Source of the DNA: Myxococcales bacterium
Lineage (GTDB): Bacteria > Myxococcota > Myxococcia > Myxococcales > 40CM-4-68-19
Assembly: GCA_020201435.1 (NCBI GenBank)
Contig: JAIVGS010000001.1
Span: 1 to 54,759, forward strand
Reading direction: 5' to 3'
Length of the DNA stretch: 54,759 nt
Shown here: one piece after another, positions 1-54,759 of the stretch
How positions within the stretch are numbered: the first letter of the stretch is position 1
Layout of the letters: every line of letters begins with the position of its first letter
Translations under genes and position numbers: made by a program
Notes under the pieces: generated by a model
What the model was told of the DNA's origin: nothing
Seen by the model: only the letters and a program-made list of their open reading frames with translations
Databases searched by the model: none

Positions 1-650
1 AGGAGCAGCCGGTCCACGGCGGAAAGCGCGCGGGGCATGTCGTTGCGCTCCTGGTAGACGGAGCGCAGGTTCTGCAGCATTCGCACCAGGATCTCGCGCG
101 GCCGGGCGGCGCGAAGGACGCGGGCGTCGAACTTCACCTGATCGCCGACCGCCGCCGCGAGACGGCGCTTGATCTCCTCGAGGCCGAGCAATTGACCGCG
201 GTGGAACGGGTCGACGACCAGCTCGCCGCCGTCGAGCTGCACCTTGCAGAGAAAATGTCCGGGAAATCCCACGCCCTCGACGCGCAGGCCGCAGCGGCGG
301 CCGACCTCCATGTAGACGATGCAGAGCGTGAGCGGAATGCCGGTCCGCCGGTCGAGGACCTCGTTCAGGAAGCTGTTGCGCGGGTCGTAATAGTCGTTGC
401 GGTTGCCGCTGTAGCCGAGCTCGTGGAAGAGATAGCTGTTGAGGCGCCCGACCTTGCGCTCCGGGCTTGCCCCCGACGGCAACCCGTCCTGCACGCCCTG
501 CGCGAGCCGGTCGAGCAGCCTCAGGTAGTGCCCTTCGTCGAGGTCCGGATACTCCTCGCGCGCGACCGCCAGCGACGCCCGGGCGAGGTCGATGGGGTCC
601 TGCGCCACGAAGCGCTGCAAGAGCCGCCGCGATGTATCCGCTCCATCCAT
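1..650 (-). CDS. SirB1/transglutaminase-like family protein (3' end outside window)
   Basis: Reverse-strand translation MDGADTSRRLLQRFVAQDPIDLARASLAVAREEYPDLDEGHYLRLLDRLA...GIPLTLCIVYMEVGRRCGLRVEGVGFPGHFLCKV...VVDPFHRGQLL is typical of the SirB1 N-terminal/transglutaminase-like family; open to window edge. Confidence 0.85.
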   Translation of the reverse strand, partial: MDGADTSRRLLQRFVAQDPIDLARASLAVAREEYPDLDEGHYLRLLDRLAQGVQDGLPSGASPERKVGRLNSYLFHELGYSGNRNDYYDPRNSFLNEVLDRRTGIPLTLCIVYMEVGRRCGLRVEGVGFPGHFLCKVQLDGGELVVDPFHRGQLLGLEEIKRRLAAAVGDQVKFDARVLRAARPREILVRMLQNLRSVYQERNDMPRALSAVDRLL

Positions 651-1799
651 TCAGAAGGCCTCGTTGATCAACCTCTCGAAATCGACTTCGGTCACAGGCC
701 GCGGGTTCGACTGGTGGCAGGCATCGGCCAGCGCTTTCTCGACCAGCTGCGGGATCATCTCGCGTTTCACCCCCGCTTGCGAGAGCTTGCGCGGCAGTCC
801 ACAGGCGACGCGGATGTCGTCGACGATCTCGGCGCACAGGTGCGCCCGCTCCGGGACGCTCATCTTCGGGTCCGCTCCGAGCGCGACCGCGGCTTCGGCG
901 AGCCGGGCCTCCGCGGCCATCCGGTTGAAGCTCACGACCGTCGGCAGCATCAGCGAATTCGCGAGGCCGTGGTGCGTGCCGGCGACCGGCGTGAGCGCAT
1001 GCGCGACCGAATGACAGGCCCCCAGGCCCTTCTGGAAGGCGATCGCGCCGAACGCCGAGCCGAGCAGCATCTGCTCGCGGGCTTCGAGGTCCTTGCCGTT
1101 CTGGACGGCCTTCTTCAGGTTCGCCGCGATGCGCTTGAGACCGTCGATGGCGATCGCGTCGGCGAGCGGGTGGTCACCTTTGGCTACATAGGCCTCCAGG
1201 TTGTGCGTCAGCGCGTCCATGCCGGTCGCCGCGGTGATGAACGGCGGCAGCCCGACGGTCAGCTCGGGATCGAGGATCGCGGCCCTGGCCATCAGGTGCG
1301 GAGAGAAGATGACCGTCTTGGTCCCGTCGATGACCAGCACCGTGCTGCGGCCGACTTCCGACCCGGTTCCCGCGGTCGTCGGCACCTGGATGATGGGTGG
1401 GACGTTCGGCGTGATGCGCGCGTCGCCGCCCTTGGCGTCGTCGTACTGCGCGAGCGGCGGCTGGTGGTTGACGAGCAGCGCGATCGCTTTCGCCATGTCG
1501 AGGGAGGCCCCGCCTCCGACGCCGAGGACGCTGTCGGCGTTCTGCGCCCGGTAGGCCTCGATGCCTTTGAGGGCATCCGCATCGGTCGGATTGGCCGCGA
1601 AATCGGTGAAGATCGGCGCCTTGATCCCCGCCTGCTCGAGCAGCGGTGCGACGAAGCGCAACAGCCCCGCCTGCAGGATGCCCTTGTCGGTCACCAGCAG
1701 GGGCCGCGAGGCGCCCACCCGCTTCAGCTCGTTTGGCAGCTCCTTGATCGCGCCGCGGCCGTAGACGATCCGCGTCGGAAAGCTCATTACGCTCGCCAT
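651..1799 (-). CDS. Iron-containing alcohol dehydrogenase
   Basis: 382 aa; GVGGGASLDMAKAIA, PTTAGTGSEV and HGLANSLMLPTVVSFN motifs of Fe-ADH. Confidence 0.93.
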   Translation of the reverse strand: MASVMSFPTRIVYGRGAIKELPNELKRVGASRPLLVTDKGILQAGLLRFVAPLLEQAGIKAPIFTDFAANPTDADALKGIEAYRAQNADSVLGVGGGASLDMAKAIALLVNHQPPLAQYDDAKGGDARITPNVPPIIQVPTTAGTGSEVGRSTVLVIDGTKTVIFSPHLMARAAILDPELTVGLPPFITAATGMDALTHNLEAYVAKGDHPLADAIAIDGLKRIAANLKKAVQNGKDLEAREQMLLGSAFGAIAFQKGLGACHSVAHALTPVAGTHHGLANSLMLPTVVSFNRMAAEARLAEAAVALGADPKMSVPERAHLCAEIVDDIRVACGLPRKLSQAGVKREMIPQLVEKALADACHQSNPRPVTEVDFERLINEAF

Positions 1800-1808
1800 G
1801 GTGTCTCC

Positions 1809-3164
1809 CTAGATGATCTCGAAATACCGCTCCAGCTCCCACCTCGTCACTGCGCTTTCGAACTGCCGGCACTCCCAGTCGCGGGTGCGCACGTAGTGGT
1901 CGACGAACTGCTCGCCGAGGATCTCGCGCGCTTCCCTCGAGGCCGCGAGCGCTTCGGTCGCAAGCCGCAGCGTCGACGGCAGCGGCCTGGCTTTCGCATC
2001 ATAACCGTTGCCGACCGTCTCGGCCGGGAGCGGCAGCTCGTTCTCGACGCCGTACAGGCCCGACGCGACGCTCGCCGCCATCGCGACGTAGGCGTTCATG
2101 TCGGCCGCGGCGAAGCGGTATTCGACGCGGGTCGAGCCGGGCGAGCCCGGGATCACCCGCAGCGCGGTGGTGCGGTTCTCCACCCCCCAGGTCGCCATCG
2201 TCGGGCTCCACGCGCCGCGGACCATCCGCTTGTACGAGTTGACCGTCGGGGCGATCAGCGCGGTCATCGCCGGCATCAGCGCCACCTGGCCGGCGACGTA
2301 GTGCGCCATCAGCTTGCTCATGCCCTTCATGCCGCGGCCGTCGTGGAAGAGCGGCTCGCCCTGCAGCGACCAGAGCGACTGGTGGAGGTGGCCCGAGCAG
2401 CCCGGGAGGTCCTTGTTCCACTTGGCCATGAAGCACGGCATCACGCCGTGGCGGGCGCAGATCTCCTTGGTCGCCGTCTTGAACAGCGCGGCCTTGTCGG
2501 CGGCGCGCAGGAGCGAGTCGTACTTCAGCGCCGCCTCGTACACCCCCGGGCCGGTCTCGGTGTGGAAGCCCTCGATCTCGATGTCGAACGCGTCGAGGCC
2601 GTCCTGCAGCGCATGGACGAGCGGCGCGTTCTCCGACGAGCGGAGCCACGAGTAGCCGAACATCCCCGGCGTCAAAGGTGTGAGGTTTGCATACCCCTTC
2701 TCGCGGACGGATTCCGGCGTCTCCTTGAACATGAAGAACTCGTATTCGCTGGAGCACTTGACGGCGAACCCGAGCGAGCGCGCCTTCTGGTCGACCTTCT
2801 GCAGAAGCTGCCGCGGCGAGACCGGGATCTCGAAATCGAGCAGGAACGCGGCGGTGGCCTCCTCCCACGGGATGCGCCGGTAGGTGGAGAGATCGACGGT
2901 CGCGTGCGCGTCCGGATACCCCGAGTGCCAGCCGGTGACGCTGGCGTTGTCGTAGAGCTGGTCGCCGCTGTCCCAGCCGAAGATCACGTCGCAGAAGCCG
3001 AGGCCGGACTCGGCGACGCCCCAGAACTTGTCGAGCGAGACGTACTTTCCGCGCAGCACGCCGTCGATGTCGAACCCGCCCAGCTTGACCTTGCGGATCC
3101 CGTTCTCCTTGAACTTCTCGCGCAGTTGCTCGATCTGCGCGGCCCGCGACTTGGGTGTGTCCAT
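1809..3164 (-). CDS. Glutamine synthetase-family ligase (gamma-glutamyl-amine synthetase-like)
   Basis: 451 aa; GS catalytic motifs (SSEYEFFMF, HTETGPGVYEAAL, GCSGHLHQSLW, NRTTALRVIPGSPGSTRVEYR); distinct from canonical GlnA at 16106. Confidence 0.9.
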   Translation of the reverse strand: MDTPKSRAAQIEQLREKFKENGIRKVKLGGFDIDGVLRGKYVSLDKFWGVAESGLGFCDVIFGWDSGDQLYDNASVTGWHSGYPDAHATVDLSTYRRIPWEEATAAFLLDFEIPVSPRQLLQKVDQKARSLGFAVKCSSEYEFFMFKETPESVREKGYANLTPLTPGMFGYSWLRSSENAPLVHALQDGLDAFDIEIEGFHTETGPGVYEAALKYDSLLRAADKAALFKTATKEICARHGVMPCFMAKWNKDLPGCSGHLHQSLWSLQGEPLFHDGRGMKGMSKLMAHYVAGQVALMPAMTALIAPTVNSYKRMVRGAWSPTMATWGVENRTTALRVIPGSPGSTRVEYRFAAADMNAYVAMAASVASGLYGVENELPLPAETVGNGYDAKARPLPSTLRLATEALAASREAREILGEQFVDHYVRTRDWECRQFESAVTRWELERYFEII

Positions 3165-3225
3165 GGCCGAAGAGCGTCGGCGGGACGGCGCTGCGCGTCA
3201 AGCCCGCACGACTTAGAATGTGTGC

Positions 3226-3903
3226 ATGTCCGGCCTGCTGATCGTTCAGACGGGAACAACGCACCTGCACGGCGACTACCCGGCGTGGTTCGAGCGCGCG
3301 CTGGGCCGTTCGATGCCGGTCGTCCGCGCCCACCAGGGCGAGAAGCTCGAGTCCGGGCTCGCCCGCTTTCGGCCGAAGGGGATCATCGTCACCGGCTCGC
3401 CGTTGAGCGTGACGGAAAAAGTGCCGTGGATGCTGGAGCTTGGCGAGTCGCTCCTGCGCGTCGAGGTCCCTGTGCTCGGCGTCTGCTTCGGTCACCAGCT
3501 TCTCGCCCGGGTGGCGGGCGGCGGCGTGGTCCTGAATCCGCGCGGACGCGAGATCGGCACGGTTTCCGTCAAGCTGACGCCCGCGGGCCGAAAGGACCCT
3601 CTGTTTGCGTGGGCGACGTCGGACGAGATCGACGTCCAGGCGACCCACCTCGACGCCGTCGACCCGGTGCCGCCGGCGGCGACGATCCTCGCCTCCAACG
3701 AGAACAGCGCGGTGCAGGCTTTCCGCCTCTCGGAGACGATCGCCGGCGTCCAGTTCCATCCCGAGCTGTCCGCGGCGGCGATGAGAGACTTGATCATGTC
3801 GCGCAAGGAGAAGCTGCTCGCCGAAGGCCGCGATCCCTCGAAGATCGAGGTCCACGAAGTCGCCGCCGGCAAGATCCTGCGCGCATTCGCCGGAAGCCTC
3901 TAA
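3226..3903 (+). CDS. Class I glutamine amidotransferase
   Basis: GVCFGHQLLA nucleophile elbow and GVQFHPE His-x-Glu; ATG 3226 preferred over GTG 3220 because TAGAAT ends 6 nt upstream. Confidence 0.9.
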   Translation: MSGLLIVQTGTTHLHGDYPAWFERALGRSMPVVRAHQGEKLESGLARFRPKGIIVTGSPLSVTEKVPWMLELGESLLRVEVPVLGVCFGHQLLARVAGGGVVLNPRGREIGTVSVKLTPAGRKDPLFAWATSDEIDVQATHLDAVDPVPPAATILASNENSAVQAFRLSETIAGVQFHPELSAAAMRDLIMSRKEKLLAEGRDPSKIEVHEVAAGKILRAFAGSL

Positions 3904-4030
3904 AAGCAAAAGCGCACCGCGAAGGCGCGAAGACGCGAAGTTTTGGGTTTTGCGCTCATTGGCGGTTGTGCTCCCAACCCAACCCCTTCGCGCCTTCGCG
4001 TCTTCGCGGTGCGCAGTTGTAGTTAGCGGG
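3904..4030. repeat. Palindromic intergenic element copy 1 (CGCGAAGR octamer arms)
   Basis: Left arm 3912-3940 GCGCACCGCGAAGGCGCGAAGACGCGAAG; right arm 3986-4014 reverse complement GCGCACCGCGAAGACGCGAAGGCGCGAAG; AAGCAAAA (3904-3911) directly follows TAA stop 3901-3903. Confidence 0.9.
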
Positions 4031-5065
4031 TCACGGTCGAACTTCGTAGAGCACGTGAAATGAGAGCAATTCCATGTGGACGTCGGAAAAGCCGGCGGCG
4101 GTGCAGAGGTGGCGCATGCGGGATTCGGTGAGGCCGAAGGTGCCGAGGCCCTCGCCGCCTTGGGCGAGCGAGACGCTCATGCAGTAGAGGAGGCTGAAAC
4201 CCCAGCGGACGAGCGTCAGCGGGCCCGAGTTCGCGTCGGGATCTTCCTCGCTGCGGACCTCGAACGCGAGCCAGCGGCCGTGCGGCGAGAGCGCCTCGTG
4301 GATGGCGGAGGCGAGCTCGAGCGGACGGGCCGCGTCGTGGACGACGTCGAAGGTCAGCGCGAGGTCCATTCGCGGCAGGCCGGCGGAGGCGTCCCGCGCC
4401 TCGAAATGGACGCGATCGGAAAGGCCCGCTTCCGCCGCCTTTCGCTGCGCGGCCTCGACGTTGGGTGGGTGAACGTCGTACCCGACGAAGCGCGCGTTCG
4501 GAAAGGCTTTTGCGAGCGTGAAGATGGCGCGGCCGCGCCCGCAGCCGATGTCGGCGACGAGGCCGCCGCCCTGCAGCAGGCCCCGAACCGCCGGGACGCG
4601 CGGCAGCCACTCGGAGACGAGCTGCGTCTCATAGAGGCCGGCCATGTCGCGCTCCATTCCTTCCCACGCGTCGGGCGGGTAGGCGTCGGCGGGAATGCCC
4701 TTGCCGGTCACGAACGCCTCGCGCAGCCAGGGCATCGTCGCGATCATCCCGAGCAGCATCTGCAGCGTCCCGCCCATGAACACGCCGCCGCCTTCGTGGG
4801 CGAGCACTTCGGCCTGCGGCGGCGGCAGCTCGTACTTGCCGTCCCGATGGTCGACGTACCCGGCCGCTGCCATCGCGTGCAGCCACTCGCGGGCGTAGCG
4901 CGGATGGATCGATGTCCGTTGCGCGAGGTCCTCGGGCGAGGCCGGCCCTTTGGCGAGGGCGGAAAAGAGACCGAGGCGGTCGCCGATCCCGGCCAGCAGC
5001 GCGGCGACACCGCGGCCCGCGTCGGAGGCGAGCCTGAGCGCGAACTTGACCTCGGGCGAGGCCAT
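4031..5065 (-). CDS. SAM-dependent methyltransferase with N-terminal dimerisation/winged-helix domain
   Basis: LVADIGCGRGRAIFTLAKAFPNARFVGYDVHPPNVEAA motif I/II; N-terminal wHTH region as in small-molecule O-methyltransferases. Confidence 0.85.
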   Translation of the reverse strand: MASPEVKFALRLASDAGRGVAALLAGIGDRLGLFSALAKGPASPEDLAQRTSIHPRYAREWLHAMAAAGYVDHRDGKYELPPPQAEVLAHEGGGVFMGGTLQMLLGMIATMPWLREAFVTGKGIPADAYPPDAWEGMERDMAGLYETQLVSEWLPRVPAVRGLLQGGGLVADIGCGRGRAIFTLAKAFPNARFVGYDVHPPNVEAAQRKAAEAGLSDRVHFEARDASAGLPRMDLALTFDVVHDAARPLELASAIHEALSPHGRWLAFEVRSEEDPDANSGPLTLVRWGFSLLYCMSVSLAQGGEGLGTFGLTESRMRHLCTAAGFSDVHMELLSFHVLYEVRP

Positions 5066-5066
5066 C

Positions 5067-5732
5067 TCAGGCGGGCTCGTTCAAGAGGTTTTCGATGCAG
5101 AGGTCGAGGCGGCGGCGGAACTCGTCGCTGCTGCCGACGAACTGCAGGCCGGCGCCCGGCGTGCGGCCGAGCCTGGCCGCCTGATCGGGCGTGAGGCTCT
5201 GGATCACCTCGGCGTCGGTCTTCGCCGGGACCATTCCGTCGGGCAACTCGAGGAGCAGCTCGACCACGTCGCGCAGCGGCGGCGGTTTGGCCGTGGCCAC
5301 GAAGATGCCGCCGCGGCTGATGTTTTCCGAGTAGGCGACGAGGAACTCGCGGGGCGATGCCCAGCCGACCTGGAGGCGCGTCTTGACGCGCGGGAACGCG
5401 CGTTTGACCGGGTTGCCGCCGCCGCCGCGATCGTTCAAGAGCGCGTCGAGCGCGGTGCGACTTGCTTCGTCCATCGAGTCGAAGCGCGCCCAGAAACCGG
5501 CTTCCTTCCCTTTGTCGCCCGGCATCACCCGCTCGGTGATGACGCCTTTCGCCTGCACCGGCTGCGGCGCGCCCGGCAGCGTCAGCGTGAGCGAGAGGAC
5601 CGAGCCCTCCTTGGGCGTGACGAAGCCGCGCACGAAGACGCCCTCGGCGTTGAGGCGGCTGCTGGTGGTCTGCATCGTCAGGCCGCCGCCGGAATAGCGG
5701 ACCGGTACGACGATCGGGAGCGTCTCGGCCAT
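5067..5732 (-). CDS. PilZ-domain protein (two PilZ-like modules)
   Basis: RAFPRVKTRLQVGWASPREFLVAYSENISRGGIFVATAKP is a PilZ signature; translated from MAETLPIVVPVRYSGGG; longer ORF upstream is spurious. Confidence 0.85.
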   Translation of the reverse strand: MAETLPIVVPVRYSGGGLTMQTTSSRLNAEGVFVRGFVTPKEGSVLSLTLTLPGAPQPVQAKGVITERVMPGDKGKEAGFWARFDSMDEASRTALDALLNDRGGGGNPVKRAFPRVKTRLQVGWASPREFLVAYSENISRGGIFVATAKPPPLRDVVELLLELPDGMVPAKTDAEVIQSLTPDQAARLGRTPGAGLQFVGSSDEFRRRLDLCIENLLNEPA

Positions 5733-5737
5733 CGCGT

Positions 5738-6493
5738 TCACGATAGCACGGCGATCTCGCCCTCGACCTGCATACCCGCGGGGGAAGCGGCGCAGCGCAC
5801 GGCGGCGACCGTCACACCGGCTCGCACCGCCCGCCGCAGCGCCGCGGCGAAGATCGGATCGATCTCCTCGTCGGGCGCGACCGCCGAGACGTCGCCGCGC
5901 TGGGCGCAGAACACGATCGCGCAGCGCCGGCCCCGGCGGGCGAGGCTCGAGAGCAGCGCGAGGTGCCGCGCTCCGCGCTCGGTCGGCGCGTCCGGAAAGA
6001 GCGCGATCCCGTCCCGCTGCGCGCCGACGCTCTTCACTTCGCAGAGTATCCGGCCACCGGCTACCGGGTGGCGGCCACCGGCCAGAAGCAGATCGATGCG
6101 ACTGAACCCAACGACGACCTCCCGCTGCACGACCCGGAGGCCTGCCAGCGAGGGAAGCAGGGATCGACGAAGCGCTTCCTCGACGAGGCGTGGCGCACCC
6201 GCGGGATCGAGCGACACCCAGGTGCCATTCCCGGATCTTGCGAGAACGGCCGTGAATCGGGTCTTCCGAACCGGTGGCCGGTCGCCGGTGGCCGGCAGCC
6301 GGACAGCGACGACCGCGACCGTCCGTCCAGGCACGAGCAGATCGAGGCAGCGCCCGCGGTCGGGAACGTGCGCTTCGACGGTGCGGCGGCCGAGGCGACA
6401 GATGGCGAGGAACTTGTTGGGGCGCTCGATCAGGACGGCTTCGATCGCCTCTCCCGGCCAGCGATGCGGTATATCTGTTGCCGTGCTGCTCAA
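5738..6493 (-). CDS. sfsA: Sugar fermentation stimulation protein SfsA-like
   Basis: EAVLIERPNKFLAICRLG...VEAHVPDRGRCLDLLVPG...CEVKSV...GARHLALLSSLARRGRRCAIVFCAQR match SfsA pattern; start (TTG 6493) uncertain. Confidence 0.78.
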   Translation of the reverse strand: MSSTATDIPHRWPGEAIEAVLIERPNKFLAICRLGRRTVEAHVPDRGRCLDLLVPGRTVAVVAVRLPATGDRPPVRKTRFTAVLARSGNGTWVSLDPAGAPRLVEEALRRSLLPSLAGLRVVQREVVVGFSRIDLLLAGGRHPVAGGRILCEVKSVGAQRDGIALFPDAPTERGARHLALLSSLARRGRRCAIVFCAQRGDVSAVAPDEEIDPIFAAALRRAVRAGVTVAAVRCAASPAGMQVEGEIAVLS

Positions 6494-7211
6494 GCTGGCC
6501 CTCTGGCAGGACGTCCAAGAGTACCTCGAAAAGAGGACCGACGTGGCGATCCCCGTGGGCGGCACCGAGCAGCACGGGCCCTCGGGGCCGCTCGGCACCG
6601 ACCTGATCATCGCCGAGGAGCTCGCCAACGACCTCGGCGAGGAGCGCCACACCATGGTCGCGCCGGCGATCGCCTTCGGCGTCTCGCAGGTTCACGGGGC
6701 GTTCCCGGGGACCATCGCGCTCAAGCCGGCGACGCTGCTGGCGGTGGTCACCGACGCGGTCGAGAGCCTCTATCAGCAGGGATTCAGGCGCTTTTTGCTG
6801 GTCAATGCCCACCACGGCTCGAAGGCCACGCTGCAGGCGGCGTGCATGCAGGTGCACGCGTCACTGCCGGAATCGCGCTGCCTCTCGGTCCAGTGGTGGG
6901 ACCTGCCCGAGGTCCGCAGCGTCCTGATGGAGATGTTCGGCGCCCGCGAGGGGCACCACGCGACGCCGGGGGAGCTGTCGATCGTGCGCCGGTTCTATCC
7001 GCGGGCGGTGCTCGACCTGCCGCCGATGGACCGCTTCGAGCCGGTGCCGCAGCTGATCGCGTGGACCGCGCAGGACTTCCGCCAGCGGTATCCCGATGGC
7101 CGCGTCGGGTCCGATCCGTCGCTCTCGTCGGGCTCGGCCGGCGACCGGATCTTCGTCGCCGCGGGGCGCGGCCTCGTCGAAGTGCACCGCCGGCTCGTCG
7201 AAGACCCCTGA
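6483..7211 (+). CDS. Creatininase family protein
   Basis: IPVGGTEQHGPSGPLGTDLIIAEELA...VNAHHGSKATLQAA...GAREGHHATPGELS are creatininase metal-binding motifs; start GTG 6483. Confidence 0.9.
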   Translation: MLLKLALWQDVQEYLEKRTDVAIPVGGTEQHGPSGPLGTDLIIAEELANDLGEERHTMVAPAIAFGVSQVHGAFPGTIALKPATLLAVVTDAVESLYQQGFRRFLLVNAHHGSKATLQAACMQVHASLPESRCLSVQWWDLPEVRSVLMEMFGAREGHHATPGELSIVRRFYPRAVLDLPPMDRFEPVPQLIAWTAQDFRQRYPDGRVGSDPSLSSGSAGDRIFVAAGRGLVEVHRRLVEDP

Positions 7212-7215
7212 GAAC

Positions 7216-9054
7216 ATGCCCGCTTACGCACTCATCGCCGAGCCGGATCCTGCCCAGGCGCAGCTCTACGGCCACATCGCGGCCGCCGAAGGGTTGGAGG
7301 TCAAGCTGGTTCGCGGCGCGGCCGAGGCGCTGGCCTTCGTGCAGCTCGCCGGCGCCCCGGCGCTGACGATCACCGAGCTGTCGCTGGCGGGCACCGACGG
7401 GTTCCAGCTGATCGAGGAGATCCGCAAGCTCGCTTCCGAGGAGCATGCGCCGGTGGTGGCGATCTCGGCCTTTCGCGCCCTGCGCGACACCGCGCTGCGG
7501 CTGCGGGGAGAGCTCGGGATCTCCGCGCTCCTCGCCCGTTCCGCGCCGGCCGATTCGATCCGCCGCGCGGTGAAGAAGGTGCTGGCCGCCTCGCATGCGC
7601 CGCATGGGCCGGCGCCGTCGACCGCGCCGCCGCCGCCGGTCGCGACGCTGCACGGCATCGACGAGGAGCGGGCCGAGGAGATCCGGCTCCATCGCATCGA
7701 CCAGATGGGCCTCGCGGCCGCCGAGCCGGACGCCGAGCTCGACCGGATCGCGGAGGAGACCGCGAAGCGCTTCGGCGTGCCGGCGGCGATGATCTCGCTG
7801 GTCCTCGAGGAAAAGCAGTGGGCGATCGGCGCGCACGGCGTCCCCGACGAGGCTCGAGTGGTCCAGCGCGAACATTCGTTCTGCACCCACGTCGTCCAGG
7901 GCCGCCAGCCGCTGGTGGTGGCGGACGCGGTGCACCATCCCGGGTTCGAGGAGAATCCTCTCGTCCAGAAAGGGCTGGTCGGCAGCTACGCCGGCGCGCC
8001 GCTCGAGACGCCGTCCGGGGACGTGCTCGGAACTCTTTGTATTCTCGACAGAAAACCGCTGGCGGTGACCCCCGAGGACGTCGATGAGCTGGTGCTGCTC
8101 GCGCGCGGAGTGGCCGGCGAGCTCGAGCTGCGCGTGGGGAAGAAGCGGCAGCAGCACGACCTGTCGCTGTTGCCGGAGCCGCTGCGCCGGGAGCTGACCG
8201 CGGTCTCGTATCTCACCGCGGTGCTCGACAACATCGACAACGGCGTCTTCCTCCTCGACGCGCAGCGGAAGGTGATCTTCGCCAACCAGGCGCTGGCGGA
8301 CCTGTTCGGCGTGACTCCGGATTCGCTGATCGGCAGGCACGGCGACGAGGTGGTGCACGAGGCCGCCCAGTCGTCGAGCGATCCCGACGATTTTTTGCGC
8401 AAGCTGAAGGTTTCGCCGGCCGGCGCGTACGCGATCCGCGGCGAGTTCGAGATGGAAAGGCCGCGCCGCCGGTTCCTGCGGTGGATGGCTAAGCCGGTGC
8501 AGCTCGGCGACGGCGTCGGGCAGCTCACCGTGCTGACCGACGTCACCGCGGAGATGGACCTGATCCGCGAGCGGGACCACCTGGCGCGGACCGATCCGAT
8601 CACCGGCCTGATGAACCGGCGCGCGGCGGAGGAAGTGCTGGAGCGGGAAGCATCGCGGGCGCAGCGGTTCGGGTCGCGGATCTCGGTGGCGCTGATCGAT
8701 CTCGACCACTTCAAGCAGGTCAACGATCGATTCGGGCACGCCGCCGGCGACGACGCGCTGCGGGCGACGGCGCAGGTGCTGAACAGCGCGATGCGGGGCG
8801 TCGACGTGGCGGCGCGCTGGGGGGGCGACGAGCTGCTCGCGATCCTGCCGGCCACCGGCCTCGAGGGAGCGCGGTCGTTCGGCGAGCGGGTGCGGGCGGC
8901 GGTCGAGGGCCTCGGCGCGCAGGTGATGCGGGGTGCGACCTTGTCGGTCGGTGTCGCAGAGCTGCAGCCCGGCGAGGACTGGGCGGACGCGGTCCGCCGC
9001 GCCGACGCCAAGCTCTACGAGGCCAAGGACGCCGGCAGAAACCGCGTCGCCTGA
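7216..9054 (+). CDS. Receiver(degenerate)-GAF-PAS-GGDEF diguanylate cyclase
   Basis: N-term REC-like fold, GAF (HSFCTHVVQGRQPLVVADAVHHPGFEENPLV), PAS (VLDNIDNGVFLLDAQRKVIFANQALADLFG), GGDEF (RTDPITGLMNRRAAEEVL...RWGGDELLAILP). Confidence 0.92.
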   Translation: MPAYALIAEPDPAQAQLYGHIAAAEGLEVKLVRGAAEALAFVQLAGAPALTITELSLAGTDGFQLIEEIRKLASEEHAPVVAISAFRALRDTALRLRGELGISALLARSAPADSIRRAVKKVLAASHAPHGPAPSTAPPPPVATLHGIDEERAEEIRLHRIDQMGLAAAEPDAELDRIAEETAKRFGVPAAMISLVLEEKQWAIGAHGVPDEARVVQREHSFCTHVVQGRQPLVVADAVHHPGFEENPLVQKGLVGSYAGAPLETPSGDVLGTLCILDRKPLAVTPEDVDELVLLARGVAGELELRVGKKRQQHDLSLLPEPLRRELTAVSYLTAVLDNIDNGVFLLDAQRKVIFANQALADLFGVTPDSLIGRHGDEVVHEAAQSSSDPDDFLRKLKVSPAGAYAIRGEFEMERPRRRFLRWMAKPVQLGDGVGQLTVLTDVTAEMDLIRERDHLARTDPITGLMNRRAAEEVLEREASRAQRFGSRISVALIDLDHFKQVNDRFGHAAGDDALRATAQVLNSAMRGVDVAARWGGDELLAILPATGLEGARSFGERVRAAVEGLGAQVMRGATLSVGVAELQPGEDWADAVRRADAKLYEAKDAGRNRVA

Positions 9055-9057
9055 GAC

Positions 9058-9088
9058 GGGAACCTTTTCGCGCGCTCGGCGTGTAACC
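9058..9088 (+). promoter_or_regulatory. Candidate ECF-type autoregulatory promoter
   Basis: GGGAACC(TTTT) at 9058-9064, 16-nt spacer, GTGTAACC at 9081-9088, just upstream of the ECF sigma gene. Confidence 0.5.
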
Positions 9089-9113
9089 GGCGGTGCTGCG
9101 AAATTCGGCCGCA

Positions 9114-9641
9114 ATGATCCTGCGCGACGGCGACTCGGAGCTCGACGAGCTGACGCTGCGCCGCGCACAGGCCGGCGATGACGCCGCCTGCCGGGCGCTG
9201 GTCGAGCGGTACCAGCGGCCGGTGTTTGCGCTGATCTCGCGGACGATCGGACACGGGCCGCTGGTGGAGGATCTCGCCCAGGAGACGTTTCTCAAGGCGT
9301 TTCGGGCACTTGCGAGATTCGATCCAGCCGGGCGGGCGCGCTTTTCGACGTGGCTTCTGACCATCGCGGCTCGGCTCGCGATCGACCACGCGCGGCGGCG
9401 CGAGCCGGCTCCCGATCGACCTCGGCTCGCAGCCGGGTCGGCGGAGCTTCGCACCGCCCTGGCGGCGGCGGTCGAGTCGCTGCCGCCCGATTTCCGCGCT
9501 GCGTTCCTGCTGCGGGAGGCGCACGGGTTCTCGACGGCAGAAGTGGCCGAGGCGCTCGGGGTCGAGGAAGGCACCGTCAAGTCGCGTCTCTCCCGGGCGC
9601 GGGAAGCGCTGCGGCAGATCCTCGGAGATTTCCATGACTGA
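9114..9641 (+). CDS. ECF RNA polymerase sigma factor
   Basis: ALVERYQRPVFALISRTIGHGPLVEDLAQETFLKAFRALARFD and GVEEGTVKSRLSRAREALR, sigma-70 regions 2 and 4; ATG 9114 preferred over GTG 9093. Confidence 0.92.
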   Translation: MILRDGDSELDELTLRRAQAGDDAACRALVERYQRPVFALISRTIGHGPLVEDLAQETFLKAFRALARFDPAGRARFSTWLLTIAARLAIDHARRREPAPDRPRLAAGSAELRTALAAAVESLPPDFRAAFLLREAHGFSTAEVAEALGVEEGTVKSRLSRAREALRQILGDFHD

Positions 9642-10938
9642 CTTTTCCCAGTGGCCCGCGCAGGAGCCGCCGGACGGCTTTGCCGGACGCGTGCTGGCTT
9701 CGCGGCGGCAGCGGCGGCGGTGGCCACTCGTTACCGCGGCGGCTGCGGCAGCGGTGGTTGCGGCGTTTGCCTTGCTGCGGACGGAGAACGGAGCGGCGGA
9801 ACCCGTGCGGCGGGCGGCGATCGCGATGGGCCGGCGCGCGACGGCGGTGGCCGAGCCGGGTGCGCGATTGCGCTGGTCGATCTCACCCTCGGGGCGCGCG
9901 AGCGTCGTGCAGGACCGGGGCGAGGTCTTTTATCGCGTCGAGCCGGGCGGCCCGTTCGAGGTCGACGCCGGCGGCGCGCGCATCGAGGTGCTGGGAACCT
10001 GCTTTCGCGTGGAGGTGGGCATGTCTTCTGCGAGCAAGATGGCGCTGTCCGCGGCGGCCGGAGCAGCCGCCGCGACCGCGGTGGTGGTGACGGTCTACGA
10101 AGGAAGGGTCGCCGTCGCATCGCCGGCAGGCGCCGTCCAGGTGGCGGCCGGCGAACGCGCGCGCAGCGAGCCCGGCCAGGCGGTCCGCGTCGAGGACGCG
10201 CACGCCGCTCCAACGGCGCCGGCCACGACTGTCTCCTCCGGTTCGCCCGAGGCCTCGAGCCGCGAGCAGCTGATCCAGCGCGATCGCGCGCAGCAGGCCG
10301 AGATCGCGACGCTGCGAAATCGCGTCCGCGACCTGGAGAAAAAAGTGGCGGTCGCGCCCTCGGCCGGGGAGGCCTCGCATCCGGCCGAGCGCGGGCCGGC
10401 GCTCAAGTACCGCGACTTCACCCCCGAGGAGCTCCTCGAGATGGCGCGCAACTGCGAAGTGCGCGTCGACCTTCTGCCCCTCTCGCGCGAGCCGTTCAAG
10501 CTCGGTCCCGACCTCAGCGCTCAGCTGCACCTCTCCGAGGACGAGCAGGCGCGCGTCAACGCGACGGTCAACGATCTCGCGAAAGAGACCATCGCCCGGC
10601 TGCGCGCGCTGTACGTGGAGGCGACCGGCGACGTGGCGGGCGCCGACAATCTCGAGCCCTTTTCGCTGCAACGCGAGATCCTGCACAAGTCGCCGGAGCC
10701 GGTCATCGCTGCGGCTCGGGCGCGCGTGGCTCGCGAGCGGGCGGGTCTCGAAACGCCGCCGGCCGACCCTCGCGCCGGCAGCATTCCGGAGCGGCTTTTC
10801 CGCTATCTGATCACCGTCAATGACACGCTGCAGCATTCGCTCGAGCCGGAGCTCGGGGCGCAGCAGGCGGCCGCGGTGCGCGATCGGCTCTCGTGGTCGC
10901 GGATGAACATGAGCGGCTGCGCCAACGACGGCCGTTAG
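9634..10938 (+). CDS. FecR-domain anti-sigma factor, single TM
   Basis: TM WPLVTAAAAAAVVAAFALL; FecR-like GEVFYRVEPGGPFEVDAGGARIEVLGTCFRVEV...VTVYEGRVAVASPAGAVQVAAGERA; overlaps sigma gene by 8 nt. Confidence 0.82.
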   Translation: MTDFSQWPAQEPPDGFAGRVLASRRQRRRWPLVTAAAAAAVVAAFALLRTENGAAEPVRRAAIAMGRRATAVAEPGARLRWSISPSGRASVVQDRGEVFYRVEPGGPFEVDAGGARIEVLGTCFRVEVGMSSASKMALSAAAGAAAATAVVVTVYEGRVAVASPAGAVQVAAGERARSEPGQAVRVEDAHAAPTAPATTVSSGSPEASSREQLIQRDRAQQAEIATLRNRVRDLEKKVAVAPSAGEASHPAERGPALKYRDFTPEELLEMARNCEVRVDLLPLSREPFKLGPDLSAQLHLSEDEQARVNATVNDLAKETIARLRALYVEATGDVAGADNLEPFSLQREILHKSPEPVIAAARARVARERAGLETPPADPRAGSIPERLFRYLITVNDTLQHSLEPELGAQQAAAVRDRLSWSRMNMSGCANDGR

Positions 10939-11102
10939 GGGAGTCGGAACGGCTCGCCGCGCGGCCCGTCGCGCTTGCGGAGCTGCTCGTGCGAAGGCGG
11001 CGGGAACTGCGAGATGAACGGCAGGTAATCGCCGGCCCCTCGCGCCGCATCCTTCGCGAATCGGTTCAGCGCGGCCGCATCAGCCGGGGTCGTCCGGATC
11101 AT
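10935..11102 (-). CDS. 55-aa small protein overlapping nucleotidyltransferase 3' end
   Basis: MIRTTPADAAALNRFAKDAARGAGDYLPFISQFPPPSHEQLRKRDGPRGEPFRLP*; 23-nt overlap with upstream NTase CDS; stop overlaps convergent FecR stop. Confidence 0.6.
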   Translation of the reverse strand: MIRTTPADAAALNRFAKDAARGAGDYLPFISQFPPPSHEQLRKRDGPRGEPFRLP

Positions 11103-11634
11103 GATCTCGTCCGATGATGATGCGCTTGAGCTCATCGAATCTCCCGCGCAGGCCGTGTTTCTCGAAGTAACCGCGGATCTTCTCCTCGTCAACCCCGGGC
11201 AGCTCGAGGAGGAACTGGATGTCCGCCAACTCTTTGTAGAGCCGCACGGGGCTGTTCTTGATCGCATGGACCTTCATCGCCGCCAGGTGTTCCGGAGACG
11301 GAACGAGCAGGTCGAGAGAACCGACGCGCTTGCGTTGGGCGTCGGCGAAGAGAACGTCCGCGGTGTGCGCATCGAGGTAGATGAAGTCGACGCGGCCGAG
11401 CGCCGGATCGGCGTGCAGGTGATTCGAGTAGCCCTCGGATGCGTGGAGCTCCTCGTAGCCGAGTGACTTCATGAAGCGCAGCAGATCGACCCGTGCGGCG
11501 TCTTCGACCACGAAGTCGAGATCGGCCGTGGCGCGTTGCAGCCCGTGCGCTTGCATTGCAAACGCGCCGGCGAGGGCAAACCGCCGTCGCTCGAGAAACG
11601 TGGCGATCGCGCCGAGGACTTTCGCGAAATCCAC
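11080..11634 (-). CDS. Nucleotidyltransferase (AbiEii/DUF1814-like fold)
   Basis: LAGAFAMQAHGLQRATADLDFVVED (G-[GA]..AMQAHG..R.T.DLDF); start GTG 11634. Confidence 0.8.
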   Translation of the reverse strand: MDFAKVLGAIATFLERRRFALAGAFAMQAHGLQRATADLDFVVEDAARVDLLRFMKSLGYEELHASEGYSNHLHADPALGRVDFIYLDAHTADVLFADAQRKRVGSLDLLVPSPEHLAAMKVHAIKNSPVRLYKELADIQFLLELPGVDEEKIRGYFEKHGLRGRFDELKRIIIGRDHDPDDPG

Positions 11635-11657
11635 GGCCGCAGGCTATCACATCGGCG

Positions 11658-11686
11658 TTGACGTGAACGGGCCGTTCCTGATATAT
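11658..11686 (+). promoter_or_regulatory. Sigma70-like promoter of RAYT gene
   Basis: TTGACG (11658-11663), 17-nt spacer, ATATAT (11681-11686), ATG at 11696. Confidence 0.55.
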
Positions 11687-11695
11687 CCCGAAATC

Positions 11696-12307
11696 ATGCA
11701 ACAACTCGAATTCACGACGCACGGCGGACGGCGCCGAGGAGCAGGCCGCCCGACGACTGGCCGCGTCTCCCACGCGATGCGACCGCGGTTCGCGCGGCCG
11801 ACGCCGGCGCACGTCACCCTGAGGGTCGGGGAGGACGTCTGGAACCTGCGCCGGAAGTCGGTATTGCGGGAGATCCGGGCGTGCTTCGCTGCGGCTCTGG
11901 GCCGATTCGGGCTCCGGCTGATCGAATTCTCGATCCTCGGCAACCACCTGCACCTGATCGTCGAGGCCGACGACACGGCAGCGCTCTCACGGGGCATGCA
12001 GGGTTTGACCATCCGGATCGCGAAGGCGCTCAACCGGCTGATGTCGCGCCGCGGGACGCTCTTCGCGGACCATTACCACGCGCGCCTCCTCACCACACCC
12101 GCCGAGCTCGTCAACGCCATCGCGTATGTGCTCGAAAACGCGGCGCGCCGTTACGGCGCGTCGGGACCCGACGCGTTTTCATCTGCCGCGCCGAACGCGC
12201 GCCTCGCCCTCGCGGTGCCGGTCAGCTGGCTGCTGACGGTCGGATGGCGGCGCGCCAAACGGATTCCTGACTGGATGCTTCAGCGACAGCGCACGGCCGC
12301 GACGTAG
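11696..12307 (+). CDS. RAYT / IS200-like Y1 transposase family protein
   Basis: GGRRRGAGRP basic motif, HUH pair in FSILGNHLHLIVEA, LNRLMSRRGTLFADHYHARLLTTPAELVNAIAYVLENA. Confidence 0.87.
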   Translation: MQQLEFTTHGGRRRGAGRPTTGRVSHAMRPRFARPTPAHVTLRVGEDVWNLRRKSVLREIRACFAAALGRFGLRLIEFSILGNHLHLIVEADDTAALSRGMQGLTIRIAKALNRLMSRRGTLFADHYHARLLTTPAELVNAIAYVLENAARRYGASGPDAFSSAAPNARLALAVPVSWLLTVGWRRAKRIPDWMLQRQRTAAT

Positions 12308-12319
12308 CCCGCCTGGTCT

Positions 12320-12496
12320 TCATCGCAGCACCTTCATCAACAACCCGATCACCAGGCCGAGCGCCACCAGGCCGGCGATGATCGAGCCGTAGCCGAGCAG
12401 GGCCTGCTTGAAGGTCGGCGGAGGCAGCTCCTGCGGCTCCGAAGGAGGCGGAGGATAGTGCTCGACAATCTTCTTTTCCGGCGGGGCGTCGGTCAT
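12320..12496 (-). CDS. Small single-TM protein
   Basis: MTDAPPEKKIVEHYPPPPSEPQELPPPTFKQALLGYGSIIAGLVALGLVIGLLMKVLR; ATGA overlap with upstream 899-aa CDS. Confidence 0.6.
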   Translation of the reverse strand: MTDAPPEKKIVEHYPPPPSEPQELPPPTFKQALLGYGSIIAGLVALGLVIGLLMKVLR

Positions 12497-15192
12497 CCGA
12501 GCGCCACCGGGATCCAGTCGCCGCTCTGCGGCACGCGGCCGGCTTCGTACTCGCGGATCCAGTCGGCGACGTGGTGCTGCGCGAGCAAGGTGAAGAACGG
12601 GTTCTCCCGGGCGACGATCTCGAAGATGCCGAGGCCGCCCTGCTTTTCGAAGCCCTTGAAGAGCGCGCGGCCGACGAAGACGAACAGCTCGTGCAGACCC
12701 TGCGGCGAGACGGCCATCACCAGGCGCAGCGAGCTCATCGGAAAGACGAACCGCTCGCGCATCGCCGGATGCAGCGCCCCGACGTCGACGTCTCGTTTGA
12801 TGAAGACGAGATCGCCGCCGCGGGCCTCGACGTAGGCCTTGAGGGCCTCTTCGGAGAGGGCCGCGCCGCCGTTGTAGATGTCGCCGCGGTCCTCGTACGA
12901 CTCCTGCGAGGCCAGCCGCGCGACGAAGTCGCGGACCACGCCGTTCAGGACCGTCTCGGCGCTGTCGAAATCGCCGCCCGCCACGCTCCGCCGAACCGCC
13001 AGCTCGACGTCGGCCGGGATCGGCATCGACAGCGGCTGCGAGACCGCGACCGAGAGCGGGCACACCAGCGACGGCTGCCCGCGTCTCGCCCGTTCGGCGG
13101 CGAGGATCGCGTCGACTCGCGCCCGCACGCCGCCGTTGCGGGCGGTGCCGCGCGCGCTCTCGTTGATCTTCTCCGCGATCGAGACCTTGATCTGTCCGAA
13201 GATGTCGTCCTCGAAGGTCGCGATCTCCGGCGCGGCGCCGAAGGAGACGAAGATTCCCGCCTCGAGCTTTTCCCCGCTCGCCAGCGACAGCTCGGCCTCG
13301 CGCTGGTCCTCGAGCCGCTGCCGTTGCGCCTCCAGCGCGCGCAGGCGGTAGGAGGGTTCCTCACCCGAGGCCTTGTCGAGCGTGCCCCGGCGCAGCGCGT
13401 CCTGGGCCGAGCGGATCGCGCCCTCGAGCATCTGGAATTGCGCGCGGTATTTCTCCTCGATGGTGGCGATGGTCCTGGCGACCGCCTCGCGCGAGGCCTC
13501 GCTGTCGAGCCGGCGCGCGTAGCTGCCGAGGGCGTGGCGGATCTCGTCGGACAGCTCGAGCAGCGCGACGATGTCGCCCGAGAAGCTGACCGCGTCGCCG
13601 AGCAGATTGTTCAAGTAAATCCCGCCCTTGTCGGCGAGGTGGGCGGCGCCCTGGGCGTGGCGGGCGGCCGCCGTCAGGATCGGGCCGTAGAATTCGCGGG
13701 AGAGGAAGTCGGCGACGACGGTCTCCTTGAGGAACGCGGTCCGCTTGGTGAAATCCTTCATGTCGCAGAAGAGGTGCCCCATCTGCGGCGCGCGGGCGCG
13801 GGACATGAGAATCGGCTTTTCGTCGATGCCGAAGAGGTAGAGCTTGCCGCCCTCGTGCTCGGCGGTGACGCCGCCGTCGCTCTCGGCGCCGGTGCGGTGG
13901 ACGAGCTGGGTCTCGGCCTGGTCGAGGCCGCGGTCGAGGGCGGCGTCGACCGCGAGCGAGGCGACGGCGCTCGACCACGACTTCACCACCGCGTCGGTCG
14001 AGATGTAGGCGCCGGGGTCTTCGTCCTTCCATTCTTTCGCGGCGATGGCGATCGACTCGAGCAGCGACCGGGCCGGCTCGTTGGTCGCGCCCTTCGCGGC
14101 CGACCTGGCGCGGGTGAGCAGGTCCTTGCGCGCGGAGACGGTGACCAGGATCTTCTCCAGCGCGACCGGCGCCTGGAAGAGCTGCGCCATCGTCAGGCCG
14201 TCGACCGAGAGCGACGGGGCGCGGCCGACGTCGGCCATCCGCAGAAGCTGCAGGAGCTCGCCGCGGAGCCGGGCGAGCGCGACCTGGCGGGCGGCCTTGC
14301 GCATCGCTTCCTTCGACCCGGCCAGATCGGCCACCGCGTCGCGGCCGACCGTCTCCGGCGTCCCGCCCCCGATCAGCTTCTGCGTCAGCTGCTCGATCCG
14401 CAGCGGGGCCTCGGCGAACGGCAGGCCGTAGGAGGATGCGCCGCTGCCCCACACCATCTTGAGACCGCCGAGCCACGGAAGGGCGTGGGCGGCCGCTTCC
14501 GATTGGAGCCCCGAAGGGCTCGAAAAGACGCCGGATTCTCGCGCCGCCAGGCGGACGGCACAGAGCAGGCCGGCGGCGACCGCCCCGTGAAGGACGCGCC
14601 CGGCGGGACCGCCGACCGGCAGATCCTTCAGCGTGTCGAGGGCGCTTTGCGAGAGCGCCCGCAGGGCGAGCAGCGCCAGGTAGGGCGTCGGCTCGGGAGG
14701 CTCGTGGGTGGTCGACTCTTCCTGCGCGCGCCGGAGCAACGCGTTGATCGTGCCCACCAGCACCCGGCCCGGCCGGCCCGAGGCGATCCACGACGCCAGC
14801 AGGCCGCTGTCGAGCGCGGAGTGAAGCTCGGGCGCCTCGAGAAACGCCCGCCGCACGTTGTCGCTCTTCACCGTCGCCGGCGCGATGAACGACGCCGGCC
14901 GCGCGGCGCGCGGGTCGAATCCGTCGAGCAGGATCAGCCGGTCGTACTCCTGCTCCCGCAGCGCGATCTGGTGCCGGACGCAGAGGAGGAAGAAGAGATC
15001 GCGCGCCGCGGCGCCCAGCGCCTGGCCGATCTGCCCGTCGACGTGCACCGGAACGCGCAGGTCGGCCAGCGAGGTGCCGACGTGGAAGCGGAGCGAGCGG
15101 CCGTCGAGGCGCAGCGTGTCGCCGATCATCCGCCCCGGCATCTGCCGGCGCAGCCGCGCGATCAGGTCGAGCCGTTCGTCGGCGTAGGCCAC
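12493..15192 (-). CDS. Large protein with class III nucleotidyl cyclase-like domain (interrupted)
   Basis: GHLFCDMKDFTKRTAF, NNLLGDAVSFSGD and EKINESARGTARN match cyclase homology domain motifs, separated by charged coiled-coil insert; start GTG 15192. Confidence 0.7.
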   Translation of the reverse strand: MAYADERLDLIARLRRQMPGRMIGDTLRLDGRSLRFHVGTSLADLRVPVHVDGQIGQALGAAARDLFFLLCVRHQIALREQEYDRLILLDGFDPRAARPASFIAPATVKSDNVRRAFLEAPELHSALDSGLLASWIASGRPGRVLVGTINALLRRAQEESTTHEPPEPTPYLALLALRALSQSALDTLKDLPVGGPAGRVLHGAVAAGLLCAVRLAARESGVFSSPSGLQSEAAAHALPWLGGLKMVWGSGASSYGLPFAEAPLRIEQLTQKLIGGGTPETVGRDAVADLAGSKEAMRKAARQVALARLRGELLQLLRMADVGRAPSLSVDGLTMAQLFQAPVALEKILVTVSARKDLLTRARSAAKGATNEPARSLLESIAIAAKEWKDEDPGAYISTDAVVKSWSSAVASLAVDAALDRGLDQAETQLVHRTGAESDGGVTAEHEGGKLYLFGIDEKPILMSRARAPQMGHLFCDMKDFTKRTAFLKETVVADFLSREFYGPILTAAARHAQGAAHLADKGGIYLNNLLGDAVSFSGDIVALLELSDEIRHALGSYARRLDSEASREAVARTIATIEEKYRAQFQMLEGAIRSAQDALRRGTLDKASGEEPSYRLRALEAQRQRLEDQREAELSLASGEKLEAGIFVSFGAAPEIATFEDDIFGQIKVSIAEKINESARGTARNGGVRARVDAILAAERARRGQPSLVCPLSVAVSQPLSMPIPADVELAVRRSVAGGDFDSAETVLNGVVRDFVARLASQESYEDRGDIYNGGAALSEEALKAYVEARGGDLVFIKRDVDVGALHPAMRERFVFPMSSLRLVMAVSPQGLHELFVFVGRALFKGFEKQGGLGIFEIVARENPFFTLLAQHHVADWIREYEAGRVPQSGDWIPVALG

Positions 15193-15219
15193 GCGGCCAG
15201 TTTAGCGTAAGAAGCGCGG

Positions 15220-15741
15220 ATGCGTTTCCCGATCCTCGCGTCTGTGATGCTTCTGGCCGGCTGTCCGGGGCTCGGCCAGGTCGGATTCGACGTCGATTCG
15301 ACCGGCCGCTCCACCATCCAAGGGTCGGCGGCGGGCGGCCTGCTGCCGGCGTTCCCGGGCTTCACCGGGTTCGGCAGCATGAGCTTCTCGCAGGACCAGA
15401 CCTTCTCGAACAACAACACCAACAAGGATCACGTCAGCTCGTGCAGGACGAAGAAGCTGACGCTGAAGATCGTGAGCCCGACCGGCGCGAACCTCTCGTT
15501 CATCTCGGCGATCGAGTTCCACATCCAGGCGCCCAATCTGCCAGACGTGAAGATCGCCGAGCTGTCGCCGATCCCGGCGGGCGCCACGATTGTCGAGCTC
15601 AACCTCGACGACGTCGAGCTCGCTCCCTATGCGAAGGCCGACAGCTTTTCCATCACCACCAAGGGGACGGCCTCTGTACCGCCACAGGACACGACCATCG
15701 AAGCCGATCTGACGCTCCACATCGTCGCGAACGTGCTGTAG
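15220..15741 (+). CDS. Predicted lipoprotein, unknown function
   Basis: MRFPILASVMLLAGC lipobox; 173 aa secreted beta-rich protein. Confidence 0.6.
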   Translation: MRFPILASVMLLAGCPGLGQVGFDVDSTGRSTIQGSAAGGLLPAFPGFTGFGSMSFSQDQTFSNNNTNKDHVSSCRTKKLTLKIVSPTGANLSFISAIEFHIQAPNLPDVKIAELSPIPAGATIVELNLDDVELAPYAKADSFSITTKGTASVPPQDTTIEADLTLHIVANVL

Positions 15742-16092
<351 letters not shown>

Positions 16093-16105
16093 AGGAGAGG
16101 CATCG

Positions 16106-17554
16106 ATGCCCAAGGGCAAGGACGTCATCGGATTGGCGCAGGACAAGAAGGCCGTGATGGTCGATCTGAAGTTCATGGACTTCCTCGGCCTCTGGCAGCA
16201 TTTCACGATCCCGATCTCGGAGCTGAACGAGGCGGTGTTCGACGAAGGCCTCGGGTTCGACGGGAGCTCGATCCGCGGCTGGGCGCCGATCCACGCCAGC
16301 GACATGCTGGTGTTCCCGGATCCGGACACCGCGGTCATCGACCCGTTCATGAAAGACACGACGCTGTCCTTGATCTGCAACATCGTCGACCCGATCACCA
16401 AGGAGCCGTACAACCGCGACCCGCGGTTCATCGCCCAGAAGGCGGAGCGTTATCTGAAACAGACCGGGCTCGGCGACACCGCCTATTACGGGCCGGAGGC
16501 CGAGTTCTTCATCTTCGACGGCGTTTCGTACGACGTGGGCGTCAACCATTCCGGCTACAAGATCGAGTCGCGCGAAGGCCAGTGGGAGACCGGCCACAGC
16601 CGCGAGACGCACTTCGACGGCAAGCACGTGCAGGAGCGGCCGAACCTCGGCTACAAGCCGCGCTACAAGGAAGGGTACTTCCCGGTCGCGCCGATCGATT
16701 CGCAGCAGGACCTGCGGACCGAGATGGTCCGGGTGATGGAGCAGGTCGGGATCCAGGTCGAGCGGCAGCACCACGAGGTCGCGACCGCGGGTCAGGCCGA
16801 GATCGACATCCGCTTCGACAGCCTCGTCCGCTGCGCCGACAAGCTGATGTGGTTCAAGTACGTCATCAAGAACGTCGCGCTGCGCAACGGCAAGACGGTG
16901 ACGTTCATGCCCAAGCCGCTCTATGGCGACAACGGAAGCGGCATGCATACCCACCAGTCGATCTGGAAGGGCGGCAAGCCGTTGTTCGCCGGCGAGGGCT
17001 ACGCCGGCATGAGCGAGATGGCGCTGCACTACATCGGCGGCGTCTTGAAGCACGCGCGGTCGCTGGCGGCGATCTGCAACCCGACGACGAACTCGTACAA
17101 GCGGCTGGTGCCGGGGTTCGAGGCGCCGGTGAACCTCGCGTACAGCTCGCGCAACCGGAGCGCGGCGATCCGCATCCCGATGTACTCGCCGTCGCCGAAG
17201 GCGAAGCGCCTCGAGTTCCGCTCGCCGGACCCGTCGTGCAACCCCTATCTCGCCTTCGCGGCGATGCTCATGGCCGGGCTCGACGGGATCGAAAACCGGG
17301 TCGACCCCGGCGATCCGCTCGACAAGGACATCTACGGGCTGTCGCCGGAAGAGCTGAAAGACGTCCCGAAGATGCCGGGCTCGCTGGAGGAGGCGCTCGA
17401 TTGCCTCAAGAAGGACCACGAGTTCCTGCTCAAGGGCGACGTCTTCACGCAGGACGTGATCGAGGCGTGGATCGACACCAAGGTCGAGAAGGAGCTGAAC
17501 CCCGTTCGGCTCCGCCCCTCGCCGATGGAATTTGCGCTGTATTTCGATATTTAA
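16106..17554 (+). CDS. glnA: Type I glutamine synthetase
   Basis: [67 protein letters not shown] region with candidate adenylylation Tyr. Confidence 0.97.
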
Positions 17555-18149
17555 GTCCGGCCACCGAAGGTGGCTTAGGACCTGCGCAGTCGTTTTGTCT
17601 TGCGGGGTCGCCTGTACGCCGGCCGCGGCGCGCAGGACGGTCGATCCGCAAGTATTGCGCGGGGTTACGCTCGGCGTGCCCGAGCCGGCCGATGCCCGGC
17701 CGACGCCGGGGATCGGCTGCGGGCAGGTCTCGCAGGACCTCGCGCTGCGGGCGCACAAGGCGCTGGTCTCGGCATTCACCGACGCCGGCGCGAACGTCAC
17801 CAACTCGAGTACCGGCCCGCTGGTGCTGACCGTCGCCGTCCGCGAGGCGACGATGGGACCGGAGAACGAGCGGCCGCGGCGCACCGACAAGCCGGTGGTG
17901 CAGGGTCAGCCGGACGCGCCGCCGCTCGATCAGCCGCAGCAGAGCTGGTTCAACTCCGGCCAGGGCAACGTCCAGGTCGTGCTCGACGCGACCCTCTCGC
18001 GCGACGGAGCGGTGGTCTGGCGCGACACGGTGAGCGGCCACGCGCAGTCGGCGCCGTGCGTACAGGCGGTGGACAAGGTTCGCGAGGCGCTGTCGGACGC
18101 GGTCGACGCGCTGCGCGCTCGGGTGATTCCGCTGGTCAGAGCCCCTTGA
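17532..18149 (+). CDS. Hypothetical secreted/lipoprotein
   Basis: Hydrophobic N-terminus with VLSCGVAC; 3' of glnA; start uncertain (overlaps glnA by 23 nt). Confidence 0.5.
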
Positions 18150-18576
18150 GGCGGTAGTTGGCGACGCCGCCGGCCGACTTCTGCTCGACCAGCTTGCCCT
18201 CGCGGACGAGGTCGTCGAGCAGCGCGCTGGCCTGGAAGTGATCGATCTTCAGCTCGCTCGAGATCGCTTCGGCGCTGACCAGGAGCTTCTGCCGCATCAT
18301 CCGGACGATGGCGTCCTTCTGGTCCTGTTTCTTCTGTAAAGTCGCGATGTTGGTGCTCATGCCGCGGCGGATGCCGAGGACGATGAGCGCGACCACCGCG
18401 ATCGCGACCAGCGGAAAGACGACCTCGCCGTGGTCCTCGACGAAGTACCAGACGTCGTGCCACTGGTCTTCGGCCGGCGGGTGCGGCTTGTGCCGGCGGG
18501 GCGCGAAAGCGAGCAGAGCGTGGCAGAGTGCCGCCAGCACGGCGGCGTACCTACGGCAGAAGTTGGAGGGGATCAA
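18136..18576 (-). CDS. Hypothetical membrane protein with C-terminal winged-helix-like region
   Basis: TM VVFPLVAIAVVALIVLGI then DAIVRMMRQKLLVSAEAISSELKIDHFQASALLDDLVREGKLVEQ. Confidence 0.55.
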   Translation of the reverse strand: MIPSNFCRRYAAVLAALCHALLAFAPRRHKPHPPAEDQWHDVWYFVEDHGEVVFPLVAIAVVALIVLGIRRGMSTNIATLQKKQDQKDAIVRMMRQKLLVSAEAISSELKIDHFQASALLDDLVREGKLVEQKSAGGVANYRLKGL

Positions 18577-19956
18577 GTGCGAGGTGCCGTACTGGGGGCG
18601 ATCGCGGGTGCAGCGATCGCCACACTGCCGGGGCGGGCCGGGATCATCGCCGCGGTCGTGGGAGCTCTCGCCGGCGGCGCGATCGGTTGGCGGTTCGCGC
18701 GCGGCCCGATGGGGTTTTCACCCTGGTCGCTGGCGGTGCTGCTCTTCCTCATGCCGGCGCTGTGGATGCCGGTCGCGCCGGGCGCGGACATGGCGATGCA
18801 CGTCGCGCTCGCGCGTGGGCTGCTCGATGGCGTGCTGTCGCCGGCCTGGCCCGGTGTGGCGGCCGGCGCGTATCCTCGCGGATTTTCAGCGGTTGTGGCC
18901 CTTTTTGGACCGCTGGGCCTGGCCCGTGCCGGGCTGCTCGCGGCCGGCGTTTCTTACCTCGTCTTCTGGGCAGGCCTCGCGGCGATCCTCGAGACGCTCC
19001 GGACGCCGGCCGCCAGAACGGTGGCGGCGGTCGCGCTGCTGCTCTCTCGGACGCCGCAGATCTTTTTCGACTGGGGCGGCAATCCGACCGCGCTCGCGAT
19101 CGGGCTCGCGCTGTTCGGCGCGGCGCAGGAGACGGCGGTTTCCGCTCTGTACTTCGCCGGCGCATCCGCCGTCCACCCGATGGGGGCGGTCGCGGGGGTA
19201 CTGGCGTTTTGTACAAAACGCACATTTTGTACGAAAGGCGCATGGGTCCCCGCCCTCACGGGGGTCGCCGGGGTGGGGTTCGTCGTGGGGGTGCTGGCCG
19301 TGTTCGGGCCGCGGTTGTCGGCGAACGAGACGGCGTGGTTGCGCGATTACGCCTTCCGGCAGGAGCGGGTCGGCTTCGGCGTGCTCGGCGATGCGGCCAA
19401 CATCGCGACCGCGCTGGCGACGGCCTGGCTTCTCTGGAAGCGCCGCTGGCGGCCGGTCGCGACGGCGGCGGCGGCGATTCTCGCGATGTCCGCCCTGTTC
19501 AAGTTGGCCCCCTATGCGGGCCTGTATCCGGTGCGATTGGCGCCGATGCTGTTGCTCGTGGTTGCCCCTCTTTGGGGGCGGGCCGCGGCGACGCGGATTC
19601 CACTGCTCGGGCCGGTCGCGATCGTGCTGGCGCTGCCGTTTCACTTCCGGTCGTATCAGGGGGCGGTGCCGATCGCGACGTTCGGCGACTTGCGGGCGAT
19701 CGCGTGCGTCGAGCGGAGCACGCCCAAAAATGCAGTGATCGACGGAGCTTACGGCGACGCGACGCAGTGGATTCCGGCGCTGGCCGATCGCGCCGTGACC
19801 CGGCCGCACCTGCACGTCAGCCTCTTCGACGAGATGCCCGCGTTGCCGCAGCCGTCGTTCAGATTCGTCGGCGATCGTCTGCGTTATCCGCCGGCGATCG
19901 ACCCGCCGCCGAAGACCATGCCGCTTTGCGACGGAAAGCTCTATCCTCCTCGATGA
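18577..19956 (+). CDS. Polytopic membrane protein (glycosyltransferase-like/unknown)
   Basis: Multiple TM segments; GTG 18577 preceded by GGAGGGG; no catalytic motif recognised. Confidence 0.6.
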   Translation: MRGAVLGAIAGAAIATLPGRAGIIAAVVGALAGGAIGWRFARGPMGFSPWSLAVLLFLMPALWMPVAPGADMAMHVALARGLLDGVLSPAWPGVAAGAYPRGFSAVVALFGPLGLARAGLLAAGVSYLVFWAGLAAILETLRTPAARTVAAVALLLSRTPQIFFDWGGNPTALAIGLALFGAAQETAVSALYFAGASAVHPMGAVAGVLAFCTKRTFCTKGAWVPALTGVAGVGFVVGVLAVFGPRLSANETAWLRDYAFRQERVGFGVLGDAANIATALATAWLLWKRRWRPVATAAAAILAMSALFKLAPYAGLYPVRLAPMLLLVVAPLWGRAAATRIPLLGPVAIVLALPFHFRSYQGAVPIATFGDLRAIACVERSTPKNAVIDGAYGDATQWIPALADRAVTRPHLHVSLFDEMPALPQPSFRFVGDRLRYPPAIDPPPKTMPLCDGKLYPPR

Positions 19957-21619
19957 TCTGTTCGCAGCGAGCGAGAAGCTCGGGAAAGCCGTCCCGCGTC
20001 AGAGCAGACACCGCGACGCCGCCCGCCGAGAGTGCGAGAGTGCGGGCCGCTTCCGGCGCTCGATCGGACTTGTTGTAGACCAGCAATCGCGGGGTCCGCC
20101 CGACGTCGAGCGTCGCCAGCACGCGCTCGACGGCCGCGGCCTGCTCGTCGTGGCGCGGATCGCTCGCGTCGACGACGTGCAGCAGGAGATCCGCCTCCTC
20201 GAGCTCTTCGAGAGTGGCGCGGAAGGCGTTGACGAGGTCGGCCGGCAGATCGCGGATGAAGCCGACGGTGTCGGTCACGATCACTTCCCGATCGATCACA
20301 TGCTTCCGGCCCTCGGCCTCCAGCCCGTCGGCGGGCGGAGCCGGCCTCCTCCCCGGGAACTTGAGCCGCCGAGAGGTCGGGTCGAGCGTGGCGAACAGCT
20401 TGTTCTCCGCGAGCACGTCTGAATTCGTCAATGAATTCAACAGTGTACTCTTGCCGGCGTTGGTGTAGCCGACGATCGAGACCACCGGCGCGCCGCTGCG
20501 GTTGCGCTGGCGGCGGCGGACGGCGCGGTCGCCGGAGAGGCGGTCGATGCGCTCTTCGAGGACCGCGATCCGATCGCGGACGCGGCGCCGGTCGACCTCG
20601 AGCTTGGTTTCGCCGGGTCCACGGCCGCCGATCCCGCCGGCCAGACGCGACAGCGAGTCGTCCTTCCCCACCAGGCGCGGCAACAGGTACTTGAGCTGGG
20701 CCAGCTCGACCTGGAGCTTGCCGTCCGCGCTCTGCGCGCGCTGGGCGAAGATGTCGAGGATCAGCTGCGTGCGATCGAGGATCTTGAGCGACGTCGTTTC
20801 CGAGATGTGCCGCGCCTGCGACGGCGTCAGGTTCCGGTCGAAGACGAGCAGGTCGGCGCCGAGCGCCATCGACCGCACCAGGACGTCCTGCAGCTTGCCT
20901 TCGCCGATCAGCGTGCGTGGATCGGGATCGCGGCGACTCTGCAGGATGGTATCGAGAACTTCGACGCCGGCGGTGCGCGCGAGCTCGGACAGCTCGGCCA
21001 ACGACGCTTCGGCGCTCGAACGCTCTCCCCGGTGGACGCCGATCAGGATCGCCCGGCCCTGGACGCCGACCTCGCGGACCGGCGCGGTCCGCGCCATCTC
21101 CTGCTCGAGCGCCGCCACCTGGGCCTGCGCGTCGAAGTCGAGGTCGTAGATGCTCGCCGCCTCGCTCACCCGGTAGAGCTCGCCGGATGCGTTGAAGGGG
21201 AGAAGCGTGGCGAGGTAGACCTTCCCCGGCAGGCCGTCGTCGCGCGCCACGACCGCGACGATCGCGTCGAGCCGCAGCAGCACGAGGTCGGTCAGGTCGT
21301 CGCGGGTGAGCGGCTCGTCCTTCAGATGCGTATGGACGAGGCGCAGGCCGCGGAGGCGGGCCTGGCCGGCGCGGGCGCGGCCGATGTCGGGGAGGACGAG
21401 CTGCTTCGCGTCGCCGACGATGACGTGCTCGACCTCGCCGCGGCGGTTGAGGAGGACACCCACCTGCCGGCCGACTTCCCTCGAGATTTCGGTGAGATGG
21501 CGCGCCAGCTCGGGCGAGACCAGCTCGCGCTGCTGGCTCCGGCGGCGCCAGGTGGCGAGCAGGCGCCTGGACTGGCTGGCCTTGAGTCCCGCGGTGTTTC
21601 CGGAGAGGTCTTGTTTCAA
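19859..21619 (-). CDS. hflX: GTPase HflX
   Basis: [61 protein letters not shown]. Confidence 0.96.
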
Positions 21620-21663
21620 GGTTTCACCGTCTAATCGGTGCTACATTCTCTCGCAAGAGTCGA

Positions 21664-22791
21664 ATGACGAATCCCCGCTTTTCCCTCGCGCGATCGAAAC
21701 GGCCGGTGATCAAGATCGGGTCGGCGGTGCTCGCCGGGGGAGGGGCCAAGTCCTCGCTCGACCGGAAGAAATTCTCGGCGCTGTGCGACGACATCGCGGG
21801 GGTAGCGAAAGGTCGCACCCCGGTCGTCGTCACGAGCGGGGCGGTCGCGCTCGGCGTCGAGCGGCTTGGCCTTGGGGCGCGTCCCAAAGAGATGGCGCTC
21901 AAGCAGGCCGCGGCGGCAGCGGGGCAGTCGCGCTTGATGCGACTCTACGACGACGAGCTCGAGGCACGTGGATTGCGGTGCGCGCAGGTCCTGTTGACGC
22001 ATGCGGACATCGCCAACCGCGGGCGCTATCTGAATGCGCGGCGGGCGCTGGCGGAGCTGTTGTCTCGGGAGGTGGTGCCGGTCATCAACGAGAACGACAC
22101 CGTCAGCGTCGAGGAGATCAAGTTCGGCGACAACGACGCGCTCGCGGCGATGGTGGTCGATCTGGTCGAGGCCGATCTCCTGATCATCCTGACCGACGCC
22201 GGCGGCGTGTTCAGCGCCGACCCGCGGAAGTATCCGGATGCACAAAGGATTCCGGTCATCGAGCGGGTGACGGCGGCGGTCGAAACGCTCGCGGGTGGCT
22301 CGGAGTCCGACCTCGGGACCGGCGGCATGATCACGAAATTGCGGGCGGCCCGGCGGGCTTCGGAAGCGGGCGTCGCGTCCGCGATCCTGCCCGGCGAGCC
22401 CGGGATGCTCGGAAAGCTCTTCGCCGGCGAGGACGTGGGAACCCTCGTGCAGGCGCAGGGAGAGCGGCGGCGGCTGCGCAAGCGGTGGATGCTCGACTTG
22501 AAGGCGCGCGGCTCGCTGCTGGTCGACGACGGCGCGCGGGCGGCGCTGATCGAGCGGAAGAAGAGCCTGCTCCCGAGCGGCGTGCGCGAGGTCCACGGGG
22601 CGTTTCTCTCCGGCGATCCGGTCGAGATCGCGACGCTCGACGGGCACCCCTTCGCTCGCGGCCTCGCGGTGTACTCGGCCGACGAGGTGCGGCGCATCTC
22701 CGGCCTGCGCAGCGCGGAGATCGAGTCGAAGCTGGGGTATCGGCTGCTCGATTGCGTCGTGCACCGGGACGACCTGGTGGTGACGGCTTGA
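21664..22791 (+). CDS. proB: Glutamate 5-kinase
   Basis: [61 protein letters not shown]-like C-terminus. Confidence 0.97.
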
Positions 22792-23945
22792 GGCCGGAGC
22801 TGAAGCTGTCGGCTCTCGAATTGGCCGAGCGCGCGCGGGTGGCATCGCGGGAGCTGCTCAAAGTCGATCGCGCCAAGCTGGTCCTCGACGCGGCGGCGGG
22901 GATCGAGAAGCGGGCAGCGGAGATCCTCGCGGCCAACGAGATCGACGTTTCACGGGCCCGCGATCTCCCGCCGGCGTTGATCGACCGGCTGCGGCTCGAC
23001 GAGAAGCGGCTGGCAGGCGTCGCGTCCGCGCTGCGCGAAGTCGCGGCGCTGCCCGATCCGGTCGGCGAGGTCGTCGAGTCGTACACCCGGCCGAACGGCC
23101 TGCGCGTCGAGCGCGTCCGGTCGCCGCTCGGCGTCATTCTCATGATCTACGAGGCGCGGCCGAACGTGACCGCCGAGGCGGCGGCGTTGTGCCTGCGCAG
23201 CGGGAACGCGGCGCTGCTGCGCGGCGGGAGCGAGGCGCTGCAGACGAACTCGGCGCTGCTCGCGTGCTTCGAGGAGGATTTCGTCCAGCTGGTGCCGCCC
23301 GATCGGACGCTGCTCGACGAGCTGTTGCAGATGGAGGATCGGATCGACCTCTGCATCCCGCGCGGCGGGCCCTCGCTGATCCGGTTCATCGCCGAGCGGT
23401 CGCGGGTGCCGGTGATCAAGCACTACCAGGGCGTGTGTCATCTCTACGTCGCGCCCGATGCCGACCTGGAGATGGCCGAGAAGATCGTCGTGAACGCCAA
23501 GACGCAGCGGCCGGGCGTCTGCAACGCGCTCGAATGCGTCCTGATCGATCGCAAGGTCGATCTCCTGCCGCGATTGAAGAAAGCGATGCCGCAGGTCGAG
23601 CTGATCGAGGGGCAGTACGGGACCGAATTCCTCGACCTGAAGCTCTCGTACGCGATCGTCGACGGGATCGACGCTGCGCTGCAGCACATCGCGCGCTACG
23701 GAAGCCGTCACACCGAAGCGATCTGCACGCGAGACCGTTCACTCGCTGAACGATTCCTGCGCGAGGTCGACGCCAGCTGCGTCCTCTGGAACGCCTCGAC
23801 GCGGTTCAACGACGGCGGCGAGCTCGGGCTCGGCGCCGAGATCGGGATTTCGACCAGCAAGCTGCACGCCTACGGACCGATGGGCCTGCGCGAGCTCACC
23901 TGCACGCGTTTCGTGGTGCGGGGAGACGGGCAGGTCCGCACATGA
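22788..23945 (+). CDS. proA: Glutamate-5-semialdehyde dehydrogenase
   Basis: [48 protein letters not shown] start overlapping proB stop. Confidence 0.96.
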
Positions 23946-24337
23946 CCCAGGGAGGAAAACGAAGAATGCCGAGCGCAGCCGTCCGAATCGACGAGGATTC
24001 CCGCCGCACCGCCGTCGCCGCCGCCCGCGCGGCGCTGGAGAAGAAAGCCGACGACGTGATCGTGCTCGATCTGCGCGGGGTCTCCGGGTACACGGATTTT
24101 CTCGTCATCGGGTCGGGGACGAGCGATCGGCAGATCGAGTCGATCGCCGAGAGCGTCGAGAAGGAATTGAAGGCGCAGGGGCATCGCGTGGTCGGTTCGG
24201 AAGGACAGCGCGGAGGGCGCTGGGTGCTGCTCGATTTCGGGGACGTGGTGGTGCACGTCTTCCACCAGGACGAGCGGGTGCATTACGACCTCGAGGGGCT
24301 GTGGGCGGACGCGCCGCGGATCGAGGTTGCGCCCTGA
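23942..24337 (+). CDS. rsfS: Ribosome silencing factor RsfS
   Basis: [46 protein letters not shown]...[21 protein letters not shown]. Confidence 0.95.
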
Positions 24338-24720
24338 AGATTCGGGTGGTCAGCGTCGGGAAGGACAAGGGTCCGACGCTCGAGCTCGCCGAGGAGTACG
24401 CCAGGCGGCTGCAGCGGTTTTGCGAGCTCGACTTGGTCGAGGTGAAAGAAGACGTCCTGGCCAGGGTTCGCGGCGAGATGTGGGCGCTCGATCAACGCGG
24501 CGTCGAGCTGACGTCGGAAGAGCTGGCTCGCAAGCTCTCGGCCCAGATGACGTTCTGCATCGGCGGCGACGAGGGACACACCGACGAGGTGCGGAAAGGT
24601 GCGCGATTTCTCTGGTCGCTCTCGAAGCTGACGCTGCCGCACCGGATCGCGCGGGTCGTCGTGCTCGAACAGCTCTACCGCGCGTTCGAGATCATTCGCG
24701 GCGGGCCGTACCATAAGTGA
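24301..24720 (+). CDS. rlmH: 23S rRNA (pseudouridine1915-N3)-methyltransferase RlmH
   Basis: [11 protein letters not shown]...[15 protein letters not shown]...[35 protein letters not shown]; true start may be CTG 24334. Confidence 0.93.
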
Positions 24721-25294
24721 GGCCCTCGCGGGCGGCCCAGTCGGCGAAGCGGGGGCCGAAGTCGACGCCGTTTTTTTGGTGCATCGGGCATCGGCGGTTC
24801 GGCGCGGTCCCGGCCGCGAATTTTTCGCGTACCGACGAGGGGCAGTACGGCCCGGCCAGCTCGCCGGACGCGGCGATCGGCCAGCGCCGCGATCTGCTCG
24901 CGCATCGCCGACTCGACCTGCCGCTGGAGGGCGAGATCGAGCGTGGTGCGGACGGTGCCCTGGGATCCCGGCATGCGCGCGATCGCCTCGACGAAATGCG
25001 CGGCTTCGAATGCGCGCCGCAGCCGCTGCGCGACGAAGTCGGGCGGTCTCTCGCGGATCCGCGACGGCCGCCGCGCGAGCCGGGCGAGAAAACGGGCCTG
25101 GTCGGGCGTCAATGCGCGGGCCGGGCGATCGAAAAAGAGCCGCGCCGCAGCTTGGACGCCGCGGACGTCGGCGCCGAGCGCCGACGCGGGTCAGGTACTG
25201 CTCGAGGATCTGCCGCTTCGACAGCGTCCGCTCGACCCGCCTGCTGCTTCTGGCACGCGGCGAACAGCAGGACGAGCGGGAGTATCCGTTTCAT
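24692..25294 (-). pseudogene. Penicillin-binding protein 1C-like remnant, frameshifted, transpeptidase domain deleted
   Basis: Pieces in successive minus frames: [20 protein letters not shown] / [20 protein letters not shown] / [42 protein letters not shown]...[25 protein letters not shown] / [36 protein letters not shown]...GTARRE*. Confidence 0.72.
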
Positions 25295-25318
25295 ATCGAC
25301 CGTAGTAACAGACCGGGA

Positions 25319-26071
25319 ATGAACCCGTATACGCTCGTGCTGCTCCGGCACGGCCAGAGCACGTGGAACCTCGAGAACCGCTTCACCGGGTGGACCGACG
25401 TCGACCTTTCGCCGCAGGGGGTGGAGGAAGCGCGGTCCGCCGGCAGGCTCTTGAAAGAGGGCGGATTCGAGTTCGATGTCGCGTACACGTCGGTCCTGAA
25501 ACGCGCGATCAAGACTTTGGATCTCGCGCTCGACGAGCTCGACCTCGACTGGCTGCCGGTGATCAAGGCGTGGCAGCTGAACGAGCGTCATTACGGGGCG
25601 TTGCAGGGGCTCAACAAGACCGAGATGGCGGCGAAGTACGGCGAGGCCCAGGTCAAGATCTGGCGGCGCAGCTACGACACGCCGCCGCCGCCGCTGTCGC
25701 TGGCGGACGAGCGGCACCCGCGCTTCGACCGCCGGTATTCCGCGCTGGACGTGACGCAGCTGCCGGCGAGCGAGTCGCTGAAAGACACCGTCGCGCGGAT
25801 GCTGCCGTACTGGCACGCGGAGTTGGCGCCGCAGGTCAAGGCTCGTCGTGTGCTCGTCGCGGCACACGGCAATTCGCTGCGCGCGTTGATCAAGTATCTC
25901 GACGACATGTCCGATCAGGAGATCGTCGAGCTGAACGTGCCGACGGGCGTGCCGCTCGTCTATACGCTCGATTCCGAGCTGCGACCGCTCTCGAAGAACT
26001 ACCTCGGCGATCCGGACGCGGTGGCCAAGGCCGCGGAAGCAGTGGCGAAACAGGGACAGGTCAAGCGCTGA
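25319..26071 (+). CDS. gpmA: 2,3-bisphosphoglycerate-dependent phosphoglycerate mutase
   Basis: [29 protein letters not shown]...[13 protein letters not shown]...[17 protein letters not shown]. Confidence 0.96.
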
Positions 26072-26443
26072 ATGGATCCGCTCGAGCGCGGAGTCGAGCT
26101 CTTCAATCGCGGCCTCTACTGGGAGGCGCACGAGGCGTGGGAAGAGCTGTGGCTCGAGCTCGAGGACGAGCCGAAGCTGTTCATGCAGGGGCTGATCCAG
26201 CTCGCGGCCGCGTACCACAAGGCGACAGTGCAGATGCAGCCGTCCGGCTGCGTGAAGCTGCACCGCAGCGCGCTGGTCAAGCTGACGCCGGCGCCGCGCG
26301 ACTTCATGGGAGTGCAGACCGGGCCGCTCCTGGCTGCGGCGCACCGGACGTTGGCCGAGGCCGAGCGGTGGCTGGCCGGTGAAGCGCCCGGGATCGAGCG
26401 TGCGCTGATTCCGCGGATCACGTTGGCTCGCGACGTGCATTGA
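26072..26443 (+). CDS. DUF309 family protein
   Basis: GVELFNRGLYWEAHEAWEELWLE...FMQGLIQLAAAYHK. Confidence 0.9.
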   Translation: MDPLERGVELFNRGLYWEAHEAWEELWLELEDEPKLFMQGLIQLAAAYHKATVQMQPSGCVKLHRSALVKLTPAPRDFMGVQTGPLLAAAHRTLAEAERWLAGEAPGIERALIPRITLARDVH

Positions 26444-26453
26444 CGTCGCCGGC

Positions 26454-27164
26454 GTGTCCATTTCGCTACAGCTGCAACGAGCGGCGATCGGCGCCCTCGA
26501 TCTGATCTTCCCCGTCCGGTGTGCTTCGTGCGATGCGCCGGGCGAATCGCCGTTCTGCGGTGTCTGCGCCGATACGCTGGTGCCGCTCGCGCCCGGGTGT
26601 CCCGTCTGTGGGGAGCCGGGAGACGAGGCGCTGTTGCCGCTGCTCAAGCCGCGTCGCTGCCAGCATTGCCGCGAGAAACCGCCGCCGTTCGTGATGGCGA
26701 CAGCGCCCTATCTGCACGGGGGCGCGCTCGCCGAGGCCATCCACCGGTTGAAGTACGAGCGCCGGGAGGATCTCGGACCGGCTTTGGCCGTCCTTTTCGA
26801 GGGGTGCGCGGGACCAAGATCGGACTGCCTGTGTCCCATTCCGCTACACCCTCGCCGGCTGCGGCAGCGCGGGTATGACCAGGCCCGGCTTCTGGCGGAC
26901 GGCGCGGCCAAACGGTTTCGCATTCCGGTGGTGCCCTTGCTCACGCGAGTTCGCGATACCGGGCAGCAGGTCGGACGCGATCGGGCGGCTCGCGAGCGGA
27001 ACGTCCGCGGCGCCTTCGCCGGGTCGGAAAAAGCCCACGGACTGCGGGTTTGCCTGGTCGACGATGTCCTCACCACGGGCGCTACCGCCGCCGCCGCCGC
27101 ACAAGCGCTCTTGAACGCTGGAGCGGCGAGAGTGGAGGTGCGCACGCTCGCCCGGGCACCCTAG
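26454..27164 (+). CDS. ComF-family phosphoribosyltransferase-like protein
   Basis: N-terminal CxxC pairs, IPLHPRRLRQRGYDQARLLA, VCLVDDVLTTGATAAAAAQAL. Confidence 0.92.
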   Translation: MSISLQLQRAAIGALDLIFPVRCASCDAPGESPFCGVCADTLVPLAPGCPVCGEPGDEALLPLLKPRRCQHCREKPPPFVMATAPYLHGGALAEAIHRLKYERREDLGPALAVLFEGCAGPRSDCLCPIPLHPRRLRQRGYDQARLLADGAAKRFRIPVVPLLTRVRDTGQQVGRDRAARERNVRGAFAGSEKAHGLRVCLVDDVLTTGATAAAAAQALLNAGAARVEVRTLARAP

Positions 27165-27264
27165 AGATCCGACGGTCGGCCGCCAGCAGGGGTGGCGGAC
27201 GGGCCGTTGCCGCGCTACAGCATGGCAGGAATGGGTGCGGCCCACCCGTCGTTGCTCGGATCGC

Positions 27265-30200
27265 ATGCACAGCCTTCTGCTGCTCGCCACGCTCCTCGCC
27301 GTTGCCCCGCTCGATGAGCCGACACCGGCCCTTCAGGCGCGGGTGCTGCGCGAGCTCGACAAGCCGCAGGCAGTCGCGGATCTCTTCCGGCTTTACGAGC
27401 GCCGGGACGAGAAGGGGGACCTCGCGCCCCTGCTCGCCACGCTGGACGAGGCTGTCCGCTCGCCCAAGGCCCGGCCGGACGTGCGGGCGGTCGCGATGGA
27501 AGTGCGCGGCGAGCTGCTCCTCTCGCAGGGTCAATTGCCGCGGGCGGCGGCGGAGTTCGAGAAGCTGGCCGAGATCGGCGCCTGGAGCATCCTGGGGCCG
27601 TTCGGCAACGAGGCGCGCGCGGGGCTGCTGGCCGAGTATCCGCCGGAAAAAGAGGGCTTCGACCCGAAGGCCGTGTACCACGGCAAGGAGCACGACGTGA
27701 CCTGGCGCGCGCTGCCGCCGGGGCACGCGCCGTACGGTTTCGTCGATCTCGCCGCAGCGGTGTATCCGCGGACTGACGTGGCGGTGTACGCGGCGACGGT
27801 GCTCAGGAGCGCCAGGGCGCAGCCTGCGATCTTCCATCTCGGCGCGAGCGGCGCGACCCGCGTGTGGATCGACGGCAAGCTCGTCCACGAGGACGCGGCG
27901 CTGCATCCGTCGCGCTTCGACCAGCAGTCGTTCGAAGCGCCGCTGCAGGCCGGCGACAACTTCGTGCTGGTCAAGATCGCCCACTCCACGGGCCGGCTCG
28001 GGTTCAGCCTGCGCGTGGCCGACGGCAAGGACTCGCCGCTGCCTGACCTGGCGAAGTCCGCGCGGACCCCCCAGACTGCCACGCCCGCGTTTGCGGCCGC
28101 GCTGGAAGGCGCGCGGAAGAAGGCTCCGCCGGCGAAAAAGCCCCCGGACGCGCTCGACGAGCTCCGCGCCGCCGCGGCGAAGAACCCCTCGGATGCGCGC
28201 GCGCAGGAAGATCTCGCGCTGCTCCTCACCTGGCGGCGTCCTGCCGACGAGGCCGAGCGCATGCCGCTGCGCGCGATGGAACGCGTTCTCGACGCCGCGC
28301 CGACCGACCCCGAAGCCGCCCTGCGCTACGCGCGACTCGAGGATCGGGACGCGAACAAACGCCGCGCCGCCATCGAGGCCGCCCTCGAAAAACACCCGCA
28401 GAACGCGGCCTTGCTCGACGCCCTCGCAGCCTACCGCCTCGACCGCGGCGAGGGTTGGGCCGCGCTGGAGCTGGCGCAGAAAGCTCGCGCCGCCGCGCCC
28501 GATCTGGCCGATCCGCTGATCACCCAGGCCCGCGCTCTCGACGCCGTCGGCCTCACGGCTCGCGCCGCCCTCGCCCGGCAGGAAGTGGCGAAGGCGCATC
28601 CGGATCTGGCTCGCGCACACCGCGCCGCCGCGGGCGCCCTCCGCCGGCTCGGCCGGACCGCCGACGCGATCGAAGAGCTGCGCAAGGCGGTCGCGCTGAG
28701 GTTCGACGACGCCGAGGCGCGCAGCGAGCTGATCTCGCTGTTGCTCGACCGCGGCGACCTCGACGGAGCGATCAAGCTGTACGGCGAGACGCTCGCCCTC
28801 GAACCGGGCGCGCTCTACCCGCGGCTGCGCGCGGCGGGATTGCTCTCGGAGAACGGCCGCGCCAAGGACGCCGAGGACGCGTTCGCCCAGGCGCTCCAGC
28901 TCGCTCCGGACGATCCGGAATCCCACGAGCAGCTCGGCCGCCACCGACTGCGCGCGCAGGACGATTCCGGCGCCCTGGCTGCATTCACCCGCGCGATCGG
29001 CCTGCGGCCGCAGAACCCGGCGCTGCGCGAGCTGGTCCGCAGCATCCGGCCCGAAGAGCAGTACGCCGCGCCCTACCTGTACGACGCGCGAGTGCTGGCG
29101 CAGCTGCCGAGGCTCGCCGGCGAGGACGTGGAGACCCTGGCCGACCTCTCGGTCACCAAGGTCTTCGCCAACGGCCTCTCCTCGCGCACGCACCAGATCG
29201 TCCTGCGCGCGCTCTCCAACCGCGGCGTCGACGCCGCGCGCGTGCAGAGCGTGCAGTACTCGCCCGACCGCCAGGTGGTGAAGATCGAGCGCGCCCGCAT
29301 CTTCAAGAAGGACGGCTCGATCATCGAGAGCAAGAGCGACGGCGAGCGAAATCTCTCCGAGCCATGGTACGGCCTCTACTACGACGTCCGCGCGCGGATC
29401 GTCGCCTTCCCGCAGCTCGAAGCGGGCGACGTCGTCGAGCTGGTCACGCGACTCGACGATTCGGGCTCGAACTTCTTCGCCGACTACTTCGGCGACTTCG
29501 CGTATCTGCAGTCGACGCAGACGCGGCGCAACTCCGACTACGTCCTCCTCGGCCCGCCGGGGCGCATTTTCTATGCCAGCGCGACGCCGCTCGCGGGCCT
29601 GGTCCACACCTCGGGGAAGTCTCCCGACGGCGGCACCTGGCAGCGTTGGACCGCGCACGAGGTCCCCAAGCTCGTCCCCGAGCCGTCGATGCCGGGGTAC
29701 TCGGAGGTGCTCGCCTACGTCCACGTCTCGACCTACAAGACGTGGGAAGACGTCGGCAGGTTCTACTGGGGCCTGGTCAAGGATCAACTCCGCGTCACCG
29801 ACGAGATCCGCGCCGCGGCGCAGGAAGCGGTCAAGGGCATTCCCGAGACCGACGAAGAGGCGCGCATCCGCGCGGTGTACGACTTCGTCGTCTCCCGCAC
29901 GCGGTACGTCGGTTTGGAATTCGGCATCAACTCGTTCAAGCCCTATCCCGTCGAGACGATCCTCTCCCGGCGCTTCGGCGACTGCAAGGACAAGGCTTCG
30001 CTGATGCACGCGATGCTCGAGTCGCTCGGCATCGACTCGCGCCTGACGCTCCTGCGGATGAAGCGGCTGGGGGGCATCGAGGACGTGCCGGCCTCGCTCG
30101 CGGTCTTCAACCACGCCATCCTCTACGTCCCGAAGTACAAGCTGTTCCTCGACGGCACCGCCGAGTTCCACGGCTCCGGCGAGCTGCCCGGCGACGATCG

Positions 30201-30936
30201 CGGCGCGGAAGTCCTCGTCGTCGAGCCGAACGGGCCGTCGAAGTTCTTCCGCACGCCGGAGGCGTCGCCGGCCGACAACACCGACGAGACCCGCATCTCG
30301 GCCAGGCTCGCTCCCGACGGGAGCGCGACCGTCCAGTTCAAGGCCAGCGCGCGCGGCTCGTGGACCGCGGAGATGCGCCGCATCTTCGAGCCCGCCAACG
30401 AACGCCGCGCGCGGGCCGAGGAGCACCTCGGCCGCGCGGCGTTCCCCAACGTCAAGGTGACCTCTGTCGACGTCAGCGATCCGCACGAGATCGAGAAGCC
30501 GTTCGTGGCGCAGATCGTGGCGAGCGCGACCGGATTCGCTTTCCCGTCCGGCAGCGGGCTGCGCTTCTCGCCGTTCGGAGAGCGGCAGAGCTTCGTGGAG
30601 TCGTACGCGCAGCTTTCGAAGCGCGCCCTTCCCGAGCGGCTGCCGGCGCCGCAGACGACGGTGATCGAGTCGCAGGTCGAGCTGCCCAAGGGCTGGACGG
30701 CGACGCTGCCGGAAGGCGCGCGCGAGTCGGGTCCCCAGGGCTCCTACGTGGTGACGTACGCGCGCGAAGGCGGCGTGGTCACCGCCCGGCTCGAGCTGAC
30801 GTTGAACGGCGGCGTGCTCGCGCCACAGGAGTACGGCGCGTTCCGCGCCTTCCTCGGGCGGCTCGACGAGGCGCTGCACCGGCGCGTGGAGGCGGCGCCG
30901 GCGACGCAGACGGCATCGGCCAAGGACATGAGGTGA
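27265..30936 (+). CDS. Secreted TPR-DUF3857-transglutaminase protein (catalytic triad present)
   Basis: Signal peptide; TPRs; RRFGDCKDKASLMHAML (Cys), FNHAILYV (His), LFLDGTAEF (Asp). Confidence 0.85.
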   Translation: MHSLLLLATLLAVAPLDEPTPALQARVLRELDKPQAVADLFRLYERRDEKGDLAPLLATLDEAVRSPKARPDVRAVAMEVRGELLLSQGQLPRAAAEFEKLAEIGAWSILGPFGNEARAGLLAEYPPEKEGFDPKAVYHGKEHDVTWRALPPGHAPYGFVDLAAAVYPRTDVAVYAATVLRSARAQPAIFHLGASGATRVWIDGKLVHEDAALHPSRFDQQSFEAPLQAGDNFVLVKIAHSTGRLGFSLRVADGKDSPLPDLAKSARTPQTATPAFAAALEGARKKAPPAKKPPDALDELRAAAAKNPSDARAQEDLALLLTWRRPADEAERMPLRAMERVLDAAPTDPEAALRYARLEDRDANKRRAAIEAALEKHPQNAALLDALAAYRLDRGEGWAALELAQKARAAAPDLADPLITQARALDAVGLTARAALARQEVAKAHPDLARAHRAAAGALRRLGRTADAIEELRKAVALRFDDAEARSELISLLLDRGDLDGAIKLYGETLALEPGALYPRLRAAGLLSENGRAKDAEDAFAQALQLAPDDPESHEQLGRHRLRAQDDSGALAAFTRAIGLRPQNPALRELVRSIRPEEQYAAPYLYDARVLAQLPRLAGEDVETLADLSVTKVFANGLSSRTHQIVLRALSNRGVDAARVQSVQYSPDRQVVKIERARIFKKDGSIIESKSDGERNLSEPWYGLYYDVRARIVAFPQLEAGDVVELVTRLDDSGSNFFADYFGDFAYLQSTQTRRNSDYVLLGPPGRIFYASATPLAGLVHTSGKSPDGGTWQRWTAHEVPKLVPEPSMPGYSEVLAYVHVSTYKTWEDVGRFYWGLVKDQLRVTDEIRAAAQEAVKGIPETDEEARIRAVYDFVVSRTRYVGLEFGINSFKPYPVETILSRRFGDCKDKASLMHAMLESLGIDSRLTLLRMKRLGGIEDVPASLAVFNHAILYVPKYKLFLDGTAEFHGSGELPGDDRGAEVLVVEPNGPSKFFRTPEASPADNTDETRISARLAPDGSATVQFKASARGSWTAEMRRIFEPANERRARAEEHLGRAAFPNVKVTSVDVSDPHEIEKPFVAQIVASATGFAFPSGSGLRFSPFGERQSFVESYAQLSKRALPERLPAPQTTVIESQVELPKGWTATLPEGARESGPQGSYVVTYAREGGVVTARLELTLNGGVLAPQEYGAFRAFLGRLDEALHRRVEAAPATQTASAKDMR

Positions 30937-33900
30937 CGCGCTTTTCGGCTGCGCTGGCCTTCGCGGCGCTGGCCTCGTGCGCGTTCGGCAGCCATCGGGA
31001 CGCGGGGCCGCGCGGGAATCCGGACGATGCGCTGGCAAAGCTCGACCAGGCGGAAGCGGCGGCGCGCAAGGATCCCTCGCTCAGGGCCCGCGCGGGATGG
31101 CTGCGGTACCTGATCGCCTCGGATCCGCGCGGCGCGACCCGATGGCTCGAAGGCGACCGGAGCACGCTCGCGCTCTGCGGGCTCGCCGAGATCGCCGAGG
31201 ACCGCACCGACTCGCTGCAGGCGACGAAGCTCTGGATCCAGGCGATCGAGACCGCGCCGACGGATCCGATCGCCGAGCTGGCCGGCGTCCGGTTGCTCGA
31301 CATCGAAGGGGAGACGCCGGAAGTCGACGACGCGATCAGTCGCGCGGCTGCGGCGGCGAAGGGGCCGATGGCTCCACGCACGGCGCGGCTTCTGCGGGAG
31401 GCCGCGGCGCGGATCGCGGGCAGGCGCGCGCAGGTTCGGCACGATCCGTCGCTCGAGGTCGACGCCTGGCGCGCGGTGGGCGCGATCCAGCGCTGGCGCG
31501 TCGCGGGGCCGTTCGGCGCCCTGCGCCTCTTCGATCTGCGCCGGCCGCTCGCGCTCGACGGCCGTTCGGTCGCCACCGCGGCGTGGAACGACCGCACGCT
31601 CGATTTTCCCGACGCCGACGCCGGCCTCGACCTCGAGCCGCAGGACGGCGACGTCTTCTACGCCGCGAGCGAGATCGCGCTCGAGCACGGCGGCAACTAC
31701 CTGCTCTGGGTCGAGGGGGCCGCGGCGCTCGAGGCTCGCGTCGACGGCTCGGTCGCGATCTCACGCGTGCCGTATCCGCTCGAGACGCCTCGCTCGCAAA
31801 CCGCCGCGGTCCGGCTCGGCGCCGGAAAGCACCAGGTGCTGGTGCGCTGGAGTCGCGCCGAGGGCAGCCGCTTCCGCATCGCGCTCGCTCGCGGCGACGG
31901 CGCGCCCTCCGACCTCGCCAGCGCCGCGCCTTCCCAGATGAGCGGCGCGCGGACCGAAGCGCCTTGCGCGCTCGGCGAGGTGTGCACCGTTCCTCCGGCC
32001 TGGATCGACAAGGCCGATCTCCGGAGGGCGGCGTCGGCGATGCTCGAGCAGGACCCCGCTGACGCGCTCGGAGCGTGGCTCCTCGCGCGCGCGGCGATGG
32101 GCGACGACCGCACCGTCTCGCGCTTCGGCGTCGATCGAGCCGTCCAGGCGACGAACGGCGGCGCGCCGGCGCTCGCCTTGCGGGCGCAGCAGCTGCTCCA
32201 CGACCCTGAGGTGCCGGAGCGGATCGGCCGCGGCAGGGCGCTCTCCGATCTGCAGGAAGCGGTCCGGAAGGACCCGCGCCTGCTGCGCGCCCGCCTGACC
32301 GCCGCGGCGCTCGAGCGCGAGTCGGAACGTTACGACGACGCCGCCCAGGATCTCGACAAGGCCGAAGCGCTGCTGCACGAGGACAAGCTGCCCCTTCCGG
32401 CGCGGCTTCTCACCGCCCGATCGCGGCTGCTCGAGGCGCGCGGGAACGGCGCCGGCGCGCGAGCGAAGGCCGAGGCAGCGCTGAAGGCCGCGCCCGGCCG
32501 GTGCGACACGCTGCAGCTCCTGAACGATCTCTCGCGCCGCGATGGCTCGCTCGCCGACCAGAAACGCTACGCGGAGGCGCTGGTCCCATGTCAGGACGGC
32601 GTCGCCATCGCCGCGCAGATGGCGCGCGATCGGGGCGAGCTGGCGAAGGCCGGGGAGCTCCTCGACCTCGCCGTCGCTCTGAGGCCCGCGCAGCCGGCGC
32701 GGCTCGAGCAGCTCGCCGATCTCGAAGCGGCGCGCAACCACGTGCCGTCGGCGGTGGCCTCGGTGCGAAAAGCGGCCGCGCTCGCGCCGCGGAGCGCCGA
32801 GCCGCTGCGGCGGCTCGCGGGGCTGCTCGAGCTGCTCGGCGAGACCAAGGGCGCCTCCGAGGCGCGCCGAGCCGCGCTGCGGCTCGCCCCGGGCGATCTG
32901 CAGCTGCGCCAGCAGCTCGCCCTCGACGAAGGCGCGCATCTTCTGTCGTGGACGGATCGCGACGCGGTCGCGCTGGCGAAGGCGAGGACGGCGTCCGCGG
33001 CGCCTCCGGGATCATCGGCGGTGCGCCTGCTCGACTACGGCGCGGCGCAGTTCTTCCCCGACGGCGGCGGCGTCGAGCGGGTGCACACCGTCGCGCGGGT
33101 CCTCGACAAGAAGGGCGTCACTAGATTCGGCGAGACGCAGGTGCCGTCCGACGCGGTGGTCCTCCACCTGCGCACGTTGAAAGCCAACGGGCGCGTGCTG
33201 GAGCCGGAATCGATCCCGGAAAAGGAGAGCGTCAGCCTGCCCGGCCTCGAGCCCGGCGACGCGGTCGAGATCGACTACCTGCGCGGCATCGGCCCGCGCG
33301 GGCCCGATCTGCCCGGCTACGCGCTGAGCGCGTTCTTCTTCCGCGACGACGAGACGCCGCTCACCGAGACGACCTACGAGGTGCTCGCGCCCGTACCGTT
33401 CGAAGTCGACGCGCACAACTTCGTGCTGCCGCCGGGCGCGATCCAGCGCGACGGCGAGACGCAGCGCTTCCGGTACAGCGCCCGCGAGGTGGGGCCGCTG
33501 CAGACGCAGCCGCACTCGCCGGGCGAGAACGAGACGATGCCGTGGGTCCAGATCGGCGCCGGCGCGGGTCAGAAGGACCTGATCCGTTCGATCGCCGACT
33601 GGTCGCTTCTGCGCAGCCGCCCCGGGACCACGACCCTCGACCTCGCGAGGCGATCGACGGGCGTGAACCTCGCCGACTCCGCGCGCCGGATTCACGCGGC
33701 GGTTTCGCAGGCCGTTCGCGGCCGTTCGACGGGGACGGATTTCTCCGCGTCCGCGGCGCACATCCTCGCCCAGGGCCGGGGCAATCGCCTGGTGGTGCTC
33801 AAGGCGACCCTCGCCTCCGCGCAGATCGCCTCGCACGTCGTCCTGACGCGGACGTTCGGGAGCGATCCCGCGCCCTATCGTTTCCCGCGCGGCGAGCTGT

Positions 33901-34712
33901 TCGGCTACGGCGTCCTGCGGATCGACCTGCCGGACGGACCGGTGTGGGTCGATCCGTCGTACCGGCTGGCGCCGTTCGGGCAGCTTCCGGTCTTCGCCCG
34001 CGGCCAGGACGCGTGGGTCGTGCCCGAGCCGGGCGAGCAGCCGATCGAGATCCGCACGCCCGCGTCACTGCCCGATGAGAAGGACGGCCGCGCGCTGTCG
34101 CTCGACCTGAAGCTCGACGCGAGCGGGGCCGCGACGGGCAACGGGCGCGACGAGCATTTCGGATTCGAGGCGGCTTCGCTGAAGGACGCGCTGGAGCGGT
34201 TCGATCGCGATCAGCGCAAGCAGGCGGTGGAGGCGATGCTCGGGCGCGGCCTGCGCGGCGTTTCGCTCGAGCAGCTCTCGACCGAGCACGAGACGGAGGT
34301 CGGCGGCTCGGCCACGTTGATCTACTCGCTCCACGTCGACCTGGCGCGGCGAGACGGCGACCAGCTCTTCGTGCCGAGCTCGATGTCGCCGTCGCGGCTG
34401 GTGCGCCGGTGGGCGGGCACCGGCGATCGCAACGTCGCGCTGCTGCTCGATTCGCCGGAGGCGGTGACCTCGCGCACGTCGATCGCGCTGCCGAAGGATC
34501 GACACCTGCGCGGAAAGGCCGCGGCGGTCGCGCTCGCGACTCCGTTCGGCGACTATCGCTGGAACGCGCGCGAGGAGAACGGAGCGCTGATCGTCGAGGA
34601 GTCGCTGCGCGTGCCGCAGCAGCGGGTGATGCCGGCCGCCTACGCCGCGTTCGCCGCGTTCGCCCGCGGCGTCGACGACGCGCAATCGCAGGAGCTGCTC
34701 GTCGCGCCCTAG
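30933..34712 (+). CDS. Paralogous TPR-DUF3857-transglutaminase-like protein (degenerate active site)
   Basis: GTG start overlapping previous stop; RWRVAGPFG, TPRs, DAVVLHLRTLKANGRVLEPESI...VEIDYLRGIG; Cys/His not conserved at equivalent positions. Confidence 0.8.
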   Translation: MTRFSAALAFAALASCAFGSHRDAGPRGNPDDALAKLDQAEAAARKDPSLRARAGWLRYLIASDPRGATRWLEGDRSTLALCGLAEIAEDRTDSLQATKLWIQAIETAPTDPIAELAGVRLLDIEGETPEVDDAISRAAAAAKGPMAPRTARLLREAAARIAGRRAQVRHDPSLEVDAWRAVGAIQRWRVAGPFGALRLFDLRRPLALDGRSVATAAWNDRTLDFPDADAGLDLEPQDGDVFYAASEIALEHGGNYLLWVEGAAALEARVDGSVAISRVPYPLETPRSQTAAVRLGAGKHQVLVRWSRAEGSRFRIALARGDGAPSDLASAAPSQMSGARTEAPCALGEVCTVPPAWIDKADLRRAASAMLEQDPADALGAWLLARAAMGDDRTVSRFGVDRAVQATNGGAPALALRAQQLLHDPEVPERIGRGRALSDLQEAVRKDPRLLRARLTAAALERESERYDDAAQDLDKAEALLHEDKLPLPARLLTARSRLLEARGNGAGARAKAEAALKAAPGRCDTLQLLNDLSRRDGSLADQKRYAEALVPCQDGVAIAAQMARDRGELAKAGELLDLAVALRPAQPARLEQLADLEAARNHVPSAVASVRKAAALAPRSAEPLRRLAGLLELLGETKGASEARRAALRLAPGDLQLRQQLALDEGAHLLSWTDRDAVALAKARTASAAPPGSSAVRLLDYGAAQFFPDGGGVERVHTVARVLDKKGVTRFGETQVPSDAVVLHLRTLKANGRVLEPESIPEKESVSLPGLEPGDAVEIDYLRGIGPRGPDLPGYALSAFFFRDDETPLTETTYEVLAPVPFEVDAHNFVLPPGAIQRDGETQRFRYSAREVGPLQTQPHSPGENETMPWVQIGAGAGQKDLIRSIADWSLLRSRPGTTTLDLARRSTGVNLADSARRIHAAVSQAVRGRSTGTDFSASAAHILAQGRGNRLVVLKATLASAQIASHVVLTRTFGSDPAPYRFPRGELFGYGVLRIDLPDGPVWVDPSYRLAPFGQLPVFARGQDAWVVPEPGEQPIEIRTPASLPDEKDGRALSLDLKLDASGAATGNGRDEHFGFEAASLKDALERFDRDQRKQAVEAMLGRGLRGVSLEQLSTEHETEVGGSATLIYSLHVDLARRDGDQLFVPSSMSPSRLVRRWAGTGDRNVALLLDSPEAVTSRTSIALPKDRHLRGKAAAVALATPFGDYRWNAREENGALIVEESLRVPQQRVMPAAYAAFAAFARGVDDAQSQELLVAP

Positions 34713-35848
34713 AAGAACCGCAACGACACTTCGCTATGCAGGTCGAGGCCGCGGTCGTTCAGGCGCAGCACCGATCCCTCCAGCTCGCCCAGGCCGTCGC
34801 GCACTATCTGGGCGATTTCGTTGACGAATCGCGAGCGGACCGGAATGTCGAGATCGGTCGAGAGCGAGTCGAGATCGACGCCTTGCGCGAGTCGCAAGCC
34901 GGTGAAGAGGCGCTCGCGCAGGTGCTGCTCGGAAGTGATCTCTTCGAACGAGGCCTCGCCCTTCCCGGTCTGTTCGACGCGCTCCATGTAGCGCTCGGGC
35001 GAGCGATCGTTCGCGTAGCGGCGGCCGCGGCGGAAGCCGCAGGCGCCGCAGCCGGCGGCCGCGTACTCGCCGCCGCGCCAGTACAACGTGTTGTGGACGG
35101 ATTCGAAGCCCTTGCGCGCGTAGTTGGAGATCTCGTAGCGCGCGTATCCGCCTTTGACGAGCTCGGCGCGGACCGATTCGCCCATCTCGGCCGCGCTCTC
35201 GTCGTCGGGCAGCTCGATCTCGCCGCGCTGCCACGCCTTGGCCATCGGGACTTCCTCGGCCAGCCCGGTCAGCGTCAGCGCGTAACACGAGATGTGCTCG
35301 GGCCCGAGCGCGACCGCCGACGCCGCGTCTCGCGCCGCCAGCTGGCGGGTCTGCCGCTCGACGCCGTGGATGAGATCCAGCGAAGTGTTCCTGAAGCCGG
35401 CCCGCCGCGCGGTCTCGAACGCATGCACCGCGTCGCCAGGCGAGTGCTTGCGACCCAGCGAGATCAATTGCGCCGGCGCGAACGACTGGACGCCGATCGA
35501 GATCCGATTCGCTCCCGCTTCGCGAAACGCCGCGAATCGCTCTTCGTCGGTCGTGCCGGGGTTCGCTTCCAACGTGATCTCGGCGTCGTCGCGGACGCGC
35601 CAGAGCGAGCGGACTTCACGAACGACTTGCGCGAAGAGCGGCGGATCCCACAGCGACGGCGTCCCGCCGCCGATGTAGATCGAGACCGCCTCGCGACCGG
35701 CAAATTCCGAAGCGCGCGTCTCGAGCTCGCGCAGCACCGCCTCGGTGTACCGCCGCTGCGGGATCACCTTCTCGGCGCGCGAGGCGAAATCGCAGTACGG
35801 GCACTTCGAGAGGCAGTACGGGAAGTGGATGTAGACGCCGAACGCCAT
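34709..35848 (-). CDS. hemW: Radical SAM HemW-like (coproporphyrinogen III oxidase family)
   Basis: GVYIHFPYCLSKCPYCDF, YIGGGTPSLW, EANPGT, RISIGVQSF, YEISNYAR. Confidence 0.94.
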   Translation of the reverse strand: MAFGVYIHFPYCLSKCPYCDFASRAEKVIPQRRYTEAVLRELETRASEFAGREAVSIYIGGGTPSLWDPPLFAQVVREVRSLWRVRDDAEITLEANPGTTDEERFAAFREAGANRISIGVQSFAPAQLISLGRKHSPGDAVHAFETARRAGFRNTSLDLIHGVERQTRQLAARDAASAVALGPEHISCYALTLTGLAEEVPMAKAWQRGEIELPDDESAAEMGESVRAELVKGGYARYEISNYARKGFESVHNTLYWRGGEYAAAGCGACGFRRGRRYANDRSPERYMERVEQTGKGEASFEEITSEQHLRERLFTGLRLAQGVDLDSLSTDLDIPVRSRFVNEIAQIVRDGLGELEGSVLRLNDRGLDLHSEVSLRFF

Positions 35849-36483
35849 CAGGGTTCGTGGAACTTCGCCACCAGCGTCTCGGCGCGCGCCGCGGTCACCC
35901 ATTCCTGGAGGATCGGCCACGACCAGACGTGGTCGACGTAGTCCTTGCCGCCGGGGATGGAATAGGTCCGGAACCGCGACACCACCGGCGCATACATGCA
36001 GTCGGCGATGGTCGGCTTCTTCCCGAACAGCCACGGCCCTTTGGAAGCCCTCAGGCATTCGTCCCAGATCGCGACGATCCGATCGACGTCGGCCTGCGTC
36101 TCGGGCCGCAGCGGCTTGTACGGATGCTGCTGCACGATCTTCATCGAGCAGTCGTTGCGCAGGTTGGTGAATCCCGAGTGCATCTCCGCGCTGACCGCCC
36201 GCGCCCGCGCGCGCTGCGCGGCGTCGGCCGGCCACAGACCAGCCTGCGGAAACTTTTCATGAAGGTATTCGCAGATCGCGATCGAGTCCCAGACGGTGAG
36301 ATCGCCGTCGAGGAGCGCCGGCACCCGTCCGCTCGGAGAGTACTTGCGGATGTTCTGCGCGGTATCCGGCATGTCGAGCGGAACCACCTGCTCCTCGAAC
36401 GGCGCGCCGGTGATCTTCAAAGCCAGCCACGGCCGCAGCGACCACGACGAATACTTCTTGTTGCCGATCACGATTTTCAGCAT
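35848..36483 (-). CDS. Glutathione S-transferase family protein
   Basis: KYSSWSLRPWLALKITGAPFEEQVVPL...SPSGRVPALLDGDLTVWDSIAICEYLHEKFP. Confidence 0.94.
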   Translation of the reverse strand: MLKIVIGNKKYSSWSLRPWLALKITGAPFEEQVVPLDMPDTAQNIRKYSPSGRVPALLDGDLTVWDSIAICEYLHEKFPQAGLWPADAAQRARARAVSAEMHSGFTNLRNDCSMKIVQQHPYKPLRPETQADVDRIVAIWDECLRASKGPWLFGKKPTIADCMYAPVVSRFRTYSIPGGKDYVDHVWSWPILQEWVTAARAETLVAKFHEP

Positions 36484-36485
36484 CT

Positions 36486-37826
36486 TCAGGCCCCGGTCTT
36501 TGGTAACGGCGGCGGCGACGAAGAGCGAGGCGAATTCACCCGCGCCAGCTCCTGGTTCAAGAATTCGTTTTCGCCGCGCAGCTCGTCCGCTTCCTGCGTC
36601 AACCGCTTGACGCGCTCTTCCAGCGCCTCGACCTTGGCGCGCATCGCGCCCGCTTCCGACCGCAGTGCCGCCCGCTCGCGCCCCAGGCTGTCGACCACCG
36701 CCTGCAGCTCGGCGGCGCGCGCCTCCGCCCGGCCCTGCTTCTCCTGCTGCTCCTCGACGTCGGCGCGCATCTTGCGCAGCTCCTGCTGCGCAACCTCCAG
36801 CTGGTCCTCGATCTCGCCGCGCGCCTCCGCCTGTTGTCCGCGATGGACGCGCAGCTCCGCGTCGAGCGCTGCCTCCCGCTCGCGCGCGGCCTCGAGCGCC
36901 TGCTGCAGCTGGTGCTCGCGTTCGCGCCATTCGGACTGCAGATGGGTCAGCGCCGCGATCTGCTCGTTGGCGTCCTTCACGTCCTGGACGATCTGCGCCT
37001 CGTGCGCCTGCGCCGCCGCCAGCACCTGCGCCTCGCGCGCCTGCGCCGCCGCGACCAGCTGCGCCTCGCGCTCGCGCACTTCCTGCACCATCTTCGCTTC
37101 GCGCTCGCGGACTTCGGTGATCATCTGGTTCTCTCGCGCGCGCGCCTGCTGGCGTTCGGTCTCGGCGATCTCGTGCACCTGTTTACGGAGGGTGGCGAGC
37201 TCCGCCAATTCCTGTTTTGCCTGGTCGAGCTCGGCGTGGATGTCGCCGAATCGCTCCTGCGCGCCGAGCGAAAGGTTGCGGGCTTCTTCCTCGCTCTTGA
37301 CCAGTCGATCCTGCTCGGCCCTGGCGGCGGCGGCTTCCTTCTCCGCCGATTCCGCTCGCTGGTTGGCGGCGGCGAGGGCAGCCATCGCGTCGTCGGCGCG
37401 GGCGTCGCGAACGGTCACCGAAGCCTGCAGCGCGGCCAGCGCCGCCCGAGCGCCTTCGGCTTCGGTCCGCGCGGCGTCGAGCTCGCGCTTCAACCCGTCG
37501 CGATCGATCCTCAACTCGGCCAGCTCGGACTGCAGCCGCGCCGCGCGCACGCGCTCGTCGTCCAGCTCGCGCGAGTGCGCCTGCGGCGGCGGCGGCTTCG
37601 AGACCTCCGCGATCCTCGCCGCCGCGGCAGCGAGCTGGCCCTCGGCCGCCTGCAGCATCTTCTGCAGCTGCTCGCGGACCTGCGCGATCTCCCTGTCCCG
37701 CTGGTCGAGCCGCCCCTTGTACTCCTCGGCGCGGGCGCGCTCGGTCTCGGCGCGAAGCGACTCGCGCCGCACGCGGTCCAGCTCCGCGCGCAGCTCCTCC
37801 ACGGTCGCCGGCGTGTGCGCTGCCAT
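36486..37826 (-). CDS. Long coiled-coil protein
   Basis: Continuous charged/Ala-rich coiled coil from MAAHTPATVEELRAELDRV to PRSSSPPPLPKTGA, including hendecad repeats. Confidence 0.75.
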   Translation of the reverse strand: MAAHTPATVEELRAELDRVRRESLRAETERARAEEYKGRLDQRDREIAQVREQLQKMLQAAEGQLAAAAARIAEVSKPPPPQAHSRELDDERVRAARLQSELAELRIDRDGLKRELDAARTEAEGARAALAALQASVTVRDARADDAMAALAAANQRAESAEKEAAAARAEQDRLVKSEEEARNLSLGAQERFGDIHAELDQAKQELAELATLRKQVHEIAETERQQARARENQMITEVREREAKMVQEVREREAQLVAAAQAREAQVLAAAQAHEAQIVQDVKDANEQIAALTHLQSEWREREHQLQQALEAAREREAALDAELRVHRGQQAEARGEIEDQLEVAQQELRKMRADVEEQQEKQGRAEARAAELQAVVDSLGRERAALRSEAGAMRAKVEALEERVKRLTQEADELRGENEFLNQELARVNSPRSSSPPPLPKTGA

Positions 37827-37876
37827 CCGCGGGCACCATAACACGACGCAACGCGTGGTAAGGTGCGCGCCCTCGT

Positions 37877-40800
37877 ATGGCGGAGCCGAAGATCCTCGAT
37901 GCGATCGCCCGCGGAGTCGTCGTTTTCGACGGCGCGATGGGCACCGCTCTGCAGCGGATGCAGCTCGCCGGAGAGCTGACGGTCAAGGATTTCGACGGGC
38001 GGCAGGGATGCAACGAGGTGCTGTCGCTGACCCGGCCGGACGTGGTCGCAGGCGTACATCGCGGGTACCTCGAGATCGGCTGTGACGTCGTCGAGACCAA
38101 CACGTTCGGCGGCTCGCGGCCGAAGCTGGACGAGTTCGATCTCGGCGCGAAAGTTCACGAGGTGAACGAATCGGCGGCGCGGATCGCCCGTGAGGAGGCC
38201 GATCGCGCGCAGCGCGCTGACGGCCGTCCGCGCTTCGTCGCCGGCTCGCTGGGCCCGAGCGGATTTTTGCCTTCCAGCTCCGATCCCGACCTCGGCCGCG
38301 TCGGTCCGTCCCAGCTGATCGAGATCTTCCGCGAGCAGACGCAGGCATTGCTGCGTGGAGGAATCGATTGTGTCATCGCCGAGACGGCGCAGGACCTGCT
38401 CGAGCTGCGAGCGCAGATCTACGGCGCGCGCAAGGCGATGGCCGACGTCGGCCGCGCGGTGCCGGTGATCGCGCAGATCACGCTGGATCCGTCGGGCCGC
38501 ATGCTGCTCGGGTCCGAGCCGCTCGCGGCCGCAGCGCTGCTCAGCGCCGCCGGGGTCGACGTGATGGGGCTCAACTGCTCGACGGGGCCGCGCGAGATGG
38601 TCGATCCGTTGAGGGCGCTCGCGGACGGCGCGCCGGTGCCGTTGAGCTGCCAGCCCAACGCGGGCATTCCGGAGAATCGCGAGGGCGTCGCGGTCTATCC
38701 GCTGAAGGCGCACGAGCTCGCCGAGTATCTCGCCCGTTTCGTCCGCGATTTCAGGCTGAGCATCGTCGGCGGCTGTTGCGGGACGACGCCCGAGCATCTG
38801 AAGCAGGTGCTCGAAGCGGTGCGCGGTTCCTCCGCCGCGCGCAAGCCGCCGCGGCGCGCCCCGATGCTGTCCAGCGGGTTGAAAGCGATCCCGCTGCACC
38901 AGGAGCCGCGGCCGCTGGTGATCGGCGAGCGGGTGAACTCGCAGGGCTCGCGCAAGATGAAGGAGCTCCTGCTCGCCAACGATCTGCACGGAATCCTCGC
39001 CGTCGCGCGCGAACAGGTGGAGGGCGGAGCGCACGCGCTCGACGTCTGCGTCGCGCTCACCGAGCGCGCCGACGAGCTCGACCAGATGGTGCGCACGGTG
39101 CGCGTGCTGTCCGGGCAGATCGAGGCGCCGCTGTGCATCGACTCGACCGAGCCGGACGTGGTCGCCAACGCGCTCGAGTGGGTGCCGGGAGTCGGCATCG
39201 TCAACTCGGTCCACCTCGAGCGCGGCTGGGAAAAGATCGACAAGATGTTCCCGCTGCTCAAGCACTACGGCGCGTGCACCGTCGCGATGACGATCGACGA
39301 GAAGGGCATGGCGCTCACGCGCGAGCGCAAGCTCGAGGTCGCGCAGCGGATCTACGAGCGGGCGCTGAAGGACGGCCTGCAGCCGTGGCAGCTCTTGTTC
39401 GACGTGCTGACGTTCACTTTGGCGACCGGGGACGAGCAGTACAAGCGCAGCGCGATCGACACCATCGAAGGCATCGGCCTGGTCAAGGAGAAATTGCCCG
39501 GCGCGCTGACGGTGCTCGGCGTCTCGAACGTCAGTTTCGGCCTTTCGAAGGCAGCGCGGCCGATCCTCAATTCGGTGTTCCTCACCCATTGTCTCAAGGC
39601 CGGCCTCGACGCGGCGATCGTCAATCCGCGCGACATCCTGCCGTGGAACGAAATTCCAGCCGACGCGCGCGGGCTGGCGGAAGATCTCGTGCTCGCGCGC
39701 CGCGACGATGCGCTCGCGCGGTTGATCGCGCATTTCGAGAAGTCGGGGGCTTCCTCGAAAGCGGTGGTCGAGGAGAAGGTCTACGACACGCCGGAAGCGC
39801 GATTGCATCACCTGATCGTCGATCGGCAGCAGAAGGGGTTGATCGAGACCATCGACGAGTGCCTGAAGACGCGGAGCGCGGTCGGCGTGATCAACGACGT
39901 CCTGCTCGGCGCGATGAAGGAGGTCGGCGACCGCTTCGGCGCCGGCGAATTGATCCTCCCGTTCGTGCTGCAGAGCGCGGAAGTGATGAAGAAGGCCGTC
40001 GCGTACCTCGAGCAATTCATGGAGAAGAACGACAGCTACTCGCGCGGCAGCGTCGTTCTCGCCACCGTGTTCGGCGACGTCCACGACATCGGCAAGAACC
40101 TCGTCAAGACGATCCTCTCCAACAACGGCTATACCGTCCACGACCTCGGCAAGCAGGTGCCGGTCGACAAGATCGTCGACAAGGCCGTCGAGGTGAAAGC
40201 GGACGCCATCGGGCTGTCCGCACTGCTGGTCTCGACCTCGCGCCAGATGCCGCTCGTCGTGCAGGAGATGGATCGCCGGGGCCTCAAGCTGCCGATCCTG
40301 ATCGGCGGCGCCGCGATCAACCGCAAGTACGGCTGGCGCACCGCCTACGTCGAGGGCACCGACAAGCTCTACGAAGGCGGAGTCTTCTACTGCCGCGACG
40401 CGTTCGAGGGCCTCGACACGATGACCGGGCTGCAGGCTCCCGAGCAGCGCGCGAAGCTGCACGAGAAGCTCAAGCGCGAGGCGCACCTGCACCGCACGAT
40501 GGTGGCGGCCGGCGCGGAACGCGCCTCGACGCAGCAGCTCGCGGCGGTGACCGACGTCGCGCCGAGAAGCGTCTCCGAGCCGCCGCGCGTCTCACCGCCG
40601 TTCTGGGGGACGCGGATCGTCCCGCCCGAAGACCTCGCGCTGCGCGACATCTTCGATCATCTCGATCTGATCGAGCTGTACAAATTGCAGTGGGGCGTGC
40701 GGGTCAAGTCGCGCGACCAGTACCAGAAGCTGATCGCCGACGAGTTCGCGGCGAAGCGCCACGAATTGCAGGAGGAGTCGATCCGCAACGGCTGGCTCTC

Positions 40801-41341
40801 GCCGAAAGTCATCTACGGATATTTCCCCTGCTCGGCGAAGGGCAACGATCTCACCGTCCTCGACGCGCAGAAAAAGCCGATCTGGACGTTCCACTTCCCG
40901 CGCAAGATCGAGACGCCGCGCCACTGCCTGGCCGACTATTTCTCGGCCGACGACGTGGTCGCGTTCCAGGCGGTCACCGTCGGCGATCAGGCGACCCGCC
41001 TCTGTGCCGAGTGGGAAGCCGCCGGCGAGTTCACCCGCAGCTACTTCCTCCACGGCCTCGCCGTCGAAACCGCGGAGGCGCTCGCCGAGTACTGGCACCG
41101 CCGCGTCCGCGCCGAGATGGGCCTGCCGGAAAACCAGGGCAAGCGCTACAGCGCCGGGTATCCGGCCTGGCCCGATCTCGCCGATCAGGCCGGCGTCTGG
41201 GAGATCCTCCACCCGGAGCGCATCGGGATCACGCTCACCGAGGCGCACCAGATGGTCCCCGAGCAGTCGACCAGCGCGATCATCGTCTGGCACCCGGAAG
41301 CGTCGTACTACGCGGTGCGCACCGTCGCTTCTATGGCTTAG
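37877..41341 (+). CDS. metH: Cobalamin-dependent methionine synthase
   Basis: FDGAMGTALQ, GGCCGTTPEH, pterin domain VIGERVNSQGSRKMKE, B12 motif DVHDIGKNLV, activation domain GYFPCSAKGNDL. Confidence 0.96.
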   Translation: MAEPKILDAIARGVVVFDGAMGTALQRMQLAGELTVKDFDGRQGCNEVLSLTRPDVVAGVHRGYLEIGCDVVETNTFGGSRPKLDEFDLGAKVHEVNESAARIAREEADRAQRADGRPRFVAGSLGPSGFLPSSSDPDLGRVGPSQLIEIFREQTQALLRGGIDCVIAETAQDLLELRAQIYGARKAMADVGRAVPVIAQITLDPSGRMLLGSEPLAAAALLSAAGVDVMGLNCSTGPREMVDPLRALADGAPVPLSCQPNAGIPENREGVAVYPLKAHELAEYLARFVRDFRLSIVGGCCGTTPEHLKQVLEAVRGSSAARKPPRRAPMLSSGLKAIPLHQEPRPLVIGERVNSQGSRKMKELLLANDLHGILAVAREQVEGGAHALDVCVALTERADELDQMVRTVRVLSGQIEAPLCIDSTEPDVVANALEWVPGVGIVNSVHLERGWEKIDKMFPLLKHYGACTVAMTIDEKGMALTRERKLEVAQRIYERALKDGLQPWQLLFDVLTFTLATGDEQYKRSAIDTIEGIGLVKEKLPGALTVLGVSNVSFGLSKAARPILNSVFLTHCLKAGLDAAIVNPRDILPWNEIPADARGLAEDLVLARRDDALARLIAHFEKSGASSKAVVEEKVYDTPEARLHHLIVDRQQKGLIETIDECLKTRSAVGVINDVLLGAMKEVGDRFGAGELILPFVLQSAEVMKKAVAYLEQFMEKNDSYSRGSVVLATVFGDVHDIGKNLVKTILSNNGYTVHDLGKQVPVDKIVDKAVEVKADAIGLSALLVSTSRQMPLVVQEMDRRGLKLPILIGGAAINRKYGWRTAYVEGTDKLYEGGVFYCRDAFEGLDTMTGLQAPEQRAKLHEKLKREAHLHRTMVAAGAERASTQQLAAVTDVAPRSVSEPPRVSPPFWGTRIVPPEDLALRDIFDHLDLIELYKLQWGVRVKSRDQYQKLIADEFAAKRHELQEESIRNGWLSPKVIYGYFPCSAKGNDLTVLDAQKKPIWTFHFPRKIETPRHCLADYFSADDVVAFQAVTVGDQATRLCAEWEAAGEFTRSYFLHGLAVETAEALAEYWHRRVRAEMGLPENQGKRYSAGYPAWPDLADQAGVWEILHPERIGITLTEAHQMVPEQSTSAIIVWHPEASYYAVRTVASMA

Positions 41342-42362
41342 CGAAGGTCGACTTCGGCACCATGCAGTGGACGCCCTTGCGCACGTCCACCACCTGGCTG
41401 ATCCGGCAGTCGGCGACCATCGAGGCGAGCGAATACGCCTCCTCGCGGGTGAGCCCCTTCTTCGTCGAGAGGAAATCGACGGTCTCGGCGATCGCGTTGA
41501 GGAACGCCTTGTACAGGTCCTCGTCGAATCCGACCATGATCCAGTCCGTCTTCGTCTCGATCCGCGGCCAGGTCAGCTTCATGTCCTTGTGCACGATCGG
41601 CTGCAGCCGGATCTCCTGGTAGGAGCACTCGAGCGCGGTCAGGTTCACCTCGCCGTTGCCCTGGGCGCAGTGCGAGTCGCCGGTCCAGATCAGGCCGCCC
41701 TTGAGGAAGACGGGGATGAAGATCGTCGTCCCCTCGGTCATCTCGTTGATGTCCATGTTCGACCCGTTCTTCCACGGGCGCAGCGTGCTGACCGGCGCCA
41801 TCGGGTCCTTCACGCCGCCCTTGCGCGGCGACGGGTCGTCGGGATCGATCCCGACCGCGAGCGTCCCCGGGAACGGCTTCAGCGGAATCTGGATGCCCGG
41901 CTTGAACTCGACGCTCTTCGCGCCCGGCTTGATGTCGAAGTACTTCACGTACCCCTCGGGAAAGTCCTTGGCGAGCGCGCCGATGGTCGGGAAGTCCTTC
42001 CCCGGCAGGTTGAAATTGAACCCGACCTTCTTCGGCACGATCTTGAGGATCCGGATCTCGAGCACGTCGCCCGGTTCGGCGCCGTTGACGAAGATCGGCC
42101 CGGTCAGCGTGTGCGGGCCGCCGCCCGGATTCGCCTTCCGCAGCTCGACGATCTTCTCCATCGTGGCGCCTTTGGTGATCTGGTCCTTCGAGTGCAGGAG
42201 GGTCTCGATCGAGACGGTATCGCCGGAGTCGATGGTCAACTTGGGCGGCTCCTTCGGATCGAGCCAGCCCCACTGGACGTTCTCCGGCGTCGCCTTGAGC
42301 ACGTGATGCTTCGCCGACGCCGCCGAAGAGAGCGCGAACACGACAATCGCCAAACGTTTCAT
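41331..42362 (-). CDS. Acetamidase/formamidase family protein with signal peptide
   Basis: Signal MKRLAIVVFALSSAASA; GPIFVNGAEPGDVLEIRIL, GLIWTGDSHCAQGNGEVNLTALEC. Confidence 0.92.
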   Translation of the reverse strand: MKRLAIVVFALSSAASAKHHVLKATPENVQWGWLDPKEPPKLTIDSGDTVSIETLLHSKDQITKGATMEKIVELRKANPGGGPHTLTGPIFVNGAEPGDVLEIRILKIVPKKVGFNFNLPGKDFPTIGALAKDFPEGYVKYFDIKPGAKSVEFKPGIQIPLKPFPGTLAVGIDPDDPSPRKGGVKDPMAPVSTLRPWKNGSNMDINEMTEGTTIFIPVFLKGGLIWTGDSHCAQGNGEVNLTALECSYQEIRLQPIVHKDMKLTWPRIETKTDWIMVGFDEDLYKAFLNAIAETVDFLSTKKGLTREEAYSLASMVADCRISQVVDVRKGVHCMVPKSTFAKP

Positions 42363-42388
42363 GGAATACCCCCGGGATGCGGCGAAAG

Positions 42389-43210
42389 CTATCGCTTCGC
42401 GATCAACGACGCCACCTGCTCCGGCGCGTCGAGATGGACGTGATGTCCCGCGCCCGCCACGGTGTGCACGGTCAGGTGCAGATGCGGAAACCGCTGGCGC
42501 AGCTCGCCCTCTCCCGACAGCATCCCGTGCTCGCCGCGGATGGCGAGGAGCGGCGTCGTCACCTGCGCCATCAGCAGCTGGACGACGTCCTCGGTGATCG
42601 GCAGCGGCGAGTGCGCGCGCAAGAGCGGGTCCCACTTCCAGGCCAGCATGCCGTCCTGCTCCGGATCGGGCGAGACGCCGTGCTCGGCGAGGATCAGCGC
42701 CGCTTTCGCCGAGAGCGACGGATTGTTCCGGCGGAGGCGCTCGGCGGCGTCTGCCACCGATTCGACCCGGCGCCGTCTTCGCGGCGTCTTGCGCAGGTCC
42801 TGCAGGTAGGAGGTGAACCGCGCCGGCACCTCGTCGGTCGAAATCTTCAGCGGCACCGCGTCGATCATCGTCAAGTGCTCGACGCGGGCCGGTCGTGCCG
42901 CGGCGTAGACCAGCGCGGCGGCGGCGCCCATCGAGTGGCCGACGATGCGCAGCGGCTCGCTCGGCGAGAGCTGCTCGGCGACCTCGTCGAGGTCGGCGAT
43001 GTACTCGACGAAGTGGTAGAAGCCGCCCGCGCCGACCCACTGCGAGTCGCCGTGGCCGCGGAAGTCGAGCGCGGCGGTGCGCCCGGGCAGGAGCGGCGCG
43101 AGCAGGTCGAACGAGTGGGCATGGTCGAGCCAGCCATGGAGCAGGAGCGTCGGCCGTCCCTGCCCCCGCTCGATCGCATGGAGCTTCAACCCTCGAACAT
43201 CGAAAAGCAT
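42389..43210 (-). CDS. Alpha/beta hydrolase
   Basis: LLLHGWLDHAHSFD, DFRGHGDS, VGHSMGAAAAL, GAGHHVHLDAPEQV. Confidence 0.94.
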   Translation of the reverse strand: MLFDVRGLKLHAIERGQGRPTLLLHGWLDHAHSFDLLAPLLPGRTAALDFRGHGDSQWVGAGGFYHFVEYIADLDEVAEQLSPSEPLRIVGHSMGAAAALVYAAARPARVEHLTMIDAVPLKISTDEVPARFTSYLQDLRKTPRRRRRVESVADAAERLRRNNPSLSAKAALILAEHGVSPDPEQDGMLAWKWDPLLRAHSPLPITEDVVQLLMAQVTTPLLAIRGEHGMLSGEGELRQRFPHLHLTVHTVAGAGHHVHLDAPEQVASLIAKR

Positions 43211-43261
43211 CGGCGCAGACTAACAGCTTGAACTTTCTCATGCCGGATGTTACCGGCGCGC

Positions 43262-43759
43262 ATGGCGAATCCACTCGTCGGCATCATCATGGGCAGCAAG
43301 ACCGATCTCGAGACGCTCCAGGGCGCGGTCGAGATCCTGCGCGATTTCGGCGTCGAGCACGAGGTGCGCGTGCTCTCGGCGCACCGGACGCCGGAGGCGG
43401 TCTTGCAGTGGTCGTCGACCGCCGAGCAGCGCGGTCTCGAAGTGCTGATCGCGGCCGCCGGCGGCGCCGCGCACCTCCCGGGGGTGGTCGCGGCGAAGAC
43501 GATCCTGCCGGTGTTGGGCGTCCCGGTCCCGTCGACGACGCTCGGCGGCGCCGACGCGCTGCTGTCGATCGTCCAGATGCCGCGCGGGGTGCCGGTGGGG
43601 ACGCTGGCGATCGGCAAGTCCGGCGCGGCCAATGCGGCGCTGCTCGCCGTCGCGATCCTCGCGGGCAAGCGCCCTGAATTACGGGACAAGTTGCGCGCCT
43701 GGCGCAAGGCGCGCGCCGAAGAAGTCGAGAAAGCCGACGCTTCGGTGCGGGGCGGGTAA
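43262..43759 (+). CDS. purE: N5-carboxyaminoimidazole ribonucleotide mutase (class I PurE)
   Basis: [60 protein letters not shown]. Confidence 0.97.
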
Positions 43760-43864
43760 CGACTTCCAGCGCACCGCGGAGGCGCGGAGGACGCGGAGGT
43801 TTTTTACCAAAAAGAATCTCCGCGACCTCTGCGCTCTCTGCGCCTCCGCGGTGAGATTTTGCTT
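43760..43864. repeat. Palindromic intergenic element copy 2 (CGCGGAGG-type arms)
   Basis: Left arm 43769-43799 GCGCACCGCGGAGGCGCGGAGGACGCGGAGG; right part 43818-43856; ttttgctt (43857-43864, = AAGCAAAA on minus strand) directly abuts minus-strand TAG stop at 43865-43867. Confidence 0.85.
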
Positions 43865-44533
43865 CTACTTGACCTTCACCCCGAGAGCGAGCCCTTCAGC
43901 AGTCGGGATCATCGTCGCGCGGAAGCGGCCGCCCTGTGCGAGCTCCTCGTTGAACTTGCGCAGCGCTTTTCGGCCTTCGTCGTCGCCGGGCAAGTGGATC
44001 TCGCCGAAACCGAAGGCGTTGTCCGCGAGGAGCAGCCCGCCCTCGCGCAGGTGATCGGCCGCCCACGCGAGGTACGCCGGATAGGAAACCTTGTCCGCGT
44101 CGACGAAGACGAGATCGAACGGGGCCTCGGCCTCGATCTCGGGCAGCTTCTCGATCGCCGCTCCGACGTGGACGTGCACCCGCGCCGCGACGCCGGCCTT
44201 GTGGAACGACTCGTTCGCCACCCGCGCGTGCTTCTCCGAGTACTCGAAGGTGTACAGCACGCCGTGCGGCGCCATCCCGCGCAACAGGCAGACGCCGCTG
44301 TAACCGCCGAGCGTCCCGATCTCGACCGCCTTCTGCGCTCCGGCCGCGCGCGCGAGCACCTCGAGGTGGAGGCCGTCGAACTTGCCGACCGCGATCGCCG
44401 GGAGGCCCTCGCGGATGCTGCGCTGGCGGATCTCGCTCAGGACCGCGTCCTCCGGACGAAAGACGCCCAGCGCCCACTCGTGCAGCGCGGGATTGCCCTG
44501 TCCGAAGCCTTTTTCCTCGGGAGATGAAGGCAT
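43865..44533 (-). CDS. Class I SAM O-methyltransferase (COMT-like)
   Basis: VEIGTLGGYSGVCLLRGM, FDLVFVDADKVSYPAYL, GGLLLADNAFGFGEI. Confidence 0.93.
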   Translation of the reverse strand: MPSSPEEKGFGQGNPALHEWALGVFRPEDAVLSEIRQRSIREGLPAIAVGKFDGLHLEVLARAAGAQKAVEIGTLGGYSGVCLLRGMAPHGVLYTFEYSEKHARVANESFHKAGVAARVHVHVGAAIEKLPEIEAEAPFDLVFVDADKVSYPAYLAWAADHLREGGLLLADNAFGFGEIHLPGDDEGRKALRKFNEELAQGGRFRATMIPTAEGLALGVKVK

Positions 44534-44542
44534 GCCCGGACT

Positions 44543-45397
44543 CTACTCCGGCCCGATGCGGAGCGTTTCCTGAACCATGCCGATCAGGTCGGCTCTGTAC
44601 ACTGCGACGTACGCGAGGCAACCGAGCGCCGCGAGGGCGAGAGCGGCATGCACCGCGCGGCCGATCGCAAGAGGCCGGATTGCGCGCAGCCGCCTGCCGC
44701 TGAGCAACGAAACGACCGCGCCGCCGGCGCAGATTTCCAGGATTGCGGCGCGCGGCGCGGGATCGACCTTCACCGAGAGCACCGCGAGGACCGCCAGGAC
44801 GGGCAGCACGACGTGCGTCTCCGGCGGGAGCGGCAACAGGCTCGAGCGCCGGCCGCTCCAGGCGAAGAACGCTGCGATCGCGAGAGCGAGAACGCCCGCC
44901 GCCCAGGCGAGGCGCTGTCGCCGCCGCAGGACGAGCGACTGGCCGGTGTTGATTCGTGAGAGCTCGCGGACCGCGGCGTCGCCGGCGGTCGCGGCCTTCG
45001 CGTACCAGGAGAGCGCCGCCGAGTAGTCGCGTTCCCGCGCGGCCGCGTCGCCGAGGCCGAGCCAGCTCCGCTCTTCCCAGACCGAGCCCGGGTAATCGCG
45101 AGCGAGGCGGGTGAACCAGGCGCGCGCGCCGTCGCGGTCGCCGGCGGCGAGGCGGGCGCTGCCGATCCAGTACTCGGCACGGTCGCGCTCGGCGAACGGA
45201 CCTTCGTCGATGAGCTCGGCGACCTGGCGGAAGGTGTCGGACGGGGGTCGCTCCGGATAGGTGCGGAGGAGATCGATGAAGCGGTCTTCGCGGGCGGCGG
45301 CCACCGCGTCGGACGGGGCGGTGTCAGACCCGCGTGATATGATCGGACTTGGGTGGGGCACGGGAGCCCCTAGTAGAAGGGCGAGAAAAAACTTCAC
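44543..45397 (-). CDS. TPR-containing membrane protein
   Basis: TPR-like FAERDRAEYWIGSARLAAGDRDGARAWFTRLARDYPGS then multiple C-terminal TMs; GTG start overlaps upstream stop. Confidence 0.65.
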   Translation of the reverse strand: MKFFLALLLGAPVPHPSPIISRGSDTAPSDAVAAAREDRFIDLLRTYPERPPSDTFRQVAELIDEGPFAERDRAEYWIGSARLAAGDRDGARAWFTRLARDYPGSVWEERSWLGLGDAAARERDYSAALSWYAKAATAGDAAVRELSRINTGQSLVLRRRQRLAWAAGVLALAIAAFFAWSGRRSSLLPLPPETHVVLPVLAVLAVLSVKVDPAPRAAILEICAGGAVVSLLSGRRLRAIRPLAIGRAVHAALALAALGCLAYVAVYRADLIGMVQETLRIGPE

Positions 45398-45741
45398 TCG
45401 CCGAAGCCCCGCCGCAGCGCCTTCTTCGCCGCGTGCTTCTTTTTCGAATCGACACGCCGTTCCTTCGATGCGCGCGACGGCCGCGTCGGCCGGCGCGGCG
45501 GCGGCCGATACGCGCGCCGCTCGAGCTTCTCGCGCAGGCGCCCCAGCGCGATGCGCAGGTTTTGCGTCCGCGATCGCTCGTCTTTTCCTTCGACGGTGAT
45601 CCCCGACGGCCGATGCACCAGCCGCACCGCCGTCTCCGCCTTGTTCCGGTGCTGCCCGCCCGGCCCGCTCGCCCGATGCGCCTGCACCTCGCACTGCGCC
45701 AGCAGCGCGTCGTCGTCGAGCATCCAGTCGGGCGTTCCCAC
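45394..45741 (-). CDS. RF-1/ArfB-like GGQ-domain protein
   Basis: HRASGPGGQHRNKAETAVRLVHRPSGITV plus basic C-terminal tail. Confidence 0.9.
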   Translation of the reverse strand: MGTPDWMLDDDALLAQCEVQAHRASGPGGQHRNKAETAVRLVHRPSGITVEGKDERSRTQNLRIALGRLREKLERRAYRPPPRRPTRPSRASKERRVDSKKKHAAKKALRRGFGE

Positions 45742-45750
45742 GAACGCAGA

Positions 45751-46053
45751 CTATGCCATCTGGTCCTTGGCTGCCGCCTCGATCTGCCGCGCCAGGCGCA
45801 GGTCGCGATCGGTAATTCCGCCCTTGTCGTGGCTCGACAGCGTCAACGTCACCTTCGCGTACTGAATCAGGATGTCCGGGTGATGGTCGGCGCGTTCGGC
45901 CAGCTCGCCGACGGTACCGGCGAACGCCATCGCAGCCTTGAAACCCTTGAGATCGAACGTCTTCACGATCGCCTTCCCGTCCCGCTTCCACCCGGGCAGC
46001 TCCGACAGCGCGCTCTGGATCTCGCCGTCGCTCGACAAGCCTTTCTCGGCCAT
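45751..46053 (-). CDS. 4a-hydroxytetrahydrobiopterin dehydratase
   Basis: PGWKRDGKAIVKTFDLKGFKAAMAFAGTVGELAERADHHPDILIQYAKVTLTLSSHDKGGITDRD. Confidence 0.95.
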   Translation of the reverse strand: MAEKGLSSDGEIQSALSELPGWKRDGKAIVKTFDLKGFKAAMAFAGTVGELAERADHHPDILIQYAKVTLTLSSHDKGGITDRDLRLARQIEAAAKDQMA

Positions 46054-46148
46054 GGCCGTTCCTTTCCGAAGGTCTGTACGACAAGGTATCCAACGGCCGC
46101 CCGCCGCGCAGCCTGTTTCCGCCGAAAAGTCCTGTTAGAACAGAGCGC

Positions 46149-47495
46149 ATGCCCGTCACCCCCGCTTTCGACGCCAAGGTGCACAAGGCCCGACGCGACG
46201 AAGTCCTCCGGCGAATGCGCGAGATGGCCCCCACCGGCGCCGTCGCGGTCTTTCCCGGGATGCCGGTCGCCACCCGCAACAGCGACGTCGAGCACCCCTA
46301 CCGCGCCGACAGCGACCTCTTCTTTCTCACCGGTTTCGAGGAGCCCGAGGCCGTCGCGGTGCTCTCCACGCAGGGCGAAAAACCGTTCACGCTCTTCGTC
46401 CGTCCGCGCGACAAGGAGCGCGAGATCTGGAACGGCCGCCGCGCCGGCGTCGAGGGCGCGGTGAAGTCGTTCGGCGCCGACCAGGCGTTCGAGGTCGGCA
46501 AGCTCGACGAGGAGCTGCCGAAGTTGATCGGCGCCGCGCGGACGCTCTTCTACCGATTCGGCGGCGACGACCCCGACTTCGACTCCCGCCTCGGCCGGAT
46601 GCTGCGCAGCCTGCGGATGCGCGCGCGGGCCGGGATCGACGCGCCCACCCGGATCGAGGATCCCGGCCAGATCGTCCACGAGCTGCGCCTGCGGAAAGAA
46701 CCGCTCGAGATCGATACCCTGCGCAAGGCGGTCGAGCTGACCCGCCGCGGCCACGTCGCCGCGATGAAGACCGGACGCCCCGGCACCAACGAATACGAGC
46801 TGCATGCCGTCCTCGAGCGGGAATTCCGCCACGGCGGCGGCCGCGGCTGGGGCTACTACCCGATCGTCGCCGCGGGCGAGAACGCGACCGTCCTGCATTA
46901 CAACGACAACCGCGCGCCGGTCCGCGAGGGGGAGCTGGTGCTCATCGACGCCGGCGCTGAAGCCGACCTCTACACCGCCGACGTCACCCGCACCTGGCCC
47001 GCGTCGGGAAAATTCTCGCCGTCCCAGCGCGCGTGCTACCAGCTCGTCCTCGACGCCGCGGACGCCTGCATCGCGGCGACCAGGCCGGGCGAGACGATCG
47101 AGGGGCTGCACGACAAAGCCGTCCGCATCCTGACCGAGGGCATGGTCAAACTCGGCCTCCTGCGCGGCGACGTCGACGCGCTGATCAAGGACAACGCCTT
47201 CCGTCGCTACTACATGCACCGCACCAGCCACTGGCTCGGCCTCGACGTGCATGACGTCGGCAACTACCGCACCCCTGACGGCCAGCCTCGCCCGCTCGAA
47301 CCGGGCATGGTCTTCACCATCGAACCGGGTCTCTACATCGCCTCCGACGACGACCAGGCCCCACCCGAGCTGCGGGGAATCGGCATCCGGATCGAGGACG
47401 ACATCCTCGTCACCGCGCAGGGCCACGACAACCTGACCCGCGACATCCCGCGCACGGTCGCCGACGTCGAAGCCGCTACTTCTTATCGCCCTTGA
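46149..47495 (+). CDS. Xaa-Pro aminopeptidase (M24B)
   Basis: DSDLFFLTGFEEPEAV, LIDAGAEADLYTADVTRTWP, HRTSHWLGLDVHDVG, MVFTIEPGLYI, GIGIRIEDDILVT. Confidence 0.95.
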   Translation: MPVTPAFDAKVHKARRDEVLRRMREMAPTGAVAVFPGMPVATRNSDVEHPYRADSDLFFLTGFEEPEAVAVLSTQGEKPFTLFVRPRDKEREIWNGRRAGVEGAVKSFGADQAFEVGKLDEELPKLIGAARTLFYRFGGDDPDFDSRLGRMLRSLRMRARAGIDAPTRIEDPGQIVHELRLRKEPLEIDTLRKAVELTRRGHVAAMKTGRPGTNEYELHAVLEREFRHGGGRGWGYYPIVAAGENATVLHYNDNRAPVREGELVLIDAGAEADLYTADVTRTWPASGKFSPSQRACYQLVLDAADACIAATRPGETIEGLHDKAVRILTEGMVKLGLLRGDVDALIKDNAFRRYYMHRTSHWLGLDVHDVGNYRTPDGQPRPLEPGMVFTIEPGLYIASDDDQAPPELRGIGIRIEDDILVTAQGHDNLTRDIPRTVADVEAATSYRP

Positions 47496-47736
47496 CCTTC
47501 TGCGTCTTCTTGCCCTCGGGCTCGTACGGGTCGATCAACTCGCCGTACTTGACCAGATCCCCCGTCGCCTTGAACTCTTCGATCGAGATGAGCACCTCGG
47601 TATCCGCGCCGGTGAAGCCGACGCCGAGCAGGCCCTCCTCGGGCATGTCGGCGCGATACATCTCCAGCCCTTTCTGCATCAGCGGGCCGATCTCCTGGAC
47701 GTACTGCTCGACGCTGTGCACGCGGATCCGCTTCAT
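47476..47736 (-). CDS. Hypothetical 86-aa protein
   Basis: MKRIRVHSVEQYVQEIGPLMQKGLEMYRADMPEEGLLGVGFTGADTEVLISIEEF; 20-nt convergent overlap with aminopeptidase. Confidence 0.55.
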   Translation of the reverse strand: MKRIRVHSVEQYVQEIGPLMQKGLEMYRADMPEEGLLGVGFTGADTEVLISIEEFKATGDLVKYGELIDPYEPEGKKTQKVKGDKK

Positions 47737-47744
47737 GGGCGCGC

Positions 47745-48734
47745 ATGTTTAGCACGAAGCTGCTGCGCTGGTTCCGCAAAGCGAAACGGCCGCTGCCCTG
47801 GCGGACCGAGCCGCGCGACCCGTATCGGACGTGGATCAGCGAGGTCATGCTCCAGCAGACGCGCGTCGACGTCGTGATCCCGTACTACCAGCGCTTCCTG
47901 AACCGTTTTCCGACGTTGCAGTCGCTGGCCCGGGCGCCGCTCGACGACGTCCTCGCCCTCTGGAGCGGCCTCGGCTACTACCGCCGTGCCCGCAACTTGC
48001 ACAAAGCGGCGCGTGCCGCGCAGAACGGCCTTCCGGCGACGGCTCACGAGCTGCGCGCGCTCCCCGGATTCGGTCCGTACACCGCCGCCGCGGTCGCCTC
48101 GCTCGCGCACAACGAGGACGTCGCGCTCGTCGACGGCAACGTCGCTCGCGTCCTCGCTCGCGTCTTCCGCCTGGAAGGCGACGCCCGCGCAAAGTCGTGG
48201 AAGATCGCCGAAGAGCTGTTGCCGCGCGGCCACGCCGGCGAGTTCAACGAGGCGCTGATGGAGCTCGGGGCGACGGTGTGCACCCCCCGCGCCCCGAATT
48301 GTACAAATTGTACGATTCGTATGAGTTGCCTCGGCCGAGACACCCCCGAGCGGTTCCCCGAGCCGAAGAAACGCCCCGACCGGCCGCTTCTCGAATGGAA
48401 AGCCGTCGCCCTCCGCCGCCGCGACGGGGCGATCCTCCTCGCCCGCCGCCCACCCGACTCGCTGTTCGCTGGAATGTGGGACCTTCCGATGTCAGACCCG
48501 GGTGCCAGACTGCCAAAATGGCCGGGCGTCCGCGTGCGGGGTCGGCTCGAAGACCGCGGCGTCGTCGCCCAGACGCTCACCCACCGCGAAGTCCGCGTGG
48601 CAATCCGGGCCGGCCATGCCAGCGGGGCGCCGAAAACCGACTCGCTCAAGTGGGTCGCGCCGAACGACCTGCACCAGCTCGGCCTCTCTTCGCTCGCGCG
48701 CAAGTCGCTGCGCAAGGCCGGCATCGCCTGTTGA
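47745..48734 (+). CDS. mutY: A/G-specific adenine glycosylase
   Basis: PYRTWISEVMLQQTRVDVVIPYY, LPGFGPYTAAAVASLA, VDGNVARVLARVF, FeS loop C-x6-C-x2-C-x5-C, NUDIX-like C-terminus. Confidence 0.96.
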   Translation: MFSTKLLRWFRKAKRPLPWRTEPRDPYRTWISEVMLQQTRVDVVIPYYQRFLNRFPTLQSLARAPLDDVLALWSGLGYYRRARNLHKAARAAQNGLPATAHELRALPGFGPYTAAAVASLAHNEDVALVDGNVARVLARVFRLEGDARAKSWKIAEELLPRGHAGEFNEALMELGATVCTPRAPNCTNCTIRMSCLGRDTPERFPEPKKRPDRPLLEWKAVALRRRDGAILLARRPPDSLFAGMWDLPMSDPGARLPKWPGVRVRGRLEDRGVVAQTLTHREVRVAIRAGHASGAPKTDSLKWVAPNDLHQLGLSSLARKSLRKAGIAC

Positions 48735-48768
48735 CATCGGCCCGCCCTTCAAAGACCTTCCGCCTCTC

Positions 48769-50127
48769 GTGCTCGCCGCCCTTCTCCTCGCGCAGATCCT
48801 CCAACCGGTGCGGCCCGTGGAGCCGCCGGCGCGGTCCTCGATCCGCGAGCCGCTGCCGGCACCCGTTCCCGAGGCGCCGCCGGAAGGGCCCGTCCTCCCG
48901 CTCGCCGAAGCCCTCGCCCAGCTCCGCGACCGGTCGCCCGATCTCGCGGTCGCCCTCGAGCGCGTCACCCAGGCGCAGAACAACGTCCAGCGCGCGTGGG
49001 CCACCGTCCAGCCGACGCTGACCGCGACCGGCACCGTCACCCACAACTCGTACTCCGGCGCGTACATCGACTACTCGCGCCTTTCGATCACCAGCACCGG
49101 CCCCAACACGCAGTCGGCGGCGATCAACTTCAACTGGAACATCTTCAACTACCGCGCCGTCCCGGCGCTGCAGACCGCTTACCAGCAGGTCGAGGTCGCG
49201 CGCCTCACCGAGACCCAGCAGCGGCGCGAGCTGCTGCTCGACGTCGCCTCGACGTATTACGCCGGCCTCGCCCTCAAGGAGCTCGCGGCGGTCGCGGCGC
49301 GGCAGGCGAAAGCGACCCGCGATCACGCGATCGAAGCGCAAGCCCGCTACGAAGCCGGCCTGATCCAGCTCTCGGCCGCCCTGCGCGCGCGGATCGACTA
49401 CCTCCGCGCCGACCAGGAAACGCGCCGCGCCCAGTTCAACTACGCGGCCTCCAGGAGCCAGCTCGCCGCGCTCCTCGACCGCCGCGACACGGCCTTCGAG
49501 CTGGCTCCTCCCGCCCAGCCGCCGGAGGAGATCCGCGGCGCGTTCAAGGACCTGATCGCCAAGGCCCTCGAGGAGCGGCCGGAGATGGCCGCCGCGCGCG
49601 CCAACGAGGAGATCGCGGCGCGCCTCAAGACCGACGCCTGGGCGCAGTTCCTCCCGTCTCTGGCGCTCACCGCCAACGCCCGCTACAACCACCCGGTGGC
49701 CGCCTCGACCATCGACGCCAGCACCTGGGCGTTCGCGCTGACGATCACCCTGCCGATCTACGACGGAGGCTTCCGCTATGTGGCGCTCAAGGACGCCGAC
49801 AGCCAGATGCGGCAGGCCCGCGCCCAGACGCGCAGCGAAGCCTCGCGGATCGAGGACGAGCTGCGGCGCGCCCAGCTCGATCTCGAGTCGGCCCGCGCCC
49901 TGCGCGACGAGGCCGAGCAGGCGCTGGCCGCCTCGCGCGAAAACGAGCGGCTCGTCCGCGCCCAGTTCGCCGCCGGGACCGCGTCGCAGGTCGAGGTCTC
50001 CGACGCCGAGGCCGCGCTCTTCCAGAGCGAATCGACGGCGCTGCAGCAGCGCCTCTCGGTCCAGATCGCGGCGCTGCGGGTCGCGAAGGCCGTCGGGGCC
50101 TTCGATCTCCCGGAGGCCGCGAAGTGA
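48769..50127 (+). CDS. TolC-family outer membrane efflux protein
   Basis: OEP repeats (PLAEALAQLRDRSPDLAVALERVTQAQNNVQRAWA... and LPIYDGGFRYVALKDADSQMRQARAQTR); start GTG 48769 inferred. Confidence 0.9.
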   Translation: MLAALLLAQILQPVRPVEPPARSSIREPLPAPVPEAPPEGPVLPLAEALAQLRDRSPDLAVALERVTQAQNNVQRAWATVQPTLTATGTVTHNSYSGAYIDYSRLSITSTGPNTQSAAINFNWNIFNYRAVPALQTAYQQVEVARLTETQQRRELLLDVASTYYAGLALKELAAVAARQAKATRDHAIEAQARYEAGLIQLSAALRARIDYLRADQETRRAQFNYAASRSQLAALLDRRDTAFELAPPAQPPEEIRGAFKDLIAKALEERPEMAAARANEEIAARLKTDAWAQFLPSLALTANARYNHPVAASTIDASTWAFALTITLPIYDGGFRYVALKDADSQMRQARAQTRSEASRIEDELRRAQLDLESARALRDEAEQALAASRENERLVRAQFAAGTASQVEVSDAEAALFQSESTALQQRLSVQIAALRVAKAVGAFDLPEAAK

Positions 50128-50762
50128 TCGCCGAGAAACTGCTCGCCTTCACGCTGCTCGGCGCAAACTGGGTCCTCTGGCTCCTGCTCGCGCTCTCGGT
50201 GCTCTCGGTCGCGGTGATGGTCGAGCGCGCCCTCTACTTCGGCCGCCGCCGGATGTCGAAGACCTTTCCGGAGCTCTTGAAGCGCTGCCAGAGCGGAGAT
50301 CTCTCGGGCGCGGCGTCGCTCGCGGTCAGCGACTCGATGGAGGCCGAGGTGGTGCGCGCCGCCGCCGGCGTCGCTGCCGGCGGACACGAGGCCGTCGAGA
50401 AGGCGGTGCAATCGACGATCGACCGCCGCCGGCTCGAGTACGAACAGTGGCTCTTCGTCCTCGGCACGCTCGGGAACAACGCCCCGTTCATCGGGCTCTT
50501 CGGCACCGTGCTCGGCATCATCCGCGCCTTCGCCGACCTGGCCGTCGCCAACCGCGGAGGCGGCTCGAGCACGGCCGGCACGGTCATGGCCGGCATCTCG
50601 GAGGCGCTGGTCGCGACCGCGGTCGGCCTCTTCGTCGCCATCCCCGCCGTGCTCGCCTTCAACATCTTCCAGCGGCTCCTCAAGCGCGTGATCGGTCGCT
50701 CCAACGCGCTCGGCAACGCGATCGCCTCCGGCCTCCACGTGGCCCGCAACAAGAGCGCGTAA
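50124..50762 (+). CDS. MotA/TolQ/ExbB proton channel family protein
   Basis: LGTLGNNAPFIGLFGTVLGIIRAFADLA, GISEALVATAVGLFVAIPAVLAFN. Confidence 0.95.
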   Translation: MIAEKLLAFTLLGANWVLWLLLALSVLSVAVMVERALYFGRRRMSKTFPELLKRCQSGDLSGAASLAVSDSMEAEVVRAAAGVAAGGHEAVEKAVQSTIDRRRLEYEQWLFVLGTLGNNAPFIGLFGTVLGIIRAFADLAVANRGGGSSTAGTVMAGISEALVATAVGLFVAIPAVLAFNIFQRLLKRVIGRSNALGNAIASGLHVARNKSA

Positions 50763-51173
50763 ATGGCTGGAAACATTACAGAACCCGAGGACGAGGGGAT
50801 CAACGGCATCAACGTCACCCCGCTCGTCGACATCACCCTCGTGCTGTTGATCATCTTCATGGTGACGGCGTCGTACATCGTGAAGGAGACGATCGAGGTC
50901 GAGCTGCCGCGCGCGGCCCACGGCGGCGAGACCGTGCAGAAGACGTTCGCGCTGCTCGTCACCAGGGACGGAAAGACGTACCTGAACGGGGCGCCGGTCG
51001 ACGACACCGGCCTCGTGGCCGCGGTCAACGACGCGCGGTCGAAGGGCGAGGACGTCCAGGCGATCGTCGGCGCCGACAAGAACGCGACCCACGGGATGGT
51101 GACGCACCTGCTCGACGTCCTCAAAGGCGCGGGCGTGATCAAGTTCGCCATCCAGATCGAGAAGCAGGAGTGA
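50763..51173 (+). CDS. ExbD/TolR family protein
   Basis: GINGINVTPLVDITLVLLIIFMVTA. Confidence 0.95.
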   Translation: MAGNITEPEDEGINGINVTPLVDITLVLLIIFMVTASYIVKETIEVELPRAAHGGETVQKTFALLVTRDGKTYLNGAPVDDTGLVAAVNDARSKGEDVQAIVGADKNATHGMVTHLLDVLKGAGVIKFAIQIEKQE

Positions 51174-51883
51174 CCCGCGCGCTGGCCATCTCGCTGGTCG
51201 TGCATCTCGCCATCGCGGGACTGATGGCGCGGCTCTCGCTGCGGGCGCCGCACGCCCGGCAGCAGGCCTTGCAGATCGCGGTGGTCGAGAAAGTCGCCGC
51301 GCGCGAGGCGCCGCCGCCTCCCCCACCGCCGCGCAAGCCGTTGAGAGTGGCGCGCGCGCAGGCGAGCTCGCCGCTGCCCGCGCCGCCTACGAAGGCGCCG
51401 CCCCCGCCGGCGACCGAAGCCAGGACCCAAACCCAGGCCCCCGTGATCATCACCGGAATTACGCTGGAGAGCACGACCCAGGGCGGCGACTTTGCGGTCG
51501 GCGTCGGCAACACGCTGCAAGGGACGCCGTCACAGGTCGCGCGCCCGCCCGAGGAAGCGAAGCCCTACAAGGCCGAGAAGTACGCTCCCGCGGCGCAGGT
51601 GACCGAGCTGCCGCGGCCGCTCAACGGCGAGTCGATCAACCTGCGCAAGTACTACCCGCCGCAGGCGCTGAAGGACGGCTTCGAGGGCGACGTCCGGCTG
51701 CGGATCCTGATCGACTCCGACGGCTCGGTGGCCAAAGTCGACATCATCCAGGAGCCGGGCGAAGGCCTCGGCGAAGCCGCCGCCCGCATGGTCAAGTCCG
51801 AATACCGTTTCTCGCCCGCCACCGTGAACGGCACGCCGGTCGCGACGACGGTGCCATTCACAGTGCACTTCACGATCAACTGA
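51170..51883 (+). CDS. TonB-family energy transducer
   Basis: N-terminal TM, Pro-rich linker, C-terminal YPPQALKDGFEGDVRLRILIDSDGSVAKVDIIQEPG; GTG start overlaps exbD stop. Confidence 0.92.
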   Translation: MTRALAISLVVHLAIAGLMARLSLRAPHARQQALQIAVVEKVAAREAPPPPPPPRKPLRVARAQASSPLPAPPTKAPPPPATEARTQTQAPVIITGITLESTTQGGDFAVGVGNTLQGTPSQVARPPEEAKPYKAEKYAPAAQVTELPRPLNGESINLRKYYPPQALKDGFEGDVRLRILIDSDGSVAKVDIIQEPGEGLGEAAARMVKSEYRFSPATVNGTPVATTVPFTVHFTIN

Positions 51884-51996
51884 AAAGCGCACCGCGAAGG
51901 CGCGAAGACGCGAAGTGGTTGGGTTTGGCAACCAACGCCGCTCCACAATGACCCGGTGACCTTAGCGCCTTCTGCCTTCGCGCTGAGATTTTGCTT
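51884..51996. repeat. Palindromic intergenic element copy 3
   Basis: 51883-51916 is identical over 34 nt to 3908-3941 of copy 1; ttttgctt (51989-51996) directly abuts minus-strand TGA stop at 51997-51999. Confidence 0.88.
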
Positions 51997-53010
51997 TCAA
52001 GCAGCCTGCGCGAGCGAGGCGCGAGCGAGCAGGGCGGCGCCGACGACGCCGGCCTGTTCACCCAGCTCCGGCGCCGAGATCTTCAGGGCCTTGCGCGCGG
52101 CCTTCGAGGTGTGAGCGTCGATCTGCTCCATCGCCGCCCGCATCATCCGCGGCGACCCGGTGAGCACGCCGCCCCCGAGCAGCAGCCGCGCCGGGTTGAG
52201 CACGGTGACGAGGTTCGAGAGTGCCACCCCGAGCAGGTTGCCGGCCTCCTCGAGCAACCGGCGCGACAGCTCGTCGCCCTCGTGCGCCGCCCGCTCCATC
52301 GCGGCGGCGGTGACCTTGTCGGGCTCGCCCGCGATCTCGAGCAGCTTCCGTCCGACCGCCGGGTGCCGCTCCCCCGCCGCCCGCGCCGCCGCCATCGCGA
52401 TGCGCAAGTCGTCGCGCGCCCACGCCGCGAGATTGTGTCCCCCCGCGTAGGCCTCGAGGCATCCGCGCTGTCCGCAGCCGCAGAGCCGTCCGCCGGGATG
52501 GACGAGGATGTGGCCGAACTCGCCCGCGACCCCGGAGACCCCTTCGTGCAGCTTGCCGCCGAGGATGATGCCGGCTCCGACGCCGCTGCCGACGAGCACC
52601 ACGATCAGGTCGTCGACTCCCCGCCCTGCTCCCGCCGCCCGCTCGCCCCACGCCGCGACCGACAGGTCGTTCCCGATCCACATCGGCAGCCGCGGCGCCC
52701 GCGCCTGCACGAGCTTCAGGAACGGCACTTCCCGCCAGCCGAGGTTGGGCGCGTTCATCACCATGCCGGTGCCGCGCTCGATCCAGCCGGCGACGCCGAC
52801 ACCCATGCCCTTCATCTCGCCGAACGGCATTCCCGCCGCGCCGCACGCCGTCTTTGCCGCCCGCACCACCGCTTCGGCCACCTGCGGCGGCTCGCGCGAC
52901 AGCAGCCGGTGCTTCTCCTGCCCGAGTACGTGACCGCCGAGGTCGACGACGGCCGCGCGCACGTTGGTGCCGCCGAGGTCGACTCCGACGTAGAGCTCGT
53001 CACGCTTCAT
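51997..53010 (-). CDS. ROK family sugar kinase
   Basis: VGVDLGGTNVRAAVVD, GEFGHILVHPGGRLCGCGQRGCLEAYAGG. Confidence 0.95.
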   Translation of the reverse strand: MKRDELYVGVDLGGTNVRAAVVDLGGHVLGQEKHRLLSREPPQVAEAVVRAAKTACGAAGMPFGEMKGMGVGVAGWIERGTGMVMNAPNLGWREVPFLKLVQARAPRLPMWIGNDLSVAAWGERAAGAGRGVDDLIVVLVGSGVGAGIILGGKLHEGVSGVAGEFGHILVHPGGRLCGCGQRGCLEAYAGGHNLAAWARDDLRIAMAAARAAGERHPAVGRKLLEIAGEPDKVTAAAMERAAHEGDELSRRLLEEAGNLLGVALSNLVTVLNPARLLLGGGVLTGSPRMMRAAMEQIDAHTSKAARKALKISAPELGEQAGVVGAALLARASLAQAA

Positions 53011-53051
53011 GCCCGTTCGGATCCTAGCAGGCTCCGGGCACCATAAGCGAA

Positions 53052-54422
53052 CTACCCGAGTTCCTTACGGATTTGCTGCACGGTTCCCTCGATCAACTGC
53101 TTGATCTCGCGCAGCTTCGCCTCGCTTCGGGCCTCCCAGCGCAGCACCAGGAGCGGCTGCGTGTTCGAGGCGCGAACGAGGCCCCACGCGCCGTCGATCG
53201 CCACCCGCACGCCGTCGATCTCGACCGTCTTGCCGTGCTTGCGCAGGCGCTCCGTGGCCAGCTCGACGGCGCGGAACTTCTTCTCCTCGGGGAAGTCGAA
53301 CCGGATCTCGGGCGAGGCCCATGTCTTCGCCACGCCGTCGAGCATCGCCGAGAGCTTCCGTCCGTCGCGGGCCTGCAGCTCCAAAAGCCGCGCCGCCGAA
53401 TAGATGCCGTCGTCGAAGCCGTAATAGCGGTGCTTGAAGAAGATGTGCCCGCTCATCTCGCCGGCGAGGAGCGCGTGCTCCTGCGCCATCTTGGCCTTGA
53501 TCAGCGAGTGGCCGGCCTTCCACATGATCGCGCGCCCGCCGTGCTTTTCGATGTCGTCGTAGAGGGTCTGCGAGCACTTGACCTCGCTCACGATCGCCGC
53601 GCCCGGCCGCTCTTTGAGCACGTCGCGCGAGAAGAGGATCATCAGCTGGTCGCCCCAGAGGATCTGGCCTTTCTCGTCCACCGCCCCGACCCGGTCGGCG
53701 TCGCCGTCCCAGGCGATGCCGACGTCGGCGCCGTTTTCGGCGACCTTGCGCTGCAGGTCCTTGAGGTTCTCCTCGACCGTCGGATCGGGGTGGTGATTGG
53801 GGAAGGTCCCGTCGAGGTCGCAGAACAGCTCGGTCACGTGATGGCCGAGCGCGCGCAGGAGCCGCGGCCCGACGATGCCGCCGGTGCCATTGCCCGCGTC
53901 GCAGACCACCCGCAGCGGCCGCTCGGCGAGACCGAGCGACTGCACGATGAAATGGATGTACGGGACGATCATGTCGTGATCGACCTCGCGCGCGTCGCGC
54001 CCGCCGTCGCGCGCTTCGACGACTTTCGACTTGAGCTCCTGCACCTCCGAACCGGCGAGGGTCGACTTGCCGATTCCGACCTTGAAGCCGTTGTACTCCG
54101 GCGGGTTGTGCGAGCCGGTGATCATGCACAACCCGTCGACCGGCAGCGTGTGCGCCGCGAAATAGGTGACCGGCGTCGGCACCACGCCGATGGCGATGAC
54201 CTCGATGCCTTGACTGCGCACGCCTTTCGAGAACGCCGCGGCGAGGCCTTCGCTCGAGGTGCGGTGGTCGCGGCCGAGGACGATGCTCTGCGCCCCCGGG
54301 TTCTTCTCGAGGAGGTACTGCCCGAATCCGCGTCCGAGCTGCTCGGCAAACTGCGGCGTCAACTCGTTGGCGACCAGACCGCGGATGTCGTACTCGCGAA
54401 AGACGTGCATCGGAATCGCCAT
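53052..54422 (-). CDS. Phosphomannomutase/phosphoglucomutase
   Basis: FREYDIRG, MITGSHNPPEYNGFK active-site Ser, WDGDADRVGAVD, GEMSGHIFF, R-x-SNTQP-like RASNTQP. Confidence 0.96.
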   Translation of the reverse strand: MAIPMHVFREYDIRGLVANELTPQFAEQLGRGFGQYLLEKNPGAQSIVLGRDHRTSSEGLAAAFSKGVRSQGIEVIAIGVVPTPVTYFAAHTLPVDGLCMITGSHNPPEYNGFKVGIGKSTLAGSEVQELKSKVVEARDGGRDAREVDHDMIVPYIHFIVQSLGLAERPLRVVCDAGNGTGGIVGPRLLRALGHHVTELFCDLDGTFPNHHPDPTVEENLKDLQRKVAENGADVGIAWDGDADRVGAVDEKGQILWGDQLMILFSRDVLKERPGAAIVSEVKCSQTLYDDIEKHGGRAIMWKAGHSLIKAKMAQEHALLAGEMSGHIFFKHRYYGFDDGIYSAARLLELQARDGRKLSAMLDGVAKTWASPEIRFDFPEEKKFRAVELATERLRKHGKTVEIDGVRVAIDGAWGLVRASNTQPLLVLRWEARSEAKLREIKQLIEGTVQQIRKELG

Positions 54423-54471
54423 GGGGCGCGGAATCTACGCGCGGAGGTCCAGCGCGACAAGCGGACGAGCG

Positions 54472-54650
54472 TCAGAATGCGAACGAGAGCACTGCGCCGC
54501 CGACGAGCAGTACCGCGCCGCCGACAGCGCGGCGGTCGCGAGCTTGCCCTTCGACTGCGCGTCGTCCCTCAGGTGCGCGTCGCCCGCCGTGAGCTGGCCG
54601 GCCTGGTGCTTCAAGTTGAACTGAAGTGGCCAGAATTCTGGCCCGCAGTC
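54472..54650 (-). pseudogene. Frameshifted C-terminal fragment of a membrane-anchored protein
   Basis: Minus frames give LKHQAGQLTAGDAHLRDDAQSKGKLATAAL then, one frame over, VGGAVLLVGGAVLSFAF*, a plausible C-terminal TM tail. Confidence 0.35.
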
Positions 54651-54659
54651 AGATGTGCG

Positions 54660-54759
54660 CTACTGACAAGTGAAGGCCGTATTGCTCGAGTTGCAGTTGT
54701 CGTATCCGACCCGCGGCCACGTGCTACCCGCAGTGGGTGCGAGCGGCCCGCCGGAGTCC
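54660..54759 (-). CDS. C-terminal end of a secreted-type protein (5' part outside window)
   Basis: DSGGPLAPTAGSTWPRVGYDNCNSSNTAFTCQ* on minus strand, open to window edge. Confidence 0.35.
   Translation of the reverse strand, partial: DSGGPLAPTAGSTWPRVGYDNCNSSNTAFTCQ

Follow-up and report, generated by a model that had tools for sequence, protein, structure and literature searches.

The intergenic palindrome described here belongs to what we call a new MITE-like family, which is present in high copy number in one group of soil bacteria and is not an intrinsic terminator. The element is located almost only beside the 3′ ends of genes and inserts at gene boundaries, and comparison with the sequences of sister species indicates that it takes the place of native signal peptides in-frame within the N-termini of downstream genes. 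We give a probability of about 0.7 to the reading that it is a non-autonomous, MITE-like mobile palindrome whose surviving insertions lie at gene ends, with a stop-adjacent spacing and in-frame replacement of signal peptides.

The family was first seen in the window, the whole stretch of 54,759 nt that was analysed. Matches to AAGCAAAANNNNANCGCG occur three times in the window (3904 on the plus strand, 43864 and 51996 on the minus strand) and not once in 100 shuffles. The earlier note had claimed that the AAGCAAAA end begins exactly 0 nt after three different stop codons, and reading of the sequence bears this out for all three copies: the preceding triplets are TAA (3901-3903), TAG (43867-43865, minus strand) and TGA (51999-51997, minus strand). 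Gene calls and Pfam place these stops in frame with genes for GATase, O-methyltransferase and ROK, respectively, in agreement with the amidotransferase, methyltransferase and ROK kinase named in that note. Its pairing of copy 1 was also correct, with 29-nt arms forming 27 Watson-Crick pairs, one G-U pair and one A-C mismatch across a 45-nt loop; the RNA fold of this copy has an energy of −74.6 kcal/mol (z −7.4). Each of the three copies is flanked by convergent genes, and the opposite ends are also near a stop codon, with stem-to-stop distances of 20 nt (copy 1), 13 nt (copy 2) and 7 nt (copy 3). An Rfam scan of the window returned no family at gathering score. The features are as follows, with G000 standing for the genome of the window and the other G numbers for the genomes compared with it.

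3226..3903, plus strand: glutamine amidotransferase (PF00117), upstream of copy 1
3901..3903, plus strand: stop TAA of the GATase gene; the AA of the stop is the first AA of the copy 1 end
3902..4014, strandless: copy 1 in full, a type A palindrome of CGCGAAGG octamers flanked by convergent genes
3904..3915, plus strand: left outer end of copy 1, AAGCAAAAGCGC; with the AA before it, AAAAGCAAAAGCGC
3912..3940, plus strand: left arm of copy 1, 29 nt
3986..4014, plus strand: right arm of copy 1, 29 nt
4031..5065, minus strand: convergent methyltransferase (gene calls, Pfam); stop 20 nt from the stem base of copy 1 (anchor ACCGCG)
43247..43759, plus strand: PurE-type AIR carboxylase (PF00731); stop TAA 13 nt ahead of the copy 2 stem
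43761..43864, strandless: copy 2, type B, built of CGCGGAGG octamers; ends GACTTCCAGCGC (left, preceded by TAAC) and AAGCAAAATCTC (right, minus)
43865..44533, minus strand: O-methyltransferase (PF01596); stop TAG 0 nt from AAGCAAAA
51170..51883, plus strand: TonB C-terminal protein (PF03544), with a stop TGA that G001, G003 and G005 have conserved
51884..51996, strandless: copy 3, type A; occupies the entire gap between two stops that are 9 nt apart in G001
51997..53010, minus strand: ROK family kinase (PF00480); stop TGA 0 nt from AAGCAAAA

A covariance model search of the 4.76-Mb assembly gave at least 148 two-strand matches. The same model gave 190 two-strand matches on contigs totalling about 1.2 Mb, from which 86 copies were curated after arm pairing; these contigs represent about a quarter of G000 and were picked largely for element content. 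The genomes used are drafts, mostly metagenome-type assemblies, one of them with 5% contamination, and genes were called by a home-made caller with a hexamer model trained on this genome. The element is about 105-125 nt long. A loop joins its two arms, each a tandem array of the octamer C(G/A)CG(A/G)AGG, and the outer ends are rich in A, for example AAAAGCAAAATCTC, AACTGCAACTGCGC and (GTAAC)GGCTTCAAGCGC. Most units span 62-121 nt between stem bases, with an outer end of ∼14 nt in addition on each side. Three octamer types are found: CGCGAAGG (type A), CGCGGAGG (type B) and CACGGAGG. Of 76 typed copies, 71 have left and right arms of the same subtype, and arm 1 resembles the arm 2 of its own copy more closely (0.95) than that of other copies (0.85), so that the two arms change together.

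Within the genus, the number of matches ranges from none (G001) to more than 50 (G000, G002 and G003). Of 199 genomes sampled throughout the phylum, only 6 carry the exact arm motif, and the elements of G011 do not fit the arm pattern used. Beyond the phylum, octamer arms with other outer ends occur in cyanobacteria, Chloroflexi, Planctomycetes, Nitrospirae, Acidobacteria, Verrucomicrobia and proteobacteria (L196-L308). A literature search with the exact sequence of the octamer motif found no paper describing it and returned one irrelevant match. The octamer-arm repeat thus appears to be widespread but undescribed.

That the element is tied to gene ends is evident from its neighbours. Among the 83 copies with both neighbours called, 33 lie between convergent genes, 47 between tandem genes and 3 between divergent genes, and only 3 of 134 divergent gaps hold an element. 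Convergent gaps have a median of 110 nt when they hold an element (32 gaps) versus 4 nt when they do not (124 gaps). By called genes, the element ends comprise 114 directed at a stop and 55 directed at a start. The stem starts 11-14 nt past the stop at 65 of the 114 stop-facing ends, versus the same distance at 3 of the 55 start-facing ends (Fisher, 1e-11), and the wider range of 5-24 nt takes in 106 and 11 ends, respectively. As a control, ordinary hairpins close to stops on these contigs show no peak, with 2 of 36 at 11-14 nt. The 0-nt distance is the commonest value for stop-facing AAGCAAAA ends, but as a strict genome-wide rule it fails, for it holds at only 6 of 15 such ends, and 11 more AAGCAAAA ends face start codons. 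What holds robustly is a stem start 11-14 nt past the stop. A related geometry is seen in G010, a genome of the same taxonomic family but a different genus, where most of 45 stop-facing ends are at 5-17 nt, and the same distance test on mixed phyla gave a looser cluster. At L096:3492, the element separates a stop codon from the ribosome-binding site of the following gene, a space of only 9 nt in a sister.

The sequence of the outer ends suggests how the stop codon is supplied. The ends start with AA (AAAAGC, AACTGC or AACGGCTTC), and the base before it is usually C, G or A at start-facing ends and often T, giving TAA, at stop-facing ends; at other stop-facing ends the AA reads AG or GA, giving TAG or TGA. 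TAA makes up 47 of 107 (44%) abutting stops versus 181 of 1061 (17%) genome-wide (p 3e-12), and in G010 several copies show the end GGACCAAAGGATC in the form GGAC-TAA-AGGATC. The AA ends and the excess of TAA suggest that the end of the element often completes the upstream stop (T|AA). At some sites the native stop is clearly retained, as at copy 3, where it is TGA in all sisters, and therefore both routes occur.

The earlier note had also suggested a mobile palindrome (MITE/REP-like) and a comparison of orthologous gaps, in which empty sites were indeed found. At the copy 3 junction, G001 reads TGA-AAGACCAGC-TCA, a 9-nt gap with no element, and at the L047 junction it reads TAG-CCCG-TCA, an empty site of 4 nt. 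At the site of copy 2, G004, G005 and G006 have a 14-nt overlap of the two genes, and the element is present in G002; further sister junctions are likewise free of it. Since sister species hold empty sites of 4-9 nt between the same two stops, and copy number within the genus rises from none to more than 50, we conclude that the element is mobile. Like bacterial MITEs, it is short, non-autonomous and of high copy number, has terminal inverted repeats and is missing from empty sites in relatives. No target-site duplication was recognised in the flanks examined, and a long one is possible at copy 2. Some of the flank bases (GTAAC) at the B-type end are native in G003 at the L056 site, so that the true terminus of this end is uncertain.

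How the element is inherited is less simple. G000 and G003 both have it at 10 of 20 tested junctions, yet the copies at shared sites are no more similar (0.57) than non-orthologous pairs (0.55) and often differ in octamer type. Simple descent fails to explain such unlike elements at shared sites, which could reflect either rewriting by gene conversion or hot spots. That these sites were hit repeatedly by independent insertion, rather than inherited with replacement of sequence, would fit this lack of similarity, but we take it as the less likely account: at about 3% per site, independent insertion would give such sharing with a chance of about 2e-10, and signal-peptide sites shared by the two genomes use the same reading frame.

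Besides its relation to the upstream stop, the element has a relation to the downstream gene that the earlier note did not contain. In tandem pairs where the downstream start lies at the upstream stop (ATGA/TGATG overlaps), the reading frame runs through the element. As judged by eye, the signal peptide has been replaced by the element in at least 11 genes of which sisters keep the native version, namely L041:13954, L041:15568, L059:14176, L068:3234, L083:3237, L086:1612, L086:2546, L088:6525, L091:5706, L104:4850 and L104:18003. The clearest case is L083, where ATGAAGAAAGGC... MKKGRPPALLFALAVACGYAPVR in G001 compares with ATGAAAAAGCAA... MKKQNHTTEARRARRTIFCNKNLRALHASVVSFGLCGVACGYAPVR in G000; the start codon and the lipobox are kept, and the middle is filled by the element. 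At six sites (L059, L068, L083, L086 twice, and L088), the signal region of G003 is likewise derived from an element in frame. Proteins with element-derived N-termini include cytochrome c, TPR proteins, a PD40 propeller protein and a LolB-like lipoprotein. In types A and C all frames are open and encode basic residues followed by sequence rich in Leu, Phe and Cys. The element-derived N-termini are probably translated and functional in export. Secreted proteins were not enriched downstream of elements by a crude predictor (8 of 31 versus 168 of 928, p 0.34), and we therefore do not claim a preference for secreted genes. Counting L040:193 and L043:298, an in-frame element serves as predicted signal peptide in 13 genes, 11 of them with a native version in a sister.

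We consider it rather probable that the element works as a portable cassette for gene boundaries, finishing the upstream stop with one end and supplying a working signal peptide downstream with the other; it would have replaced the export signal in at least 11 secreted proteins or lipoproteins, and would itself have stayed open and in frame in two species while the copies exchanged sequence. We argue that an outer end of ∼14 nt that starts with AA would complete or abut the stop (T|AA) and so set the stem 11-14 nt away. Insertion at T|AA would leave the upstream protein unchanged, and selection in gaps of a few nt would remove most other insertions. An RNA hairpin of −75 kcal/mol 12 nt past the stop may in addition slow termination and block 3′ exonucleases, much as E. 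coli REPs reportedly do; it lies where those REPs are said to stall ribosomes (PMC12306157).

The element might instead be mobilised by an enzyme that targets stop codons, or a TAAC or T(A/G)A motif, so that the 0-nt distance would be a target-site signature and not a selective filter. Such targeting would fit the tandem copies with spare intergenic room, 26 of 27 of which lie in the stop-proximal half of the spare gap, the insertions directly after ATGA overlaps, and the recurrence at the B-type end of GTAAC/GTTAC flanks, GTTAC being native in G003 at one site. The offsets, however, span 5-24 nt, many flanks are not TAAC, and the 65 stops at 11-14 nt include 12 TAG and 20 TGA; the flanks revealed no target duplication and the Y1/HUH genes no linked enzyme, and selection would predict a similar picture. 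Of the earlier suggestion that the element is stop-codon-targeted, the strong association with stops stands, but an enzymatic preference is the less likely cause, because purifying selection in tight gaps and ends that start with AA explain most of it.

A Y1 (HUH) transposase-like gene is present in the window at 11777-12307. Y1/HUH genes are common in these genomes, also in the element-free G001, and none of ∼20 loci in G000, nor others in relatives, is flanked by the element. A Y1/HUH transposase was thus rejected as the mobiliser, as such genes occur in element-rich and element-poor genomes alike with no element adjoining. The search, which covered Y1/HUH genes, found no autonomous parent with the same ends near them. 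It is improbable that we are dealing with classic REP/REPIN elements mobilised by RAYT, even though the element is palindromic, extragenic, of high copy number and 3′ of genes in a genome with Y1 genes. REP units are 20-40 nt long, versus more than 100 nt here, and the arms are octamer repeats; no GTAG or CGTC tetranucleotide is conserved at the stem foot in the aligned ends (AAAAGC, AACTGC, GGCTTC); and the strongest Y1 genes carry inverted repeats of their own, unrelated to the element.

Least probable are conserved bidirectional terminators or mRNA 3′-end hairpins that are kept for function and are not mobile DNA: the hairpin is very stable, lies between convergent genes and has T-rich outer ends (TTTTGCTTTT) on some strands, but the element is absent from orthologous junctions and element-free congeners, it sits inside the signal peptides of downstream genes, and a stem followed directly by a U-tract was matched at a single minus-strand site, at copy 1, no better than the shuffle mean of 0.6. 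The bidirectional terminator that the earlier note listed among possible roles is therefore poorly supported. Terminator-like hairpins after stops are scarce in the G000 contigs in general (36 versus 20 in shuffles), and few have a T-tract.

The mobile palindrome that we favour has partial parallels in known systems. The termini of GTAG REPs often provide a TAG stop to flanking ORFs (2013, PMC3733652), and GTAG/CGTC REPs resemble the element in being high-copy palindromes that lie chiefly past the 3′ ends of genes, between convergent or tandem neighbours; the element differs in being about three times longer, with arms built of octamers, an enrichment of TAA instead of TAG and no RAYT link found at the Y1 loci searched. 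E. coli REPs within 15 nt of stops, a distance shared by the stem of the element, reportedly stall ribosomes at termination and reduce translation (ref. 17 in PMC12306157). Compared with that account, the element has a spacing sharply peaked at 11-14 nt and a much larger hairpin. RU-1/RU-2 (YPAL), NEMIS and ERIC are, like the element, non-autonomous stem-loop repeats of 100-200 nt with open frames (PMC2759123; PMC2229807), but they differ from it in sequence, and neither TA ends nor target duplication was seen in the element. A Yersinia repeat is described as forming part of a signal peptide (PMC2759123; review PMC2229807); this precedent concerns few loci, whereas at least 11 genes here have native signal peptides in sisters. 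Rickettsia palindromic elements also lie in frame within coding genes, and as reviewed they are generally inside genes of conserved proteins (PMC2229807), while our element is at gene ends and in signal peptides.

We regard the recurrent, sister-verified replacement of signal peptides as the most novel part of this work. The findings would link a widespread repeat both to hairpins that, in many genes, stand at the edge of the ribosome as it terminates, and to selfish DNA that has been turned into signal peptides again and again. As every frame of types A and C gives a basic and then hydrophobic sequence, the insertions could serve as natural replicates of how easily export signals arise. A separate observation concerns the copy 3 junction of G003 (L121:1069-1501), where a small secreted-protein-like ORF (MKIIAAIIAGLSLTTFG...) lies between the TonB and ROK genes.
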